From: Rhodospirillum centenum SW
GTDB taxonomy: Bacteria; Pseudomonadota; Alphaproteobacteria; Azospirillales; Azospirillaceae
Assembly: GCF_000016185.1 (NCBI RefSeq)
Contig: NC_011420.2
Coordinates: forward strand, 516,501-580,500
DNA length: 64,000 nucleotides
Reading direction: 5' to 3'
Shown: positions 1 to 64,000 of the stretch, piece after piece
Numbering within the stretch: position 1 is the stretch's first letter
Layout: each line of letters opens with the position of its first letter
The notes under the pieces: model-generated
Told to the model about the DNA's origin: nothing
Seen by the model: the letters and a program-made list of their open reading frames with translations, nothing else
Databases searched by the model: none
Translations under genes and position numbers: made by a program

Positions 1-532
1 CGTCCAGGTCCAGGCTGCCGTCGTCCAGCACGGGCACGACCTTCAGCACAATGCCGGTCTGCGCCTGGAGCAACTGCCAGGGCACGATGTTGGCGTGGTG
101 CTCCATCTCCGACAGGACCACCACGTCGCCCGCCTTCAGGTGGGCACGGCCCCAGCTCTGGGCCACCAGATTGAAGGCTTCGGTGGCGTTGCGGGTGAAG
201 ACGATGGTCTCCCGCGAGGGCGCGTTCAGGAAGCGGGCCAGCCGGTCCCGCGTCGCCTCGTAGAGGTCCGTCGCCCGCTGCGAGAGGAAATGGACGCCGC
301 GGTGGACGTTGGCATAATCCTCCTCCAGGAAGCGGGTCATCGCCTCGATCACGGCCCGCGGCTTCTGGGCCGAGGCGGCATTGTCCAGATAGACCAGCGG
401 CTTGCCCGGCCGGCCCGGCTTCTCGTGGATGCGGCGGGTCAGGATCGGGAAATCTTCCCGCACCCGCGCCACGTCATAGGGCGCGTTGTGGTCGTGGGCG
501 GGCGTGGTGCGGTGGGCGGTGGCACCCGTCAT
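1..532 (-). CDS. sufS: SufS cysteine desulfurase (C-terminus beyond window)
   Basis: PLP-dependent cysteine desulfurase that releases sulfur from cysteine as a persulfide for Fe-S cluster assembly in the cytosol. About 177 N-terminal residues are visible, enough to recognise the class V aminotransferase fold. The family blocks are YLDNAASAQKP near residue 48, NVHRGVHFLSQRAT near 75, FTRNATEAFNLVA near 107 and VLSEMEHHANIVPW near 137. The PLP lysine and the active-site cysteine loop lie beyond position 1. The ATG sits 4 bp after the sufD stop, so translation is probably coupled. This is the last gene of the operon visible here; further suf genes may follow outside. Confidence 0.95.
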   Translation of the reverse strand, partial: MTGATAHRTTPAHDHNAPYDVARVREDFPILTRRIHEKPGRPGKPLVYLDNAASAQKPRAVIEAMTRFLEEDYANVHRGVHFLSQRATDLYEATRDRLARFLNAPSRETIVFTRNATEAFNLVAQSWGRAHLKAGDVVVLSEMEHHANIVPWQLLQAQTGIVLKVVPVLDDGSLDLD

Positions 533-536
533 GGTC

Positions 537-1856
537 TCAGCGCTCCCCCAGCCAGCCATGGACGGCGGCCTTGAAGTGCTCGCGCACCGCCTCCACCGGG
601 ATTTCCTCCAGCGCCTCGTCCAGGAAGGCGGCGATCAGCAGGGCGCGGGCGCGCTCCAGCGGCAGGCCGCGGGAGCGCAGGTAGAAGAGCTGCGCGTCGT
701 CCAGCTCGCCGGCGGTGGCGCCGTGGCTGCACTTCACGTCGTCGGCATAGATCTCCAGCTCCGGCTTGCTGTCGATCTCCGCCTGGTCTGACAGCAGCAG
801 GGCCCGGTTCAACTGGTAGCCGTCGGTCTTCTGCGCGTCCGGCCGGACGATGATCTTGCCCTGGAAGACGGCGCGGGCCTGCCCGTCGATCACGCCCTTG
901 ACCACCTCGCGGCTGGTGCCGCGCGGCTTGGCGTGGTCGATCAGGGTGGTGATGTCGGTGTGCTGCGTGCCGCGCACGGCATAGGCGCCGCTGATGCGGC
1001 AGGTGGTGCCGGTGCCCTCCAGCACGCTGCGCCCCTCGTGCCGGGAGAGTGCCGCCCCCAGGTTCAGGATGAAGGTGTCGTAAGTGGCGTCGCGGCCGAC
1101 ATGGGCCGTCGTCGTGGCCAGATGGATGGTGGACAGGCTCTCGCGCTGGATCTTGTAGTGGTGCAGCCGGGCGCCGGCGCCCAGCACGATCTCCGCCACG
1201 ATATTGCTGAAACAGGTGGCGCTGCCCAGCCCGACATGGTGCTCGACGAGGGTCGCCTCGGCGTTCTCCTCGGCCAGGACCAGGATGCGCGGGTGCCAGG
1301 CGGCGGGCAGGCCGTCGTCGCTGCTCAGGAAGACCAGCTCCACCGGCTTCGCCACCACCGTGCCGCGGGCCAGCCGCAGCACGACGCCGTCCGTCAGGAA
1401 GGCGAGATTGAGCGCCAGCAGAGGGTGCCCGTCCAGCGTCGCCGTGCGGCCCAGATGTTCGGCCACGCCGTCGGGCGCGCGGACCAGCGCCTCGCCCAGG
1501 CTCTCCAGCGTGGCGCCGGGCGGCAGGCCGCCGATGTCGGACAGGTCGGGCCGGTAGCGGCCGCCCAGGAAGACCATGCGGTGGCTGCCGCCGTCCGGCG
1601 CCACGGTCGGGATGGACGCGGCCGGGACGGGGGCGGTCAGCGCCGGGGCGAGGCCGAAGCTCTGCCGCTCCAGCGGGCGCAGGCTGGTGAACTTCCAGGA
1701 TTCCTGCCGCGGGGTGGGGAAGCCGGTCTTGACGAAGCGGTCCAGGCCGGCGGCGCGCAGCTCGTCCAGCCAGGGCAGGCCGGCGCCGGGCAGCGTCGCC
1801 GCATGCGCCTTGAACTGCTCGACATAGCTCTGGAGAGCGGGGGTTTCGGATGCCAT
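537..1856 (-). CDS. sufD: SufD, Fe-S cluster scaffold complex subunit
   Basis: Subunit of the SufBC2D scaffold on which Fe-S clusters are built; it resembles SufB but lacks some of the SufB cysteines. 439 residues with the SufB/SufD beta-helix core. The conserved C-terminal block DDVKCSHGATAGELDDAQLFY lies near residue 370. A longer reading from GTG at 1865 exists. I prefer ATG 1856 because AGGAAG lies 8 nt upstream and the GTG would overlap that site. The start falls 13 bp after the sufC stop. Confidence 0.95.
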   Translation of the reverse strand: MASETPALQSYVEQFKAHAATLPGAGLPWLDELRAAGLDRFVKTGFPTPRQESWKFTSLRPLERQSFGLAPALTAPVPAASIPTVAPDGGSHRMVFLGGRYRPDLSDIGGLPPGATLESLGEALVRAPDGVAEHLGRTATLDGHPLLALNLAFLTDGVVLRLARGTVVAKPVELVFLSSDDGLPAAWHPRILVLAEENAEATLVEHHVGLGSATCFSNIVAEIVLGAGARLHHYKIQRESLSTIHLATTTAHVGRDATYDTFILNLGAALSRHEGRSVLEGTGTTCRISGAYAVRGTQHTDITTLIDHAKPRGTSREVVKGVIDGQARAVFQGKIIVRPDAQKTDGYQLNRALLLSDQAEIDSKPELEIYADDVKCSHGATAGELDDAQLFYLRSRGLPLERARALLIAAFLDEALEEIPVEAVREHFKAAVHGWLGER

Positions 1857-1869
1857 GGCGGACACTTCC

Positions 1870-2628
1870 TCAGGCGGCCTCGTTCACGCCGAACTCGGCA
1901 TAGCCCTTCTGCTCCAGCTCCAGCGCCAGCTCCTTGCCGCCGGTCTTCTGGATGCGGCCGTGGGCCAGCACATGCACGACGTCCGGGACGATGTAGTCCA
2001 AGAGGCGCTGGTAGTGGGTGATGACCAGCATGGAACGGTCGGGTCGGCGCAGGCTGTTCACGCCGTCGGCGACGATCTTCAGCGCGTCGATGTCCAGCCC
2101 GCTGTCGGTCTCGTCCAGGATGGCCAGCTTCGGCTCCAGCACCGCCATCTGAAGCACCTCGTTGCGCTTCTTCTCGCCGCCGGAGAAGCCGACATTGACG
2201 GCGCGCCGGATCATCTCGTCCGTCATGTTCAGCGCGCCGGCCTTCTGCCGGATCAGCTTCAGGAACTGCATGGCGTCCAGTTCCTTTTCGCCCTTCGCCT
2301 TGCGCAGGGCGTTCAGCGCCTCCTTCAGGAAGGTGGTGTTGCTGACGCCGGGGATCTCCACCGGGTACTGGAAGGCCAGGAAGACGCCGGCGGCGGCGCG
2401 TTCCTCCGCCTCCTTCGCCAGCAGGTCCTCGCCGTCCAGCAGCACGCTGCCCTCGGTCACCTCATAGCCCTCGCGCCCGGCCAGAACGTAGGAGAGCGTG
2501 CTCTTGCCCGACCCGTTGGGCCCCATGATCGCATGCACGGTGCCCGGCTCGATCGTCAGGTCGATGCCCTTGAGGATCGGCTTGCCGTCCACGGTGGCGT
2601 GCAGGTTCTTGATTTCGAGCAGCGGCAT
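1870..2628 (-). CDS. sufC: SufC, Fe-S assembly ATPase
   Basis: Cytosolic ABC-type ATPase that powers conformational changes of the SufBCD scaffold. 252 residues, the usual SufC length. Walker A is GPNGSGKST near residue 36. The signature is the SufC-type FSGGEKKRNE near 148, and Walker B is LAILDETDSGLD near 168. The H-loop is in VITHYQRLLDYI. A 98 bp gap separates it from sufB, the longest gap in this operon. I saw no terminator in that gap. Confidence 0.96.
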   Translation of the reverse strand: MPLLEIKNLHATVDGKPILKGIDLTIEPGTVHAIMGPNGSGKSTLSYVLAGREGYEVTEGSVLLDGEDLLAKEAEERAAAGVFLAFQYPVEIPGVSNTTFLKEALNALRKAKGEKELDAMQFLKLIRQKAGALNMTDEMIRRAVNVGFSGGEKKRNEVLQMAVLEPKLAILDETDSGLDIDALKIVADGVNSLRRPDRSMLVITHYQRLLDYIVPDVVHVLAHGRIQKTGGKELALELEQKGYAEFGVNEAA

Positions 2629-2726
2629 GTCTCTGATCCCCGATCGCGGCCCGGTGGCCGCAGCGTTTCCTCGATAATGCCCGGAGCGGCGCCGGGCCCT
2701 GGTAAGTGCGGGTGGGGGGAGGGTGG

Positions 2727-4208
<1,482 letters not shown>

Positions 4209-4236
4209 GTCTCTCCTCCGAACCCCTTCGTTTCCG

Positions 4237-4725
4237 TCAGCCGGCCAGTGCCGCGCGCCGCACCTTGTCCTCGGACCGGGGGTCCGTGGCCAGGGCCGGA
4301 GCGATGCCGAAGTCCGGTATGGACGGTAGTGCCATGTCTGCCAGCGACACCCCGTCGAGCGCGCGGCGCACGGCTTCGTTCACCTTGTCCCAGCTTCCCC
4401 GGCGCGGGCACAGCGACTGCACCCCGCAGGCGCCCTCCGCCCCGTCCACGCAGTCGGTCAGCGCGATGGGGCCGTCGATGGCTTCGATGATCTCCGCCAC
4501 GGTGACGTCCGTGTCTTCGCGCAGCAGGGCGTAGCCGCCCGCCGCCCCGCGCTGGGAAGCCAGGATGCCGCCGCGGGCGAGCTGTTTCAGCAGCTTCTGC
4601 ACCGTCGGCACCGGCAGGCCCGTGCGCTCGGCCAGCGAGGCGGCGGTATGCACCGGCGCGTCGCTGCGCGCCATGGCGGTCAGAACCACCACGGCATAAT
4701 CCGTCAGCTTGCTGAGCCTGAGCAT
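4237..4725 (-). CDS. Rrf2-family regulator of the SUF operon
   Basis: Transcription factor of the Rrf2/IscR group, 162 residues. The N-terminal winged helix begins [18 protein letters not shown], followed by the wing region [12 protein letters not shown]. Three cysteines near residues 100-114, spaced C-x7-C-x5-C, could bind an Fe-S cluster, so it probably senses Fe-S status. As the first gene of regulator-sufB-sufC-sufD-sufS it most likely autoregulates the operon. It resembles the SUF-type regulator subgroup more than classical IscR, hence no symbol. The start is ATG 4725, which gives the canonical N-terminus; an upstream in-frame start at 4818 would add an implausible Pro/Gly-rich extension. 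Confidence 0.9.
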
Positions 4726-4954
4726 CCGCCCTCCCGTTCCGGGGGGTCCTCTCCCGGACCGGCCCGGGAAGGGCGCTCCGGAAATCGGACCAAACTGGTA
4801 CACATTAAGTGCGACCATATGGACCGGAAGTCAAGGTCCCGGGGCCGGTCCCCCATGCATCCCCGCGGCGGGAGCCCTGCACCCGGAGGGGGAACGATCC
4901 CCGCCCGGACGGACGCGAAGATAATCCGATTTCCCGGCAAGGAAAGGGCCCCGC
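4726..4954. promoter_or_regulatory. Upstream region of the SUF operon
   Basis: Non-coding leader of the minus-strand operon. An AT-richer stretch at about 4785-4822 contains the small inverted repeat ACCA-AAC-TGGT and CAC-TTAAT-GTG. It is the most likely place for the promoter and the Rrf2 operator. No confident -35/-10 pair was identified, and the assignment is inferred from position. Confidence 0.35.
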
Positions 4955-4964
4955 GGCACTGCCG
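4955..4964. repeat. Target-site duplication, left copy
   Basis: GGCACTGCCG directly abuts the left inverted repeat of the IS. An identical copy abuts the right end at 6177-6186. Ten bp is within the 8-10 bp duplication range known for ISAs1-family elements. Confidence 0.9.
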
Positions 4965-4981
4965 CACGGCTATCGCATTTG
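4965..4981 (+). repeat. IS left terminal inverted repeat
   Basis: CACGGCTATCGCATTTG. It pairs with the right terminus at 14 of 17 positions and overlaps the transposase stop codon and final codons. Confidence 0.85.
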
Positions 4982-6091
4982 CCCGAGGATGGTTCGGGCA
5001 TAGTCGTCGGACCATCCGGCGCGTTTTCTGCGGAGGCGGATGGAATCCTGGTTGTTGGCGGAGCGGACGACGTTGAGTGCGAGTTTTCGGAGTGTGGCGA
5101 GGTTTTCCGGGCCATGGTCCTTGCGGTTACGGGCGCGGTCTTCGTCGAAGGAGGTGTCGAGCACCCAATGGACGGCGGCCTCGATGCTCCAGTGGGCGCG
5201 GACGGCGCGGGCGAGCGTCTTGGGCTCCAGCGCGGCGGAGGAGAGATAGAGGGTTCGGGTGGCGGTAGTGCGGCCGTCGGGGCTCGTGACCGTGCGTTCG
5301 ACCAGGCCCAGGATCTTCAGGCCCGGCAGTACGGCCTCGTCGGGGAAACGTCGGTCGGAGGCGAGCCAGGCCACGTCGTGGCTTACCCAGTGGCGGCGCA
5401 CCTCGATACGACCGTGGTCGGCATCGGTGGTGACATGGGGCACGGCCAGAACCGTTGCCGGGTCCGCGAAGTAGCGCTCAACCTCGGCCCGTAGCGCAGG
5501 GCGGTTGTCTTTCAGCGGAAAAAGCCAGTCGCCGCCCCGCTCCAGGATGGTCTGCGCCGTCCGCTCCTGCGCGTGCAGAGCGTCACCGGTTACCAGCACA
5601 CCCTTGAGATCGAACAGTTCCAGCAACGCCCGCGCCGCCACGATCTCGTTCTCGCCCGCGGCCACCGCCCGCTGCCCCACGATCATCCGCGCGCCGGACG
5701 CAAACGCGCTCACCACATGTAGAGCCGAACGCCCCGCCGCCCGGTCGAAGGAGCGCCGTAGCGTCTTGCCGTCAATGGCCAGGACCCCGGCCCCATCCTC
5801 CCCCAGATGATCAAGGAACTGCTGGAAACAGCGGGAAAACGCCACCGGGTCCAGAAGCCGGAATACCCGTGAAAACGTGTCGTGGCTGGGCAGCCCGCCG
5901 GGAAGCTCGAGGAACTCCTCGAACAAGGCCCGCCGGTCCCGCGCGAAGGTCGCAAAGTCCACGCAGCTTTCCGCCCCGCAGATCGACGCCGTCAACGCAA
6001 TCGTCAGAACATCCAGAAGAGCGTGACGCCGCGCATTCCCTGTCCGCGGATCGGGAAGACCTTGAAACGAAATCCGAAAAATTCCAGCCAT
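4970..6091 (-). CDS. ISAs1-family DDE transposase
   Basis: 373-residue transposase of the ISAs1 (H-repeat) family, full length and without frameshift. The N-terminal associated domain covers about residues 5-95 (RISFQGLPDPRTGNARRHALLDVL). The catalytic part has the first acidic residue in VLAIDGKTLR near 150, the second in VLVTGDALHAQ near 200, and the Glu in HWSIEAAVHWVLD near 325. The ATG at 6091 has GGAGGGG 3 nt upstream. With intact ends and flanking duplications, the element may still be mobile. Confidence 0.93.
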   Translation of the reverse strand: MAGIFRISFQGLPDPRTGNARRHALLDVLTIALTASICGAESCVDFATFARDRRALFEEFLELPGGLPSHDTFSRVFRLLDPVAFSRCFQQFLDHLGEDGAGVLAIDGKTLRRSFDRAAGRSALHVVSAFASGARMIVGQRAVAAGENEIVAARALLELFDLKGVLVTGDALHAQERTAQTILERGGDWLFPLKDNRPALRAEVERYFADPATVLAVPHVTTDADHGRIEVRRHWVSHDVAWLASDRRFPDEAVLPGLKILGLVERTVTSPDGRTTATRTLYLSSAALEPKTLARAVRAHWSIEAAVHWVLDTSFDEDRARNRKDHGPENLATLRKLALNVVRSANNQDSIRLRRKRAGWSDDYARTILGQMR

Positions 6092-6159
6092 CGACCCCTC
6101 CCATAAATCAGGGCCGACATACAGAATCCATTTCCCAACACCGCGCTACAAAACTTTCC

Positions 6160-6176
6160 CTAATGCGATTCCCGTG
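6160..6176 (-). repeat. IS right terminal inverted repeat
   Basis: Read inward on the minus strand it begins CACGGGAATCGCATTAG. It lies upstream of the transposase start. Confidence 0.85.
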
Positions 6177-6186
6177 GGCACTGCCG
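6177..6186. repeat. Target-site duplication, right copy
   Basis: GGCACTGCCG, identical to the copy at 4955-4964. The perfect match suggests an insertion too recent for drift. Confidence 0.9.
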
Positions 6187-6225
6187 GCGGGGCCCTGGTG
6201 GGGCGGGAGCGATGGGGGAGGGGCG

Positions 6226-7167
6226 TCAGCGGCTGCCGGCGTCCGCCTTGCTCCGGGTCGGGTCGTCGGACCGGCTGCCGGTCAGGCCGCGCTCGTCCGC
6301 TTCCCGTTCCGCGGTTTCGCGCGCAGCGTCCACGCCGGCCTGGAGCGCGTGCTTGGCCACGTCCGTCGCGTCCCGTGCCGTTCCCTCGCCGCGCTGCCAG
6401 AGATCATCAGCCAGGCGGTCGCGGTATTGGCCCAGCCATTCGTCTTCGGTCCGGGTGGAGGGCAGGGTGGCCCCGACCGCGGCCCCCAGGGCGAGGCTGA
6501 GCAGCCCCGCAGCCAGCGGATGCTCCTCCACCATGTCCCAGAAGGACTCGGTGGCATAGCCGGCACGCTGGCCGGCATCGTGCATCAGCCCGCTGGCGCG
6601 GTCGCTCCAGGAGCCGCCGCCCTGGCCGGCGCCGTAGCTCGCGTAACTCGATCCGGGGCCGTACAGGTCATCCCCGTACAGATCCTCGTCACGCGAATCA
6701 TAGTCGGCGATACGGTCGTAGCCGGCGCCCGTATCGATGTTCCGGCCCGAGCGGCCGGAGAAGCGGTCGCGGGCGTGCTCCATCGCATCCCCGGCCCGGT
6801 GCCGCACCGCCTCGAAGCGGTCGCCGGCCCGTTCGCGCAGATGCTCCGCGCCTTCGCGCAGGCTGCTCATGGCCTGCCCGATCCGGCCGCCTTCGTGGTC
6901 ATGCATCCCGCGGGTGCGGTCGCCGGCCCAGCGCCCTTCGCCGCCGAAGGCGGAACCGCCGTAGCCGGCCCGCCCCGTCTCCGCCGACCGGCCACCGCCG
7001 GACAGCAGCATCCAGCCGACCCCGATGCCGATCAGGGCAAGGGGGACGGTGTTGTCCTGGAGCATGCCGCCCCAGCCCCGCTCGTCCTCTCCATATCCAC
7101 CCCGGCCGTACAGGCCGGTGTCGTCGCCGAAGCTCCGGGCGTACCCGCCCTGGTAATCGTAGCTCAT
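6226..7167 (-). CDS. Gly-rich predicted membrane protein, unknown function
   Basis: 313 residues, not recognised as a named family. The N-terminus is Gly/Tyr/Asp-rich. A hydrophobic segment around 41-57 (VPLALIGIGVGWMLL) is followed by a charged region (about 90-135) rich in Ala, Glu and Arg, suggesting an amphipathic helix. A Tyr/Asp/Gly-rich linker comes next. A second hydrophobic helix lies at about 218-236 (AAGLLSLALGAAVGA), preceded by EEHPLAA, a pattern common in small stress-associated membrane proteins. Third gene of the operon 8775 -> 6226, 28 bp after the holin-like gene. Probable role in envelope stress, inferred from neighbours and composition only. Confidence 0.6.
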   Translation of the reverse strand: MSYDYQGGYARSFGDDTGLYGRGGYGEDERGWGGMLQDNTVPLALIGIGVGWMLLSGGGRSAETGRAGYGGSAFGGEGRWAGDRTRGMHDHEGGRIGQAMSSLREGAEHLRERAGDRFEAVRHRAGDAMEHARDRFSGRSGRNIDTGAGYDRIADYDSRDEDLYGDDLYGPGSSYASYGAGQGGGSWSDRASGLMHDAGQRAGYATESFWDMVEEHPLAAGLLSLALGAAVGATLPSTRTEDEWLGQYRDRLADDLWQRGEGTARDATDVAKHALQAGVDAARETAEREADERGLTGSRSDDPTRSKADAGSR

Positions 7168-7195
7168 CTCGCTCCTCCCTTGGCCGGTGCGGCCG

Positions 7196-7657
7196 TCAGC
7201 GGCCGATCTGGGCCTTGGCCCAGCGTCCGTCCTCCTTCAGCGTCTCCACCGTGCGCCGCGGCTGCAGGTTATCGGCCGACAGCTTGCTGCGGCCGGACAG
7301 GACCATGATCCCGCCGATCAGCAGCACGGCGCCGCCGACGATCAGGGCCGCGGCCCAGGGCTCCACGACGGTGGCCAGCGCCAGCGTCGCCGACAGCAGC
7401 AGGAAGATCAGCCCCAGGAAGCAGACCGCCCCGCCGACCGTCAGGTTGATGGCGCCGCGGGTGGCCTGGGTTGCCTTCTCCGACAGCTCCGCTCGGGCCA
7501 GTTCCACTTCCTTGCGGACCAGATCACCCGTCTCCTGCGCCAGATCGGTCAGCAGGGCGGTCAAGGGGCGCTCAGTGCGCCCCGCCTCGGGCCGGCCGTC
7601 CAGCCGGTCCTCGGGACCGGGCGCCCCGGACCCGCCGTGCGCGCTTTCGGTGCTCAT
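7196..7657 (-). CDS. Holin-superfamily-like membrane protein (Phage_holin_3_6 type)
   Basis: 153 residues. A Pro/Gly/Glu-rich N-terminus is followed by the block LTDLAQETGDLVRKEVELARAEL (about 35-58), typical of the actinobacterial/proteobacterial holin-like family PF07332. Two membrane helices lie near 73-95 and 101-122. Members are chromosomal and usually unrelated to phage lysis. The ATG overlaps the stop of the upstream gene by 4 bp (ATGA), so the two are translationally coupled. Confidence 0.75.
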   Translation of the reverse strand: MSTESAHGGSGAPGPEDRLDGRPEAGRTERPLTALLTDLAQETGDLVRKEVELARAELSEKATQATRGAINLTVGGAVCFLGLIFLLLSATLALATVVEPWAAALIVGGAVLLIGGIMVLSGRSKLSADNLQPRRTVETLKEDGRWAKAQIGR

Positions 7658-8775
7658 GGCTTGCTGCTCCCCTGCGAGGTGGCCGGCTTCTGCGAGGATG
7701 CTCCGTCCTGAGCGCTTTCACGCTTCCCGGCGGTGCCGGATGCAGCCTTGCCGGAGGTTCCGCCGGCAGCGGCTCCCGAACCGGAAGTCATTGTCCCGGA
7801 CGGGGTGGTTCCGGCGCTGCCGAGGCCGGTGCCGAGCCCGCCACCTGCACCGCCCGGTCCGGCGCCCGTGCCGGTTCCGCTGCCGCCGGGTGTGCCGGCG
7901 CGGCTGCTGCCGGTATCGCCCAGCCCGCCCGGACCCGTACCCCCCGGGGCGGCACCCTGCCCGCCTGCGCCCGCATGCATGGGCGCGGTCGCTCCCACCG
8001 GGCTTTCGACATTGCGCCCGCGCAGACCGTCCGCGGCGGGATAGTGCGCGTACTCGTCGGCCCGCGACGACCGGGTACGCAGGGGGCGCGTGCGCTCGTC
8101 CATGCCACCGCTGGCGCCGTAGCTGCCCACGTCGTCATCCCGGTCAGGGGTGTAGGCACGGCCGCCGGCCCCCCGCTGGCCGCTGGACCCGGACCATCCG
8201 CCGCCGCTGCCATAGGATGCCCCCGCATAGGGGGTTCCCTGGCCGGATATCCGCGCCCGGCGCCGCTCGCCCGAGGCGCGCAGGAACCGCCCCAGTGCCA
8301 CCCCGGCCAGCATGGCGCCGCCGATGAACATCTCCGGCTGCCGGCGGGCGAAGGTCTCCGTCCGCGACAGCAGGTCCTCGAAGCCGTACCGGCTCACCTG
8401 CTCGGCCAGATCCTCCACCTGTTCGGCGGCCATGCCGACATAGCGGGCAGGGAAGCCCTGGTCCTGGTCTCGGAGCTGGCGCTCTGTCTGGCGCAGCGCC
8501 GTCGCGATGCCGCTGATCTGGTCGGCAGCGAAAGTCTGCTGCCGTTCGTACTGGCCGCGGACCTTGGCACGGGCCGTCTCGGTCAGCCGCTCGCCCGTCT
8601 CCCGGGCCCGTTCCGACAGTTCATGGGCCATGCCCCCCGCCGTCGCTCCGCCCTTCGTGTCGGACCCGTTGCCAGCGGACCCCTTGCCCGCGGCCGTCTG
8701 CCCGCTGCGGGTCCGGTCGGTCGTCTCCTGCGACCCGCCCTGGGGCGTCGAGCCGGTCCTTTCGCCCATCGCCAT
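7654..8775 (-). CDS. Low-complexity Gly/Ser/Ala protein with one membrane segment
   Basis: 373 residues. The N-terminal ~45 residues are Thr/Gly/Ser-rich. A helical charged region (about 50-130; ELSERARETGERLTETARAKV, then ALRQTERQLRDQ) leads to a short hydrophobic segment near 150 (EMFIGGAMLAGVALGRFL). The rest is a Gly/Ser/Thr/Pro-rich disordered tail. Such proteins are often labelled nutrient-deprivation-induced in alphaproteobacteria; that link is from memory of the style, not proven. The ATG 8775 has GGAGG 7 nt upstream; an upstream in-frame start at 8844 lacks support. First gene of a three-gene operon. Confidence 0.6.
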   Translation of the reverse strand: MAMGERTGSTPQGGSQETTDRTRSGQTAAGKGSAGNGSDTKGGATAGGMAHELSERARETGERLTETARAKVRGQYERQQTFAADQISGIATALRQTERQLRDQDQGFPARYVGMAAEQVEDLAEQVSRYGFEDLLSRTETFARRQPEMFIGGAMLAGVALGRFLRASGERRRARISGQGTPYAGASYGSGGGWSGSSGQRGAGGRAYTPDRDDDVGSYGASGGMDERTRPLRTRSSRADEYAHYPAADGLRGRNVESPVGATAPMHAGAGGQGAAPGGTGPGGLGDTGSSRAGTPGGSGTGTGAGPGGAGGGLGTGLGSAGTTPSGTMTSGSGAAAGGTSGKAASGTAGKRESAQDGASSQKPATSQGSSKP

Positions 8776-9147
8776 CTTCAGGCCTCCTCGTTCCGGTGGT
8801 CGGCCGCCGGGCTCGCGCCGGGCAGGCGCCGGATGGCGCCGCACGGTCCCCGACGGCCGACGGATCGCCCCGACAACAGGAGGTCCGGGGTTTCGTTCCG
8901 GAGCCGGAGGCCCGACCGGGCAGGCATGCCACGGGCGGATGACCGCTGCGGTGCATCACGGCGCCGGTGCGGGTTGACCCCCGCGGTCCCGGGGCGCACG
9001 CTGTGCCTGTGCCAAGGGGAGCGGAGGTTCCCGGAGGCCACCACCCGACGGGTCGCAAGACCGTCGGAAACGCGGCTGGATTTAGAGCGGCAGGGTCCCC
9101 GCCCTCGTGCGGTTGAAAGCGATCCCAGCCCATCCGGCTGAAGCCTG

Positions 9148-9193
9148 AACGGCGTGAGGGCGGGAAGTGGCTCCACTTCCCGCCCTCGCCGTT
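9148..9193. repeat. Long near-perfect inverted repeat (hairpin)
   Basis: The left arm 9148-9170 and right arm 9173-9193 pair over 21 bp with only a 2-nt bulge, and are separated by a 2-nt loop. It is not followed by a T-run and does not adjoin a gene end, so it is not an obvious intrinsic terminator. It resembles a REP-type or MITE-like palindrome. Confidence 0.7.
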
Positions 9194-9611
9194 TCACCGG
9201 CAGGGCAGCAGCCCCCGCTGGACACGGCGATCCCCGGTCCTCAATCCCTGGCCACCGATCCCCGCCCCCAGACGTCCGGCAACCCACGGCCCACGGCACC
9301 CGGCAAGACGCCCACAAAGAAGATGCAAAATCTTTCTATCTCTGCGGCTCTGTCCATACTCCAGGATAAAGGAGCAAACCCCGGGTTTAATACCCCGCTT
9401 GCGCAGCGACTCAACTGTTCTGGGGCTAAGAAGGGGTAGTTCCCGGTTTTCTTAATCCTCGGTTCATCATCCAGGCCAATTTTGGCCCTAGAAAGACTGC
9501 AAAGCGGGCGCCTTCCTGTCACGCTCCTCTTTCCTGATGGGGTATGATCCCCGTCGGTCAGGCGGGCAACCGGCCTGTCCCGGGCATCCGGCGGCAGGAC
9601 AGGACGGCCGA

Positions 9612-9659
9612 CCGGTATTCTTCAGCGCCGGTATTCTTCAGCGCCGGTATTCTTCAGCG
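9612..9659 (+). repeat. Perfect tandem repeat, 3 x 16 bp
   Basis: Unit CCGGTATTCTTCAGCG repeated three times without change. It ends 14 bp before the GTG of the lipoprotein gene, in its presumed leader. Confidence 0.95.
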
Positions 9660-9673
9660 GTGGAGTCCCTCCA

Positions 9674-10306
9674 GTGACGCATGCGGCTGGCATCAGCGGA
9701 ACGGTGGCGATCGGACGGACCCTCGGGGCCGCTTCCGACGTCGCCGTCGGCTCCGGTCCGTCCCGCTCGGTCCCGGGCCGGGGCGCGGACGGACTGCTGA
9801 CCGGGGCCGTCTGCCTGCTTGCGGCCGCGGTGCTGCTGGTGAGCTGTGCCGATCCCGGCAGCCGCCCGCCGGAGCCGACCCCGGTGGCGCTGACGGTTCC
9901 GGGGCCGCCCCCGGCGCCGCCCGCCCGGGTGCCGACCTCGCCCGTGCCCCGGCCGAAACCGCCGGTTCCGGTGACGCAGCTTGCCGGTGTGCCGGCGGCC
10001 CTGCCCGGTCCGTCGGCAGCCCCGCCACACCTCCAGGAGACATCCTTCGATCCGAAGACCCTGGTGGGCATGACCGAACAGGAGACGATGCGCCTTCTGG
10101 GGCAGCCCTCCTGGACGGAGGAGATCCCGCCGGCCAAGACCTGGCGTTACGCCAACGACCGGTGTGTCCTGCGCGTGTTCTTCTTCATGGAGATGACGAC
10201 GCGCGACTTCCGAACCCTTTCCTATGAACTGACCAGTACGGACGACCAGCCCAATGTCGCTCAGCAATGCTTTGCCGAACTCGTCGCCCAGGCCTGGCAC
10301 CCCTGA
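9674..10306 (+). CDS. Proline-rich putative lipoprotein upstream of a two-component system
   Basis: 210 residues. A hydrophobic stretch (LLTGAVCLLAAAVLLVSC) ends in a lipobox-like VSC near residue 58, which is late for a signal peptide. The true start may therefore be further in, or export may be unusual. A Pro-rich linker (about 62-118) leads to a compact C-terminal domain (TLVGMTEQETMRLLGQPSW ... WRYANDRCVLRVFFF). That domain looks like a SmpA/OmlA-type small outer-membrane lipoprotein domain. The GTG start has GGAG 8 nt upstream. It ends 4 bp before the response-regulator ATG, suggesting a shared envelope-sensing function. Confidence 0.6.
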   Translation: MTHAAGISGTVAIGRTLGAASDVAVGSGPSRSVPGRGADGLLTGAVCLLAAAVLLVSCADPGSRPPEPTPVALTVPGPPPAPPARVPTSPVPRPKPPVPVTQLAGVPAALPGPSAAPPHLQETSFDPKTLVGMTEQETMRLLGQPSWTEEIPPAKTWRYANDRCVLRVFFFMEMTTRDFRTLSYELTSTDDQPNVAQQCFAELVAQAWHP

Positions 10307-10310
10307 CCAC

Positions 10311-11123
10311 ATGCCGGCGCCGGCCCCCGTTGCCCGCGTCGCCCTGGTGGACGACGACGACCTGTTCCGGGAATCCCTGGGCATGAACCTCACGGACGAG
10401 GGGTTCGAGGTCGTGCCGTTCGACCGTGGCCATACCGCGCTCGACTACTTCGCCGGGGGCGGCACCGCCGACCTGATCCTGCTGGACTGGCGCATGCCCC
10501 GGATGGACGGGATCGAGACCCTGCGCCAGCTCCGCGCCCGCAACATCGACATCCCGGTGATCTTCCTGACGGTGCTGTCCGACCAGATCTACGAGGAGAC
10601 GGCCCTGACCGGCGGTGCCGTGGACTTCGTGGAGAAGTCGCGTTCGCTGCCGATCCTGCTGAAGCGGATGCAGCTCATCATCCAGGGCCGCAAGCCCGGC
10701 GGGGAAGAGGGACCGGGCGCCCCGTCCGCCGCGACGGATGCCGCCGGCGCCGGTGGCCAGATGTTCCGGCGCGGGCCGCTGGAGCTGAAGCTGGAGGTGG
10801 CCCGCGCCTTCTGGGCCGGCAGCCGCATCGACCTGACGCTGACCGAGTTCAACATCGTCAAGCTGATGTCCACCCGTGCCGGCGAGGACGTGTCCTACCG
10901 CGACCTCTACGATCTGGTGCATGGCAAGGATTTCGTCGCCGGCTACGGGCCGGCCGGCTACCGGGCCAATGTGCGCGCCTTCATCAAGCGCATCCGGCAC
11001 AAGTTCCGCGCCGTGGATGCCGGGTTCGACGAGATCGAGAACTATCCCGGTTTCGGTTACCGCTGGTCGGACCGGCACCCGGCCGAGTATGTCGGCGGCA
11101 TCGGTGGCCGGGACCGCGCATGA
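10311..11123 (+). CDS. OmpR-family response regulator
   Basis: 270 residues. The receiver domain spans residues 9-125, with the acidic pocket VDDDD and the phospho-acceptor Asp in LILLDWRMPRMDG near 59. The conserved Lys is in FVEKSRS near 108. A linker of about 25 residues precedes a C-terminal winged-helix DNA-binding domain (LTLTEFNIVKLMS, then NVRAFIKRIRHKF). It lacks the usual 'REVL' lettering but has the fold pattern. ATG 10311 directly follows the lipoprotein stop; an in-frame ATG at 10254 would overlap that gene. The stop overlaps the kinase start by 4 bp. The pair has a ChvI/ChvG flavour, which is an inference. Confidence 0.85.
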   Translation: MPAPAPVARVALVDDDDLFRESLGMNLTDEGFEVVPFDRGHTALDYFAGGGTADLILLDWRMPRMDGIETLRQLRARNIDIPVIFLTVLSDQIYEETALTGGAVDFVEKSRSLPILLKRMQLIIQGRKPGGEEGPGAPSAATDAAGAGGQMFRRGPLELKLEVARAFWAGSRIDLTLTEFNIVKLMSTRAGEDVSYRDLYDLVHGKDFVAGYGPAGYRANVRAFIKRIRHKFRAVDAGFDEIENYPGFGYRWSDRHPAEYVGGIGGRDRA

Positions 11124-12667
11124 GCCGATCCGGCCGGGGCTGGCGCGGCACAGGCCGCTGGCTGCTGCGGTCGCTCGCCGGTCGGCTGGTGCTGGTCTCG
11201 ATCGTCTTTCTGGCGGTGCCGCTGCTGATCTACGAGCAGTTCCGCAACGCCGATGCGGAGAAGCAGATCCTGCTGCTGCGCAGCGCGCAGCAGCAGGGCC
11301 AGCTCATCGCCCGCGCGGTCGAACCGCTGCTGGCCGGTCTGGACGGCCCGTCGCTGGCCGGGTTGGGCCAGACCCTGACCCGATTCTCCGACGAGAACAC
11401 CCGCGTGCGTGTGCTGCTGCGGCCCAACGCGCCGGGCGGCGTCACCGGCCGGGGATTCTACTACGTCGCCTCCGCTCCGGCGGTGCCGACCGCCATGCTG
11501 GACCTGGAGCGCGAGCGGCTGATCGAACAGGGCGTCCTGGTCCGGCTGGCCGCGTCCTGCGCCGGTGACCAGGCGCTCGCCATTCCGGTGCCGACGGAGA
11601 AGGGCGGGGTGGAGCTTCTGACCTCCATCACCCCGATCAAGACGGAGATGGGCTGCTGGGCCGTGGTCACCTCCCACGCCGCCGCCGCCTATCTCGGGCT
11701 CGGCATGGGCCAGCCCTACTGGCGGACGCCGGAGGTGCAGGCGGCGGCCCTGGTCTACATCGCCATGGCGGCGCTGGTGCTGGTGCTGCTGCTGGAGGTC
11801 TGGCGCAATCTGCGCCGTTTCGGCGAGCTTGCACGCGACATCGTCATGCACCGCGGCCCGGCCGGCAGCTTCTCCGAGCAGAACACCGTACCCGAACTGG
11901 AGCCCGTGGCGGAGGATTTCGACCGGCTGGTGGCGACCCTGCACAGCTCCGCCGTCAATCTGCGCCGCGCGGCAGAGGACAACGCCCACGCCTTCAAGAC
12001 ACCGATCGCCGTGATCCGTCAGGCCGTGGAGCCGCTGAAGCGCCTCATTCCCCCCGAGGATGTCCGCGGTCGCCGCGCCATCGACATGATCGAGGGCTCG
12101 GTGGAGCGGCTGGACGGGCTGGTCTCCTTCGCCCGCCGCATGGACGAGACGGCGGCCGACCTGCTGGAGCCGCCGCGCCAGCGGGTGGACCTGTCCGCCC
12201 TGCTGGAGCGCGTCCTGCTCGGTTACCGCAACGTGCTGGAAGAACGGGGGGTGACGCTCCTGCCGCGGATCGAGGGCGGCCTGGTCGTCCGCGCAGGAGA
12301 GGAACTGCTGGAAACGGTGATCGAGAACGTGGTGGACAATGCGCTCAGCTTCTCTCCCGCCGGCGGCTCCCTCCGGGTCGCCTGCAAGCGGGAGGGCGCG
12401 CGCATCCTGCTGTCCGTGGACGATGAGGGGCCGGGCGTTGACCCGGCCAACATGGAGCGGATCTTCGAGCGCTACTTCAGCCAGCGCCCGGTCGCTCCCG
12501 GCACGGCACTGGCGGAGCCGGCGGGAGCATTGCCGGACGGCATGCCCCACTACGGCATCGGCCTCTGGATCGTCCGCCGGAACGTGGAGGCGGTGGGCGG
12601 CCGGGTGGACGCGGAGAACCGGCCGGACGGCGGCTTCGGCATCCGCATCCGGCTGCCCGCCGTCTGA
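11120..12667 (+). CDS. Membrane sensor histidine kinase
   Basis: 515 residues. TM1 is at about 20-38 and TM2 at about 212-233, enclosing a periplasmic sensor of roughly 170 residues. The HisKA motif is NAHAFKTP near 293, a variant of the usual HELRTP. The catalytic ATPase domain has the N-box ENVVDNALSFSP, G1 DEGPGVD, F-box IFERYFSQ and G2 HYGIGLWIVRR. ChvG-like kinases share the RYFSQRP-type F-box. The gene starts inside the stop of the response regulator. It ends 3 bp from the convergent antiporter stop, leaving no room for a terminator. Confidence 0.9.
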   Translation: MSRSGRGWRGTGRWLLRSLAGRLVLVSIVFLAVPLLIYEQFRNADAEKQILLLRSAQQQGQLIARAVEPLLAGLDGPSLAGLGQTLTRFSDENTRVRVLLRPNAPGGVTGRGFYYVASAPAVPTAMLDLERERLIEQGVLVRLAASCAGDQALAIPVPTEKGGVELLTSITPIKTEMGCWAVVTSHAAAAYLGLGMGQPYWRTPEVQAAALVYIAMAALVLVLLLEVWRNLRRFGELARDIVMHRGPAGSFSEQNTVPELEPVAEDFDRLVATLHSSAVNLRRAAEDNAHAFKTPIAVIRQAVEPLKRLIPPEDVRGRRAIDMIEGSVERLDGLVSFARRMDETAADLLEPPRQRVDLSALLERVLLGYRNVLEERGVTLLPRIEGGLVVRAGEELLETVIENVVDNALSFSPAGGSLRVACKREGARILLSVDDEGPGVDPANMERIFERYFSQRPVAPGTALAEPAGALPDGMPHYGIGLWIVRRNVEAVGGRVDAENRPDGGFGIRIRLPAV

Positions 12668-12670
12668 GCT

Positions 12671-15217
12671 TCAGCCCGCCGACGGCAGCCGGCGGGCGGC
12701 GGCGATCTCCTCGACATGGCCGCGCAGATCGGCGTCTTCGTCCAGCAGGCGGTGGAAGTCGCGCCGGTCCAGCACCAGCAGCCGGCAGTAGGCCAGCGCC
12801 ACCACGTCGGCGTTGCGCGGCCGGTCGTCCAGCAGCGCCAGCTCGCCGAAGAAGTCGCCCGACCCCAGCCGCACCGGCTGGGCCAACCCCGGCAGCGTCA
12901 CCGCCACGGCGCCGGAGGAGATGAAGTACATGCTGTCGCCGCGCTCGCCCCGGCGCACCAGCACCTCGCCCGGCATGGCAAGGCTGGGTCGGAGCAGCCG
13001 CTCGATCCGGCCCAGCCGGTCGGGCGCCAGCCCGGCGAACAGCGGGACGCGGCCGATCAGCTCGGTCGTGGACAGACCCAGATCCAGCCGCGGCGGCTCC
13101 TCCACCTGGGTCCGCCGGCGGCGCAGGTCGCGCTCCAGGTCGGCCAGGATCTCGCGGCTGATGATCGCCTCGTCGAACAGCCGGCGCATGGTCCGTTCCT
13201 CCACGCGCAGGGCGGCCCGGGTCAGGTAGCGGACCTGGACCTCCTCGACATAGGCCGGGTACTGCAGGCGCAGGGCGTCCAGCGCCTCCTGCACGGCGGC
13301 CTGGCGGGTCTGCAACACCTCGGTCAGGGTCGTGGCGGCATCACGGCCCAGCATGGGAGCCAGCAGCTCGTCGGTGAAGCGCTTGAGCCCCTCCACCACG
13401 ATGCGGACGACGACGAGCTGCGCGAAGCGTTCCGACAGCTTCAGCGCCAGATAGCGGTCGGCCCCCAGCCGCCGCTGCACCCAGAGAGCCCGGCGCAGCC
13501 CACGGGAGAGCTTCACCTCCTTGCGGGCAGCCCCTTCATAGCCCTCACGCCGGGCGGCCTTGACCCCGTCCTGGAGCCGGCCGGCGTTGGCCACCAGCGA
13601 CTGCACGGTCCGGCGTGAGATCACGCCGTCGCGGAACAGGGTCAGGTACAGCTCCTCCTCGCGCCGGGCCAGCGTGCTCAGCCCGATATAGACGCGGTCG
13701 TCCAGCGACAGGCCGCCGTGCCGCTCGTCCAGGTCGATCTGCTCCTGCGCCAGCGCAGCCCCGCGCTCCAGCAGCGGGGCCACCGCCGGGGCCGGGTTGA
13801 TGTGGAAGTCGCGGGCGATCGTTTCCACGTCCTGGCGGACCCGGCTCAGCGACAGACCGAAGGCGCGGTTGCGCAGGGCCTCCTCCACCGGCGACAGCCG
13901 GTTCAGCCCGACCAGCCGGATCAGCGGCCGCAGGGTGGTGCCCTGCACGAACAGGGTGAACAGCACGAAGCCGGTGGCGACGACGGCCACCATCTCCTGT
14001 GTCGGCTCGGGCACCCGCCGGTTCTCCGTCACCGCCAGCGCCAGGGCCAGCGACACGGCCCCGCGCAGCCCGCCCCACAGCATCACCGCCTTGTAGGGGC
14101 CGCTGATCCGGTCCGCGGCGCCGATGGCGGTCAGGCCCGGCAGCATGCCGTAGATCACCAGGGCGCGGGCCAGCAGCGCACAGACGACCAGCGCCGCCAG
14201 CAGCAGCATGTGCCCCCACTGCGCCTCCATCAGCGTCGGCGGGATCAGCATGGAGGCCAGCAGGAAGATCAGCGAGTTGGCCCAGAATCCCAACTGTCCC
14301 CAGACATTGCGCAGGCCCTCCCAGCTCTCCGGGCTGATCCGGGTCCGCCCCTCCGAGGCGATGACCAGTCCGGCCGTCACCACGGCCACCACGCCGGAGA
14401 CCTCCAGGTAGCGCTCCGCGATGATGAAAGCCAGATAGGCAAGGCTGACGGTCAGGCTGATCTCGCTCTGCGGCAGGTTGCGCAGCGGCGTCACGATGAT
14501 CCCGACCAGCCAGCCCATCAGGACTCCGACGGCGATGCCGCCGAAGAACTTCACGAGGAAACTCAGGGCCGCTCCCGCCCAGTCGGCCTCGGCCATGCTG
14601 CCGGCCGGTCCGCGCGCCGTCAGCATTCCCAGCAGCAGGGTGAACAGGGCGATCGCCGCGGCGTCGTTGAACAGGCTCTCGCCCTCGACCAGGATCGACA
14701 GCCGCCGCGGCGCGCCAAGGTCCCGGAAGATGCCGACGACGGCTGCCGGGTCCGTCGTGGCGACGATGGCGGCCAGGGTCAGGCAGACGATGATGGCATG
14801 GGTGCCCAGGGTGCCTTTCCAGACCCACCAGGCGCCGGCCATGCCCAGCCCGGCGATGATGGTGCAGAGCACCACCGCCACCACGGCCAGGATCATCACC
14901 GGCCAGAGATCGTCCAGCAGGCGCCGGACATCCACCGACAGCGCCGTCTCGAACAGCAGCACCGGCAGGAAGATGTAGAGGAAAGCGGAAGAGGAGAGTT
15001 CCAGGTCCGACAGCGCGGTCAGGAAGTCGCCCGCCGGCCCCAGTTCGCCGGCAGTGCCGCCGCCGGTGATCCACAGCCGGCTCACCCCCAGCGCCACGCC
15101 GACCGCCGCCAGCAGCACCGTGTAAGGCAGGCGCAGCCGGCGCGCGAGCGGCGGCAACAGACTGACCAGCGCCAGCAGGCCGGCCACGGCGAGCAGGGTA
15201 GGGATGAGAGTACCCAT
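12671..15217 (-). CDS. CPA1 Na+/H+ antiporter with C-terminal cyclic-nucleotide-binding domain
   Basis: 848 residues. The membrane part (about 5-425) has the CPA1 core ATTDPAAVVGIF near 157 and ILVEGESLFNDAAAIALF near 178, the ion-binding Asp region. Residues 425-700 form a large helical cytosolic region. Residues ~705-835 are a CRP/cNMP-binding domain with the phosphate-cassette pattern GDFFGELALLDDRPRNADVVA, where the Glu and Arg contact cyclic nucleotide. Exchange of Na+ or K+ for H+ is expected at the inner membrane, possibly gated by cAMP or cGMP. The gene lies 191 bp downstream of the UspA-like gene on the same strand. Confidence 0.88.
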   Translation of the reverse strand: MGTLIPTLLAVAGLLALVSLLPPLARRLRLPYTVLLAAVGVALGVSRLWITGGGTAGELGPAGDFLTALSDLELSSSAFLYIFLPVLLFETALSVDVRRLLDDLWPVMILAVVAVVLCTIIAGLGMAGAWWVWKGTLGTHAIIVCLTLAAIVATTDPAAVVGIFRDLGAPRRLSILVEGESLFNDAAAIALFTLLLGMLTARGPAGSMAEADWAGAALSFLVKFFGGIAVGVLMGWLVGIIVTPLRNLPQSEISLTVSLAYLAFIIAERYLEVSGVVAVVTAGLVIASEGRTRISPESWEGLRNVWGQLGFWANSLIFLLASMLIPPTLMEAQWGHMLLLAALVVCALLARALVIYGMLPGLTAIGAADRISGPYKAVMLWGGLRGAVSLALALAVTENRRVPEPTQEMVAVVATGFVLFTLFVQGTTLRPLIRLVGLNRLSPVEEALRNRAFGLSLSRVRQDVETIARDFHINPAPAVAPLLERGAALAQEQIDLDERHGGLSLDDRVYIGLSTLARREEELYLTLFRDGVISRRTVQSLVANAGRLQDGVKAARREGYEGAARKEVKLSRGLRRALWVQRRLGADRYLALKLSERFAQLVVVRIVVEGLKRFTDELLAPMLGRDAATTLTEVLQTRQAAVQEALDALRLQYPAYVEEVQVRYLTRAALRVEERTMRRLFDEAIISREILADLERDLRRRRTQVEEPPRLDLGLSTTELIGRVPLFAGLAPDRLGRIERLLRPSLAMPGEVLVRRGERGDSMYFISSGAVAVTLPGLAQPVRLGSGDFFGELALLDDRPRNADVVALAYCRLLVLDRRDFHRLLDEDADLRGHVEEIAAARRLPSAG

Positions 15218-15408
15218 GGCGGGGAAAGAGTCCGCAACGACGGAGCGATGTCCGCACTATAGGAGACGCGGACGACCCCGCAAGCGACGCCTGCGCCAGG
15301 GAGCCGTGAGATTTCAGGGGGACGGGACGGATCGTCCGCCTTGCTCCGGCCCCATTCCCGCTCCCGTTCCCTGCCGCCGACTCCCGGACCGGCATCCGCG
15401 CTGCCGGA

Positions 15409-16017
15409 TCAGGCCAGCCGGTCGATCTGCGTGTCCGTCAGGTTGCCGGGCACGACCACCAGCGGGATTTCCAGCGTGCCGGCCAACTGCCCGGCCAGCC
15501 AGGAGATCAGTTGCCCCTTGCGCACGGAAGGCGGGGCGGCCCCGACGACCAGGGCATGGATGTCGCCGTCCTCCCGGATGGCGGCCAGGATCTCGGCCCC
15601 CAGGGTACCGCTGCGGATCTGCACCTCCGGCCGCAGCCCCGTCAGGTCATGCACCTCCGCGGCCATCCGGTGCAGCAGCCGCTCGGCCTCCTCCCGGCGC
15701 TCCTGCTCCATCGCCTGGGCGATGCTCATCCACTCCCCGAACTCGGCCGGTTCCGTGACGTGCAGCAGGGCGAGCAGCCCGCCGACATTGGCGGCGCGCA
15801 GCGCGGCGAAGCGCAGCGCGGCGCGGGACTGCGGGCTGTCGTCCACGCAGACCATGAACTTGAACCGCTCCGGCGCGCTGGCGGCGTCCGCCGTCCGGGA
15901 GGCCGTCCGGGATGCGGCCGAGGGAGCGGGCAGGGCCCCGGACAGAGCCGTGGCGAGGGGGGGAAACGCCAGCGGCGGTCCCTGCGGCGCACCGGGCGCC
16001 GGGCGCATCGTCAGCAT
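15409..16017 (-). CDS. Universal stress protein (UspA family)
   Basis: 202 residues. About 50 Ala/Pro-rich residues precede one Usp domain: FMVCVDDSPQSRAALRFAAL near 54, HVTEPAEF near 90, and VVGAAPP with LEIPLVVVPG at the end. The canonical ATP-binding loop G-x2-G-x9-G-S/T is not intact in VVGAAPPSVRKGQLISWLAG, so nucleotide binding is uncertain. ATG 16017 has GGAGGAGG close upstream; an ATG at 16008 is also possible. It lies 14 bp after the CBS gene stop. Confidence 0.85.
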   Translation of the reverse strand: MLTMRPAPGAPQGPPLAFPPLATALSGALPAPSAASRTASRTADAASAPERFKFMVCVDDSPQSRAALRFAALRAANVGGLLALLHVTEPAEFGEWMSIAQAMEQERREEAERLLHRMAAEVHDLTGLRPEVQIRSGTLGAEILAAIREDGDIHALVVGAAPPSVRKGQLISWLAGQLAGTLEIPLVVVPGNLTDTQIDRLA

Positions 16018-16031
16018 GCGTCCTCCTCCGC

Positions 16032-16466
16032 TCAGATGCCGCCGGCCACGTACTGGCGCAGGCTCTCGACCTCCTGGGTGGTCTCCTCCAGCCGGTGCTT
16101 GACCACGTCGCCGATGCTGATGAAGCCGACCAGCCGGCCACCCTCCATCACCGGCAGATGGCGGAAGCGGCCGGAGGTCATCTTGGTCATGACGCTGGCG
16201 ACCGTGTCGGACGGGGCGCAGCCGACGACCTTGCGGGTCATCAGGTCCGACACCTTCCTCTCCATCACGGCGGCTCCGTGCTCGCCCAGGCCGCGCACGA
16301 TATCGCGTTCGGAGATGATGCCGGCGATGCCCCCGTCATCGTCGATGGCCAGCGCGGCGCCGATGCGGTTGACGGTCAGCAGGCGGACGACGCTGCCGAC
16401 CGTTTCGGACGGGCGCGTCGTGATGATGGCGGAACCCTTGGTTCTCAGGATCGCGGACACATGCAT
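16032..16466 (-). CDS. CBS-domain pair protein
   Basis: 144 residues, consisting of two CBS motifs (about 8-58 and 72-125): RPSETVGSVVRLLTVNRIGA ... GIISERDIVRGL and APSDTVASVMTKMTSGRFRHLPV ... GFISIGDVVKHRL. Stand-alone CBS pairs usually sense adenine nucleotides and act on partner proteins; no partner is fused here. ATG 16466 gives the family start. The longer reading from 16685 would prepend an Arg-rich, repeat-derived sequence and was rejected. Probable operon with the UspA-like gene. Confidence 0.88.
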   Translation of the reverse strand: MHVSAILRTKGSAIITTRPSETVGSVVRLLTVNRIGAALAIDDDGGIAGIISERDIVRGLGEHGAAVMERKVSDLMTRKVVGCAPSDTVASVMTKMTSGRFRHLPVMEGGRLVGFISIGDVVKHRLEETTQEVESLRQYVAGGI

Positions 16467-16910
16467 GGGCCGTCCCCTTCCTTCCCTGTTCCGGACCGCC
16501 GCCGTTCGGGACGGTCCCTGTCTCCCGGATCGTCGTCCTCTTCTGGGGGCGTCTTCGGCGCGCCCTGGATCGCGGTCTCTGGCGGACCGCGCTCGTTGTC
16601 GCGGTCTCTGGCGGACCGCGTTCTGGTCACTGCCCCTTGCGGGGCGTTTCCCGGCCGGTTCCGGCATCGGGGGCACCTGTTGCAATCAGGGAACGCCATG
16701 CTGCGGCGCACGCGCAAGCGCTTTATGACGCTGCCGGGTCAGTCCTGTCGGAAAGGAAGCGATGGCGGCAGCTGGCGGGAGCGGGGCTTTCCCTGCGGCA
16801 GACGTGATCCGGACCTGTCCGTTACAGGCCGTCAGGTCCGGCAGGGCCGTTTCGTCAGGGCTTTGTCTCTGGAACTCCCGGGTCAGGATCGTTCCGGGAT
16901 GCCCGCCATG
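16467..16910. other. Intergenic region with twin hairpin repeats
   Basis: Holds the presumed promoter of the CBS-Usp genes and the direct repeat at 16570-16620. I see no credible ORF: the reading frames here run out of the CBS gene's false N-terminal extension. Confidence 0.5.
16570..16620. repeat. Two identical 22 bp hairpin units in direct repeat
   Basis: TCGCGGTCTCTGGCGGACCGCG occurs at 16570-16591 and again at 16599-16620. Each copy can fold as CGCGGTC / GACCGCG around a short loop. They lie about 100-150 bp upstream of the CBS gene. Confidence 0.85.
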
Positions 16911-16942
16911 AAAAAGAAGGGCGCGCCACCGGGGCGCGCCCT
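16911..16942 (-). terminator. Rho-independent terminator of the lipoprotein gene
   Basis: On the minus strand a perfect 10 bp stem AGGGCGCGCC / GGCGCGCCCT with a 5-nt loop is followed by TCTTTTT. It starts about 20 bp after the stop of the 16962-17483 gene. Confidence 0.85.
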
Positions 16943-16961
16943 GCGCAGGAAGGGGAGCGGA

Positions 16962-17483
16962 TCAGCGCATGCCCTGCTGGGCGGTCTGGCGCGGGATCAG
17001 CGACAGGCAGTTCTCCACGATCTGGTAGCACTGGCCCAGCCGCACGGACCCGGAGGAGGCACCGCCATAGACCACCTGGGTCACGGCGCCGTTCTTCAGG
17101 GTGAAGGTGGCCTCGCAGCTCCGGCTCTCGATCTCGGGATAGTCGTTCCAGCCCCAGCCCGGGCCATAGCCCCAGTAGGGTCCCCAGCCGTACCAGGGAT
17201 GCCATGCGCTGTAGCCGTGCATGGTCGCCGGCCGCGTGATGATGCGCTCGCTGGAATAGGTGAAGTAGTCAACGTTATCGACCGACGCCCGGCGCTCGGG
17301 CACACCCGCGCAGGCCAGAAGCGTCTGCACCGGCATGCCGATGAAGGCCTGCTGGGCATAGACGGCCTGTTCCGCCTGGGGGTTGGCGCACGCCGCGAGG
17401 CCGACCGCGGCCAGCCCGCACAGCGCCGCCGTCGCCAGGGCGCTGCGCGCGGGCTTCATCGTTTGGGCATGACCAGACTGCAT
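16962..17483 (-). CDS. Putative lipoprotein with Trp/Gly/Tyr-rich segment
   Basis: 173 residues. The signal sequence ends at the lipobox GLAAC near residue 32. The mature part contains a compact domain (AFIGMPVQTLLACAGVPERR) reminiscent of small SmpA-like lipoprotein domains. A W/G/Y-rich stretch at about 85-112 and a C-terminal region with three cysteines follow. ATG 17483 has AGGAG 8 nt upstream; the longer frame to 17579 lacks a ribosome site. It is transcribed alone, with its own terminator at 16911-16942. Function unknown. Confidence 0.75.
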   Translation of the reverse strand: MQSGHAQTMKPARSALATAALCGLAAVGLAACANPQAEQAVYAQQAFIGMPVQTLLACAGVPERRASVDNVDYFTYSSERIITRPATMHGYSAWHPWYGWGPYWGYGPGWGWNDYPEIESRSCEATFTLKNGAVTQVVYGGASSGSVRLGQCYQIVENCLSLIPRQTAQQGMR

Positions 17484-17654
17484 GGTGACCGCTCCTGTGA
17501 ACCGCTGCCCGGAACCGTCCCGATCCAGGCCCGAGCCCCCATCCCACACAACACCTTGCATGGAATATCGGCATGACAAGGGCCATGATCCAGATCATCC
17601 GGAAGAGCGGGACAGGCCGCGCTCCCGTGGCGGTGCCTCTTCCCGTCCGGGGCG

Positions 17655-20600
17655 TCAGGCCGCCGCCGTCAGCTCCTCGGCGCTGCTCAGATCGACGGAG
17701 ACGAGCTGGCTGACCCCGCGCTCGGCCATGGTGACGCCGAACAGCCGGTCCATGCGGGCCATGGTCAGCCGGTGGTGGGTGATGATGAGGAATCGGGTGT
17801 GCCCGCCCCGCGCCATCTCCTCCACCATGTCGCAGAAGCGGCCGACATTGGCCTCGTCCAGCGGCGCATCCACCTCGTCCAGCACGCAGATCGGCGCCGG
17901 GTTGCAGAGGAACACGGCGAACAGCAGGGCCAGCGCCGTCAGCGCCTGCTCGCCGCCGGACAGCAGCGACAGAACCTGGAGCTTCTTGCCCGGCGGGCTG
18001 GCGTAGATCTCCAGACCCGCATCCAGCGGGTCCTCCGCCTCGGTCAGCTTCAGGTGCGCCTTGCCGCCGCCGAACAGGCGGGTGAACAGGTCCTGGAAGT
18101 GGCCGTCCACCAGCTCGAAGGCGGCCAGCAGGCGCTCGCGCGCCTCCCGGTTCAGGCTGGAGATGCCCTGGCGCAGCCGGGCGATGGCGGCGATCAGGTC
18201 CTCCCGTTCGCCCTTCATCACGTCGATCTGGCCCTCCAGCTCCGCCACCTCCTGCTCGGCGCGCAGATTGACGGGGCCCATGGTCTCGCGCTCGGCGATC
18301 AGCCGCTCCAGCCGCGCCTCGACCGCGGCGGCTTCGGGCTGCTCCTGCGCGGGGTCGATGCCGGCGACGTCCAGAACCTTCTCCGGTTCGCAGTCCAGCC
18401 GCTCCTGCACCCGCTCGCGCAGGGTCTGCATCGCCTGACGTGCGGCGGCAACAGCGGCCTCGGCATGGGCCCGGGCCTCGCGCGCGTCGGCAAGCTGCGT
18501 CTCCGCCGCCTTCAGCTCGCGCTCCACCTCCGCGACCTGCACCTCCAGCGCGACCAGCTCGTCGGCGGCGCGGCGGCGCAGCCGTTCCGCCTCGGCGATG
18601 CGGTCCAGCAGGTCGCCGCGCTCCGTCTCGATGGCAGCCGGTCGCTCGGCCAGCCGCTCCAGCTCGGCCCGGGTCTCCTCGGCCCGCTCCTGAAGCTCCT
18701 CCAGCCGGCCGCCGGTGCCGTCCAGCCGGGTCCGCCAGGACCGCTCCTCCTGCGCGATGGCGGCAAGGCGGCGCTGGCGCGCCTCCGACTCGCGCAGCAG
18801 CCGGTCCAGGGCGTTCTGGCGCTCGGCCTGGATGGCCCGGCGCTCGGCCAGCCGGGCGCGCAGTTCGGCCAGCCGGTGCCGGGCCTCCGCCGGGTCGGGC
18901 AGTTCCGCCAGGGCGGCGCGGGCCTCCTCGCGGGCCTCCTCGACCTCGGCCCGGTCCGCCTCCAGCGACTCGACCGCCTCGGCCTGCGCCTGCAGGCGGG
19001 TGGCCAGGGCGGCGGCGGCCTGCGCCAGCTTCGCGTGGCGGGCCTGGGCCTGCCCCAGGGCGGCGAAGGCCGCGCGCACCGCGTCGCGCGCCTGCCGGTC
19101 ACGGCCGGCGGCGGCCTCCACCGCGGCGCGCCCGTCGGCCAGGGCGCGCTCGGCCGTCTCTTCCGCCTCGGCCAGTGCCTCGCGGGCGGCGTCCAGCCGC
19201 TCGTCGGCGGCCTCCAGCTCCAGTTCCAGCTCGGCCAGCCGGTTACGCTGGCGCAGCCGCTGTGCCGCCGCGGTCTCCGCCCCGGCGGTGACGGTCAGCC
19301 CGTCCCAGCGCCAGGCATGCCCCTGGCGCGTCACCAGCACCTGGCCGGGCCGCAGCCGGGGCGCCGCCGCGGCTCCTGAGGCGGCATCGGTCACCACCCC
19401 GACATGGGCGAGGCAGCGGGCGAGCGCCGGCGGCGCCTTGACATGGCGGGCCAGCGGCTCGGCGCCCGGGGGCAGGGGGGCGGAATCGGGCAGGGCGGGC
19501 AGGGTGCGCCAGTGGACCGGGGCGGCCTCGTCCAGCGGGGCGGTCAGGTCCTCCCCCAGCGCGGCGGCCAGGGCCTGTTCATAGCCGGGGGCGACCGTCA
19601 CCGTGTCGATCACGGGCGGGAACAGGTCGCCCGACCGGATCTTCAGCAGCGCGGCCAGCCCGTCGGCCTCCGCCTTCAGCTTGGCGCGGACGGAGTCGGC
19701 CTGCTGCACCGCCTCGCGCGCCCGGGACTGGACCGCCTGCGCCTCGGCCCGCAGCGCCTCGGCGCGGGCCTCGGCCGCGGCCTTGGCGGTTTCCGCCGTC
19801 TCCGCCTCCTCCCGCATCAGTTCCAGCCGCGTCTCGGCCTCGGCGACTTCCGCCTCGGCCTCAGCCGCATCGCCGCCGACGGTGTCATCGCGGGCCAGTG
19901 CCTCGCGGGTGGCCTGCTGTTCCTCCAGCCGGCGGCGCAGGGTCTCGGCGCGGCCGTCCAGCTCCCGCACCTGCCGGTCCAGGGCGGCGCGCTTCGCCTC
20001 CTCCGCGGCCAGCCCCTCCATGGCGCGCGACAGCTCCCGGTCCAGCCCCTCCACCCCGTCCTTCGCCTCGATCAGCGCCGTCTGCGCCTCCTCGTTCAGC
20101 AGGGCCTCCTCGGCCTGCGCCTCGGCCAGGGCGTGGCGCTCCTCCGCCAGCCGGTCCATGGCCTGCCGCGCATCGGCGGCGAGCGCCCGCTCGCGGGTCA
20201 GGTCGCCGTCGATCTGGGCCAGCCGGCGTTGCAGGGCGGCGAACGCCTCCTGCGCCCGGCGCTCTTCCGCATCCAACTGCTCCCGGGCCAGCAGCAGGCG
20301 TTGCAGCGCCGCGGCGGCGGCGGCCTCGGCCTGCCGCTTCGGTTGCAGCCCGGCGGTCATCTCGGTGCGCAGGGTGGTGGCCTGGGTCGCCGCCAGCATC
20401 AGGGCGCGGACGGCGTTCTCCGCCTCGGCGAAGCCGGCCATCGCGCGGTCGAGCTGGCCCTGGGCCTGGGTCCATTTCAGATGCAGCAGCACCGCCTCGG
20501 CGCGGCGGATATGGTCCTGGAGGTTGCGGTAGCGGGCGGCCTGCCGGGCCTGCCGGCGCAGGCCCTGGAGCTGGCCGTCCATGGTCGTCAGGACGTCATC

Positions 20601-21182
20601 CAGCCGGGTCAGGTTCGTTTCCGCCGCGCGCAGGCGCAGTTCCGCCTCGTGCTTGCGGGCGTGCAGGCCGGAGATGCCGGCCGCATCCTCCAGCAACTGG
20701 CGGCGGTCGGTCGGGCGGGCGTTGATCAGGGCGCCGACGCGGCCCTGGCTGACCAGGGCCGGGCTGTTGGCGCCGGAGGCGTTGTCCGCGAACAGGATGT
20801 GGACGTCGCGGGCGCGCACGCCCTTGCCGTTGATCCGGTAGTCGGAGCCCGAGGCGCGCTCCAGCTTGCGCGTCACCTCCAGCTCCGGCCAGTCGTTGAA
20901 CTGGGCCGGGGCGGTGCGGCCGGCATTGTCGAGCGAGAGCGTGACCTCGCAGATGTTGCGCGCGGGCCGGGTCGCCGTGCCGCCGAAGATGACGTCGTCC
21001 ATGTCGGCGCCGCGCATCTTCTTGGCCGAGGTCTCGCCCATGACCCAGCGCAGCGCCTCCACCAGATTGGACTTGCCGCACCCGTTCGGACCGACAATGC
21101 CCGTCATGCCGGGCTCGATCTGAAGCTCGGTCGCGTCCACGAAGGACTTGAAGCCGGAAATGCGGAGTCGGGTGAACTGCAC
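17655..21182 (-). CDS. smc: Smc chromosome condensation ATPase
   Basis: Structural maintenance of chromosomes protein that organises and segregates the nucleoid. 1175 residues. The N-terminal ATPase half has LRISGFKSFV and Walker A GPNGCGKSNLVEAL near 34. Long Ala/Glu/Arg-rich coiled coils flank a hinge at roughly 510-650. The C-terminal half has the signature LSLLSGGEQALTALALLFA and Walker B PICVLDEVDAPLDEAN. The chosen start is GTG 21182, which puts the conserved QFTRLRISGF at the N-terminus. An upstream GTG/ATG in frame at 21251 lies in a repeat and would add 23 atypical residues. Confidence 0.95.
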   Translation of the reverse strand: MQFTRLRISGFKSFVDATELQIEPGMTGIVGPNGCGKSNLVEALRWVMGETSAKKMRGADMDDVIFGGTATRPARNICEVTLSLDNAGRTAPAQFNDWPELEVTRKLERASGSDYRINGKGVRARDVHILFADNASGANSPALVSQGRVGALINARPTDRRQLLEDAAGISGLHARKHEAELRLRAAETNLTRLDDVLTTMDGQLQGLRRQARQAARYRNLQDHIRRAEAVLLHLKWTQAQGQLDRAMAGFAEAENAVRALMLAATQATTLRTEMTAGLQPKRQAEAAAAAALQRLLLAREQLDAEERRAQEAFAALQRRLAQIDGDLTRERALAADARQAMDRLAEERHALAEAQAEEALLNEEAQTALIEAKDGVEGLDRELSRAMEGLAAEEAKRAALDRQVRELDGRAETLRRRLEEQQATREALARDDTVGGDAAEAEAEVAEAETRLELMREEAETAETAKAAAEARAEALRAEAQAVQSRAREAVQQADSVRAKLKAEADGLAALLKIRSGDLFPPVIDTVTVAPGYEQALAAALGEDLTAPLDEAAPVHWRTLPALPDSAPLPPGAEPLARHVKAPPALARCLAHVGVVTDAASGAAAAPRLRPGQVLVTRQGHAWRWDGLTVTAGAETAAAQRLRQRNRLAELELELEAADERLDAAREALAEAEETAERALADGRAAVEAAAGRDRQARDAVRAAFAALGQAQARHAKLAQAAAALATRLQAQAEAVESLEADRAEVEEAREEARAALAELPDPAEARHRLAELRARLAERRAIQAERQNALDRLLRESEARQRRLAAIAQEERSWRTRLDGTGGRLEELQERAEETRAELERLAERPAAIETERGDLLDRIAEAERLRRRAADELVALEVQVAEVERELKAAETQLADAREARAHAEAAVAAARQAMQTLRERVQERLDCEPEKVLDVAGIDPAQEQPEAAAVEARLERLIAERETMGPVNLRAEQEVAELEGQIDVMKGEREDLIAAIARLRQGISSLNREARERLLAAFELVDGHFQDLFTRLFGGGKAHLKLTEAEDPLDAGLEIYASPPGKKLQVLSLLSGGEQALTALALLFAVFLCNPAPICVLDEVDAPLDEANVGRFCDMVEEMARGGHTRFLIITHHRLTMARMDRLFGVTMAERGVSQLVSVDLSSAEELTAAA

Positions 21183-21235
21183 CGTGGTCTCTGCCCTGCC
21201 TCTCTTGTCCCGCGCGGGGGCCGGTTTATCACCAG

Positions 21236-21277
21236 CGATGCTCCGGACCACGATGCTCCGGACCAGCGATGCTCCGG
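21236..21277. repeat. Short tandem repeat upstream of smc
   Basis: CGATGCTCCGGACCA is repeated exactly at 21236-21250 and 21251-21265. A third, partial copy with one inserted base follows to 21277. It lies between the DsbA-like gene and smc. Confidence 0.8.
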
Positions 21278-21394
21278 CGCCGGGCGCCGTTCTAGCGCGG
21301 CCCGGTTAACGCGGCGCGCATGGCAGCCCGGTGCACCGCACCTCATGGCCCGGCAGGGCCGGCGGTGCGGGGCACCGCCGCGCCCGCCGTCCGG

Positions 21395-22078
21395 TCATTC
21401 CGCCTTGCGCTTGGCGCCCAGCTTGACCAGCGCGTTGATCAGCTCCTCCTCCCGCGCGCCGTCGATCACGACCGCACCGTCGTTCAGGATCAGGGTCGGG
21501 GTGCCGCTGATGTTGTACTTCTTGATGCCGTCCAGACGGGTCTGGAGGATATGGGTCTCAAGCTGCTTGTTGCTCAGGCAGGCTTCCTGCTGCTCCGGGG
21601 TCAGGCCGGCCATCCGCGCGGTCTTGCCGACCTCCGCCAGCGGGTCTTTGGCCGCGAACCAGGCCTTCTGAGACTTGAACAGGGCTGACAGCATGGAGAA
21701 GTACCGCTCCGGCGCGACGCAGCGGGAGAACATCGAGGCCGTCAGCGCCACCTGGTCCATGGGGAAGTCGCGGAAGATCAGCTTCGCCTGCCCGGTGTCG
21801 ATGAACTCCGCCTTGATGCGCGGCAGGATGTCGGTGTGCATGTGCGCGCAGTGCGAGCAGGTCAGCGAGGCGTACTCGATGATCGTGATGGGGGCCTTCG
21901 GATCGCCGATCACCTTGTCCTCGGTCGCCCGGGCGAGATCGAAGCCGGGCAGGGAGGCGGGCTGCTGGGCCAGGGCCGACGGGCCCGCCAGCAACGGCAG
22001 GGCCACGATGCCCGCGGCCAGGGCGAGCGCCCCGAGGAACCCGCGGCGGGTCCAAGTGCTTCGAAGATTTTGGCGCAC
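21395..22078 (-). CDS. DsbA-family thiol:disulfide oxidoreductase with Tat-like signal
   Basis: 227 residues. The N-terminus carries a twin-arginine TRRGFLGAL followed by a hydrophobic segment and AQQ cleavage region, so export (possibly by Tat) is likely. The thioredoxin-like domain has the active site CSHC near residue 75 and the cis-Pro loop SGTPTLIL near 192. It probably oxidises or isomerises disulfides in the periplasm. The GTG start at 22078 has AGGAGG 5 nt upstream, better than any ATG further out. It sits between smc and the DUF721 gene, a neighbourhood common in alphaproteobacteria. Confidence 0.88.
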   Translation of the reverse strand: MRQNLRSTWTRRGFLGALALAAGIVALPLLAGPSALAQQPASLPGFDLARATEDKVIGDPKAPITIIEYASLTCSHCAHMHTDILPRIKAEFIDTGQAKLIFRDFPMDQVALTASMFSRCVAPERYFSMLSALFKSQKAWFAAKDPLAEVGKTARMAGLTPEQQEACLSNKQLETHILQTRLDGIKKYNISGTPTLILNDGAVVIDGAREEELINALVKLGAKRKAE

Positions 22079-22144
22079 TATCGCCTCCTGAACACAAGAT
22101 GTTGGAATATAGACTCCGGTTCTCCGGAGCCGCAAGCGGCAGGG

Positions 22145-22612
22145 TCAGCGCGGGGCGGAGCCGTGGACGGCCCGGCCCAGCCGTTCCAGGGCGTCGCGCA
22201 GGTCGGGGTCGGGCACCTCGGCGGTGCGGCCGGCGATGGCCGTCTCCTCCTCAGCCGACAGCCGGCGCAGCGGTCGCGCAGGCGCGGACGGCTTGAGGGC
22301 CGGCCCGCCATGCACCAGTTTCAGCCGCACCACCGCGCGCCAGCCGAAGAAGGCGTTGATCCGTTCCAGCACCTGGGGTTCCTCATGCTGGAGCAGCAGC
22401 GCCACCGGGCTGGACACCCGGAGGTGCAGCACCGCCTCGTCGCGGCGTCCCTTGGGGAAGGCGAGCTTCAGCGGGGTGGTCTGGTCGGCCAGTCTGGGTC
22501 CCACGATGGTGGCCCATTCGGTCAGCAGGCCACCGAACGCCAGCCCGTTCTTTCCCAGGGCCTTGCCCGCGATGGTGGCGACCTGTCGTCCGATCCTCTG
22601 GGGTCCGCTCAT
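22145..22612 (-). CDS. DUF721 / DciA-like protein
   Basis: 155 residues matching the DUF721 family, whose characterised members (DciA) assist loading of replicative helicase DnaB. The N-terminal module (IGRQVATIAGKALGKNGLAFGGLLTEWATIVGPRLAD) precedes a KH-like part (AVLHLRVSSPVALLLQHEEPQVLERINAFFGW). The C-terminus is variable. Its ATG overlaps the ATG of divergent mutY within the tetranucleotide CATG. Function is inferred from family. Confidence 0.82.
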   Translation of the reverse strand: MSGPQRIGRQVATIAGKALGKNGLAFGGLLTEWATIVGPRLADQTTPLKLAFPKGRRDEAVLHLRVSSPVALLLQHEEPQVLERINAFFGWRAVVRLKLVHGGPALKPSAPARPLRRLSAEEETAIAGRTAEVPDPDLRDALERLGRAVHGSAPR

Positions 22613-23837
22613 GCCACCTGCCTCCACCTCGTCCCGCGCCGGTAAGAAAGCAGAAGCCGCCCCGCCTGACCAGCGCCCAGGCGGGCTTCCTGACGCCGGG
22701 AGCCGCCGCGACCGGGGGGCGCGGCTGCTCTCCTGGTACGACCGCCACCGCCGGGTCCTGCCCTGGCGCGCCGCCCCGGGGGAGCGGGCCGACCCGTACC
22801 GGGTCTGGCTGTCGGAGATCATGCTGCAACAGACGACCGTCGCCACCGTGGGCCCCTATTTCCAGGAGTTCCTGCGCCGCTGGCCGACCGTGCTGGACCT
22901 CGCCGCGGCGGACCTCGACGATGTGCTGCGGGCCTGGGCCGGTCTCGGCTACTACGCCCGTGCGCGCAACCTGCACCGCTGCGCCGTCGCCGTGGCGCGG
23001 GACCATGGCGGGCGCTTTCCGGACACTGAAGCGGAATTGCGGCACCTTCCGGGCATCGGGGACTATACGGCCGCGGCCGTCGCCGCCATCGCCTTCGACC
23101 GCCCGGCGGCGGCCGTGGACGGCAATGTCGAGCGCGTGCTGGCCCGCGTCTTCCGGGTGGAGGAACCGCTGCCCGCGGCCAAGCCGCGGCTGCGCGCCCT
23201 GGCCGGGGCGCTGGTGCCGGAGGCGCGGGCGGGCGACCACACCCAGGCCCTGTTCGATCTGGGCGCCACGATCTGCACGCCGCGGCGGCCGCGCTGCATC
23301 CTCTGTCCCTGGCAGCCGGACTGCGCCGCCTCCGCCGCCGGCGTGCAGGAGGACCTGCCGCGCAAGGCGGCCAAGGCGGAGAAGCCGACGCGGCGGGGCA
23401 CCGCCTTCCTGCTCTGCGACGGCGACGGGGCGGTGCTGCTGCGCCGCCGGCCGGAGACGGGCCTGCTCGGCGGCATGATGGAGGTGCCGTCCACCGACTG
23501 GACGGGAACGGTTCCGGGAGCCGACGCCGTGCGGGCAGCGGCGCCCCTGCCGGGGATCGGCTGGCGCCCGGTGCCGGGGACGGTCCGTCATACTTTCACC
23601 CACTTCCACCTCGAACTGGAGGTGCTGGCGGGCCGGGTGCCGCAGCCGGCACCGTCCGTTCCGGGGGCGGTCTGGGTGCCGCGGGCGGGGCTGGAGGCGG
23701 AGGCGCTGCCGACGGTGATGCGCAAGGTGCTGCGCCATGCGCTGGCGGCGGACGCGGCCGGGCCTGACGGAGACGGACTGGCCGGAGACGGGCTGGCCGG
23801 AGACGGGCTGGACGAAGACGAAGGAGCGGACGGGTGA
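22611..23837 (+). CDS. mutY: MutY A/G-specific adenine glycosylase
   Basis: Removes adenine mispaired with 8-oxoguanine. 408 residues. The HhH-GPD domain carries the catalytic Glu in SEIMLQQTTV near 67, the helix-hairpin-helix LPGIGDYTAAAVAAIAF near 147 and the Asp in VDGNVERVL near 171. The [4Fe-4S] cluster cysteines are spaced C-x6-C-x2-C-x5-C near 224-239. A NUDIX-like C-terminal domain follows. The last ~20 residues are a low-complexity GDGLA repeat. No other start lies upstream of the catalytic region, supporting ATG 22611 despite a weak ribosome site. Confidence 0.94.
   Translation: MPPASTSSRAGKKAEAAPPDQRPGGLPDAGSRRDRGARLLSWYDRHRRVLPWRAAPGERADPYRVWLSEIMLQQTTVATVGPYFQEFLRRWPTVLDLAAADLDDVLRAWAGLGYYARARNLHRCAVAVARDHGGRFPDTEAELRHLPGIGDYTAAAVAAIAFDRPAAAVDGNVERVLARVFRVEEPLPAAKPRLRALAGALVPEARAGDHTQALFDLGATICTPRRPRCILCPWQPDCAASAAGVQEDLPRKAAKAEKPTRRGTAFLLCDGDGAVLLRRRPETGLLGGMMEVPSTDWTGTVPGADAVRAAAPLPGIGWRPVPGTVRHTFTHFHLELEVLAGRVPQPAPSVPGAVWVPRAGLEAEALPTVMRKVLRHALAADAAGPDGDGLAGDGLAGDGLDEDEGADG
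23769..23813 (+). repeat. In-frame 15 bp tandem repeat (3 copies) at the mutY 3' end
   Basis: GGAGACGGRCTGGMC repeated three times, encoding GDGLA-type units in the MutY C-terminal tail outside the catalytic and NUDIX domains. Confidence 0.9.
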
Positions 23838-24562
23838 ACGGAAGCGACCGGGTCGGGCGAAGGGCGCTGCTGGCGGGGCTGGCCGGACTGCCGCTGCTGT
23901 CCCCGCTCGGGGCAGCGGCGGCCAGGACCGCAGAGGGCGTGGCGGAGGGCGCCGCGGGCGCGCCGGTGGACCTGTCGCTGGTGCTGGCGGTGGACGCTTC
24001 GGCCAGCATCAGCCGCAATGCCCTGGACTTCCAGTTGCGCGGCCATGCCGCCGCTTTCCGCGATCCCAGGGTCGCCGCCGCCGTCGCCCGTGGCGGCCAC
24101 GGGCGCATCGCCGTGACCCTGGTGCAGTTCGCCGGCCCCGACACCCTGACGGCCCTGGTCCCCTGGCGGCTGGTGTCCGATGCCGCCGACTGCACCGCCA
24201 TGGCCGATGCCATCGACGCGGTTCCCGGCATTGCCATGGGCGGCAGCACCGCGCTGGGCAGCGCCATCGTTGCCGCCGTCGCGCTGATCGAGCGCGCGCC
24301 CTGGCGGGCCGCGCGGCGCAAGATCGACCTGGTCTCCAACGGTTTCAACAATGCCGGGATCGATCCGTTGAGCGCCCGCGCCCACGCCGCGGCGGCCGGG
24401 GTGACGGTGAACGCGCTGGCGATCCTGGACGAGTTCGACTGGCTGGAATCCTATTACGCCGAGAACGTCATCGCGGGGGAGGGCGCCTTCGTCCGCACCG
24501 CCGCCGGCGCGGACGACTTCGCCGCCGCCTTCCTCTCCAAGCTTATGGCGGAGATCGCCTGA
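23834..24562 (+). CDS. DUF1194 von Willebrand factor A-like exported protein
   Basis: 242 residues. The N-terminus RRALLAGLAGLPLLSPLGAAAA resembles a signal peptide with an RR pair. The vWA-like domain begins LSLVLAVDASASIS, the metal-ion-dependent adhesion motif DxSxS near residue 54. It continues with GGSTALGSAI near 136 and DLVSNGFNN near 160. This matches DUF1194. Ligand and role are unknown. The GTG start overlaps the mutY stop (GTGA) with AAGGAG upstream, so it is translationally coupled to mutY. Confidence 0.85.
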   Translation: MNGSDRVGRRALLAGLAGLPLLSPLGAAAARTAEGVAEGAAGAPVDLSLVLAVDASASISRNALDFQLRGHAAAFRDPRVAAAVARGGHGRIAVTLVQFAGPDTLTALVPWRLVSDAADCTAMADAIDAVPGIAMGGSTALGSAIVAAVALIERAPWRAARRKIDLVSNGFNNAGIDPLSARAHAAAAGVTVNALAILDEFDWLESYYAENVIAGEGAFVRTAAGADDFAAAFLSKLMAEIA

Positions 24563-24868
24563 GGGCCGGGGGCTGCCCGGTGCTTCAAGTGCGTCAATTG
24601 CGCCCGTGTAATTACACTGTCGGACATTTTGCCTGATCGCAAACGGCCCTTGCGAATTCTTTGACGCTCAGGCGCCATGCCGGGAAATTTCCGGAACGGC
24701 AAAAGACATGTGCGGGATAATTTTGCGTCCGCGGGGGCGCCGGCATGGCTCGGCTGCGTCGGTAGCATTGCGCAAGTAATTGATTGGAAAGGATTGGTAA
24801 CTATCTTTCGCCTTGTCGTCGGCGGGCCAGGAAACGGATCGGCCCGTCATCGCAAGAGGAGGTGCGCC
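24563..24868. promoter_or_regulatory. AT-richer leader of the small secreted protein gene
   Basis: Noticeably lower in GC than its surroundings. It contains the perfect 12 bp palindrome GTGTAATTACAC (24606-24617) and GGAAATTTCC (24683-24692). The stretch around 24770-24805 (TTGATT ... TATCTT) is a possible promoter. Assignments of operator and promoter are guesses from position and symmetry. Confidence 0.35.
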
Positions 24869-25186
24869 ATGCGCACGTTGATCTGCGCTGCTGCCGCGGC
24901 TCTCTGCGCCGCCGTTCTCGCCGGCCCGTCGCTGGCGATGGAGACCCAGACCGCCATGCTGCCGCCGGGCCCGGCACCTGCCGCCGTGCCTGCGACGCGG
25001 CCGGCCGTGACGGTCAGCCTGCACGAGGCGCGCGCGGAGATCGCCGCCCAGATGAAGGCGGAGCTGCGCCAGCATCTGCGCCGCCTGGGCGAAAGCCTGA
25101 AGAGCACCGAGGTTGCGGAGGAGTCCGCCCCGCGCGCGACGCCCTCCGCCGCACCGGCGGGCAGCCCTGCTGCCTCGCCGTTCTGA
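24869..25186 (+). CDS. Small secreted Ala/Pro-rich protein
   Basis: 105 residues. A clear signal peptide (ICAAAAALCAAVLAGPSLA, cleavage after about residue 23) precedes a short amphipathic helix (LHEARAEIAAQMKAELRQHLRRLGESL) and an Ala/Pro/Ser tail. No family recognised. ATG 24869 has AGAGGAGG 6 nt upstream. It is a single-gene unit closed by the terminator at 25250-25280. Confidence 0.7.
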   Translation: MRTLICAAAAALCAAVLAGPSLAMETQTAMLPPGPAPAAVPATRPAVTVSLHEARAEIAAQMKAELRQHLRRLGESLKSTEVAEESAPRATPSAAPAGSPAASPF

Positions 25187-25249
25187 CGCGGGACCGGGCG
25201 GTTTCCGCCCGGGGGTCCCGTGTCGTTTCCCTGCCCGTGAAATCCACTC

Positions 25250-25280
25250 GGCCGCGGCGGCCTTACCGCCGCGGCCTTTT
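25250..25280 (+). terminator. Rho-independent terminator
   Basis: A perfect 11 bp stem GGCCGCGGCGG / CCGCCGCGGCC with a 5-nt loop is followed by TTTT. It lies 64 bp after the stop of the small secreted protein gene. Confidence 0.9.
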
Positions 25281-25356
25281 CTTCTGCCCGTCTTTTCCTG
25301 GGGCGGGACCGGACGAAGTCCCTGCAAGCCTGTTCCCGAGGGGGAGGGAGGACGCC

Positions 25357-25455
25357 ATGCGCAGCCACGGAACGATCAATGAAGACCGTCGCGGCCTTGC
25401 GGCCGTGCTGGGCCTGCTGGTGGGGATCATCGCCGGGGTGGCGCTGTTCGCCTGA
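25357..25455 (+). CDS. 32-residue single-span membrane peptide
   Basis: The tiny ORF encodes a charged N-terminus (MRSHGTINEDRRG) followed by one hydrophobic helix (LAAVLGLLVGIIAGVALFA) running to the C-terminus. The ribosome site GGGAGGGAGG lies 5 nt before the ATG. It follows a strong terminator, so it probably has its own promoter. Small membrane peptides of this build often modulate larger membrane proteins; nothing here names the partner. Confidence 0.55.
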   Translation: MRSHGTINEDRRGLAAVLGLLVGIIAGVALFA

Positions 25456-25479
25456 GGCAGCATCCGCGCCCCGTCGTGC

Positions 25480-25986
25480 TCAGCGGGCGGCGATGGTCAG
25501 GGTGATGGTGTCGCTGTAGGTGCCGGCGGTCAGCGAGCGGAAGGCCACCGGAACGAGCACCCGGAACTGCCGGGTGCGCAACTCCGGCTGGGCATAGCGG
25601 CGGGTCAGTTCGACCGGCGCCCGAAGGGTGTCCAGCAGCAGGTCGCCGTAGGAGATGGCATAGCCGACGCCCTGCCCCGTCTCGTTCACCATGCGGCCTT
25701 TGTTCTCGGACTCGATGGTGACGGTATAGCCCAGGCCGTGGTTGCAGGACTCCCCGACAGACCCCACCGCCTGGAAGAAGGCGCCGTTCTCCATGTCGAT
25801 CGCGCTGCCATGGTCGGTGACGACCAGATAGCAGCTTGTGGCCACGGTGCCGTGCAGGGGCACGGTGCCCCGCTGGGAGACGGCTGCGGCCGACGGGGAC
25901 GTGCTCAGCATCAGGCCGAGCAGCGCCCCGGACAAAAGGCCGGAGAGGGCGCGGACAGGCGGAGGGTGGGCGTGGAGCGGTGACAT
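25480..25986 (-). CDS. Spore-coat-U/fimbrial-like secreted protein
   Basis: 168 residues. The signal peptide ends near residue 36 (TSPSAAAVS). The mature part is beta-rich with a cysteine pair (VATSCYLVV and GESCNHGLGYTVTI) and a terminal strand (GTYSDTITLTIAAR). That pattern resembles the coat-protein-U (SCPU) and related pilin-like domains secreted with a chaperone-usher. No chaperone or usher gene is adjacent. The family assignment is tentative. Confidence 0.55.
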   Translation of the reverse strand: MSPLHAHPPPVRALSGLLSGALLGLMLSTSPSAAAVSQRGTVPLHGTVATSCYLVVTDHGSAIDMENGAFFQAVGSVGESCNHGLGYTVTIESENKGRMVNETGQGVGYAISYGDLLLDTLRAPVELTRRYAQPELRTRQFRVLVPVAFRSLTAGTYSDTITLTIAAR

Positions 25987-26079
25987 CGTGACAATCCTCG
26001 GTTCGTGCCGCCGGTTCGCGGCAGGCGACCGCCGGTTTGCCCGGTCGGTCGCATCGGCGGGTGTCCCGCCGGTCTTGCC

Positions 26080-26101
26080 GCATCCGTTGCAACACGGATG
26101 C
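26080..26101. repeat. Small hairpin upstream of the coat-U-like gene
   Basis: GCATCCG and CGGATGC flank an 8-nt loop. It lies about 95 bp upstream of the minus-strand start at 25986, in a region with several TGCA-containing motifs (26172-26240). Possible regulatory site. Confidence 0.3.
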
Positions 26102-26244
26102 CAGACGCAGCTCCGCCGACGCGGGGCCTTCCCGGCAACGAGGTTAATTCCCCGTTAGGATTGTGGTCGCGTCGTTGCAATATGCATCGTACCCTGCATT
26201 GCGCATTGGCCCGGCCTGATCCGCGCACTGCATTCTGCAACGGA

Positions 26245-28481
26245 TCATGCCGGCTCTGTCTGGAACTCCAGCACCACCGTCCCCAACGGGGGAAGCGTGA
26301 GCGACAGACTGTACGGCCGTCCGTGCGCCGGCACCTCTTCCGTCCGCACGCCGCCACCGTTGCCGACATTGGAGCCGCCATAGCGCTCCGCGTCGGTGTT
26401 CAGCCGCTCCGCCCACCAGCCTTCAGCCGGGACGCCCAGCCGGTAGCCCTGACGCGGCAGCGGCGTGAAGTTGCAGACGGTCGCCGTCATCCGGCCCGCG
26501 CCGTCCTTGCGCAGGAAGGCCAGCACCGAGGTTTCGCTGTCGTTCGCCTCCAGCCACTCGAAGCCGGCGGGATCGCAGTCCAGCCGGTGCAGCGCCGGCA
26601 GTTCCCGGTACAGGTGGTTCAGGTCGCGGATCAGGCGCTGCACGCCCTCATGGTCGGGCAGGCCCAGCAGAAACCAGTCCAGGCCGCGGTCGTGGCTCCA
26701 CTCCCGCTCCTGGGCGAACTCGCCGCCCATGAACAGCAGCTTCTTGCCGGGGTGGGTCCACATGAAACCGAAATAGGCGCGCAGATTGGCGAATTTCTGC
26801 CAGCGGTCGCCCGGCATCTTGTTCAGCAGGCTGCCCTTGCCGTGGACCACCTCGTCGTGGCTCAGCGGCAGCACGAAGTTCTCCGAGAAGGCGTAGATCA
26901 GCCCGAAGGTCAGGTTGTGGTGGTGCCAGCGTCGGTGGACGGGGTCCTTGCTCATGTAGTTGAGCGTGTCGTGCATCCACCCCATGTTCCACTTGTAGCC
27001 GAAGCCCAGCCCGCCCAGGTAGGTCGGCCGCGACACCGCCGGCCAGGCGGTGGACTCCTCGGCCACCGTGATCGCGCCCGGCTGCTCGCCATAGGCCAGT
27101 TCGTTGGTCCGGCGCAGCAGCTCGATGGCGTCCAGGTTCTCCCGCCCGCCGAAGCGGTTGGGCACCCATTCCCCCGCCTTGCGGCTGTAGTCCAGGTACA
27201 GCATGGAGGCGACGGCATCCATCCGCAGCCCGTCCAGATGATAGCGGTCCAGCCAGAACAGGGCGTTGGCCAGCAGGAAGTTCTGCACCTCGCGCCGGCC
27301 GTAATTGTAGATCAGGGTGTTCCAGTCCTGGTGGAAGCCCTGGCGCGGGTCGGCGTGCTCGTACAGGTGGGTGCCGTCGAACAGGCCCAGCCCGTGCGGG
27401 TCGGTGGGGAAGTGTCCGGGCACCCAGTCCAGCAGGATGCCGATGCCCGCCCGGTGCGCCGCCTCCACGAAATACCGGAAATCCTCCGGCGTGCCGAAGC
27501 GGCTGGTGGGGGCGAACAGCCCGACCGGCTGGTAGCCCCAGGACCCGTCGAAGGGATACTCGGTGACGGGCAGCATCTCGATATGGGTGAAGCCCATCTC
27601 CGCCACATAGGGGATCAGCTCGTCCGCCAGCTCCCGGTAGGTCAGATAGCGGTTCTCCGGTCCCCGCTTCCAGGAGCCCAGATGCACCTCGTAGATGGAC
27701 ATGGGGCTATGCAGGTCCGAGGTGTCGGGACGCCGCTCCAGCCAGTCGCCGTCCGCCCAGGTCCAGGGTGGCGTGCCATGGACGACGGACGCGGTGCGTG
27801 GCGGAGCTTCCGCCTGGAAGGCCATCGGATCGGCCTTCAGCGGGAGCATCGTGCCGTCCGGCCCCTTGATCTCGAACTTGTAGAGGTCGCCGCGCCCGGC
27901 ATGGGGCACGAAGATCTCCCAGATGCCGATGCCGTGGTGCAGCCGCATCGGCAGCCGGCGGCCGTCCCAGTTGCAGAAATCCCCCACGACGGAGACGCGC
28001 CGGGCGTTCGGCGCCCAGACGGCGAAGGCCGTGCCGGCCACGCCGTCGATCTCCGTCGGGTGCGCCCCCAGCCGCTCCCACAGGCGCAGATGTGTTCCCT
28101 CGGCGAACAGGTGACGGTCCAGCTCGCCCAGCCAGGGGCCGAAGCGGTAGGCGTCCTCGAACTCCATCGCTCCGGTGCCGAAGTCGATGCGCAGCCGATA
28201 GGCCCGCTGCGGCCCGTCGAGCGCGGCCAGCCAGAAGCCGTGCGGGTGGACGCGCCGCGCCTCCGCCAGCGTCGTGCCGGTTGCGGCGTCCACCACCTCG
28301 ACCGTGCGGGCGTCGGGGAACAGCCCGCGTACCTGCCAGGTGCCGTCCGGGCCGTCATGCGGGCCCAGCACGCTGAAGGGATCGCCATGGTCGGCATGGA
28401 CCAGGGCATGGATGGCGGCCTCGAACGGGGCATCGACCAGATCGGCCGTGTCCCGGGACGGGCGGTCATGGCGGTCCGGGC

Positions 28482-28485
<4 letters not shown>
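26245..28485 (-). CDS. glgB: GlgB 1,4-alpha-glucan branching enzyme
   Basis: Introduces alpha-1,6 branches into alpha-glucan. 746 residues, typical length. The N-terminal modules include CBM48 (about 130-215, [20 protein letters not shown]). The GH13 barrel has LDWVPGHFP, the nucleophile Asp in [17 protein letters not shown] near 420, the acid/base Glu in [11 protein letters not shown] near 475, and [15 protein letters not shown]. Its ATG overlaps the treS-maltokinase stop by 4 bp, so the two are coupled. It is the last step of the GlgE route in this cluster. Confidence 0.96.
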
Positions 28486-31817
<3,332 letters not shown>

Positions 31818-32117
31818 GCCGGGAGCCGTGGTCTGCGGGCGGGACACTGCCACTGAACAGAAGTGGCGGGGGATAGGTTGCCCGCCACCCCCGTCGCGGC
31901 GCGGGGTTCGTCGGATATCCAACGGCATGTGGGGACGGACGGGCCGGATCGTAACCCTTTCGCGGCCGGCCGCTGCCCTTCGTCGCGCCGGAACCGGGCG
32001 GGACCGGGCCGCAGCCCGCATCGAAGGTCGGGGTTCTGCGCGGCTTGCGGGTCCGCTGCCGCCGGCCTATACGCTTGCTGGTTACCCCCAACGATCCGCA
32101 AGCCCGTCAGGTGCGCG
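31818..32117. promoter_or_regulatory. Divergent intergenic region treS / glycosyltransferase
   Basis: 300 bp between divergent genes, presumably carrying promoters for both. No confident elements and no gene recognised. Confidence 0.35.
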
Positions 32118-33104
32118 ATGCCCCCGTCCAGGTCCCACATCCTGATCAGCGGCGGCGACGCCACCTACTATCCGATGCTGCTGGAGCTGATCGCCTCGGT
32201 CCGGCGCTTCCCGCAGGGACGGGACTGCCCCTTCGGCATCGTGGATGCCGGCCTGACGGCTGACCAGCGCGCCCACCTCGAAGCCATCGGCTGCACCGTG
32301 GTCACGGCGCAATGGCACTACGACTTCCCGGCCGGCCGCATCCGGGACCGCGGCTATCTGCGCGCCAACATCGCCAAGCTGTTCCTGCCGGAGTATTTCC
32401 CCGGCTACGAGGTGCTGGTCTGGATCGACGGCGACGCCTGGGTTCAGGACTGGGAGGCGGTGGACCTCTACATCCGCGCGGCGCGGCGGGGGCGCTTCGG
32501 CATCGTCGCCCAGACGGGCCGCTACCGGCAGGGCGAGCTGACGGTGAAGTGGCTGCTGGGCGGCATCGCCCGGGTGCGCTCCATCCTCTACAAGAACGGC
32601 CGCCGTGCCGGCCTGCCCGCCGATATCCTGCGGCCGCTCGCGGTCAGGGCCACGCTGAACGCCGGGGCCTACGCCCTGCGGGCGGACGCGCCGTACTGGG
32701 CCGCCTTTCAGAGATGGCAGGACCGGGTGATCCACAAGGGGCACATCTTCACCTCCGATCAGCTCGCCATGGCGCTGGCCGTCTATGTCGACGGGCTCCC
32801 GCTGGAGCTGTTGCCGGACTGGTGCAACTACATGGGGCCGTGGCGCTTCGATCCGGCGGCGGACAGGCTGGTGGAGTTCTTCCTGCCGCACCGGCCGCTG
32901 GGCATCGTGCATCTGGCCGGGCTCGACCGGATGCGCCGCGATCCCGCCTGCACGCTGTCCGTCCTGGATCTGGAGGACCGGCCGCACGAGCTGACGCTGC
33001 GCTATCCGGAGTGGGAACGGCGGCAGGCCGCGGTCGCTTCCGTCATCGCGTCCGGGACCGTGGGCGCAACGGCACGCGCTCCGGCCGAACCGGAACCTGT
33101 CTGA
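32118..33104 (+). CDS. Glycosyltransferase-like protein (GT8-type fold suspected)
   Basis: 328 residues. The N-terminus SHILISGGDATYYPMLLELIASVRRF and the DxD-type motif VLVWIDGDAWVQDW near residue 103 fit a nucleotide-sugar transferase of the GT-A/GT8 kind. The glycogenin-like HxxGxxKPW ending is missing, so assignment below the fold is open. Position between treS-maltokinase and the GlgE fusion suggests a link to glucan metabolism, for instance priming, but this is an inference. A longer frame upstream has no ribosome site. Confidence 0.6.
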   Translation: MPPSRSHILISGGDATYYPMLLELIASVRRFPQGRDCPFGIVDAGLTADQRAHLEAIGCTVVTAQWHYDFPAGRIRDRGYLRANIAKLFLPEYFPGYEVLVWIDGDAWVQDWEAVDLYIRAARRGRFGIVAQTGRYRQGELTVKWLLGGIARVRSILYKNGRRAGLPADILRPLAVRATLNAGAYALRADAPYWAAFQRWQDRVIHKGHIFTSDQLAMALAVYVDGLPLELLPDWCNYMGPWRFDPAADRLVEFFLPHRPLGIVHLAGLDRMRRDPACTLSVLDLEDRPHELTLRYPEWERRQAAVASVIASGTVGATARAPAEPEPV

Positions 33105-33131
33105 GGCGGGCCGCGATCACCTGACGGGGGT

Positions 33132-33809
33132 TCAGGGGCCGCCGAAGCGGTAGCGCAGGCCGGCCAGGGCGGACCAGCTCTGAAGATCATTGCCGGCATC
33201 GGTGCGGCCGGGGTCCAGAGCGATATCGCTGAAGCCGGTGTAGCGGCCGTCCGCGAAGAAGGAGAGCTGCTCGCTGAACGGCATCGAAAACCCGACGATG
33301 CCCTGGTAGGAGATGATGTCATCCCGCCCGACCAGGGTCGCCCCGTCCAGCCGCCCGGCGTCCAGCTCCAGCCGCGTCAGGCCCAGGCCGACGCCGACAT
33401 AGGGGGTGACCCAGCCGCTCAGGTCGATATCGAGGAGAGCGTTGGCCATCACGCTCTGCCGGTCCAGCCGGTCGGCGCCGGCGGGCAGGTCGGTCACCGA
33501 GCCGCGGTCGGCGCGGCCGTGCATGTATTCGACTTCCAGCCGCAGCATCTCCATCGGGCGCCAGCCGGCGGCAATGCCGCCGGACAGGGGGCTGCCCAGG
33601 GTCAGGGCGCTTCCCAGATTGAGATCGCTGCTGACCGGCAGGCCGGACGCAGAGCCCAGGCCGCGGTCCCAGCCGGTCGTCGATTTCAGGTAGAAGCCGT
33701 CATCCTGTGGCGTCGTGGACGCAGCGTCCTGCGCCCGGACCGGCTGCGCGGGCAGGGAGGCGAGAAGGAAACCTGCGACGATCCAGACACGCACGGCCCA
33801 GGCACGCAT
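33132..33809 (-). CDS. Outer-membrane beta-barrel protein (Omp25/OmpW-like)
   Basis: 225 residues. The signal peptide ends after about residue 26 (PAQPVRAQ). The mature chain consists of alternating strands with aromatic edges (FYLKSTTGWD, LRLEVEYMHG, VTPYVGVGLGLTRLEL, LSFFADGRYTGF) and a C-terminal LAGLRYRFGG. That pattern is typical of small 8-strand porin-like barrels ending near an aromatic residue. Role unknown. It is convergent with the glycosyltransferase gene, 27 bp apart. Confidence 0.75.
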   Translation of the reverse strand: MRAWAVRVWIVAGFLLASLPAQPVRAQDAASTTPQDDGFYLKSTTGWDRGLGSASGLPVSSDLNLGSALTLGSPLSGGIAAGWRPMEMLRLEVEYMHGRADRGSVTDLPAGADRLDRQSVMANALLDIDLSGWVTPYVGVGLGLTRLELDAGRLDGATLVGRDDIISYQGIVGFSMPFSEQLSFFADGRYTGFSDIALDPGRTDAGNDLQSWSALAGLRYRFGGP

Positions 33810-34139
33810 GGCGCGGACTCCGAATGGCGCTTCCTGTCCAGGGATGCTGTTTCCCGCTGGAGAAACGGGGCGCCCGCCCGTCCGGACCCGTGCCCCGTAT
33901 CGGGCTGGCCGATCATACGGCTACGGTTCCGGCACGACAGGATATAGGGTTTCCTGCGTCGGAACGGAAGACACCCGGAAGGACTGCACCGCCCTGACTT
34001 ATCGGGGGGCGACGCGGACCGCCGTCGGTGGTACGCTGGACCTGTCGGGCAGGACGCGCGCTGCCAGGCCCAGCGATGCCAGGCCCAGCGATGCCAGGCC
34101 CAGCGGCGCCGGACAGCACACCCGCCGGCCCGGGACGGG
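33810..34139. other. Intergenic region with 15 bp triple repeat
   Basis: Lies upstream of the outer-membrane protein gene and downstream of the GlgE fusion stop. It contains GCCAGGCCCAGCGAT three times (34063-34105, the last copy incomplete). No gene seen. Confidence 0.45.
34063..34105. repeat. Tandem repeat, 15 bp x ~2.9
   Basis: GCCAGGCCCAGCGAT at 34063, 34078 and 34093, the third copy ending after 13 bases. It is 35 bp from the stop of the GlgE fusion. Confidence 0.9.
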
Positions 34140-37100
34140 TCAGGACGGCCGGCTGATGCGCCAGAGCGCGGCCGGGTTGTTCCAGGGCTCCAGGGTCAGG
34201 TTCTGCCACTTGCCGTACCAGAACCAGCGCCCGCCGCTGAACAGATCCTCCACCTGCACCGCGGCATCGTCGGGCAGGCCCAGCTCCCACAGCGGCACCT
34301 CGAACGGCACCTGATAGGCGCCCTGGTCGGGGTTCAGGCTGACGGCGCAGAGGATCATCGAGCCGCTGTCGCGCGGGTCCGCCTTGCCGAAGTAGAGAAC
34401 CCCGTCGTGGTGCGCCGTGTAGAAGCGCAGGTTCGTCAGGTGCTGCAAGGCCGGCTCCTTGCGGCGGAGCTGGTTCAGGTGCCGGATGTAGCCGCGGATG
34501 TTCCGGGGATCGTCCCAGTTCCAGGCGCGGATCTCATACTTCTCGCTGTCGAGATACTCCTCCTTGCCCGGCAGCGGCGTGCCCTCGCACAGCTCGAAGC
34601 CGCTGTACATGCCCCAGACGCTGGACAGCATGGTGGCCAGCACGGCCCTGATCCTGAACATCGCCGGGTTGCCGGAATGCAGATAGGGCGGGTTGATGTC
34701 CGGCGTGTTCACGAAGAAGTTCGGACGGTAGTACTCCTTCGCCGGCCCCTGGGTCAGCTCCACCAGATAGTCGGTCAGCTCCTGCTTGTGCCGCCGCCAG
34801 GTGAAGTAGGTGTAGCTCTGCGTGAAGCCCAGCTTTGCCAGCCGCTTCATCATCTTCGGCCGGGTGAAGGCCTCGGCCAGGAAGATCGTATCGGGGTGGC
34901 GGTCCTGCACCTCGCGGATCATCCATTCCCAGAAGGGCAGGGGCTTGGTGTGGGGATTGTCCACCCGGAAGATCTTCACCCCCTGCGCCACCCAGAACAG
35001 CACCACGTCGCGCAGGGCGAACCAGATGTCCGGCAGGGCGTGCCGGTAGAAGTGGACGTTGACGATGTCCTCGTACTTCTTGGGCGGGTTCTCCGCGTAC
35101 CGGATGCTGCCGTCGGGGCGCCAGTCGAACCAGTCCGGATGCTCCTTGATCCAGGGATGGTCCGGGCTGCACTGGATGGCGAAGTCCAGCGCGATCTCCA
35201 GCCCGTGCTCCTTCGCCGCCCGTACCAGCCGGCGGAAGTCGTCCAGCGTGCCCAGCTCGGGGTGGATGGCGTCGTGCCCGCCGGCCTCGGAGCCGATGGC
35301 GTAGGGGCTGCCCGGATCGTCCGGCCCGGCGGTCAGGGAGTTGTTGCGGCCCTTGCGGTTGCTCCGGCCGATCGGGTGGATCGGCGGGAAGTACAGCACG
35401 TCGAATCCCATGTCCCGGACATAGGGCAGCTTGGCGATCACGTCGTCGAAGGTGCCGTGCCGTGCCGGATCGTCCGACATGGAGCGGGGGAACAGCTCGT
35501 ACCAGGAGGAGAAGCGGGCCGCCAGCCGGTCCGCCACCACCTCCAGCGTCTGCGAGTGCGAGCGGTTGGTGCGGGGGCCGAACCGCGCCATGTCCGCGGC
35601 CAGGCTGTCGCCCAGCAGCAGGTCGGCCAGCCGCAGCCTGTCCTGGTCGGGCACGCCGCGCAGGTGCTCCAGATGCGCGGTCAGCGTGGCCTTGCCGCGA
35701 CCCTCGGCCCCCTCCACCGCCTTTTCCAGAATCCCGCGCCCCTCCACCAGTTCCAGCGACACGTCGCGGCCGGCGTCGCGCTTCTTCACGAAGTCGGCGC
35801 GCCAGGTGGCGAACAGGTCGCGCCACGCCTCGATGCGGTATTCGTAGCGGGCGTTGCGGCTCAGCGGGACGCGGCCCGCCCAGCGGTCGTTGTCGATGAA
35901 GACCATGGGCGCTTCGGCCCATGCCGCCTCTCCGGCCACGCGGTACTGAACCACCGCCGCGATCCTGTCGTGCCCGTCGGCGAAGATGTCGGCCCACACC
36001 TCCATGATGTCGCCGACCACGCGCTTGACGGCGAAGCGGCCGCCGTCCACGCAGGGGTAGACGTCCTCCACAGCCACGCGGTCCTCCGCCAGGGCGGCCA
36101 GCCGTGCGAGGCTGGCGCCGGGGTCGGGGGCGATGGCGGGCTTCGCCGGGCGGCCGCGGAAGACGCGCAGCTCCAGCGGCTCCAGCACCACGGGAACGCC
36201 CGGCCGCAGCACGGCCGGAGCCTTCGACGGCGTGACGTCCTCGAAGCTGCCGCCGTCTCCCGCGGCCAGCAGGATCGCCGGGTCCAGGGAACGGGGGCCG
36301 TCCGTCTCCGGGTTCAGCAGCAGCAGCGCACTCTCCCCGCTGGCCGGGTCGCTGCGCAGCAGCGCCACCACGGGATCGTGCGCGCCGGTGATCCGGCGCA
36401 GCGGCCCCTCCCTGTTCAGGGCGGGCACGGACGCCTTCATGGCGTTCACGTCGGCGATGAAGCCCGACAGGTCCAGCCGCGGTTCCGCAGCCTCGGCCTG
36501 CCAGTCCTGCGGCCGCGTCTCTACCACGTTGAGCCGGCGGGTGAAGCCGTACTCGAAGCCGGCCGGCAGCATCACGCCCGAGGATACGGCTGCCGAGAAC
36601 AGGTAGCGCATCTTCGCCAGCGCCGCGAGATGGCGGGGGTCGCCGGTGCCGGTTTCCGCTGCCAGCCGCTCGGTGTCGTGGCTCTCGGGGAAGGCGATCG
36701 TGGGGGCGATGGAGCGGTACAGTTCATACTGCTCCAGGAACCAGTCGGAGCGGAAGTCCCACCATTTCGCGCTGTTGAACAGGTAGTCGAAGCCGGCATC
36801 CGCCAGCGAGGCCACCTGCTCCGGCGTGCAGCCCAGCGTCTCGGCGAAGAAAAGCACCTCGGGATCGGTGCCGCGGGCCGCCTCGATCAGGGCGCGCCAG
36901 ACGCCCGCCGGCACCTGGTAGGCGGCGTCGCAGCGGAAGCCGGCGGCCCCCAGTCCGACCTGGTGCCGCACCCAGTCCGCCCAGTAGCGGATCAGCCCCT
37001 CGCGGGACTCCTGCCGGCTGTAGTCCAGTTCCGCCAGATCGCCCCAGACCGTGACATCCGTCGGGTCCTGCGGGTTGACGGCGCCGGGGCTGCGCAGGGA

Positions 37101-37529
37101 ACCGTCGCGGTTGCGCACGTACCAGTCGGGATGCTGCTCCGCCAGCAGGGCGTCCTTGGCCGTGTGGTTCACCACCAGATCCAGCATGACCGTCAGCCCG
37201 TGCCGGCGGGCCTCGGCGAAGAAGTCCCGCAGCAGCGTGTCCGTGTCGGCATCCGTGTCGCCGCGGAACAGCTCGTTCAGCCGGTAAGGGTCCTTCACGG
37301 CGTACAGGCTGCCGGAGAAGCCGGGATAGTGGACGGGGTTCAGGAAAACCCAGTCGAACCCCATCGCGGCGATCCGGGGCAGGTGGCGTTTCCAGTCCTC
37401 CACCGTTCCCGCCAGCAGGGGGAACAGGTTGTAGATGCGGGGACCGGCGCCGGCGGGGCGTGTCGTCGTCGCCGGAGTCGGGCGGGCGTTGCCGGGGGAT
37501 TCCCGGCGGGTCTGGGCGGTCAGGGACAT
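34140..37529 (-). CDS. glgE: GH13 alpha-amylase-GlgE maltosyltransferase fusion
   Basis: 1129 residues, about 1.7 times a stand-alone GlgE (~660). The N-terminal GH13 amylase-like half (about 25-440) keeps all catalytic acids: Asp in FRCDAAYQVP, Glu in LFFAETLGC, Asp in FPESHDTERL. The C-terminal half (about 470-1129) is GlgE. It has the N-domain, FRVDNPHTKPLPFWEWM (nucleophile Asp), IFLAEAFTRPKMM (acid Glu) and SGFELCEG. GlgE transfers maltose from maltose-1-phosphate onto alpha-1,4-glucan; the amylase half may supply or trim acceptor chains. ATG 37529 has AGAGG 8 nt upstream; upstream reading to 38648 is antisense to ppk2 and false. Confidence 0.92.
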   Translation of the reverse strand: MSLTAQTRRESPGNARPTPATTTRPAGAGPRIYNLFPLLAGTVEDWKRHLPRIAAMGFDWVFLNPVHYPGFSGSLYAVKDPYRLNELFRGDTDADTDTLLRDFFAEARRHGLTVMLDLVVNHTAKDALLAEQHPDWYVRNRDGSLRSPGAVNPQDPTDVTVWGDLAELDYSRQESREGLIRYWADWVRHQVGLGAAGFRCDAAYQVPAGVWRALIEAARGTDPEVLFFAETLGCTPEQVASLADAGFDYLFNSAKWWDFRSDWFLEQYELYRSIAPTIAFPESHDTERLAAETGTGDPRHLAALAKMRYLFSAAVSSGVMLPAGFEYGFTRRLNVVETRPQDWQAEAAEPRLDLSGFIADVNAMKASVPALNREGPLRRITGAHDPVVALLRSDPASGESALLLLNPETDGPRSLDPAILLAAGDGGSFEDVTPSKAPAVLRPGVPVVLEPLELRVFRGRPAKPAIAPDPGASLARLAALAEDRVAVEDVYPCVDGGRFAVKRVVGDIMEVWADIFADGHDRIAAVVQYRVAGEAAWAEAPMVFIDNDRWAGRVPLSRNARYEYRIEAWRDLFATWRADFVKKRDAGRDVSLELVEGRGILEKAVEGAEGRGKATLTAHLEHLRGVPDQDRLRLADLLLGDSLAADMARFGPRTNRSHSQTLEVVADRLAARFSSWYELFPRSMSDDPARHGTFDDVIAKLPYVRDMGFDVLYFPPIHPIGRSNRKGRNNSLTAGPDDPGSPYAIGSEAGGHDAIHPELGTLDDFRRLVRAAKEHGLEIALDFAIQCSPDHPWIKEHPDWFDWRPDGSIRYAENPPKKYEDIVNVHFYRHALPDIWFALRDVVLFWVAQGVKIFRVDNPHTKPLPFWEWMIREVQDRHPDTIFLAEAFTRPKMMKRLAKLGFTQSYTYFTWRRHKQELTDYLVELTQGPAKEYYRPNFFVNTPDINPPYLHSGNPAMFRIRAVLATMLSSVWGMYSGFELCEGTPLPGKEEYLDSEKYEIRAWNWDDPRNIRGYIRHLNQLRRKEPALQHLTNLRFYTAHHDGVLYFGKADPRDSGSMILCAVSLNPDQGAYQVPFEVPLWELGLPDDAAVQVEDLFSGGRWFWYGKWQNLTLEPWNNPAALWRISRPS

Positions 37530-37796
37530 GGCGGCGACCTCTGCTCCGGCTGGCGGGCGTAGGGGGACGTCGCAGGCAAGACGTCGGGCGGTGTGGCTGG
37601 CGCCGGACGGGCGCCGCGGTCCGGGCAGGGACCGCCTCACCGGGAAAACCCGCCAGGGGCGGGGCGGTTCCCGCGACCGCTGGCCGCATGACGAACCCGG
37701 CCGGCTGGATCCGGCTGGGCGGAACCGCTGGATTGCCGGCGCCGGCGGCGTCAGACTGGCCGGGGGCGGAGGAATGTCGGGAACGACAGGAAGGAA
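37530..37796. promoter_or_regulatory. Divergent promoter region glgE fusion / ppk2
   Basis: About 270 bp between the two divergent starts, so it should hold both promoters. No clear -35/-10 or operator could be picked by eye. Confidence 0.35.
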
Positions 37797-38609
37797 ATGC
37801 GGATGGCTCTGGAGATACCTGACCGGTTCCGTCTCGACCGGCTGCCCGAACGGCAGCCCCGTTTTGCCGACAAGGCTGACTATGAGAAGACCCAGAAGGC
37901 CCTGCAGGAGCGGATGGCCCGGATTCAGTTCTCCTACTTCTGGCAGGGGCTGCGTGCCGTCATCGTCTTCGAGGGCTGGGACGCGGCGGGCAAGGGCGGT
38001 GCGATCCGCCGGATGACGGCGGAACTGGACCCGCGCGGGTTCCATGTCTGGCCCATTTCGGCCCCGACGGCCGACGAGCAGGGCCGGCACTATCTCTGGC
38101 GGTTCTGGCAGCGCCTGCCCACGCCGGGCAGCGTCGCCATCTTCGACCGCTCCTGGTACGGCCGTGTGCTGGTCGAGCGGGTGGAGGGGCTGGCGAAGCG
38201 GGAGGACTGGACCCGCGCCTACGACGAGATCAACGCCTTCGAGAAGATGCTGACGGACGACGGCATCCGCGTGATCAAGCTGTTCCTCAGCATCAGCCCG
38301 GAGGAGCAGGGCAAGCGTCTGCGCGAGCGGCTGGAGAAGCCGTGGAAGCGCTGGAAGCTGACGCCGGACGACCTGCGCGCCCGCGCGCGCTGGGACGAAT
38401 ATGTGGCGGCGGCGCAGGAGATGTTCGTCCGCACCTCCACCCCGGCGGCCCCCTGGACCCTGATCCCGGCGAATTCCAAATGGTGCGCCCGCATCGACAT
38501 CCTGCGCACCGTGGCGGACGCGCTGGCCGAAGGGGTTCCCATTGATCCGCCGCCGCTGGACCCGGCCTTCGCCCGGCTCGCGGAAGAGGCGCTGGGCGAC
38601 AAGGGATGA
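37797..38609 (+). CDS. ppk2: Polyphosphate kinase 2
   Basis: Phosphotransferase linking polyphosphate with nucleoside di/monophosphates. 270 residues, one-domain PPK2. Walker A GWDAAGKGG near 62, Walker B FDRSWYGRVLVERV near 116, lid region KRLRERLEKPWKRWKL near 165. Start ATG 37797 or ATG 37803 (AAGGA lies 7 nt before the latter); they differ by two residues. It is divergent from the GlgE fusion and ends before a bidirectional terminator. Confidence 0.93.
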   Translation: MRMALEIPDRFRLDRLPERQPRFADKADYEKTQKALQERMARIQFSYFWQGLRAVIVFEGWDAAGKGGAIRRMTAELDPRGFHVWPISAPTADEQGRHYLWRFWQRLPTPGSVAIFDRSWYGRVLVERVEGLAKREDWTRAYDEINAFEKMLTDDGIRVIKLFLSISPEEQGKRLRERLEKPWKRWKLTPDDLRARARWDEYVAAAQEMFVRTSTPAAPWTLIPANSKWCARIDILRTVADALAEGVPIDPPPLDPAFARLAEEALGDKG

Positions 38610-38650
38610 CGGTCCGCCGGCCGGATGCCTCCGGCGGGTCCCCGACATGG

Positions 38651-38687
38651 AACCGCCGCCACGGACAGTCTGTCCGGGCGGCGGTTT
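38651..38687. terminator. Bidirectional hairpin terminator between ppk2 and the 38737 gene
   Basis: Outer stem AACCGCCGCC / GGCGGCGGTT and inner stem CGGACA / TGTCCG form one long hairpin with a single bulged A. It ends in TTT on plus. It lies between convergent genes. Confidence 0.75.
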
Positions 38688-38736
38688 CCGATGGCGGTTT
38701 CCGGTCGGAAGGGGCGGGCGGCTGCCGCCCCTTGGG

Positions 38737-40008
38737 TCACTTCTTCGGTTGCGGCGCCGGCTGCTGGGGAGCGGCTTGGCCCTGCTGGGCCGGCGGCTCC
38801 TTCGCGGCGGCTTCCTTGAGTGCCTTCAGGATGCCGGCCGAAGCGGTCTCGGCCGTGGCCCGCTCGCTCTCCATCGCCTCGTGCGAGAAGACGCCCAGGG
38901 TGCGCTGGGCCGACAGGTACATGACCAGGGAGACGAAGACCTTGCCCTCCTTCATCTCGCACAGGGCCGAGCCGGTGCGGAAGGTGACCTGCTTCACCGT
39001 CTCCACCGTGCCCAGGGTCGGGGTGAAGGTGCCCTGGCAGGTCTTGGCCAGGCTGTCCACGTAGGTCTGGCTGATCTTGGCGAGGTCGCCCGCTTCTTCC
39101 CGGATCGGGAAGTTGCGGATGGCGCCCAGCACCTTCTGGCCGATCTGCCAGGCGAAGTCGCCCGGGCGCTGCTCCGGCGGCATCTTGTCCACCGGAAGGG
39201 CGCGCGCGTCCTTCAGGCCGGCATCCAGCAGCAGCTTGGCGAGCTGCGGCGGCATCGCCGGCGGCGGCGGCGGGAGCTTGAGCGTGCCGGCGGCGGCCTG
39301 GTCCACGCAGGCGGACAGGTCGCTGAGCGCCTTCGAGGTGCCCTTGAGCTGGAACGCCACGCCCTGACCGGGCAGCATCACGGTCAGCACGTTGCCGGTA
39401 CCGATCCCGCGCGCGATCTCTTCTTCCTGGCCGGTGTTCAGGGCGACCAGCTCGGGCGCGACGACGGCCCCGTTGATCTCCTTGTCCAGCTTGGAGTCGA
39501 TCTTGATCTGTGCCTTGAAGCGGGCGCCGGGGGGCATCTGGGCCCCGGGCGCGCCGATCATCAGGTTGGTCTTCTTGTTCGGACCCTGAAGCATGATCAG
39601 GATCAGATTGTTGTCGAACCGGTTCTCCGCGGCGCACAGCTTGAAGCTGCCGTCGGAATAGACGTCCGGCGCGATGTCCCAGGTGCCCTGCGGCACGCCG
39701 GTCTTCTCCGGCGGCTTGGACGGGGCGCGCTGGGCCTGGGCCTGCGGCGCCGGGCGCGGCTGCTGCTGCGGCTGTGCGGCCGGGCGCGGCTGCTGGGCCG
39801 CGGGGGCCTGCTGCGGGCGCTGCGTGATCGTTCCCGCGGCGGTCGAGCCCGAGGGCGTCGACTGCACCGTGCCCGGCAGGATCAACCCGCCGCCGGAGCC
39901 CGGCTGCTCGGTCTGCGGGGTGGACTGGGCGGCGGCGCTGGCGGCCACGGTGAGCGCGGCGCCGGCCAGGAGCAGGCGCGCGAGCTTCAGCGAAACATGA
40001 GGAACCAC
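38737..40008 (-). CDS. Exported protein with Pro/Gln-rich linker, unknown function
   Basis: 423 residues. The N-terminal signal LARLLLAGAALTVAASAAAQ is followed by a Pro/Gln/Ala linker (about 55-110). Next comes a folded region (GTWDIAPDVYSDGSFKLCAAENRFDNNLILIML), then CVDQAAAG, CQGTFTPTL and LCEMKEG, i.e. several cysteines that could pair in the periplasm. The C-terminus is again Gln/Pro/Ala-rich. The start is GTG 40008, the only codon giving a plausible signal peptide; the reading to 40320 has none. No family recognised. Confidence 0.65.
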   Translation of the reverse strand: MVPHVSLKLARLLLAGAALTVAASAAAQSTPQTEQPGSGGGLILPGTVQSTPSGSTAAGTITQRPQQAPAAQQPRPAAQPQQQPRPAPQAQAQRAPSKPPEKTGVPQGTWDIAPDVYSDGSFKLCAAENRFDNNLILIMLQGPNKKTNLMIGAPGAQMPPGARFKAQIKIDSKLDKEINGAVVAPELVALNTGQEEEIARGIGTGNVLTVMLPGQGVAFQLKGTSKALSDLSACVDQAAAGTLKLPPPPPAMPPQLAKLLLDAGLKDARALPVDKMPPEQRPGDFAWQIGQKVLGAIRNFPIREEAGDLAKISQTYVDSLAKTCQGTFTPTLGTVETVKQVTFRTGSALCEMKEGKVFVSLVMYLSAQRTLGVFSHEAMESERATAETASAGILKALKEAAAKEPPAQQGQAAPQQPAPQPKK

Positions 40009-40629
40009 GGAAGAAGGACCCTTCTCGACACTGGCGCGAGGGACCCTAGGGCAGGCCCAACCTGCACGCAAGGGGCCTGCACGCGGAACCGGCATGCCGG
40101 CACGGGCATTCCGGCGAATGCCACGCCGCCGTCGTTCCGGTGCCACACCATCGCCGCATTTCCCCGCTGCCGGGCGCCCCTGCAGGCAGGCTGCCGTCTC
40201 CTCCAGGCGGCTCTCCCCGCCGGTCCGCCCCAGGCCGCCCCAGGCCGCCCCAGGCCACACCGGGACACGGGCCGCGACGCGCCCGGGACTCGGGCCGACC
40301 GGCTCCTTCCGGGGAGGCATCGTTGCCGTTGCGCATCGATCACCGTCTCCCGCCGGTTTCCGGCCGGTGCGGCGGTGTGGTCTTCACGAGGTCTTAACAG
40401 ACCGCCGTCAATACTGATTGCGGACAGGGCTCCGTTGCCATCCTGCCCGACCTGCCCCCTCCGGAGCCGGCGCATAAGGGGCCGTCGGCCGACCGGGTTC
40501 GGCTGCAGGGCGGAATTGATGAAAATTGCGCACAATTCGCGTCCTGATTTCCATCGAACCGGAATAATTACGGCTGGAAAGCATCTTTATTCCGGGGTAG
40601 AACGTCCGTACAGCATTCGGAGGGGGCGG
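40009..40629. other. 620 bp divergent intergenic region
   Basis: Lies between two divergent genes for exported proteins. It contains a 10 bp repeat CCGCCCCAGG three times (40225-40254). A lower-GC stretch at 40510-40612 carries the palindrome AATTG-CGCA-CAATT (40524-40537) and probably the promoter of the 40630 gene. No gene seen. Confidence 0.45.
40225..40254. repeat. Tandem repeat 3 x 10 bp
   Basis: CCGCCCCAGG three times in tandem, followed by a degenerate fourth unit. Confidence 0.85.
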
Positions 40630-41175
40630 ATGCGTCTGGTCGCTGTTCTGGCTTTCACGCTGTTTCTCTCGGCGCCCATGCTGGCGGATGAGACGCTGGC
40701 GCCGGAGGAGGTCGGGCGGTTCATCGCCGCGGCGGAACAGATCGCTGCAGCGGAACAGATCGCCGCGGCGGAACAGGTCGCCGCGCCGGGCCCCGCCGGT
40801 CCCGCGGCTCCCCAAGCCCACCCCTTTTCCCGTCTTCTGGCGGACACAGCGGTGATCGAACCGATCATCGCCCGGCACGGTTTCAGCGAACGCCGCTGGC
40901 GGTCGGTGGGCAACCGCGTGCTGGCCGCACACCGGGCGGAGCAGATCCTGCGTCCCATGGCGGCGGCGGCTGCCGCGCCCGTGCGCAAGCGGCCCGACAC
41001 CCCTTACGACGCCCGCGTGATGCAGGCCTCGGCCACTGCCGCGGATCAGGTGGCTCTGCGCAGCGTGGCGCGCGAGATGCGCAACGATCTGGCCGCCTTC
41101 GCCCGCGATACGGAGGCCGACCGCAAGGCCATCGCCCCGTTCCGGGACCGGCTGGATGCCCTGATCCCGCGCTGA
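40630..41175 (+). CDS. Small exported helical protein, unknown function
   Basis: 181 residues. The signal peptide is at 1-19 (VAVLAFTLFLSAPMLADE). An EQIAAA repeat (three 18 bp units at 40733-40786) precedes a helical domain (FSRLLADTAVIEPIIARHGFSERRWRSVGNRVLAAH). ATG 40630 has GGAGGGGG 3-4 nt upstream. No family recognised. Coding GC is like its neighbours; only the leader is AT-rich. Confidence 0.65.
   Translation: MRLVAVLAFTLFLSAPMLADETLAPEEVGRFIAAAEQIAAAEQIAAAEQVAAPGPAGPAAPQAHPFSRLLADTAVIEPIIARHGFSERRWRSVGNRVLAAHRAEQILRPMAAAAAAPVRKRPDTPYDARVMQASATAADQVALRSVAREMRNDLAAFARDTEADRKAIAPFRDRLDALIPR
40733..40786 (+). repeat. In-frame tandem repeat 3 x 18 bp
   Basis: Unit CGGAACAGATCGCYGCRG, encoding EQIAAA twice and EQVAA once in the exported protein. 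Confidence 0.9.
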
Positions 41176-41229
41176 CCTGATCCCGCCCAGCCCTGCCCGG
41201 GCCGGGGCGGGTCCCGGTGTCGCGCCGTG

Positions 41230-42381
41230 CTACGCCGGGACGTGCTCCAGCGCCTGTTCCAGATCGGCGATCAGGTCGTCGGCATGTTCGATGCCGCAGG
41301 ACAGGCGCAGCAGATCCTGGGGGCAGGGGCTGTCCGGCCCCTCGATGGAGCCGCGGTGCTCCACCAGGCTTTCCACCCCGCCCAGCGAGGTGGCCCGGGT
41401 CCAGATGCGCAGGGCCGCCGATGCGGCCACCGCCCCCGCCGCCCCGCCCTTCACCCGCACCGACAGCATGCCGCCGAAGCCGCCGCGCATCTGGCGCGCG
41501 GCCACCGCGTGGCCGGGATGCGTCGGCAGGCCGGGGTAGAGCACGGCCTCCAGCTTCGGGTGGCCGGCGAAATGCTCCGCCAGCCGCTGCGCCGTGGCGC
41601 AGGCGCGCTCCACCCGCAGGCCCAGCGTCCGCATCCCGCGCAGCAGCAGCCAAGCCTCGAACGGGCCGGGGATGGCGCCCTGGTTGGCGCGGATGGCGGC
41701 GATGCGCTCCCAGAAGCCGTCGGCGCGCGCCGTTGCCAGGGCACCGCCCAGCACGTCGCTGTGGCCGTTCAGGTACTTGGTCGCCGAATGCATGACGATG
41801 TCGGCGCCGTGCTCGACCGGCCGGGTCAGCAAGGGCGTCGGCACCGTGTTGTCCACGGCCAGCCGCGCCCCGGCCCGGTGGGCGATCTCGGCACAGGCGG
41901 CGAGGTCCGTCACCTCCCAGGTCGGGTTGGCCGGGGTCTCGGCCCAGATCAGCCTGGTCCGGCCCGGCCGCACGGCAGCGGCCACGGCGGCCGGATCGCG
42001 CATGTCCACGAGGTCGAGCCCCAGGCCCCACTGCGCGGCGAAGCCCTTCAGCCAGTTGCGCAGGCCCCAGTACATCACCTGCGGCGCGATCACATGGTCG
42101 CCCGGCTCCAGCGCCTGGAACACGGCCGTGGCCGCCGACATGCCGGAGGAGAACAGCAGCGCCTGGGCCGCGCCCTCCAGCGTCGCCAGCAGCGTTTCCG
42201 CTCCGTCGAAGGTGGGGTTGAAGGGCCGGGCGTAGCTGTGCCCGCCGGGATAGGACAGGTCGCCCGCGCGCAGGAAGGTGGTGGCGGGATGCACCGCCGG
42301 GACGACGCCGTGCGTCGCCGGGTCGTGCGCGCCCTGTGCCCGGGCCAGCAGCGTGTCGGGATGGGTCGGGTCGGGGCGCAT
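41230..42381 (-). CDS. Cys/Met-metabolism PLP enzyme (cystathionine beta-lyase-like)
   Basis: 383 residues of the trans-sulfuration family. Blocks: HSYARPFNPTFDGAE near 48, SSGMSAATAVFQAL near 78, QVMYWGLRNWL near 100, the PLP-Asp in LAVDNTVPTPLL near 175 and the Schiff-base Lys in HSATKYLNGHSDV near 200. Reaction is probably C-S lyase or related; substrate cannot be read from sequence. Its start lies 36 bp after the DUF1045 stop, so it is likely co-transcribed with phnM. Confidence 0.88.
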   Translation of the reverse strand: MRPDPTHPDTLLARAQGAHDPATHGVVPAVHPATTFLRAGDLSYPGGHSYARPFNPTFDGAETLLATLEGAAQALLFSSGMSAATAVFQALEPGDHVIAPQVMYWGLRNWLKGFAAQWGLGLDLVDMRDPAAVAAAVRPGRTRLIWAETPANPTWEVTDLAACAEIAHRAGARLAVDNTVPTPLLTRPVEHGADIVMHSATKYLNGHSDVLGGALATARADGFWERIAAIRANQGAIPGPFEAWLLLRGMRTLGLRVERACATAQRLAEHFAGHPKLEAVLYPGLPTHPGHAVAARQMRGGFGGMLSVRVKGGAAGAVAASAALRIWTRATSLGGVESLVEHRGSIEGPDSPCPQDLLRLSCGIEHADDLIADLEQALEHVPA

Positions 42382-42417
42382 GGCGGTCTCGCGGATGCCG
42401 GAAGGACGGCGTCCGGT

Positions 42418-43143
42418 TTAGCGCGCCGCCCGCCCCGCTGCCAGCGGGAAGCGTTCCACCAGCCGGAACGGCTCCCCCCGCCGCTCCTGCCGGAACAGGG
42501 CGAGGTCGCGCACCGGCAGCGGCAGCCGGCGCAGCGGGGCGAAGACCGCCTCCAGCGCCGTGTCCACGGCTGCGGCTGCATCCGGGGGCACGGGGTCGGT
42601 CAGGGTCATGTGGAAGCGGAACTCCCCCAGCACGTAGGGATAGCCCCAGCGCTCCAGCATCGCCTGCTGCCCCGGTGTCAGCCCCGCGGCCAGCCGGCGC
42701 GCCAGCTCTGCCGGCGTCGGCGGGGCGCGGAACCCGTCCAGCCCGCGCACGCAGGCGGCGGCGAGCCGGTCCAGGTCCAGGCAGTCCGCGGCCGGAACCA
42801 GGGCGCGGAAATCGCCCAGCCGGGCCGGGCGCAGCGGCGGCGCGTCGAACGGCGCCAGCCCGGCCGCAAGCTCCGCCACGGCGGCGCGCAGGTCCGTCTC
42901 CGTCCGGCCCGCGGCCAGGGCGAAGGGGGGCTTCAGGGTAGCGTGGAAACCGTAGCCGGCCGCGGTCGCGGTCAGCCGGGCCAGGTCCGCGGCCGGAATC
43001 CCGGTGTCGGGCCGGGGCGGCGTCTCCCCCGTTTCCGGGTCGCGGCCCAGCCAGGCCGTACCCAGGCGCCAGTGCGGACCGTCGTGCGGCGGCGCGTAGT
43101 AGACGGCCCAGCGGCCGGTGTCCTCCGTGCTGCCGGCGCTCAC
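42418..43143 (-). CDS. DUF1045 2H-phosphoesterase-like protein of phosphonate operons
   Basis: 241 residues. Two HxT motifs, YGFHATLKPPF near 63 and FRFHMTLTDPV near 177, define the 2H phosphoesterase superfamily; the whole matches DUF1045, usually found beside C-P lyase genes. It may hydrolyse cyclic phosphodiester intermediates like PhnP, but this is inferred. The stop of phnM and its ATG overlap (43140-43143). Confidence 0.88.
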   Translation of the reverse strand: MSAGSTEDTGRWAVYYAPPHDGPHWRLGTAWLGRDPETGETPPRPDTGIPAADLARLTATAAGYGFHATLKPPFALAAGRTETDLRAAVAELAAGLAPFDAPPLRPARLGDFRALVPAADCLDLDRLAAACVRGLDGFRAPPTPAELARRLAAGLTPGQQAMLERWGYPYVLGEFRFHMTLTDPVPPDAAAAVDTALEAVFAPLRRLPLPVRDLALFRQERRGEPFRLVERFPLAAGRAAR

Positions 43144-44264
43144 AGCACGCGCCGTCCGCCGCGCCAGACGCGCCGGACCACCGGCCCGTGGTCCGTCTCG
43201 CGCACCTGCACCAGATCGGCCCGCAGGCCGGGGGCGATCTCGCCGCGGTCGTCCAGGCCCAGCGCCCGCGCCGGCGTCCGGCTGACCATGGCGACGGCCG
43301 CCGGCAGGGCGATGACCCTGTCCCCGGACAACCGGAAGACGGCCTGCATCAGGCTGGCGGGCATGTAGTCGGACGACAGCATGTCCAGCAGCCCGGCCCG
43401 TGCCAGTTCCAGGGCCGACACGTTGCCCGAGTGCGACTGGCCGCGGACGACGTTCGGCGCGCCCAGCACGGTCAGCATCCCGTGCTCCCGCGCCGCCGCG
43501 GCGGCGGCGGCCGTCGTCGGGAATTCGGAGATGACGAAGCCCAGGGCCTTCGCCTCCGCCACATGCTCCGGAGTCTCGTCGTCATGGCTAGCGACGGGGA
43601 TGCCGCGGGCGCGGCAGGCGTCCGCCAGCAGGGCGCGGTGGCGGGCGGCGTGGCGCGCCTGCCGCTCTCGGCTCTGGTCGATGGCCGCGTCCACCTCTGC
43701 CGCCGAAGCGCCGAACGCTTCCTGGTAGCGGCGGAACTTCGTCAGGTCCGTGAACTGGCGCTGACCCGGCGTGTGGTCCATGACGGAGACCAGCCGCACC
43801 GACGGGTCGCCGGCATGCGCCTCGAACAAAGCGGGCAGGTCGGGGTCCGTCACCTCGCAGCGGAGATGCAGCAGATGCTCCGCGCGCAGGTGCCCCGCCT
43901 CCCGTGCGGCGGCAAGGCCGGGGATGGCGGCCGCGGCGATGCCGGCCCAGTCGCGGCCCGGCCCGGCACCGATGCAGAGCGCGTCCAGCACCGTCGTGAT
44001 GCCCGCCGCGGCCACCTGCGCGTCGTGCGCCAGCACGGCGGAGAAGGCGGGCCAGACGACGCCGGGGCGCGGCGTCAGATGCTTTTCCAGATTGTCGGTG
44101 TGGATCTCCACCAGCCCCGGCAGCAGCAGGTCGCCCTCAAGGTCGAGCGCGCCGGGCGGGGGGCGGCGATCGCCGTCGATCGCGGCGATGGTTCCGCCGG
44201 CCACGGCAACGCTGCCGGGGACGACGGCATCGGCCAGCACGAGGCGGGCATTGCCCAGGATCAT
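43140..44264 (-). CDS. phnM: PhnM, ribose 1-methylphosphonate 5-triphosphate diphosphatase
   Basis: Amidohydrolase-superfamily diphosphatase of the C-P lyase pathway. 374 residues, close to the usual ~378. Metal-binding blocks: VEIHTDNLEKHLTPRPGV near 50, SVMDHTPGQRQF near 160, VASHDDETPEHV near 222. ATG 44264 gives the family start (MILGNARLVL). The frame upstream to 44432 is Arg-rich and rejected. Other phn genes (GHIJKL) are absent from the window, so this pair is separated from C-P lyase unless the rest lies elsewhere. Confidence 0.92.
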   Translation of the reverse strand: MILGNARLVLADAVVPGSVAVAGGTIAAIDGDRRPPPGALDLEGDLLLPGLVEIHTDNLEKHLTPRPGVVWPAFSAVLAHDAQVAAAGITTVLDALCIGAGPGRDWAGIAAAAIPGLAAAREAGHLRAEHLLHLRCEVTDPDLPALFEAHAGDPSVRLVSVMDHTPGQRQFTDLTKFRRYQEAFGASAAEVDAAIDQSRERQARHAARHRALLADACRARGIPVASHDDETPEHVAEAKALGFVISEFPTTAAAAAAAREHGMLTVLGAPNVVRGQSHSGNVSALELARAGLLDMLSSDYMPASLMQAVFRLSGDRVIALPAAVAMVSRTPARALGLDDRGEIAPGLRADLVQVRETDHGPVVRRVWRGGRRVL

Positions 44265-44694
44265 CGTATCGGAGACTGGATCGGACAAGACGGGTCGGGG
44301 ATCGTGCCGGAAGGGAACCGCGCGGAAGCGCGGGTGCGCACCATACGCCCTTCCCGTCCGCTCCGCGACCCCGGCCGAACGGCGTAGTGCGTGCAACCGG
44401 ACGGGTAGGCGCGGGGCAGGGACCGGCATCACGGCCCCACGGCGATGCCCCGCCCGGTCGGGCTACGCCGTGCGGTCGGACGGGATTGAAGAAGAAGAGC
44501 CTCCGGAACCTCGGCAGCCATCTCTCGTTAAGGCCGCGAACAGGTTTCCGGCGGCGATACCCCGTCCCGACAGCCGATCCCGGCATCCAGGCCCCGTTCC
44601 GTCCTGTGGCGAGTCCGCTGCCGGAGACGGGAGCGGCCATCCGGCGGAGGCCGGTCGATGCCGGGCGGGACGGGTCCGCCAAGACGAGGACCCC
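44265..44694. promoter_or_regulatory. Divergent intergenic region phnM / glycan cluster
   Basis: 430 bp, presumably carrying the promoter of the seven-gene glycan operon on plus and of phnM on minus. No confident elements found. Just before 44695 GAGGA gives the ribosome site of the first epimerase. Confidence 0.4.
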
Positions 44695-45810
44695 ATGGCG
44701 AAATCCATCCTGATCACGGGCGGCGCCGGCTTCATCGGCTCGCATCTGGCCGACGGACTGCTGGCCGCGGGCCATCGGGTGCGGGTCCTGGACTCCCTCT
44801 CGCCGCAGGTTCATGCCGACGCGGAGCGGCCCGCCTATCTCGATCCCGGGGTGGAACTGCTGCGCGGCGACGTGCGCGACCCCGGCGCGGTGTCGCGCGC
44901 CCTGACCGGGGTGGATGTCGTCTACCATTTCGCCGCCATGGTCGGCGTCGGCCAGAGCATGTACCAGGTCGCCGACTACACCTCGGTGAACGATCTCGGC
45001 ACCGCCGTGCTGCTCCAGGCCCTGATCGAGCGGCCGGTCGAGCGTCTGGTCGTCGCCTCCTCCATGAGCGTCTACGGCGAGGGGCTGTACCGCTCGCCCG
45101 ACGGCCGCGTCGTGGAAGGGGTGGAGCGGGGCCGCGCCCAGCTATCCCGCGGGGAGTGGGAGCTGCGCGACGCCGACGGCGCGCCGTTGCAGCCGGTGCC
45201 GACGCCGGAGAGCAAGCGCCCCTCGCTCGCGTCGGTCTATGCGCTGGGCAAGTACGTGCAGGAGCGGCAGTGCCTGCTGGTCGGCGCGGCCTACGGCATC
45301 GCCACGGTGGCGCTGCGCTTCTTCAACGTCTACGGCACCCGTCAGGCGCTCTCGAATCCCTATACCGGGGTGCTGGCGATCTTCGCCTCGCGCCTGCTGA
45401 ACGGCAACCGGCCGATGATCTTCGAGGACGGGCGGCAGAAGCGCGACTTCGTGCATGTGCGCGACGTGGCCCGCGCCTGCCGGCTGGTGCTGGAGCGGCC
45501 GGCCGCGGCCGGGGAGGTGCTCAACATCGGCTCCGGTCAGGCCATCGCCATCGACGACCTTGCCGGCCGGCTGGCGGGCATCGTCGGGCGGCCGGACCTC
45601 GTGCCGGAGATCACCGGGCGCTGCCGCGTCGGCGACATCCGCCACTGCTTCGCGGACATCGGCAAGGCCCGGGCGGTGCTGGGCTACGAACCCGGGGTCG
45701 GGCTGGAAGAGGGGCTGACGGAGCTGGCGGACTGGCTGTCCGGGCAGATCGCCGTGGACCGGGTGGAACAGGCGGCGCGCGAGCTGGCCGCCCGGGGGCT
45801 GACGGTATGA
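44695..45810 (+). CDS. NAD-dependent nucleotide-sugar epimerase/dehydratase
   Basis: 371 residues, extended SDR. The Rossmann motif is ITGGAGFIGSH near 7, and the catalytic Tyr-Lys pair is in SVYALGKYVQE near 180. VALRFFNVYGTRQ and DFVHVRDVARAC are typical of UDP-glucose 4-epimerase-like enzymes. The substrate is unknown. An insertion-like stretch (about 125-168) before the YxxxK is longer than usual. First gene of the operon; ATG 44695 has GAGGA 6 nt upstream. Its stop overlaps the next start by 4 bp. Confidence 0.9.
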   Translation: MAKSILITGGAGFIGSHLADGLLAAGHRVRVLDSLSPQVHADAERPAYLDPGVELLRGDVRDPGAVSRALTGVDVVYHFAAMVGVGQSMYQVADYTSVNDLGTAVLLQALIERPVERLVVASSMSVYGEGLYRSPDGRVVEGVERGRAQLSRGEWELRDADGAPLQPVPTPESKRPSLASVYALGKYVQERQCLLVGAAYGIATVALRFFNVYGTRQALSNPYTGVLAIFASRLLNGNRPMIFEDGRQKRDFVHVRDVARACRLVLERPAAAGEVLNIGSGQAIAIDDLAGRLAGIVGRPDLVPEITGRCRVGDIRHCFADIGKARAVLGYEPGVGLEEGLTELADWLSGQIAVDRVEQAARELAARGLTV

Positions 45811-46952
45811 GCTGCCGCGCGGGTGCCGGCCTCTCCGGAACGGACCTGTCGGCGGGGGCGGCGCTGGCGCGGCTGCCCGGTCCCCCCGACCGGCCGGTGC
45901 TCATCACCGGCGGCGCCGGCTTCGTCGGCACCAACCTCGCCGACCGGCTGGCGCGGGAGGGGCGGCGGGTCATCGTGCTGGACGATCTGAGCCGCCCCGG
46001 CGTGGAGCGCAACCTAGCCTGGCTGCGTGCCATGCACGGCGACCGCATCCTCCCCGAGCTGGCGGACATCCGCGACGGCGAGCGGCTGGGCCGTGCCGTC
46101 GCCCGCAGTGCCGCCGTCTTCCACCTTGCCGCCCAGGTGGCGGTGACGACCAGCCTGCGCGACCCCGTCCACGATTTCGAGGTCAATGCCTGCGGCACCC
46201 TGCGCGTTCTGGAGGCGGTGCGGGCGCAGCCTGAGCCGCCGCCGCTGGTTTTCAGCTCCACCAACAAGGTCTACGGCGCTCTGCCGGACCTGGAGCTGGT
46301 GGAGGAGGCGGACCGCTGCCGTCCGGCAGACCCCGGCCATGCCGGCGGCGTGCGCGAGGACAGGCCGCTGGACTTCCACAGCCCCTACGGCTGTTCCAAG
46401 GGGGCGGCGGACCAGTACGTGCTGGACTATGCCCGCAGCTACGGGCTGCCGGCCACGGTCTTCCGCATGAGCTGCATCTACGGCCCGCACCAGTTCGGGA
46501 CGGAGGACCAGGGCTGGGTGGCGCACTTCCTGATCGCCGCGGCGGAAGGACGGACCATCACCCTGTTCGGCACCGGCCGGCAGGTGCGCGACATCCTGCA
46601 TGCGGACGATCTGGTGGACGCCTTCCTGCTGGCGCTCGGCAACCGCGACGCGGTTTCCGGCCGCGCCTTCAACATCGGCGGGGGACCCGCCAACGCCGTC
46701 AGCCTGCGCGAAGTGCTGGAGCAGATCGCCGGGCTGGACGGCCGCCTGCCGGCCGTGGAGTACGGCCCGTGGCGGACCGGCGACCAGCCCTGGTACGTCG
46801 CCGACATCTCCCGCTTCCGGCAGGCCACCGGCTGGACCCCCGGCATCGCGGCTGCCGACGGAATCGCCCGGCTGCACCGCTGGCTGCACGGGGAGCGGCC
46901 GGGGCTGCCGCTGGTCGAGGTGGTGGCCCGGTCCCTGCCGGCCGCCCAGTAG
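45807..46952 (+). CDS. Second nucleotide-sugar epimerase, CDP-paratose 2-epimerase-like
   Basis: 381 residues, extended SDR. About 25 extra N-terminal residues precede the Rossmann motif ITGGAGFVGTN near 34. The catalytic pair is in SPYGCSKGAAD near 195, and VFSSTNKVYG near 150 is a pattern seen in CDP-paratose (tyvelose) 2-epimerases. C-terminal NIGGGPANAVSL and WRTGDQPWYVADISR follow the family. It overlaps the first epimerase, suggesting two consecutive sugar steps. Confidence 0.88.
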   Translation: MSCRAGAGLSGTDLSAGAALARLPGPPDRPVLITGGAGFVGTNLADRLAREGRRVIVLDDLSRPGVERNLAWLRAMHGDRILPELADIRDGERLGRAVARSAAVFHLAAQVAVTTSLRDPVHDFEVNACGTLRVLEAVRAQPEPPPLVFSSTNKVYGALPDLELVEEADRCRPADPGHAGGVREDRPLDFHSPYGCSKGAADQYVLDYARSYGLPATVFRMSCIYGPHQFGTEDQGWVAHFLIAAAEGRTITLFGTGRQVRDILHADDLVDAFLLALGNRDAVSGRAFNIGGGPANAVSLREVLEQIAGLDGRLPAVEYGPWRTGDQPWYVADISRFRQATGWTPGIAAADGIARLHRWLHGERPGLPLVEVVARSLPAAQ

Positions 46953-46989
46953 CACCCGCCCGACATCCGGGCCGACCGGAGGACAGAGA

Positions 46990-48276
46990 ATGCGCGTGGC
47001 GCTGGTGAACCCGAACTGGAGCTTCGAGGGCTCGATCTATTTCGGCTGCCGCGAGCCGCACCTGCCGCTGGAGTTCGGCTACGCCAAGGCCCTGCTGGAG
47101 CGCGACGGCCATGTGGCGGAGATCCTGGACGCCCAGCTCCTGGACCTGTCCGACGCGGCGCTGCTGGCCCGGGTGCGGGAGTTCCGGCCGGACATGACGG
47201 TGGTGACCACGGCGCCGAGCTATCTGTTCTGGCGCTGCTGTCCGCCGGAACTGCGGGTGCCGCAGGCCGTGGTGCGGCTGCTGCGGCCGGTCGCGGGCAC
47301 GCTGGTGGGCGTCGGCCCGCACAGCTCCACCACGCCGCGGGCGGCGCTGGCGAAGCTGGGCGTGGACGTGGTGGTGCAGGGCGAGTGCGAGGAGCCGATC
47401 GCGCTGCTCGCGTCGGGCCGGGACTGGTGCTCCATCCCCTCCCTCTGCCATGCGCGCGACGGGGCGGTGCGGGTGCAGGGCGGCCCCCATGCCGGGACCT
47501 TCACGGATCTGCCGGCGCTGTCCTGGCCCGACGGGTGGATCGCGCGGCACCGCCACCACCATCACCGCTTCGATGCGCCGCCCGCGGGTCCGGGAGCGGA
47601 GGTGGAGGCCAGCCGCGGCTGCCCCTATTCCTGCACCTTCTGCGCCAAGGAGAATTTCCGCGACCGCTACCGCCGCCGCCCGGTGGAGGTGGTGATGCGG
47701 GAGATCGACGGGCTGATCGCCCAGGGCGTGGAGTATGTCTATTTCATCGACGAGATATTCCTGCCCAACCGGCCGCTGCTGGAGGCGCTGGCGGAGCGGC
47801 CGGTGCGCTTCGGGGTACAGACCCGGATCGACATCTGGAAGCCGGAGATGATCGCGCTCCTGGGCCGCGCCGGCTGCGTCTCCATCGAGGCCGGCGTGGA
47901 AAGCCTGACGGCGGAAGGGCGGCAGGCGCTCGACAAGGACTGCCGCCTGTCCACGGACGAACTGACGGAGCGGCTGATCCTGGCCCGGCGGCATGTCGCC
48001 TTCGTCCAGGCCAACCTGATCGACGCCGGCGACGACGATCCCGAGACGGTCCGCGCCTGGCGCGACCGGCTGCGGCAGCACGGGGTCTGGGCCAACGACC
48101 CGGTGCCGCTGTTCCCCTATCCGGGCTCCCCCGACTACCGCAGGCTCTGGGGCCTGCCCGACGACCGCGCCTGGGAACGGGCGCTGGACCATTACCTGGC
48201 CGCCCACGGCCGCTTCAGCGACCTCCAGGACGAACGGCCGCGTCCGCTCGCCGAGCTGGAAGCGGCCCATGGCTGA
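46990..48276 (+). CDS. B12-binding-domain radical SAM protein
   Basis: 428 residues. A cobalamin-binding-like Rossmann domain covers about 1-145 (VALVNPNWSFEG ... LVGVGPHSSTTP). The radical SAM domain starts near 195 with the [4Fe-4S] motif C-P-Y-S-C-T-F-C (CxxxCxxC) in ASRGCPYSCTFCAKENF. VYFIDEIFLPNRPLL and SIEAGVESLTAEGRQAL are typical inner blocks. A run of histidines (HRHHHHR) just before the cluster is unusual. Class-B B12 radical SAM enzymes often methylate unreactive carbons, so a C-methylated sugar or aglycone is plausible. It overlaps the following GT4 gene by 8 bp. Confidence 0.88.
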   Translation: MRVALVNPNWSFEGSIYFGCREPHLPLEFGYAKALLERDGHVAEILDAQLLDLSDAALLARVREFRPDMTVVTTAPSYLFWRCCPPELRVPQAVVRLLRPVAGTLVGVGPHSSTTPRAALAKLGVDVVVQGECEEPIALLASGRDWCSIPSLCHARDGAVRVQGGPHAGTFTDLPALSWPDGWIARHRHHHHRFDAPPAGPGAEVEASRGCPYSCTFCAKENFRDRYRRRPVEVVMREIDGLIAQGVEYVYFIDEIFLPNRPLLEALAERPVRFGVQTRIDIWKPEMIALLGRAGCVSIEAGVESLTAEGRQALDKDCRLSTDELTERLILARRHVAFVQANLIDAGDDDPETVRAWRDRLRQHGVWANDPVPLFPYPGSPDYRRLWGLPDDRAWERALDHYLAAHGRFSDLQDERPRPLAELEAAHG

Positions 48277-49408
48277 GCGGCCCGAGGTCGAGCGGCCGGC
48301 CCGGCCCGGAGAGCCCCTGCATGTCCTGATGACGGCCGACTGCCTGGGCGGCGTCTGGGACCATGCGCTGACGCTGGCGGGACAGCTCGGCCGTGCGGGC
48401 GCCCGCACGACCCTGGCCGTGCTGGGCGGACCGCTGGCGCCCGACCAGCGGCAGGCCGCGGCGGCCGTGTCCGGCCTGCACCTGGAGGAGAGCGACTGGC
48501 GCCTGGAATGGATGCCGGACGCGGGCGCCGACGTGGCCCGCTCCGGCGACTGGCTGCTGGGGCTGGAGGACCGGCTGCGGCCGAACGTCGTCCATGTCAA
48601 CGGCTACGCCCACGCCGCCCTGCCGTTCCGGGCGCCGGTGCTGTGCGCGGGGCACTCCTGCGTCCGCTCCTGGTTCGCCGCCGTGCGCGGGGAACCGCCG
48701 CTGTCCGACTTCGACCGCTATGCCGAGGGCGTGCGCGCCGGCCTCGCTGCCGCCGGCATGGTGGTGACGCCCAGCCGGACCATGGCGGCGGCGCTGGCCT
48801 TCCACTATGGCGTGCCGGTCGAGCCGGTGGTGATCCCCAACGGCGTCGCGGTGGAGGACTTCGCCCCCGCCGCCAAGGACGACCTGATCCTGTCCGTGGG
48901 CCGCATCTGGGACGAGGGCAAGAACATCGCCGCCCTGGAGGCCGTGGCCCCCCTGCTGGGCAGCCCGGTTGCCGTGGCCGGGGAGTCGCGGCATCCGGAC
49001 GGCTCCGAACGGGCGCCGCGCGCCGTGGCCCTGCTGGGCCGGCTGCCGTCGGCGGAGCTGCGCGACTGGTACGCCCGCGCCGCCGTCTTCTGCCTGCCGG
49101 CCCGCTACGAGCCGTTCGGGCTGGCCGTGCTGGAAGCGGCGCTGTCGGGCTGCGCCCTGGTGCTGGGGAACAGTCCCGGCCTGCGCGAGAACTGGGACGG
49201 AGCGGCGGTCTTCGTCGATCCCGACGACACGGCCGGGCTGGCGCGGGCGCTGAACCGGCTGGTCTGCGACCACGCCCGCCGCTGCGATCTGGCGGAGCGG
49301 GCGCGCATCCGCGGCCGCCGCTTCCGGGCCGACACCATGGCCCGGTCCTATCTCGGCGCCTATGCGGCGCTCACCGGGGCGCCGCGGCGCCGCTATGGCG
49401 TGGGGTGA
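48269..49408 (+). CDS. GT4-family glycosyltransferase
   Basis: 379 residues, GT-B fold. N-terminal HVLMTADCLGGVWDHALTLAGQL, and C-terminal VIPNGVAVEDFAP, ILSVGRIWDEGKN and the donor-binding region ARYEPFGLAVLEAALSGCALVLGN (EX7E-like pattern). It transfers a nucleotide-sugar moiety; acceptor unknown. It starts inside the end of the radical SAM gene and lies 5 bp from the next gene. Confidence 0.9.
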   Translation: MAERPEVERPARPGEPLHVLMTADCLGGVWDHALTLAGQLGRAGARTTLAVLGGPLAPDQRQAAAAVSGLHLEESDWRLEWMPDAGADVARSGDWLLGLEDRLRPNVVHVNGYAHAALPFRAPVLCAGHSCVRSWFAAVRGEPPLSDFDRYAEGVRAGLAAAGMVVTPSRTMAAALAFHYGVPVEPVVIPNGVAVEDFAPAAKDDLILSVGRIWDEGKNIAALEAVAPLLGSPVAVAGESRHPDGSERAPRAVALLGRLPSAELRDWYARAAVFCLPARYEPFGLAVLEAALSGCALVLGNSPGLRENWDGAAVFVDPDDTAGLARALNRLVCDHARRCDLAERARIRGRRFRADTMARSYLGAYAALTGAPRRRYGVG

Positions 49409-49413
49409 CGGCC

Positions 49414-50550
49414 ATGCGCTTCGTCTTCTTCGTGCATTCCCTCTTCTCCGACTGGAACCACGGCAATGCGCACTTTCTGCGCGGCGTCGTGACGGAGCTT
49501 CTGTCCCGGCGGCACGAGGTCTCCGTCTGGGAGCCGGCGGACGGCTGGAGCCGTGCCAACCTGCTGGCCCAACATGGGGAGGGTGCGCTGGCTGAGATCC
49601 GGGCCGCCTTCCCGCACCTGCGATCGCACGACCATGACCTGTCCGATCCCGGTTCCGAGGCGGTGCTGGACCGGGCCCTGGACGGGGCGGACGTGGTGCT
49701 GGTCCACGAATGGAACGACCCCGCCCTTGTCGCCGCCCTGGGCAGGCGGCGCGCGCGGGGCGGGCGCTTCCGGCTGCTGTTCCATGACACCCACCACCGC
49801 AGCGTCACCGCTCCGGAGGAGATGGCGCGCTACGACCTCTCCGCCTATGACGGGGTGCTGGCCTTCGGTCAGGCGGTGGCGGAGCGCTACCGCGCCCGAG
49901 GCTGGGGCCGGCAGGCGCGGGTCTGGCACGAGGCCGCCGACACCCGCCTGTTCCGGCCGCAGCCGACGCCGGAGGCGCGGCGCGACCTGATCTGGATCGG
50001 CAACTGGGGCGACGGCGAGCGCACCGCGGAGCTGCACGAGTTCCTGCTGGAGCCGGTGCGCACGCTGGGCCTGCGCGCCCGCGTCCATGGCGTGCGCTAT
50101 CCGGAGGACGGGCGGCGGGCGCTGGCCGAGGCCGGCATCGCCTACCGCGGCTGGCTGCCGAACCACCGCGCCCCCGCGGCGCTGGCGGCGCACCGGGTGA
50201 CGGTGCATGTGCCCCGCCGACCCTATGTGAAGGCGCTGCCGGGCATTCCGACCATCCGGGTGTTCGAGGCGCTGGCCTGCGGCATCCCCCTGGTCTCCGC
50301 CCCCTGGACGGACAGCGAGGGATTGTTCCGGGCCGGGCGCGACTTCCGCATGGTGCGCTCCGGCACCGAGATGACGAAGGCCCTGCGCGAGCTGCTGTCC
50401 GACCCCGACGCCGCGGCGGCGCAGGCGCGCAATGGCGTCGAGACGATCCGCAGCCGCCACACCTGCGCCCACCGGGTGGACGAGCTGCTGGCCTGCTGCG
50501 CCGACCTTGGGGTGCGCGGGTCCTCTCCCGCGCTTGCGGAGGTGTCCTGA
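49414..50550 (+). CDS. CgeB-like glycosyltransferase, copy 1
   Basis: 378 residues. FVFFVHSLFSDWNHGNAHFLRGVVTELLSRRHEVSVWEP at the start and IPTIRVFEALACGIPLVSAPW with GRDFRMVRSG at the end match the Glyco_trans_1_2 / CgeB type. LIWIGNWGDGERTAELHEFL marks the domain junction. First of three related genes in tandem. It starts 5 bp after the GT4 stop and ends 3 bp before copy 2. Confidence 0.85.
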   Translation: MRFVFFVHSLFSDWNHGNAHFLRGVVTELLSRRHEVSVWEPADGWSRANLLAQHGEGALAEIRAAFPHLRSHDHDLSDPGSEAVLDRALDGADVVLVHEWNDPALVAALGRRRARGGRFRLLFHDTHHRSVTAPEEMARYDLSAYDGVLAFGQAVAERYRARGWGRQARVWHEAADTRLFRPQPTPEARRDLIWIGNWGDGERTAELHEFLLEPVRTLGLRARVHGVRYPEDGRRALAEAGIAYRGWLPNHRAPAALAAHRVTVHVPRRPYVKALPGIPTIRVFEALACGIPLVSAPWTDSEGLFRAGRDFRMVRSGTEMTKALRELLSDPDAAAAQARNGVETIRSRHTCAHRVDELLACCADLGVRGSSPALAEVS

Positions 50551-50553
50551 ACC

Positions 50554-51672
50554 ATGACCGGCCTGAGCATCGCCTTCTACGGATCGAGCCTCGTCTCCGC
50601 CTACTGGAACGGGGCTGCGACCTACTACCGGGGCATCGTCAAGGAGCTGGCCGCCCGTGGCCACCGCGTCACCTTCTTCGAGCCCGACGCCTATGAACGG
50701 CAGAAGCACCGCGACATCCCCGATCCGGACTGGGCCCGCGTCGTCGTCTACGAGGCGACCGAGGCGGGGGTGTCGCGGGCGTTGGAGCAGGGGCGCGGCG
50801 CGGACGTGGTGGTGAAGGCCAGCGGCGTCGGCGTCTTCGATGCGCTGCTGGAGGCCGCGGTGCCGGAGATCCGCCGCCCGGACGGGCTGGCCGTGTTCTG
50901 GGACGTGGACGCCCCGGCGACGCTCGCGCGCCTGCACGCCGATCCGGCCGATCCCTTCCATGCCGCGCTGCGCCGCTACGATGCGGTGCTGACCTATGGC
51001 GGCGGCCAGCCGGTGGTGGACGCCTATGGCGCGCTGGGCGCCCGGGAGTGCGTGCCGGTCTACAACGCCGTCGATCCCGCCACCCACCATCCGGTGCCAC
51101 CCGACCCGCGCTTCGCGGCGGCGCTGGCCTTCCTGGGCAACCGGCTGCCCGACCGCGAGGCGCGGGTGGAGGAGTCCTTCCTGCGCGCCGCCGCCCTGCT
51201 GCCGGGGCGGCCCTGCCTGCTGGGCGGGGCGGGCTGGGGCGACAAGCCGCTGCCGGCCAATGTGCGCCATCTCGGCCATGTCGTCACGGCCGACCACAAC
51301 GCCTTCAACTGCACCCCGCTGGCCGTGCTGAACGTCAGCCGGGAGAGCATGGCCGCCACCGGCTTCTCCCCCGCCACGCGGGTGTTCGAGGCGGCGGGGG
51401 CGGCGGCCTGCCTGATCACCGACGCCTGGGAGGGGATCGGCCAGTTCCTGGAACCGGGACGGGAGGTGCTGGTCGCCCGCGACGGGGCGGAGGTGGCGGA
51501 GCTGGTCGCCGGGCTGACGCCGGAGCGCGCCCGCGCCATCGGCGCGGCGGCCCGGACCCGCGTGCTGGCGGAACATACCTACGCCCACCGGGCGGTGCTG
51601 GTGGACCGGCTGCTGACCGGGCGGCTGGCGCAGGAGCGGGCGCAGCCGGCCCCGGCGGGGATGCCGGCATGA
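50554..51672 (+). CDS. CgeB-like glycosyltransferase, copy 2
   Basis: 372 residues. The N-terminus (IAFYGSSLVSAYWNGAATYYRGIVKELAARGHRVTFFEPD) closely parallels copy 3. FSPATRVFEAAGAAACLITDAWEGIGQFLEPGREVLVA is the CgeB/Glyco_trans_1_2 signature. Donor and acceptor are unknown. The stop overlaps copy 3 by 4 bp. Confidence 0.85.
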   Translation: MTGLSIAFYGSSLVSAYWNGAATYYRGIVKELAARGHRVTFFEPDAYERQKHRDIPDPDWARVVVYEATEAGVSRALEQGRGADVVVKASGVGVFDALLEAAVPEIRRPDGLAVFWDVDAPATLARLHADPADPFHAALRRYDAVLTYGGGQPVVDAYGALGARECVPVYNAVDPATHHPVPPDPRFAAALAFLGNRLPDREARVEESFLRAAALLPGRPCLLGGAGWGDKPLPANVRHLGHVVTADHNAFNCTPLAVLNVSRESMAATGFSPATRVFEAAGAAACLITDAWEGIGQFLEPGREVLVARDGAEVAELVAGLTPERARAIGAAARTRVLAEHTYAHRAVLVDRLLTGRLAQERAQPAPAGMPA

Positions 51673-52853
51673 CGGGGGCGCTGGACATCGTCGTGCTGGG
51701 CCTGTCCATCACCTCCTCCTGGGGCAACGGGCACGCCACCACCTACCGCGGCCTGCTGCGCGAGCTGGCCGCCCGCGGCCACCGGGTCACCTTCCTGGAG
51801 CGCGACGTGCCCTGGTACGCCGCGGCGCGCGACTGCCCCGATCCTGCCGGGGTGCGGACGGCGCTGTACGGCTCCCTGGAGGAGCTGCGCGACCGTTTCG
51901 GCGCGGCGGTGCGGGAGGCGGATGCGGTGATCGTCGGCTCCTACGTGCCGGACGGGGTGGCGGTGGGCGACTGGGTGCTGGCCACGGCCCGCGGCCTGAC
52001 CGCCTTCTACGACATCGACACGCCGGTCACCCTTGCGGCCCTGGCGGGGGGAGGCGGCGGCAACGGGGGCACGGACTATCTGGCGGCTCGCCAGATCGCC
52101 GCCTATCGCCTCTATCTCTCCTTCACCGGCGGGCCGACCCTGCGCCGGCTGGAGCGGGAGTTCGGCGCGCCCATGGCGCGGGCGCTCTACTGCTCGGCCG
52201 ACCCGGCGCTGCACCGGCCGCAGGAGGTCGCGGTGGACTGGGCGCTGGGCTATCTCGGCACCTACAGCCCCGATCGTCAGCCGGTGCTGGAGCGGCTGCT
52301 GCTGGAGCCGGCCCGCGCCCTGCCGGGGGAACGCTTCGTCGTTGCCGGGGCGCAGTATCCGGACGGCATCGCCTGGCCCGGCAACGTGGCGCGCATCGCG
52401 CATCTGGAGCCGCCCCGCCATCCCGGCTTCTACAGCGCCCAGCGCTTCACCCTGAACGTGACCCGTGCCGACATGGTGCGGGCCGGCTGGTCGCCCAGCG
52501 TGCGGCTGTTCGAGGCGGCCTGCTGCGGCACCCCGATCATCAGCGATCCCTGGCCGGGGCTGGACAGCCTGTTCCGGCCGGGGCGGGAGATCGTCGTCGC
52601 CCGCACGGCGGCGGAGGTGCTGGAGGTGCTGACCGGGATGACGGCCGAGGCCGCCGCGGCGCTGGGCCGGCGGGCGCGGACACGGGTGCTGGCGGCGCAC
52701 ACGGCCGCCCACCGCGCGGCGGAGCTGGAAGGCCACCTGCACGCGGCCCTGGCCCGTCGCGCGGTGCCTGCCCGGCCCGCGCCCGCTGCGCCGGCAGCAC
52801 CCCCGTCGGTGTCCGCGCTGCGGCGCATCGCCAAGGGCACGGCGGCCGGCTGA
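51669..52853 (+). CDS. CgeB-like glycosyltransferase, copy 3
   Basis: 394 residues, paralogue of the preceding gene: SSWGNGHATTYRGLLRELAARGHRVTFLERD and WSPSVRLFEAACCGTPIISDPWPGLDSLFRPGREIVVA. It ends in an Ala/Pro-rich tail with a basic tip. Last gene of the gap-free operon; 97 bp separate it from the phosphatase gene. Confidence 0.85.
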   Translation: MTGALDIVVLGLSITSSWGNGHATTYRGLLRELAARGHRVTFLERDVPWYAAARDCPDPAGVRTALYGSLEELRDRFGAAVREADAVIVGSYVPDGVAVGDWVLATARGLTAFYDIDTPVTLAALAGGGGGNGGTDYLAARQIAAYRLYLSFTGGPTLRRLEREFGAPMARALYCSADPALHRPQEVAVDWALGYLGTYSPDRQPVLERLLLEPARALPGERFVVAGAQYPDGIAWPGNVARIAHLEPPRHPGFYSAQRFTLNVTRADMVRAGWSPSVRLFEAACCGTPIISDPWPGLDSLFRPGREIVVARTAAEVLEVLTGMTAEAAAALGRRARTRVLAAHTAAHRAAELEGHLHAALARRAVPARPAPAAPAAPPSVSALRRIAKGTAAG

Positions 52854-52950
52854 CGGCGCCGCATACATTCAGAGGAAATTCACGATCTATGTTGTGGACA
52901 GCCGGTCGCCGCTCGGGTTAGCTGGCCCGGGGAGTTGGGGTGAGGCGTCC
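52854..52950 (+). promoter_or_regulatory. Short gap before the phosphatase gene
   Basis: AT-richer than its surroundings (for example around 52862-52905), so it may hold a separate promoter for the phosphatase gene. No -35/-10 assigned with confidence. GGGGTGAGG precedes the ATG. Confidence 0.3.
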
Positions 52951-53664
52951 ATGTCTCAGGACCGGGCCGGCGGCGAGCGTGATCTCGCCTGTACCGTCGA
53001 CCGCTTTGCATTTCTTGCCGACCGGCGCCATCTGGCCGGGCGCTGGATCAATTCGGTGTTCAAGGACCATGCCTTCCTGCGCATGGCCTACAAGAACATG
53101 TTCCGGATCTCGCCGGGTATGTACCGGTCGAGCCAGCCGACCCCGGCGCACATCGCCGCCGCCAAGCGGATGGGCATCCGCACCGTCATCAACCTGCGCG
53201 GCCGGCGCGACGACTGCGGCTCCTATTTCCTGGAGGAGCGGGCCTGCCGGGAGCACGGGATCACCCTGGTGGACTTCCCGGTCAATTCTCGCGACGCCCC
53301 GCGCAAGCACATCCTGCATGCCGCACGCGACATCTGGGCCGGCGTGGAATATCCGGTGCTGATGCACTGCAAGGCCGGGTCGGACCGCGTCGGCTTCATG
53401 AGCGCGCTCTACATGCTGGTGCATGAGAAGCGCCCGCTGGAGGAGGCGGTGCGCCAGTTGAACTGGCGCTACGGCCATCTGCGTGCCGCCAAGACCGGCA
53501 TCCTCGACCAGTTCTTCGAGGAATACGCCGCCCGCAACGCCGAAAGCCCGATCGACTTCTACGACTGGGTGGATCAGGTCTACGATCCGCCGGCGCTGAA
53601 GGCCCGCTTCATGTCGCGCTGGTGGGCGAACGTGCTGGTCGACCGCGTGCTGAAGCGGGAATAG
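52951..53664 (+). CDS. Dual-specificity/tyrosine phosphatase-like protein
   Basis: 237 residues. The phosphatase signature HCKAGSDRVG (C-x5-R) lies near residue 148, preceded by the general-acid-region motif GITLVDFPVNSRD near 108. MFRISPGMYRSSQPT and TVINLRGRRDD are typical of bacterial DSP-like (Siw14/tyrosine phosphatase) proteins. ATG 52951 is chosen for its ribosome site. Substrate could be phosphoprotein, inositol phosphate or a glycan lipid phosphate; the location beside the glycan operon favours a role there. Confidence 0.85.
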   Translation: MSQDRAGGERDLACTVDRFAFLADRRHLAGRWINSVFKDHAFLRMAYKNMFRISPGMYRSSQPTPAHIAAAKRMGIRTVINLRGRRDDCGSYFLEERACREHGITLVDFPVNSRDAPRKHILHAARDIWAGVEYPVLMHCKAGSDRVGFMSALYMLVHEKRPLEEAVRQLNWRYGHLRAAKTGILDQFFEEYAARNAESPIDFYDWVDQVYDPPALKARFMSRWWANVLVDRVLKRE

Positions 53665-53712
53665 CCGGGCAGGGCGGACCCGCCCGGCGCCCCGTGCCGG
53701 CTTCCCGCCGCC

Positions 53713-54858
53713 TCAGGCGGCTTCCTCCAGGCTGCCGAAGCGGCGCAGATGGTGGTCGGTGCTGCCGAAGGCCACCTCGATCGCCATCAGGCGCTTCATG
53801 TAGTGCCCGACATTCAGCTCCTCCGTCACGCCCATGGCGCCGTGGAGCTGCACCGCCTGCTGCGCCACGAAGCGGGCGGCCTGCCCGACCTTGGCCTTGG
53901 CGGCGGACATGGCGCGGCCCCGCACCGTGGCGTCGGCCGTGTCCCAGTGCCGTGCGGCATAGGCCGCCATGCTGCGGGCCTGCTCCAGGCAGACGGCCAT
54001 GTCGGCCATCCGGTGCTTGAGCACCTGGAAGCGGGCGATGGGCTGGCCGAACTGCACCCGGGTGCGGGTATACTCCACCGTGGCGGTGACAAGGTGGTCG
54101 ATGCAGCCCACGGCCTCGGCGCAGAGCGCGGCGATGGCGCGGTCCGTCGCCGCCTCGATGGCCGACAGGGCGCCGCCCTCCGGCCCCAGCAGGGCGTCCG
54201 TCGGGACGCTGACTCCGGTCAGCGTCACCTCGGCCGCGCGCTGCCCGTCCAGCGTGGGATAGTCGCGCAGGTCCAGACCCGGCGCTGCACGGTCCACCAG
54301 GAACAGGCTGATGCCGTCGCGGTCACGCCGGCCGCCGGCGGTGCGCGCGGCGACGATCAGCCAGTCCGCCGAGGGCGCGTTCAGGACCACGGACTTCCGC
54401 CCGTCCAGGACATAGCCGCCGCCCTCCTGCCGCTGCGCCGTCGTGGCGATGTCGAACAGGTCGTAGCGGGCCTGCCGCTCGGCATAGGCCAGCGCGAGCT
54501 GGAGCCGGCCCTCCAGCAGGGGTTCCAGCAGCGCCGACCGGCGCCCCCCTTCCGCCAGCGCCGCGACCAGCCCGCCGCACAGGAGGACGGTCGGGAGATA
54601 GGGCTCCACCACGAGGCCGCGGCCGAACGCCTCCATCAGGATCGCCACCTCGGGTCCGCCGCCGCCCAGGCCGCCGTCGGCTTCCGCGAAGGGCAGGGCC
54701 AGCCAGCCCAGCTCCGCGAAGGTGGCCCAGTGCCGGCGGGAGAAGCCGCCGGCTTCCGCCACCACTGCCTTGCGCTGTTCGAAACCGTAGGCATCGCGGA
54801 CGAAGCGTTCGACGCTGTCCCGCAGCAGGCGCTGTTCGTCGCTGAGCGACAGATCCAT
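53713..54858 (-). CDS. Acyl-CoA dehydrogenase, pimeloyl-CoA small-subunit type
   Basis: 381 residues, FAD flavoprotein family. LSLSDEQRLLRDSVERFV, WLALPFAEADGGLG near 53, LADWLIVAARTAG-like middle domain, RVQFGQPIARFQVLKHRMADM near 272 and LHGAMGVTEELNVGHYMKRL near 345. The small subunit of such pairs can lack the catalytic base. No large-subunit partner is adjacent here. ATG 54858 has GGGGAGG 6 nt upstream; the longer frame is Arg/Pro-rich and unlikely. Confidence 0.9.
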   Translation of the reverse strand: MDLSLSDEQRLLRDSVERFVRDAYGFEQRKAVVAEAGGFSRRHWATFAELGWLALPFAEADGGLGGGGPEVAILMEAFGRGLVVEPYLPTVLLCGGLVAALAEGGRRSALLEPLLEGRLQLALAYAERQARYDLFDIATTAQRQEGGGYVLDGRKSVVLNAPSADWLIVAARTAGGRRDRDGISLFLVDRAAPGLDLRDYPTLDGQRAAEVTLTGVSVPTDALLGPEGGALSAIEAATDRAIAALCAEAVGCIDHLVTATVEYTRTRVQFGQPIARFQVLKHRMADMAVCLEQARSMAAYAARHWDTADATVRGRAMSAAKAKVGQAARFVAQQAVQLHGAMGVTEELNVGHYMKRLMAIEVAFGSTDHHLRRFGSLEEAA

Positions 54859-55113
54859 GGCAGACCTCCCCGTTCCGTTCGGTCCGCCGTCCCCGGCGAC
54901 GGGGCCGGCGGCGTGCGACGTGGCGCGCACGGACTCAGTTCTGGATCGGGGGAGAGGGGCCGTCAACCGGGCGCCCCCGGCCGGACAGGCCCCGCGTCGC
55001 GCCCGACCGCTGGGCGGTCTGCGCTGTCCGGGGACAGGGGGCCGGGGCGCAGGGAAGAGAGGAACCGGAAACGACAACGGCCGCCCGGGCGTCCCCGGTG
55101 CGGCCGTACCAGA

Positions 55114-55138
55114 CCGCCCCGGCACCGGGCCGGGGCGG
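55114..55138. terminator. Hairpin downstream of the small 55155 gene
   Basis: A perfect 10 bp stem CCGCCCCGGC / GCCGGGGCGG with loop ACCGG lies 16 bp after the stop of the 55155 gene. It has no T-run, so intrinsic termination is only likely. Confidence 0.45.
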
Positions 55139-55154
55139 GAACCGTCATGTCGGA

Positions 55155-55484
55155 TCAGGCCGCCCAGACTTCGGGCAGCACGCGGCTGGTCATCTTCTCC
55201 ATGGAGAGCCAGCGGCAGTGCCGGGAGACGGACTGCAGCAGGGCCATGACCGGCTCGTCGCCGTCATTCTCCAGAGTCACCAGACGGAAATACGCGACCA
55301 TCCGGCCATAGCCGTCGCCGCACACCCGCTCCAGCGCGAAGGCCGTGCCCTGCGCCGCTTCCGCCATCGCCTCGTGGACATCGGCGCCGGCGGGCATGTC
55401 GCCCAGCGTCACCGCCACACCGCGCATCGGGAGGTCGCCATGCAGGCCGACCAGGAAATCCGAACACTTCGTGTTCCCGTTCAT
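55155..55484 (-). CDS. Small conserved-looking cytosolic protein, unknown
   Basis: 109 residues, no signal or membrane segment. Features: SDFLVGLHGDLPMRGVAVTLGDMP, FALERVCGDGYGRMVAYFRLVTL and RWLSMEKMTSRVLPE. ATG 55484 with AAGGAAG 5 nt upstream makes it a credible gene. No family recognised and no clear partner. Confidence 0.55.
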   Translation of the reverse strand: MNGNTKCSDFLVGLHGDLPMRGVAVTLGDMPAGADVHEAMAEAAQGTAFALERVCGDGYGRMVAYFRLVTLENDGDEPVMALLQSVSRHCRWLSMEKMTSRVLPEVWAA

Positions 55485-55982
55485 TCCAACTTCCTTTCAG
55501 AACTGAATGGTCGTCGCCCTGGCATTTCCCCGGGTTTCCGCCCGGGTGATTTGCCGGCGCTCCGCCCGGTCCTAACCTGCTGCTCCGCCGACCGCCCTGG
55601 TGCGCCGATACCCTGGCGCTCCCGCAGGTTGCATCCCGGACACTCCGCCGTGATCTGCCATCGGACGGCCTGTGCCGGACGACTTTCCCGATGACCTTGA
55701 CGGGAGATATAATGTCGGCACGCCGAAAAAAACATCTGCCTGGGTGCCGCACCGCGCGCAATGCAGGCCCCACACTGGATTCGTGCGGCCCGACGCCGCA
55801 GCGCTCTTCACGGAGCGGGGGTGGCTTCACCAAGTAGAACGCGTTTGAGGTAACGGTCGATTACTTGAATTCGAGTGCCCTGCCGGTTCGTGCAGCGGGG
55901 ATGCTGCCCGCAGAGTCCTGACCCGGCAGCAGAACCACCTCGGTACGCGGGCCGGGGGGGGCCGGGGCCTGTGCCGGCGCGG
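55485..55982. other. ~500 bp intergenic region
   Basis: Lies downstream of the SnoaL-like gene and upstream of the small 55155 gene. Contains TATAAT (55708-55713), a seven-A run at 55726-55732 (T-run on minus, after a weak GGTGC hairpin), and the near-palindrome ACTTGAATTCGAGT (55863-55876). Could hold a promoter for the 55155 gene; no gene seen. Confidence 0.35.
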
Positions 55983-56399
55983 TCAGTGCAGGACAGGCGG
56001 ACCGGAGTGGGGCCGGGCCACATCCCCGGTCCGGATGCGCGCCAGCGGCGTGGCGTGATGCAGCGCCAGACGCCAGACACCGTCCTCCAGCACGAACCCG
56101 TTGCAGGCGGCCGTCAGCCCGATGCTGACCTCCTCCTGGCAGATCACCAGGGCAGTGTCCGCCGTCAGTTGCAGCACCTGCTCCCTCTCGATGCGGATCT
56201 CCAGAGTGCGTCTCGTGGTGAAGATCTCCCGCCAGCTCCGCAGGATTTCCTCGCGGTCGGTCATGGGGTGCCAGCCGGGATGGATGCAGGCGACCGGGTG
56301 GACCCAGGCCCACACGGCCTCCATCACCGGCAGGTCGCCGCCCAGGAAGGCTGCATAGAACCGCCGGTTGACCTCCAGCACCCGATCCCGCTCGTCCAT
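55983..56399 (-). CDS. SnoaL/NTF2-like protein
   Basis: 138 residues. RVLEVNRRFYAAFLGGDLPVMEAVWA, CIHPGWHPMTDREEILRSWREIF and RLALHHATPL fit an NTF2-like (SnoaL_3) fold; such proteins may be small-molecule enzymes or binding domains. ATG 56399 (MDERDRV) fits the family. A GTG at 56435 would add 12 residues. Confidence 0.75.
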   Translation of the reverse strand: MDERDRVLEVNRRFYAAFLGGDLPVMEAVWAWVHPVACIHPGWHPMTDREEILRSWREIFTTRRTLEIRIEREQVLQLTADTALVICQEEVSIGLTAACNGFVLEDGVWRLALHHATPLARIRTGDVARPHSGPPVLH

Positions 56400-56483
56400 G
56401 ACACCCGCCCCGCCTGTCCTTTTCTCCGCGAACACTCTATTATGATAGCGGGTCGCGGGGCGGGGTGCACGGACGCGGTTGCC

Positions 56484-57857
56484 TCAGACATCCTCCGCCA
56501 ACCGGATACCCGTCATGTGCCAGCGGGATGCGGGCGTCAGATGGTGGCGGAAGCTGGCCCGCACCAGATCGCCCGGCGTCAGCGCGCTGCCGCCCTTCAG
56601 CACCATGCGCCCGGCGGCGGGAAGGCCGGCATGTTCGCCCACGGTCTTGTCGCCGGGCGACCAGCGCGGATAGGCGATCAGCGGGCTGGAGGTCCATTCC
56701 CAGCAGTCGCCGTAGATCTGCCAGGGACCGTCACCGATGCAGGTGGCCACGGCGGGATGCAGCCGCCCGTAGTCCAGCAGGTTGCCGGTGCGGCGCAGCG
56801 GCTGCGCCGCCGCCTCCCATTCCGCTTCGGTCGGCAGGCGCCGGCCGTCCCAGCGGGCGAAGGCCGCGGCCTCATGCCAGCTCACATGGCAGACGGGTTC
56901 CTCGCCATCCAGCAGCCTGGTTCCGGAGAGGGTGAACTGGAACCAGTCCGGTCCCCGCCTGAACCAGTAGAGGGGGGCCCGCCAGCCCTCGCGCTGGGCC
57001 GTGGCCCAGCCATCGGGGTCCCAGAGGGTCGCGTCGGCATAGCCGCCGTCCTCGATGAATTCCAGGTACTCGGCATTGGTGACCAGCCGGCCGGACAGGC
57101 GGAACGGTTCCAGCCAGACGACATGGCGTGGCTCTTCCAGGTCGAAGACGACACCGGGGCCGTCATGCCCGATCCCCTCCGGGCCGCCCGGATGCACGCT
57201 CCAGCTCTGCCCTGCGGCGGTCGTCAGGGCCGCGGGCTGCGGCGGCTGATAGGTCGGGCGCAGCGGGTTCTGCCAGAAGGCGTGCTTGATGTCGGCCAGT
57301 AGCCGCTCCTGGCAGTACTGCTCATGCTGGAGGGCCAGTTCGATCCGGCGGGCGACACCGCTCCAGTCGGCGTCCGGCGTCTCGTCGATCAGACGCAGCA
57401 CGGCGGCGTTCACATGGTCGCGGTACTGTCGCAGTTCCTCATGGCCGGGCCGGGAGAGCAGGCCTCGCGCCGCGGCGGGATGGCAGGTCGGCTGCGGTTC
57501 GACACAGGTGTTGAAAAGAAAGGCGAAGCGGTCGTCGAAGGCGCGGTAGCCGGGCGCGAAGCGTTCCAGCACATGGCGTTCCAGGGACCAGGAGGTGTGC
57601 GCCAGATGCCACTTCACGGGGCTCGTCTCCGGCGCCGACTGGACCATCTGGTCCTCGGGCGTCAGCGGGGCCGCGAGCTGCCCGGTCACGGTGCGGATGC
57701 GCCGGAAGCGGGCGGCCAGCAGCGGCCGCAGGTCGGCGGCCGGGGTGACGGTCCGAGCAGTGGGCGGTGGCCGGGCGGTGGCGGTGGCATCGCCGGAGCC
57801 GGCACGCTGCGGGGGCTGGAAGGCGGGACCGGCCATGGCCGGGTCGGGCGTGATCAT
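56484..57857 (-). CDS. egtB: EgtB-like sulfoxide synthase with altered metal motif
   Basis: 457 residues. The N-terminal DinB-like domain (about 40-190) has KWHLAHTSWSLERHVL near 85 and LALQHEQYCQERLL near 190. The C-terminal FGE-sulfatase domain ends CWEWTSSPLIAYPRW and KGGSALTPGDLVRASFRH. EgtB is an iron enzyme joining gamma-glutamylcysteine to hercynine in ergothioneine synthesis. The usual HX3HXE ligand motif reads HX3CXE here (H-E-Q-Y-C-Q-E), so one expected His ligand is Cys. No egtD neighbour is present. ATG 57857 has GGGGAGA 8 nt upstream. Confidence 0.82.
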   Translation of the reverse strand: MITPDPAMAGPAFQPPQRAGSGDATATARPPPTARTVTPAADLRPLLAARFRRIRTVTGQLAAPLTPEDQMVQSAPETSPVKWHLAHTSWSLERHVLERFAPGYRAFDDRFAFLFNTCVEPQPTCHPAAARGLLSRPGHEELRQYRDHVNAAVLRLIDETPDADWSGVARRIELALQHEQYCQERLLADIKHAFWQNPLRPTYQPPQPAALTTAAGQSWSVHPGGPEGIGHDGPGVVFDLEEPRHVVWLEPFRLSGRLVTNAEYLEFIEDGGYADATLWDPDGWATAQREGWRAPLYWFRRGPDWFQFTLSGTRLLDGEEPVCHVSWHEAAAFARWDGRRLPTEAEWEAAAQPLRRTGNLLDYGRLHPAVATCIGDGPWQIYGDCWEWTSSPLIAYPRWSPGDKTVGEHAGLPAAGRMVLKGGSALTPGDLVRASFRHHLTPASRWHMTGIRLAEDV

Positions 57858-58246
57858 CGGTGCGATCTCCCCTGTCGTCCGCCCGCGGGGCCGTCCCCGC
57901 GGGAGTACCGCCGATACCCGACCTTGCCGGGCATGGCGGATCATGGTCCCGGTGAGTGAACGTCACCGGGAAGCAACAGGACCAGTACGCGGATCAGGCG
58001 TCGCTCAGTTCAATCGGATGTCCGGCCCCCTTCGGCGGGGGCTCTCCCGGCGGCGCCGGTCGGACCCGTTCCCGGACTGTGCGGGGAGCGGGTGGGCACC
58101 GCCTGCCGGGTCTATCTCCCGGGATCAACTGGTCCCGGTTCCCGGTCTTTGCCGTGGCACGCATGATACACCCGCGCGCTTCCCACGGTCCAGGACACTC
58201 CGCCGCAGCCCCGCCCGCGAAGGCGCGGGCTGCGGGCGGTGTCGCG
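57858..58246. other. Intergenic region upstream of egtB
   Basis: 389 bp between egtB and the downstream end of the glucan synthase gene. Contains the 9 bp hairpin at 57947-57971, about 90 bp upstream of the egtB start. No gene seen. Confidence 0.4.
57947..57971. promoter_or_regulatory. Perfect 9 bp inverted repeat upstream of egtB
   Basis: TCCCGGTGA and TCACCGGGA are separated by GTGAACG. It is far from the preceding gene end, so an operator is more likely than a terminator. Confidence 0.35.
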
Positions 58247-60874
58247 TCAGTCGTTGCCGCCGGCTCCCGCCGGGGCCGGCAGGGCGTCGTCGGCGGCGTC
58301 GCGGCCCTTGGGCAGGACGTTGAGGCAGGAGACGACCAGGGCCGCGATGTAGGGCAGAGACTGCACCACCAGCATCAGCGACCAGATGTAGGCATCCCGG
58401 TTGTCGCCGCCGATGCGCCATGCCACGGCGGCGGCCGCGATCCACAGCCCCAGCATCAGGTAGACCTCCTCCTTGGCGTTGAGGAAGCCCTGGATCAGGG
58501 CCGGCTGGTTCTCGCATTTCGGGGTGCGGACGAAGGGGCGGCCCTGCGTGAACAGGCCCTGCCAGACGGCACGGCCGACCGTGTGGGTCAGCGCCATGCC
58601 GGCGACGGCGGCGCTGATCTTGTCCAAGAGGCTGCACTGCACCCGCGCCTCGTAGAGCCAGAGGCCGCAGATCACCTTGAAGAAGAACACCGACAGGGTG
58701 GGGAACAGGAACACGGTCGGCGGCAGTTCGAAGTAGCGCGGCAGCAGCAGCAGCCCCGCCGACCAGAACACGCCGCCGATCACGAAGGCCATGTGCGCGG
58801 CGTCCGCGAACCAGGGCAGCCAGCCGGTGACGAAGTGGTACTTCTGGCCGAAGGTCAGGCGCTTGCCGCCGGGCAGGAACTCCCGCCAGTGGCGCTTGAT
58901 GATCTGCACCGCACCGTAGGCCCAGCGGAAGCGCTGCGTCTTGTAGCCGGCGAAGCTGTCCGGAACGAGGCCCTGGCCGAAGCTGTCGGGCATGTAGACG
59001 GACTCGTAGCCCTGCTCGAACAGGCGCAGACCCAGTTCCGCGTCCTCGCAGATGCACCACTCGGCCCACCAGCCCACATCCTTCAGCACCTGGGTGCGGA
59101 TCAGGGTCATGGTGCCGTGCTGGATGATCGCGTTGCGCTCGTTGCGCTGGATCATGCCGATCTTGAAGAAGCCCTGGTACTCCCAGTTGATCATCCGGTG
59201 GAACGGATGGTCGTTCCACTCCCGGTAGTCCTGCGGCGACTGCACGAAGGCCACCTTGGGATTGCGGAAGTAGGGCACCGTGGCGGACAGCCAGTCCGGC
59301 CGCACCTGATAGTCGCTGTCGATGACCGCGATCACCTCGGCGTCCGGTGCCGTCATGGCGATGCCGAAATTCAGCGCGCCGGCCTTGTAGCCCGGCCATT
59401 TCGGCAGGTGGAAGAAGCGGAAATTGGCGCCCAGCTTGCGGCAGTGCTCCTCCAGCGGCTTCCAGACCGCCTCGTCCCTGGTGTTGTTGTCGATCACCAG
59501 GACTTCGAAGTTCGGGTAGGTCATCCGGGCGAGCGCGTCCAGCGTCTCAATCACCATGTGCGCCGGCTCGTTGTAGCAGGGCACGTGGATGGAGACCTTG
59601 GGCGCGTAGCCCGAACTGTCGCCGCGGATCGGTTCGAACCGGCGCTTCCAGTTCTGCGTCCACACCACCTCGGTCAGTTCCAGCCCGTCGATCAGCATGA
59701 CCGCCAGCAGGATGATCTGCGCCGTCAGCAGCAGCGCGAAGACGATGGTGGAGAGCGGCCCCATGCCCGCGGTCACGGCCTCCGTCCAGGTCCAGACCAG
59801 GGCCGAGGCGACCGTCTGGATCAGGGCGCCGTAGAAGAACTGGCCGGCCGGTTTCAGGTCGTCGCGCCGCAGCACGAACCAGAAGATCGGCAGGAAGGCC
59901 AGCGCCGTGGCGATGGCGCACAGCACGGGCCAGCCCGGCACCTCCCAGACGCTGCCGTCCATGGGGAATTTGAGCTGACGGTCGGCGTTCCAGATGCCCC
60001 AGTTGGCTTCCACGGGGCCGCCCAGCACCCGCTTCCAGGGCTGGTCGAACGCCTCCATGATGTAGAAGTCCCAGCGCTGCTCCCCGGCGAGGTTCAGGAA
60101 GCTGCGGATGAAGGTCGCCTGGTTGACCAGGCTGGCCTCCGCCCCGCCGCGGTAGGGACCGTCCGACGGCCAGCCGACCTCACCGATCAGGATGTGCTTG
60201 TCGGGATAGGCGGTCTTGATCCGGTTGTATTCGGTCAGGATCTGGTCCATCGCCTGCTCGATCGGGACCTTCTCCCAGTACGGCAGCAGGTGGATGGTGA
60301 TGAAGTCCACCGCCTCGGCCAGTTCCGGATGCTCATGCCAGACATAGGGCGGTTCGGCGGTGGAGACGGGGACGTCCACCTGCCGCTTCACCCGCTGCAC
60401 GTAGTCGATGAGCTGCTCGACCTCCAGGTCGCCGCGGTACATGACCTCGTTGCCGACCATCACGCGCTTGACGTTGTCGTTGCGCCGCGCGATGCGGACG
60501 AGCGCGTTGATCTGCTGCTCGTTGGCGCCGAGATCCTGGCTGATCCAGGCACCGGCCGTCGCCAGCAGGCCGCGCTGGGCCGCCAGTTCGGGGATGGCCT
60601 CCAGCCCGTCCAGCGCGGAATAGGTCCGCACCGACAGCACGTAGGGCGCCACCACGTCCAGGTCGCCGGCGATGTCCTGGCGGGAGGGGTGCTTGCCCTC
60701 CGTCGGGTCCTGGCCGACCTTGTAGGGATTGAAGGCGACGCCGGCGATGGTGCCGGACCAGGGGCGCTCGGGCATGGCCGGGCGGTTGGAAAAGGCCCAG
60801 GCGCCGATGTTGCCCAGCACGAGCAGCACCAGCACGGCCCAGGCTGAGCCGCGCATCGTCAGGATCTTGCGCAT
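58247..60874 (-). CDS. GH17-GT2 fused glucan synthase/transglycosylase
   Basis: 875 residues. One TM near 8-28. A GH17-like domain (about 40-310) has the putative acid Glu in VMVGNEVMYRG and nucleophile Glu in LIGEVGWPSDGP. Further TMs (around 330-430) precede a GT2 domain with VLVIDNNT, IDSDYQVRPDW, ICEDAELGLRLF and the QRFRW-type motif. Several C-terminal TMs follow. The GT2-membrane part makes beta-glucan; the GH17 part could transfer or cyclise it, as in NdvB-like beta-1,3-glucan synthesis. Product linkage is inferred. The ATG follows a 364 bp leader. Confidence 0.88.
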   Translation of the reverse strand: MRKILTMRGSAWAVLVLLVLGNIGAWAFSNRPAMPERPWSGTIAGVAFNPYKVGQDPTEGKHPSRQDIAGDLDVVAPYVLSVRTYSALDGLEAIPELAAQRGLLATAGAWISQDLGANEQQINALVRIARRNDNVKRVMVGNEVMYRGDLEVEQLIDYVQRVKRQVDVPVSTAEPPYVWHEHPELAEAVDFITIHLLPYWEKVPIEQAMDQILTEYNRIKTAYPDKHILIGEVGWPSDGPYRGGAEASLVNQATFIRSFLNLAGEQRWDFYIMEAFDQPWKRVLGGPVEANWGIWNADRQLKFPMDGSVWEVPGWPVLCAIATALAFLPIFWFVLRRDDLKPAGQFFYGALIQTVASALVWTWTEAVTAGMGPLSTIVFALLLTAQIILLAVMLIDGLELTEVVWTQNWKRRFEPIRGDSSGYAPKVSIHVPCYNEPAHMVIETLDALARMTYPNFEVLVIDNNTRDEAVWKPLEEHCRKLGANFRFFHLPKWPGYKAGALNFGIAMTAPDAEVIAVIDSDYQVRPDWLSATVPYFRNPKVAFVQSPQDYREWNDHPFHRMINWEYQGFFKIGMIQRNERNAIIQHGTMTLIRTQVLKDVGWWAEWCICEDAELGLRLFEQGYESVYMPDSFGQGLVPDSFAGYKTQRFRWAYGAVQIIKRHWREFLPGGKRLTFGQKYHFVTGWLPWFADAAHMAFVIGGVFWSAGLLLLPRYFELPPTVFLFPTLSVFFFKVICGLWLYEARVQCSLLDKISAAVAGMALTHTVGRAVWQGLFTQGRPFVRTPKCENQPALIQGFLNAKEEVYLMLGLWIAAAAVAWRIGGDNRDAYIWSLMLVVQSLPYIAALVVSCLNVLPKGRDAADDALPAPAGAGGND

Positions 60875-61238
60875 ATGCCGTCCTTACAGAGCCCCAGTTC
60901 CCCACGCCGGCGGCGCACCGGATGGACCGGGCGCCGACCCGCAACCGCATCAGACCCGCCCCGCCGGGGGTCTTCCGGCCGGTCATCCCGACCGAGCATC
61001 CCGATGTGGCAGCCGAATCCGGTATTTCCGTGATTGCCCCACGGCGACCGTCGGACCCCTGCCTTGTCGCATCGGCATGGCTCGGCCCCTGTCGCCGCCG
61101 GAATAACAGGATAAGCATCGCCGGAAATACGTCCAGCGGTACTTCTTTCGAGGAGTGATGCGTTTTCCGCAGTCGCACAGACCTGCGCCGTGAATGCCGC
61201 GGACTCCCGTATGATCCCGTGACAAGATTGCGACCCCG
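60875..61238. other. Divergent intergenic region
   Basis: Lies between the glucan synthase (minus) and the HIT gene (plus), presumably with both promoters. AT-richer near 61005-61150. No gene recognised. Confidence 0.4.
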
Positions 61239-61682
61239 ATGACGACACCCGACGGTTTCGACCTGCATCCCCGGCTCGCGGCGGACACGCTGCCCGTGAC
61301 GGACCTGCCGCTCTGCCGCGTGCTGCTGATGCGCAACCGCGCCTTTCCCTGGCTGATCCTGGTGCCGCGCCGCGCCGGGGCGCGGGAGATCCACCGGCTG
61401 GACGCTGCCGACCGGATGCTGCTGACCGAAGAGCTGGCGCAGGTCTCCGCCGCGCTGGAAGCGGCGGTGCGGCCGGACAAGCTGAACGTGGGGGCGCTCG
61501 GCAATCTGGTGCCGCAGCTCCATGTCCATGTCGTCGCCCGCCGCGAGGGCGATCCCGCCTGGCCGGGTCCGGTCTGGGGCAGCGGCGTCCACGAATCCTA
61601 TGCTGCGGGGGAGGGGGAGGCGCTGGCGGCACGGCTGGCCGCGGCACTGCGTCAGAAGCATGGGCAGAAGGATACATACTGA
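61239..61682 (+). CDS. HIT-family hydrolase
   Basis: 147 residues. PWLILVPRRAGAREIHRL near 40, KLNVGALGNLVPQLHVHVVAR near 85 and WPGPVWGSG form a compact HIT-type fold. The triad motif reads QLHVHVV, with Gln in place of the first His as in the HIT subfamily typical of proteobacteria, so it remains compatible with function. Likely nucleotide hydrolase or transferase; substrate unknown. Confidence 0.85.
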   Translation: MTTPDGFDLHPRLAADTLPVTDLPLCRVLLMRNRAFPWLILVPRRAGAREIHRLDAADRMLLTEELAQVSAALEAAVRPDKLNVGALGNLVPQLHVHVVARREGDPAWPGPVWGSGVHESYAAGEGEALAARLAAALRQKHGQKDTY

Positions 61683-61857
61683 AGTTAAGGAACGCCGCAG
61701 CACCATATCCTTAAGACTATCGCAGCTTCTGGGCGCTTAACATCCTTCCGTGTCAGAATATCCTCGCTCGCCATGACGGCATTCCCTGTCGGAAGACGGA
61801 TGATTTCTTCCGGCTGGAATGATCGGTTCCACCCGAGCATGATTGCGGAGCGGACCC

Positions 61858-63528
61858 ATGACGACGATCCGTGCCAGACTGCTGGCGGCCATCGGCATCC
61901 TTGCCCTGACCATCCTGGCCATTGCGGCCGCAGGCTGGGCGGGTCTCGGCGACTCCCATCGCCGCATCGGTACGATCTATTCCGACCGCGTTGTGCCGCT
62001 GCGCGACCTCAAGGTCGTGGCCGATCTCTACGCCGTGAACATCGTGGACGCGGTCCACAAGGTCCGTGGCGGCAGCCTGACCTGGGACCAGGGCACGGCA
62101 TCGGTGGAGACGGCCAAGGCCGGCATCCGGCAACACTGGGACGCCTACATGGCCACCTGGATGGTGCCGGAGGAAAAGGCGCTGGCCGCGGAGGTGCAGC
62201 GGCGGCTGGGACCGGCCGACGCCATGGTGGCCGACCTGCTGCGCATCCTCGCTGCCCGGGACGCCGACGCCCTGGTCCGGCTCGCCGAGAAGAGCCTCTA
62301 TCCCGTCATCGACCCGGTGAGCGAGGCCGTCACCGCCCTCATCGAGCTTCAGCTCCGCGTCGCCGACCAGGAGTATCAGACCAATGAGATCGTCTCCGGA
62401 CAGTTCCGCCTGGTCATGACGGGACTGACCCTGCTCGGCTCCGTGGCGGTCGCCTTCGCCCTCTACACGGTGCTGCGCAAGGTGCTGCATCCGCTCAACG
62501 GCATCACCGCCGTGATGGGCCGCATGGCCAGCGGCGACCTGCGGGTCGAGGTCGCGGGGGCCGACGGACGCGACGAGGTGGCGGCCATGGCCCGCGCCTT
62601 GCGGGTCTTTCGTGACGGGCTGCTGGAGAGCGAGCGGCTGGCCCAGGCCCAGGAGGCGGAGCGCGCCGCCAAGGAACGCCGGGCGGCGGAGGTGGACCGG
62701 CTGGTCCGCGGCTTCGACCAGGAGGCGGCTGCCGTGCTGCGCGCCGTCGGCGCCGCCGCGACCGAACTGGACTCCACGGCGCAGTCCATGGCCTCCATCG
62801 CCGAGGAGACGAGCCGGCAGGCGGGCGCCGCCGCCACGGCCGCCGGCCAGACGACGGGCAATGTGCGGACCGTCGCCGCCGCGTCGGAAGAGATGGCGGC
62901 GAGCATCCGCGAGATCGCCGAGCAGGTCGTCCGCTCCAAGACCGTGGCCGATCAGGCGACCGAGGATCTGCGCCAGACGAACCGCTCCGTCGCCGGCCTT
63001 TCCGCCGCGACCGACCGGATCGGGACCGTCGTGCAGCTCATCCAGGAGATCGCCGCCCAGACCAACCTGCTGGCGCTGAACGCCACCATCGAAGCGGCCC
63101 GCGCCGGGGAGGCGGGCAAGGGCTTCGCCGTCGTCGCGGCGGAGGTCAAGGCGCTGGCCAACCAGACGGCGAAGGCGACGGAGGAGATCGGGCAGCAGAT
63201 CGCGGCCGTGCAGTCCGTCTCGGCCGAGGTGGTCGCTGCCATCCGCGGCATCAGCCGGACGGTCGAGGCGGTCAACGAGATCTCCTCCTCCATCGCCGCC
63301 GCGATGGACGAGCAGGAGGCCGCGACCTCGGAGATCAGCCGCAACGTCGCCCAGGCCGCCGTCGGCACCGAAGGCGTCTCCGGCAATGTCGAGCAGGTGC
63401 TGGAGGCGGCCGGGCAGACCGGCGCCGCCTCCAGCCAGGTGCTCGGCGCCGCGCGGGAACTGGCGCAGCAGTCGGAGACCCTGCGCGCCCGAGTGGAGAC
63501 GTTCCTGGCCGCGATCCGCGCCGCCTGA
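61858..63528 (+). CDS. Methyl-accepting chemotaxis protein
   Basis: 556 residues. TM1 at about 7-30, a four-helix-bundle ligand-binding region (about 32-180), TM2 near 184-205, HAMP (about 206-262), then an MCP signalling domain. The conserved hairpin tip is [37 protein letters not shown] near 398, contacting CheA/CheW. It ends without an NWETF-type CheR pentapeptide. The ATG 61858 has GGAG upstream. Ligand unknown. Confidence 0.93.
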
Positions 63529-63560
63529 CCCGCGAGGGGCAGGGGCTTCAGGCAGGGGCT

Positions 63561-64000
63561 TCAGGCCGGCACCGTCCGCACCAGCCAGTCCCGCAAGGGG
63601 CGCCACAGCGTCGCTTCGGCCCCGCCGCTGACGACCATGCCGATATGGCCCAGCGGCGGGTCCCAGCGCTCGGCCCCCGGGATCGCGGCCGCCAGCGCGG
63701 CGGCGGAGGCCGGGGGCACGATGCGGTCGCGCGCCGGCACCACCACCAGGGTCGGAAGGGTCAGCCGGGCCGGCCCGACCGGCTCCCCCGCCACATGCCA
63801 GCGGCCCCGGCCGGGATCGTTGCGGCCGTACCAGCCGCCCAGGCACTCCCGCGCCACCGGGGCCGGGAGCGGCACCCCGTCGTTCAGCCAGTCCTCCAGC
63901 GCCACGAAGTCGTCCGCCTCCTCCGATCCCTCGGGCAGCTCGGCGAAGCGGCTGAACTTCTTCAGTCCCAGCAGCGGGTCCAGCATCAGGAACAGGGTCT
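63561..64000 (-). CDS. PhaC-like alpha/beta hydrolase (5' end beyond window)
   Basis: The last ~145 residues of an alpha/beta hydrolase. SEEADDFVALEDWLNDGVPLP and ECLGGWYGRNDP resemble class III poly-hydroxyalkanoate synthase (PhaC) C-termini. LPTLVVVPARDRIVP carries the catalytic-Asp-type motif and LGHIGMVVSG the His. The nucleophile Cys/Ser lies outside the window. The frame stays open to position 64000, so the start is missing. Confidence 0.7.
   Translation of the reverse strand, partial: TLFLMLDPLLGLKKFSRFAELPEGSEEADDFVALEDWLNDGVPLPAPVARECLGGWYGRNDPGRGRWHVAGEPVGPARLTLPTLVVVPARDRIVPPASAAALAAAIPGAERWDPPLGHIGMVVSGGAEATLWRPLRDWLVRTVPA

Follow-up and report, generated by a model that had tools for sequence, protein, structure and literature searches.

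A conserved seven-gene glycan-type operon of Rhodospirillum centenum may form one half of a split pathway to a small inositol glycoside

The closest described systems to the locus analyzed here are the class-B cobalamin-dependent radical SAM enzymes TsrM, OxsB and MgmA with their relative AprD4 (a diol dehydratase), CDP-tyvelose 2-epimerase and the mycothiol pathway. The four enzymes share with the radical SAM protein of the locus (gene 3) the two-domain fold over 342-379 residues, the CxxxCxxC motif and a B12-type domain, but are only ~20% identical to it; the TsrM and MgmA alignments have no histidine counterpart to an HxHxHH stretch of gene 3, and the AprD4 alignment starts behind that stretch. 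CDP-tyvelose 2-epimerase (PDB 1orr, 9rl0) is clearly nearest to the second gene (epi2), although none of the genes scanned here scores over cut-off as a CDP-glucose 4,6-dehydratase. The mycothiol pathway (INO1, MshA, MshB, MshC) is comparable to a second locus in the same genome, which has an inositol synthase whose nearest match is that of mycothiol, a GT4 glycosyltransferase and a PIG-L deacetylase; here, however, no member reaches the cut-offs and there is no MshC over its cut-off.

Two NCBIfam families, TIGR04295 (B12_rSAM_oligo) and TIGR04290 (meth_Rta_06860), have gene 3 and a methyltransferase of the second locus, respectively, as members over cut-off; both carry 'hypoth_equivalog' names and no characterised pathway. 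TIGR04295 is presumably the 'rhizo-twelve system' of older database text, a phrase not found in the open-access literature, and the tag Rta_06860 we take to be a Ramlibacter tataouinensis gene. A description of the pathway proposed below was likewise not found in open-access literature, a weak negative as most subscription papers lie outside its reach. In passages of an exopolysaccharide study of R. tataouinensis (PMC9658432), inositol appears only as an internal standard, and they therefore give no support for an inositol product.

The stretch of DNA analyzed (the window) comprises 64,000 nucleotides of the R. centenum SW chromosome. Seven open reading frames occupy positions 44695-52853 of its + strand, followed by one optional neighbor 97 bp 3' of the operon:

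44695..45810, + strand: epi1, extended-SDR NAD-dependent sugar epimerase, 371 aa, probably a 4-epimerase (PF01370, 178 bits)
45807..46952, + strand: epi2, CDP-tyvelose-2-epimerase-like extended SDR, 381 aa, probable nucleotide-sugar C2 epimerase (PF01370; PDB 9rl0, 1orr)
46990..48276, + strand: B12-binding-domain radical SAM protein, TIGR04295 (B12_rSAM_oligo), 428 aa (727 bits)
48269..49408, + strand: GT4-type glycosyltransferase, 379 aa (PF13692, PF13439 and PF00534 over cut-off)
49414..50550, + strand: CgeB-like glycosyltransferase a, 378 aa (PF13524, 131.6 bits)
50554..51672, + strand: CgeB-like glycosyltransferase b, 372 aa (PF13524, 134.4 bits)
51669..52853, + strand: CgeB-like glycosyltransferase c, 394 aa (PF13524, 139.0 bits)
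52951..53664, + strand: dual-specificity-type phosphatase, the optional neighbor (PF22741, 35.9 bits; PF22784, 34.4 bits)

The gaps between the seven genes are exactly -4, +37, -8, +5, +3 and -4 bp, and our recomputation agrees to the base with the spacing given in the original prediction. Its description of a gapless operon is slightly too strong, given one 37-bp gap. That the genes must act together, as was also claimed, does not follow from spacing alone; joint action is instead supported because the gene order is conserved in four phyla, and the identical order of homologues elsewhere also marks the seven frames as real genes. Promoter and terminator scans gave nothing clearly over shuffles (0 vs 0.3; 2 vs 1.3). 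Upstream lie phnM, a phosphonate-operon protein gene and a cystathionine-gamma-synthase-like gene; downstream lie the phosphatase gene and one for an acyl-CoA dehydrogenase. Among the best 80 of 158 relatives, this phosphatase stands behind the seven genes in only two loci (L001 and L002).

Conservation was assessed in the same best 80 of 158 relatives, with phyla assigned from record titles. One locus (L057, <4300 bases) was excluded from the tests of gene order and of the second half; of the remaining 79 loci, 57 had enough flanking DNA for the former and 49 for the latter. All seven genes occur in order in 50 of the 57, and at least six are kept in 57/57, spanning four phyla. The genes are thus not scattered in relatives, and the expectation of a conserved glycan-type operon is borne out. 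Among the matches listed, homologues of gene 3 are 60-81% identical, while the other six genes range from 35% (GT4) to 81%.

In Bradyrhizobium, the seven genes adjoin an inositol-phosphate synthase, a phosphatase, a fourth CgeB transferase, a nucleotidyltransferase, a methyltransferase of TIGR04290, a TIM-barrel protein and two more enzymes. Six of these neighbor genes form a second locus in our genome, ~238 kb from the operon on the same chromosome (about 807,140-812,476, additional genes reaching about 816,200), and its methyltransferase exceeds the curated TIGR04290 cut-off. Operon genes and second-half genes are adjacent in Bradyrhizobium, Rhodoplanes and Belnapia and in several loci of Acidobacteriota, but lie apart in our genome and several related ones. 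The seven genes, originally presented as a candidate pathway in themselves, are therefore probably not complete, given the co-occurrence of a locus with inositol-phosphate synthase and other enzymes.

Within the 82 genomes of the family, TIGR04290 is present in 34 of the 35 that have TIGR04295; the corresponding figures are 14/14 in the class sample (385 genomes) and 16/16 in other phyla (the genome of L010 is left out of the other-phyla counts). Neither model scores over cut-off in 14 control genomes, and within one genus of 45 genomes (g3) both are over cut-off in 26 and neither in 19. A Fisher value for this co-occurrence overstates the case, since related genomes are not independent. Exceptions exist in both directions: G045 and G076 carry the radical SAM gene but no close INO1 (G076 also lacks TIGR04290), the second half occurs without TIGR04295 in G001, G054, G066 and G077, and TIGR04290 without TIGR04295 also in G217 and G403. 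Such exceptions, and the separation of operon and second locus in R. centenum and several relatives, would suit the idea that the seven genes act alone and that shared ancestry is their only tie to the second locus. The near-perfect co-occurrence where the halves are unlinked, which holds even in a genus where they are patchily present, and their adjacency in other families and in Acidobacteriota argue against this, and we regard it as very improbable. The second half has a use of its own, as it occurs without TIGR04295 in the four genomes named above.

The inositol-phosphate synthase of the second locus (INO1) is the only PF01658 gene of its genome, and a close INO1 is found in 33 of the 35 TIGR04295 genomes of the family. 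With this protein as query, 0/16 genomes of other phyla gave a match, which counted against a role for inositol until a PF01658 search revealed an inositol synthase of another type in 12/16. The remaining four show none by PF01658 and are all MAGs, as judged from record titles, so that this absence is weak evidence either way. In Sorangium, an inositol synthase only 24% identical to the R. centenum protein lies directly behind the operon and a xylose-synthase-like gene.

Inositol synthase also brings to mind a mycothiol-type low-molecular-weight thiol or redox cofactor built from inositol, glucosamine and cysteine. INO1 is nearest to the mycothiol_INO1 model; the second locus also carries a GT4 that weakly matches MshA/BshA, and its PIG-L deacetylase weakly matches BshB2. 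These scores nevertheless stay below cut-off (INO1, 539 of 638 bits; GT4, 46 of 462.5 bits for MshA; PIG-L likewise for BshB2), and the top match to MshC in this genome reaches 309 of 485 bits. The MshC model also matches below cut-off in 13/14 control genomes, for which reason we read this match as an ordinary cysteinyl-tRNA synthetase. INO1, MshA and MshC are thus not found at equivalog level, the seven assembly genes would be left unexplained, and a mycothiol-type product would surprise us greatly. PIG-L itself is linked in few loci: 4/49 wide loci from the best 80 of 158 relatives, and 5/13 second-half stretches of related genomes, plus our own (the 13 come from 38 TIGR04290-bearing family genomes, besides R. 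centenum and G045).

The TIM-barrel protein of the second locus falls into no Pfam or NCBIfam family under the limits applied, and its PDB sequence matches have E values of 0.055 or worse. Its predicted model (pTM 0.84) finds weak, generic barrels (best fold match E 5.8e-5, TM 0.43). Residues N9, E10, P11 and E112 are invariant in 18/18 sequences (alignment A2, 18 copies), and one relative has a Pfam match just below cut-off (19.2 of 21 bits). Together with a motif rule that we take to link these residues to glycosidases, this provides a lead towards a glycosidase-like protein.

Transporters, polymerases and flippases, predicted to be lacking, are indeed missing from the five named flanking genes of the operon (three upstream, two downstream), and the recurring families (at least 6 of 80 loci) that could be named include neither a carrier-lipid sugar transferase nor a flippase, polymerase or ABC exporter (this set excludes clusters 14, 17 and 21, which match nothing in Pfam, and cluster 16). 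This makes a small cytosolic glycoside the most likely product. The combination of several glycosyltransferases with nucleotide-sugar epimerases, a nucleotidyltransferase and a xylose-synthase-like gene is typical of surface polysaccharide loci, and the product of the two loci could instead be a surface polysaccharide or a glycolipid (cell-bound glycan, LPS, cyst or EPS decoration), with export and polymerization genes elsewhere in each genome. The lack of export families among those named speaks against this reading, as does the inositol synthase of the second locus, which to our knowledge would be unusual for a polysaccharide; we consider it rather unlikely.

Both predicted sugar epimerases match PF01370, and the prediction can be refined for gene 2, whose closest relative is CDP-tyvelose 2-epimerase. 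For epi1, the best PDB chains (6wjb, 168 bits; 6wj9, 165 bits) are named only NAD-dependent epimerase/dehydratase, the next match is UDP-glucose 4-epimerase (4zrm, 145 bits), and no NCBIfam equivalog is over cut-off among the matches listed; by sequence it is probably a 4-epimerase. Motif counts for epi1 (29/74, 24/74) are unreliable because tblastn split the gene into pieces. In contrast to the next best PDB match (138 bits), 9rl0 and 1orr match epi2 with 276 and 270 bits. Its homologues contain YxxSK, TNKVYG and DQGW in 70/70 and the dehydratase-type TDEV in 0/70. We assume that an SDR YxxxK without the dehydratase TDE motif is a sign of an epimerase; epi2 combines this pattern with CDP-tyvelose 2-epimerases as its nearest solved relatives, and is a probable C2 epimerase of a candidate nucleotide sugar. 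The prediction of one GT4 and three CgeB-like transferases agrees with the domain matches: gene 4 matches GT4 domains (no NCBIfam model is over cut-off), and genes 5, 6 and 7 all exceed the 25-bit gathering cut-off of PF13524, which we take to be the CgeB-type transferase domain.

Gene 3 was predicted to be a radical SAM protein with an N-terminal cobalamin-like domain and a CxxxCxxC motif, and all three traits are found: PF04055 (Radical_SAM, 45.9 bits) and PF02310 (B12-binding, 36.0 bits, cut-off 32.1) are over cut-off, and the cluster motif reads CPYSCTFC. The profile search proposed for it leads to TIGR04295 (curated cut-off 400 bits, model positions 1-422 of 422). Databases thus already know the protein, under a curated NCBIfam name, and the TIGR04295 name is already annotated on 9/11 plasmid matches. 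CxxxCxxC occurs in 77/79 homologues and HxHxHH, which precedes the radical SAM core, in 78/79. Alignment A1 was built from the window and 24 of the 80 loci. The predicted model (pTM 0.90) matches TsrM, OxsB, MgmA and AprD4 with Z 25.6-26.6, effectively a tie. By motif, domain and predicted fold, gene 3 is predicted to be of the class-B cobalamin-dependent radical SAM type.

AprD4 is the best single-sequence PDB match of gene 3 (42 bits) and is among the tied fold matches (Z 25.6, a structure solved with paromamine). An aminoglycoside-like cyclitol natural product, with gene 3 as a 1,2-diol dehydratase like AprD4, would fit this similarity, and inositol synthase and PIG-L would suit a pseudo-oligosaccharide. 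Gene 3, however, scores only 45.4 bits against the AprD4 diol dehydratase model NF033070 (cut-off 500) and falls outside that family, and in a profile-based PDB search TsrM is slightly above AprD4 (44.3 vs 42.5 bits). The named recurring families include no aminotransferase and no gene for resistance or export, and the operon is spread widely in conserved order instead of being confined to particular strains, which makes such a product quite unlikely. With AprD4 first by sequence, TsrM first by profile and a four-way tie by fold, the nearest solved structure cannot choose between C-methylation and diol dehydration; C-methylation or rearrangement is a possible reaction for gene 3.

Taken together, the two loci most likely represent one split, horizontally spread pathway to a small inositol-based oligosaccharide, as judged from gene sequences. 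We give a probability of roughly 0.55 to the reading in which glycan assembly and tailoring fall to the operon as one half and the second locus is the other, with a small cytosolic inositol glycoside as the likely product. With gene content, order, linkage and co-occurrence as observed above, we infer the following enzymatic roles. Inositol-phosphate synthase would convert glucose 6-phosphate to inositol phosphate, a histidine phosphatase of the second locus would remove the phosphate, and the nucleotidyltransferase would activate a sugar. On the nucleotide sugar, epi2 would reset C2 and epi1 probably C4, and the GT4 and three CgeB-like enzymes of the operon, with the fourth CgeB of the second locus, would add sugars to the inositol core. 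The TIGR04290 enzyme may methylate the product, and the B12-type radical SAM enzyme may effect a carbon change on cyclitol or sugar, with C-methylation as a first guess and diol dehydration or rearrangement as alternatives. The TIM-barrel protein, with its glycosidase-like conserved glutamates, could serve trimming or transglycosylation, and PIG-L, where present, could free an amino sugar. The final product might be a protectant, cofactor or priming glycan. A bolder extension, which we hold only tentatively, is that a widespread class of soluble inositol-cored oligosaccharides, made in the cytosol by ~13 enzymes and C-methylated, deoxygenated or rearranged by the B12-type radical SAM enzyme, has been passed among Alphaproteobacteria, Acidobacteriota, Myxococcota and Cyanobacteriota, with two distant inositol synthases recruited independently; a stress protectant or cofactor is possible.

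If the proposed reading is true, a pathway ordered alike in four phyla makes a molecule for which no description was found, and the uncharacterised families TIGR04295 and TIGR04290 would share one pathway. Inositol would be predicted as a building block that no single operon gene suggests, and the chemistry would become directly testable, as the known set of genes now extends to the half that is not apparent from gene order in the R. centenum genome.

The seven genes of the operon occupy 44695-52853 on the + strand with gaps of -4, +37, -8, +5, +3 and -4 bp, as the original prediction had it. Domain searches assigned the genes as follows, with their flanks:

42418-44252, - strand: phnM and a phosphonate-operon protein, upstream and divergent from the operon
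Genes 1 and 2, + strand: extended-SDR sugar epimerases
Gene 3, 46990-48276, + strand: B12-domain radical SAM protein
Gene 4, + strand: GT4 transferase
Genes 5-7, + strand: a PF13524 (CgeB-type) domain in each
97 bp downstream of the operon: dual-specificity-type phosphatase
Downstream of the operon: acyl-CoA dehydrogenase

We treat the phosphatase as a neighbor because, among 80 relatives, it is present at that place only in loci L001 and L002. An EgtB (ergothioneine biosynthesis) gene also lies in the window (56484-57944, - strand; 437 bits, cut-off 360).

Gene 3 matches the NCBIfam model TIGR04295 (B12_rSAM_oligo, a hypoth_equivalog) with 727 bits against a cut-off of 400, and so belongs to a family that NCBI curators had already named, without a function. 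The label "candidate new pathway" is fair for the function but not for the gene family. The structure predicted for gene 3 (25-row alignment as input; pTM 0.90) compares about equally well with TsrM, OxsB, MgmA and AprD4 (Z of 26.6, 26.1, 25.9 and 25.6, respectively), which for this model is a tie. The CxxxCxxC motif occurs in 77 of 79 homologues, and an HxHxHH stretch immediately preceding the radical SAM core is conserved in 78 of 79 (RHRHHHHRF, residues 186-194, in the window). The alignments with TsrM and MgmA contain no histidine counterpart of this stretch, which might ligand a metal, cobalamin or phosphate.

Gene 2 is closest to CDP-tyvelose 2-epimerase (276 bits; next, 138), and the corresponding motifs are kept in 70/70 homologues. 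The closest matches of gene 1 are chains labelled just NAD-dependent epimerase/dehydratase, followed by UDP-glucose 4-epimerase.

Gene 3 relatives were scanned with one genome per species, using the best 80 of 158. Among the 57 loci whose flanks extend ≥3 kb upstream and ≥6 kb downstream of gene 3, all seven genes occur in order in 50 and at least six genes in all 57; in the seven exceptional loci one gene is absent or out of order. Full order is found in Alphaproteobacteria (38/41), Acidobacteriota (8/11), Myxococcota (3/3) and Cyanobacteriota (1/2). A tree was built from 80 gene 3 proteins, that of the window and those of 79 loci. In it a single branch with 99/94 support separates the 24 rows from the three other phyla from all others, and this group lies nested within the alphaproteobacterial rows; the nesting fits horizontal transfer, although the root is that of a midpoint drawing. 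Gene 3, whole or in part, is also present on 11 plasmid records (Azospirillum, 7; Bradyrhizobium, 2; Tistrella; a Geminicoccaceae). Partial copies covering 48% of the query, with no listed gene, occur on A. brasilense plasmids NZ_CP012915 and NZ_CP032340, and genome G005 holds a remnant with two TGA stops (C2:520806-521417); these remains suggest recent loss.

A DNA topoisomerase IB gene, an odd companion for a sugar pathway, lies in or beside the gene set at 6 loci (one cluster; Pfam checked for L010 and L037) from a cyanobacterium, four Belnapia species and a Methylocystis MAG (L010:11239-12372; L032, L033, L034 and L037, ~2992-4173; L013:3-1064).

When the ORFs of the 80 loci were clustered, further families emerged around the seven. 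Two Bradyrhizobium loci (L073, L075) carry an inositol-phosphate synthase (INO1), a histidine phosphatase, a fourth transferase with the PF13524 domain, a nucleotidyltransferase, a methyltransferase that scores 377 bits against TIGR04290 (cut-off 300), a phosphopentomutase and a TIM-barrel protein that weakly resembles glycosidases; behind the seven stands an SDR gene that we read as UDP-xylose-synthase-like, all equivalog models being below cut-off. Some Acidobacteriota, Cyanobacteriota and Alphaproteobacteria have a second, divergent TIM-barrel copy, 25-37% identical in pieces, placed between the epimerase genes (L010, L015, L024, L030, L031, L035, L053, L069, L147, L148).

The window's own genome has its inositol synthase (E 1.3e-168) together with TIGR04290 (386 bits) at C1:807143-811444, apart from the operon; this second locus starts ~238 kb beyond the operon end (C1:569353) on the same contig. 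Six consecutive genes of this stretch (L101) code for the inositol synthase, the phosphatase, the fourth CgeB, the nucleotidyltransferase, TIGR04290 and the TIM-barrel protein, the last five being spaced by -4, +24, -4 and -19. Genes for a PIG-L deacetylase, another GT4 and a GNAT protein come next. The stretch showed neither a phosphopentomutase nor a xylose-synthase-like gene. PIG-L is linked in only 4/49 wide-flank loci, which counts against the single-pathway reading. Behind the second locus is a 267-aa protein (L101:15417-16220; 72-76% identity in L131, L134 and L135) that matched neither Pfam nor NCBIfam at the thresholds applied.

The two halves largely co-occur. Across 82 genomes of the family, TIGR04295 exceeds its cut-off in 35, TIGR04290 in 38 and both in 34 (Fisher value 1.8e-17, inflated by relatedness); a close INO1 (E < 1e-160) is present in 37, in 33 together with TIGR04295. 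Neither model exceeded its cut-off in 14 control genomes. Within one genus of 45 genomes, 26 have the markers of both halves and 19 have neither, indicating that the halves are gained or lost jointly. In a class-wide draw of 385 genomes, 14/14 with TIGR04295 also have TIGR04290, as do 16/16 genomes of other phyla with gene 3 (Acidobacteriota 12, Myxococcota 3, Cyanobacteriota 1). TIGR04295 occurs without TIGR04290 in one family genome (G076). The reverse is seen in four (G001, G054, G066, G077), so the second half can function by itself or with different partners, and in two of the class-wide draw (G217, G403). Absence of INO1 from G045 and G076 argues against a single pathway.

With the own genome's inositol synthase as query, 0/16 of these other-phyla genomes gave a match at E 1e-30; the general family (PF01658) is present in 12/16 and was not found in four that are MAGs by record title (G463, G465, G468 [1.2 Mb], G474). 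The only PF01658 gene of the own genome is that of the second locus. An inositol synthase of another type adjoins the operon in two Sorangium strains, counted as one event since both are one species; in L044 it directly follows the xylose-synthase-like gene, carries PF07994 and PF01658, and has 24% identity over 199 residues to the own genome's enzyme. Even as one event, this shows that two distant inositol synthases have become part of one and the same set of genes.

The mycothiol pathway finds no support at equivalog level: INO1, GT4 and MshC are all below cut-offs.

The observed families, order, linkage and co-occurrence make it likely that the two loci form one split pathway, whose steps can be proposed from family knowledge. 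Inositol phosphate would be made and then dephosphorylated, a nucleotide sugar activated and epimerized, and an oligosaccharide assembled on inositol by the GT4 and CgeB-type enzymes. TIGR04290 would methylate, the radical chemistry of gene 3 would alter a ring or side-chain carbon, and PIG-L, where present, would deacetylate. None of the recurring families that could be named across the 80 loci is an exporter, flippase, polymerase or carrier-lipid transferase (clusters 14, 17 and 21 have no Pfam match, cluster 16 was not scanned, and clusters 10 and 18 are taken, by position, for antisense shadows of core genes). For this reason a small cytosolic product seems the better guess. Searches of an open-access library yielded no description of the system; the novelty lies in the second locus, in its co-occurrence with the operon and in the connection to inositol.
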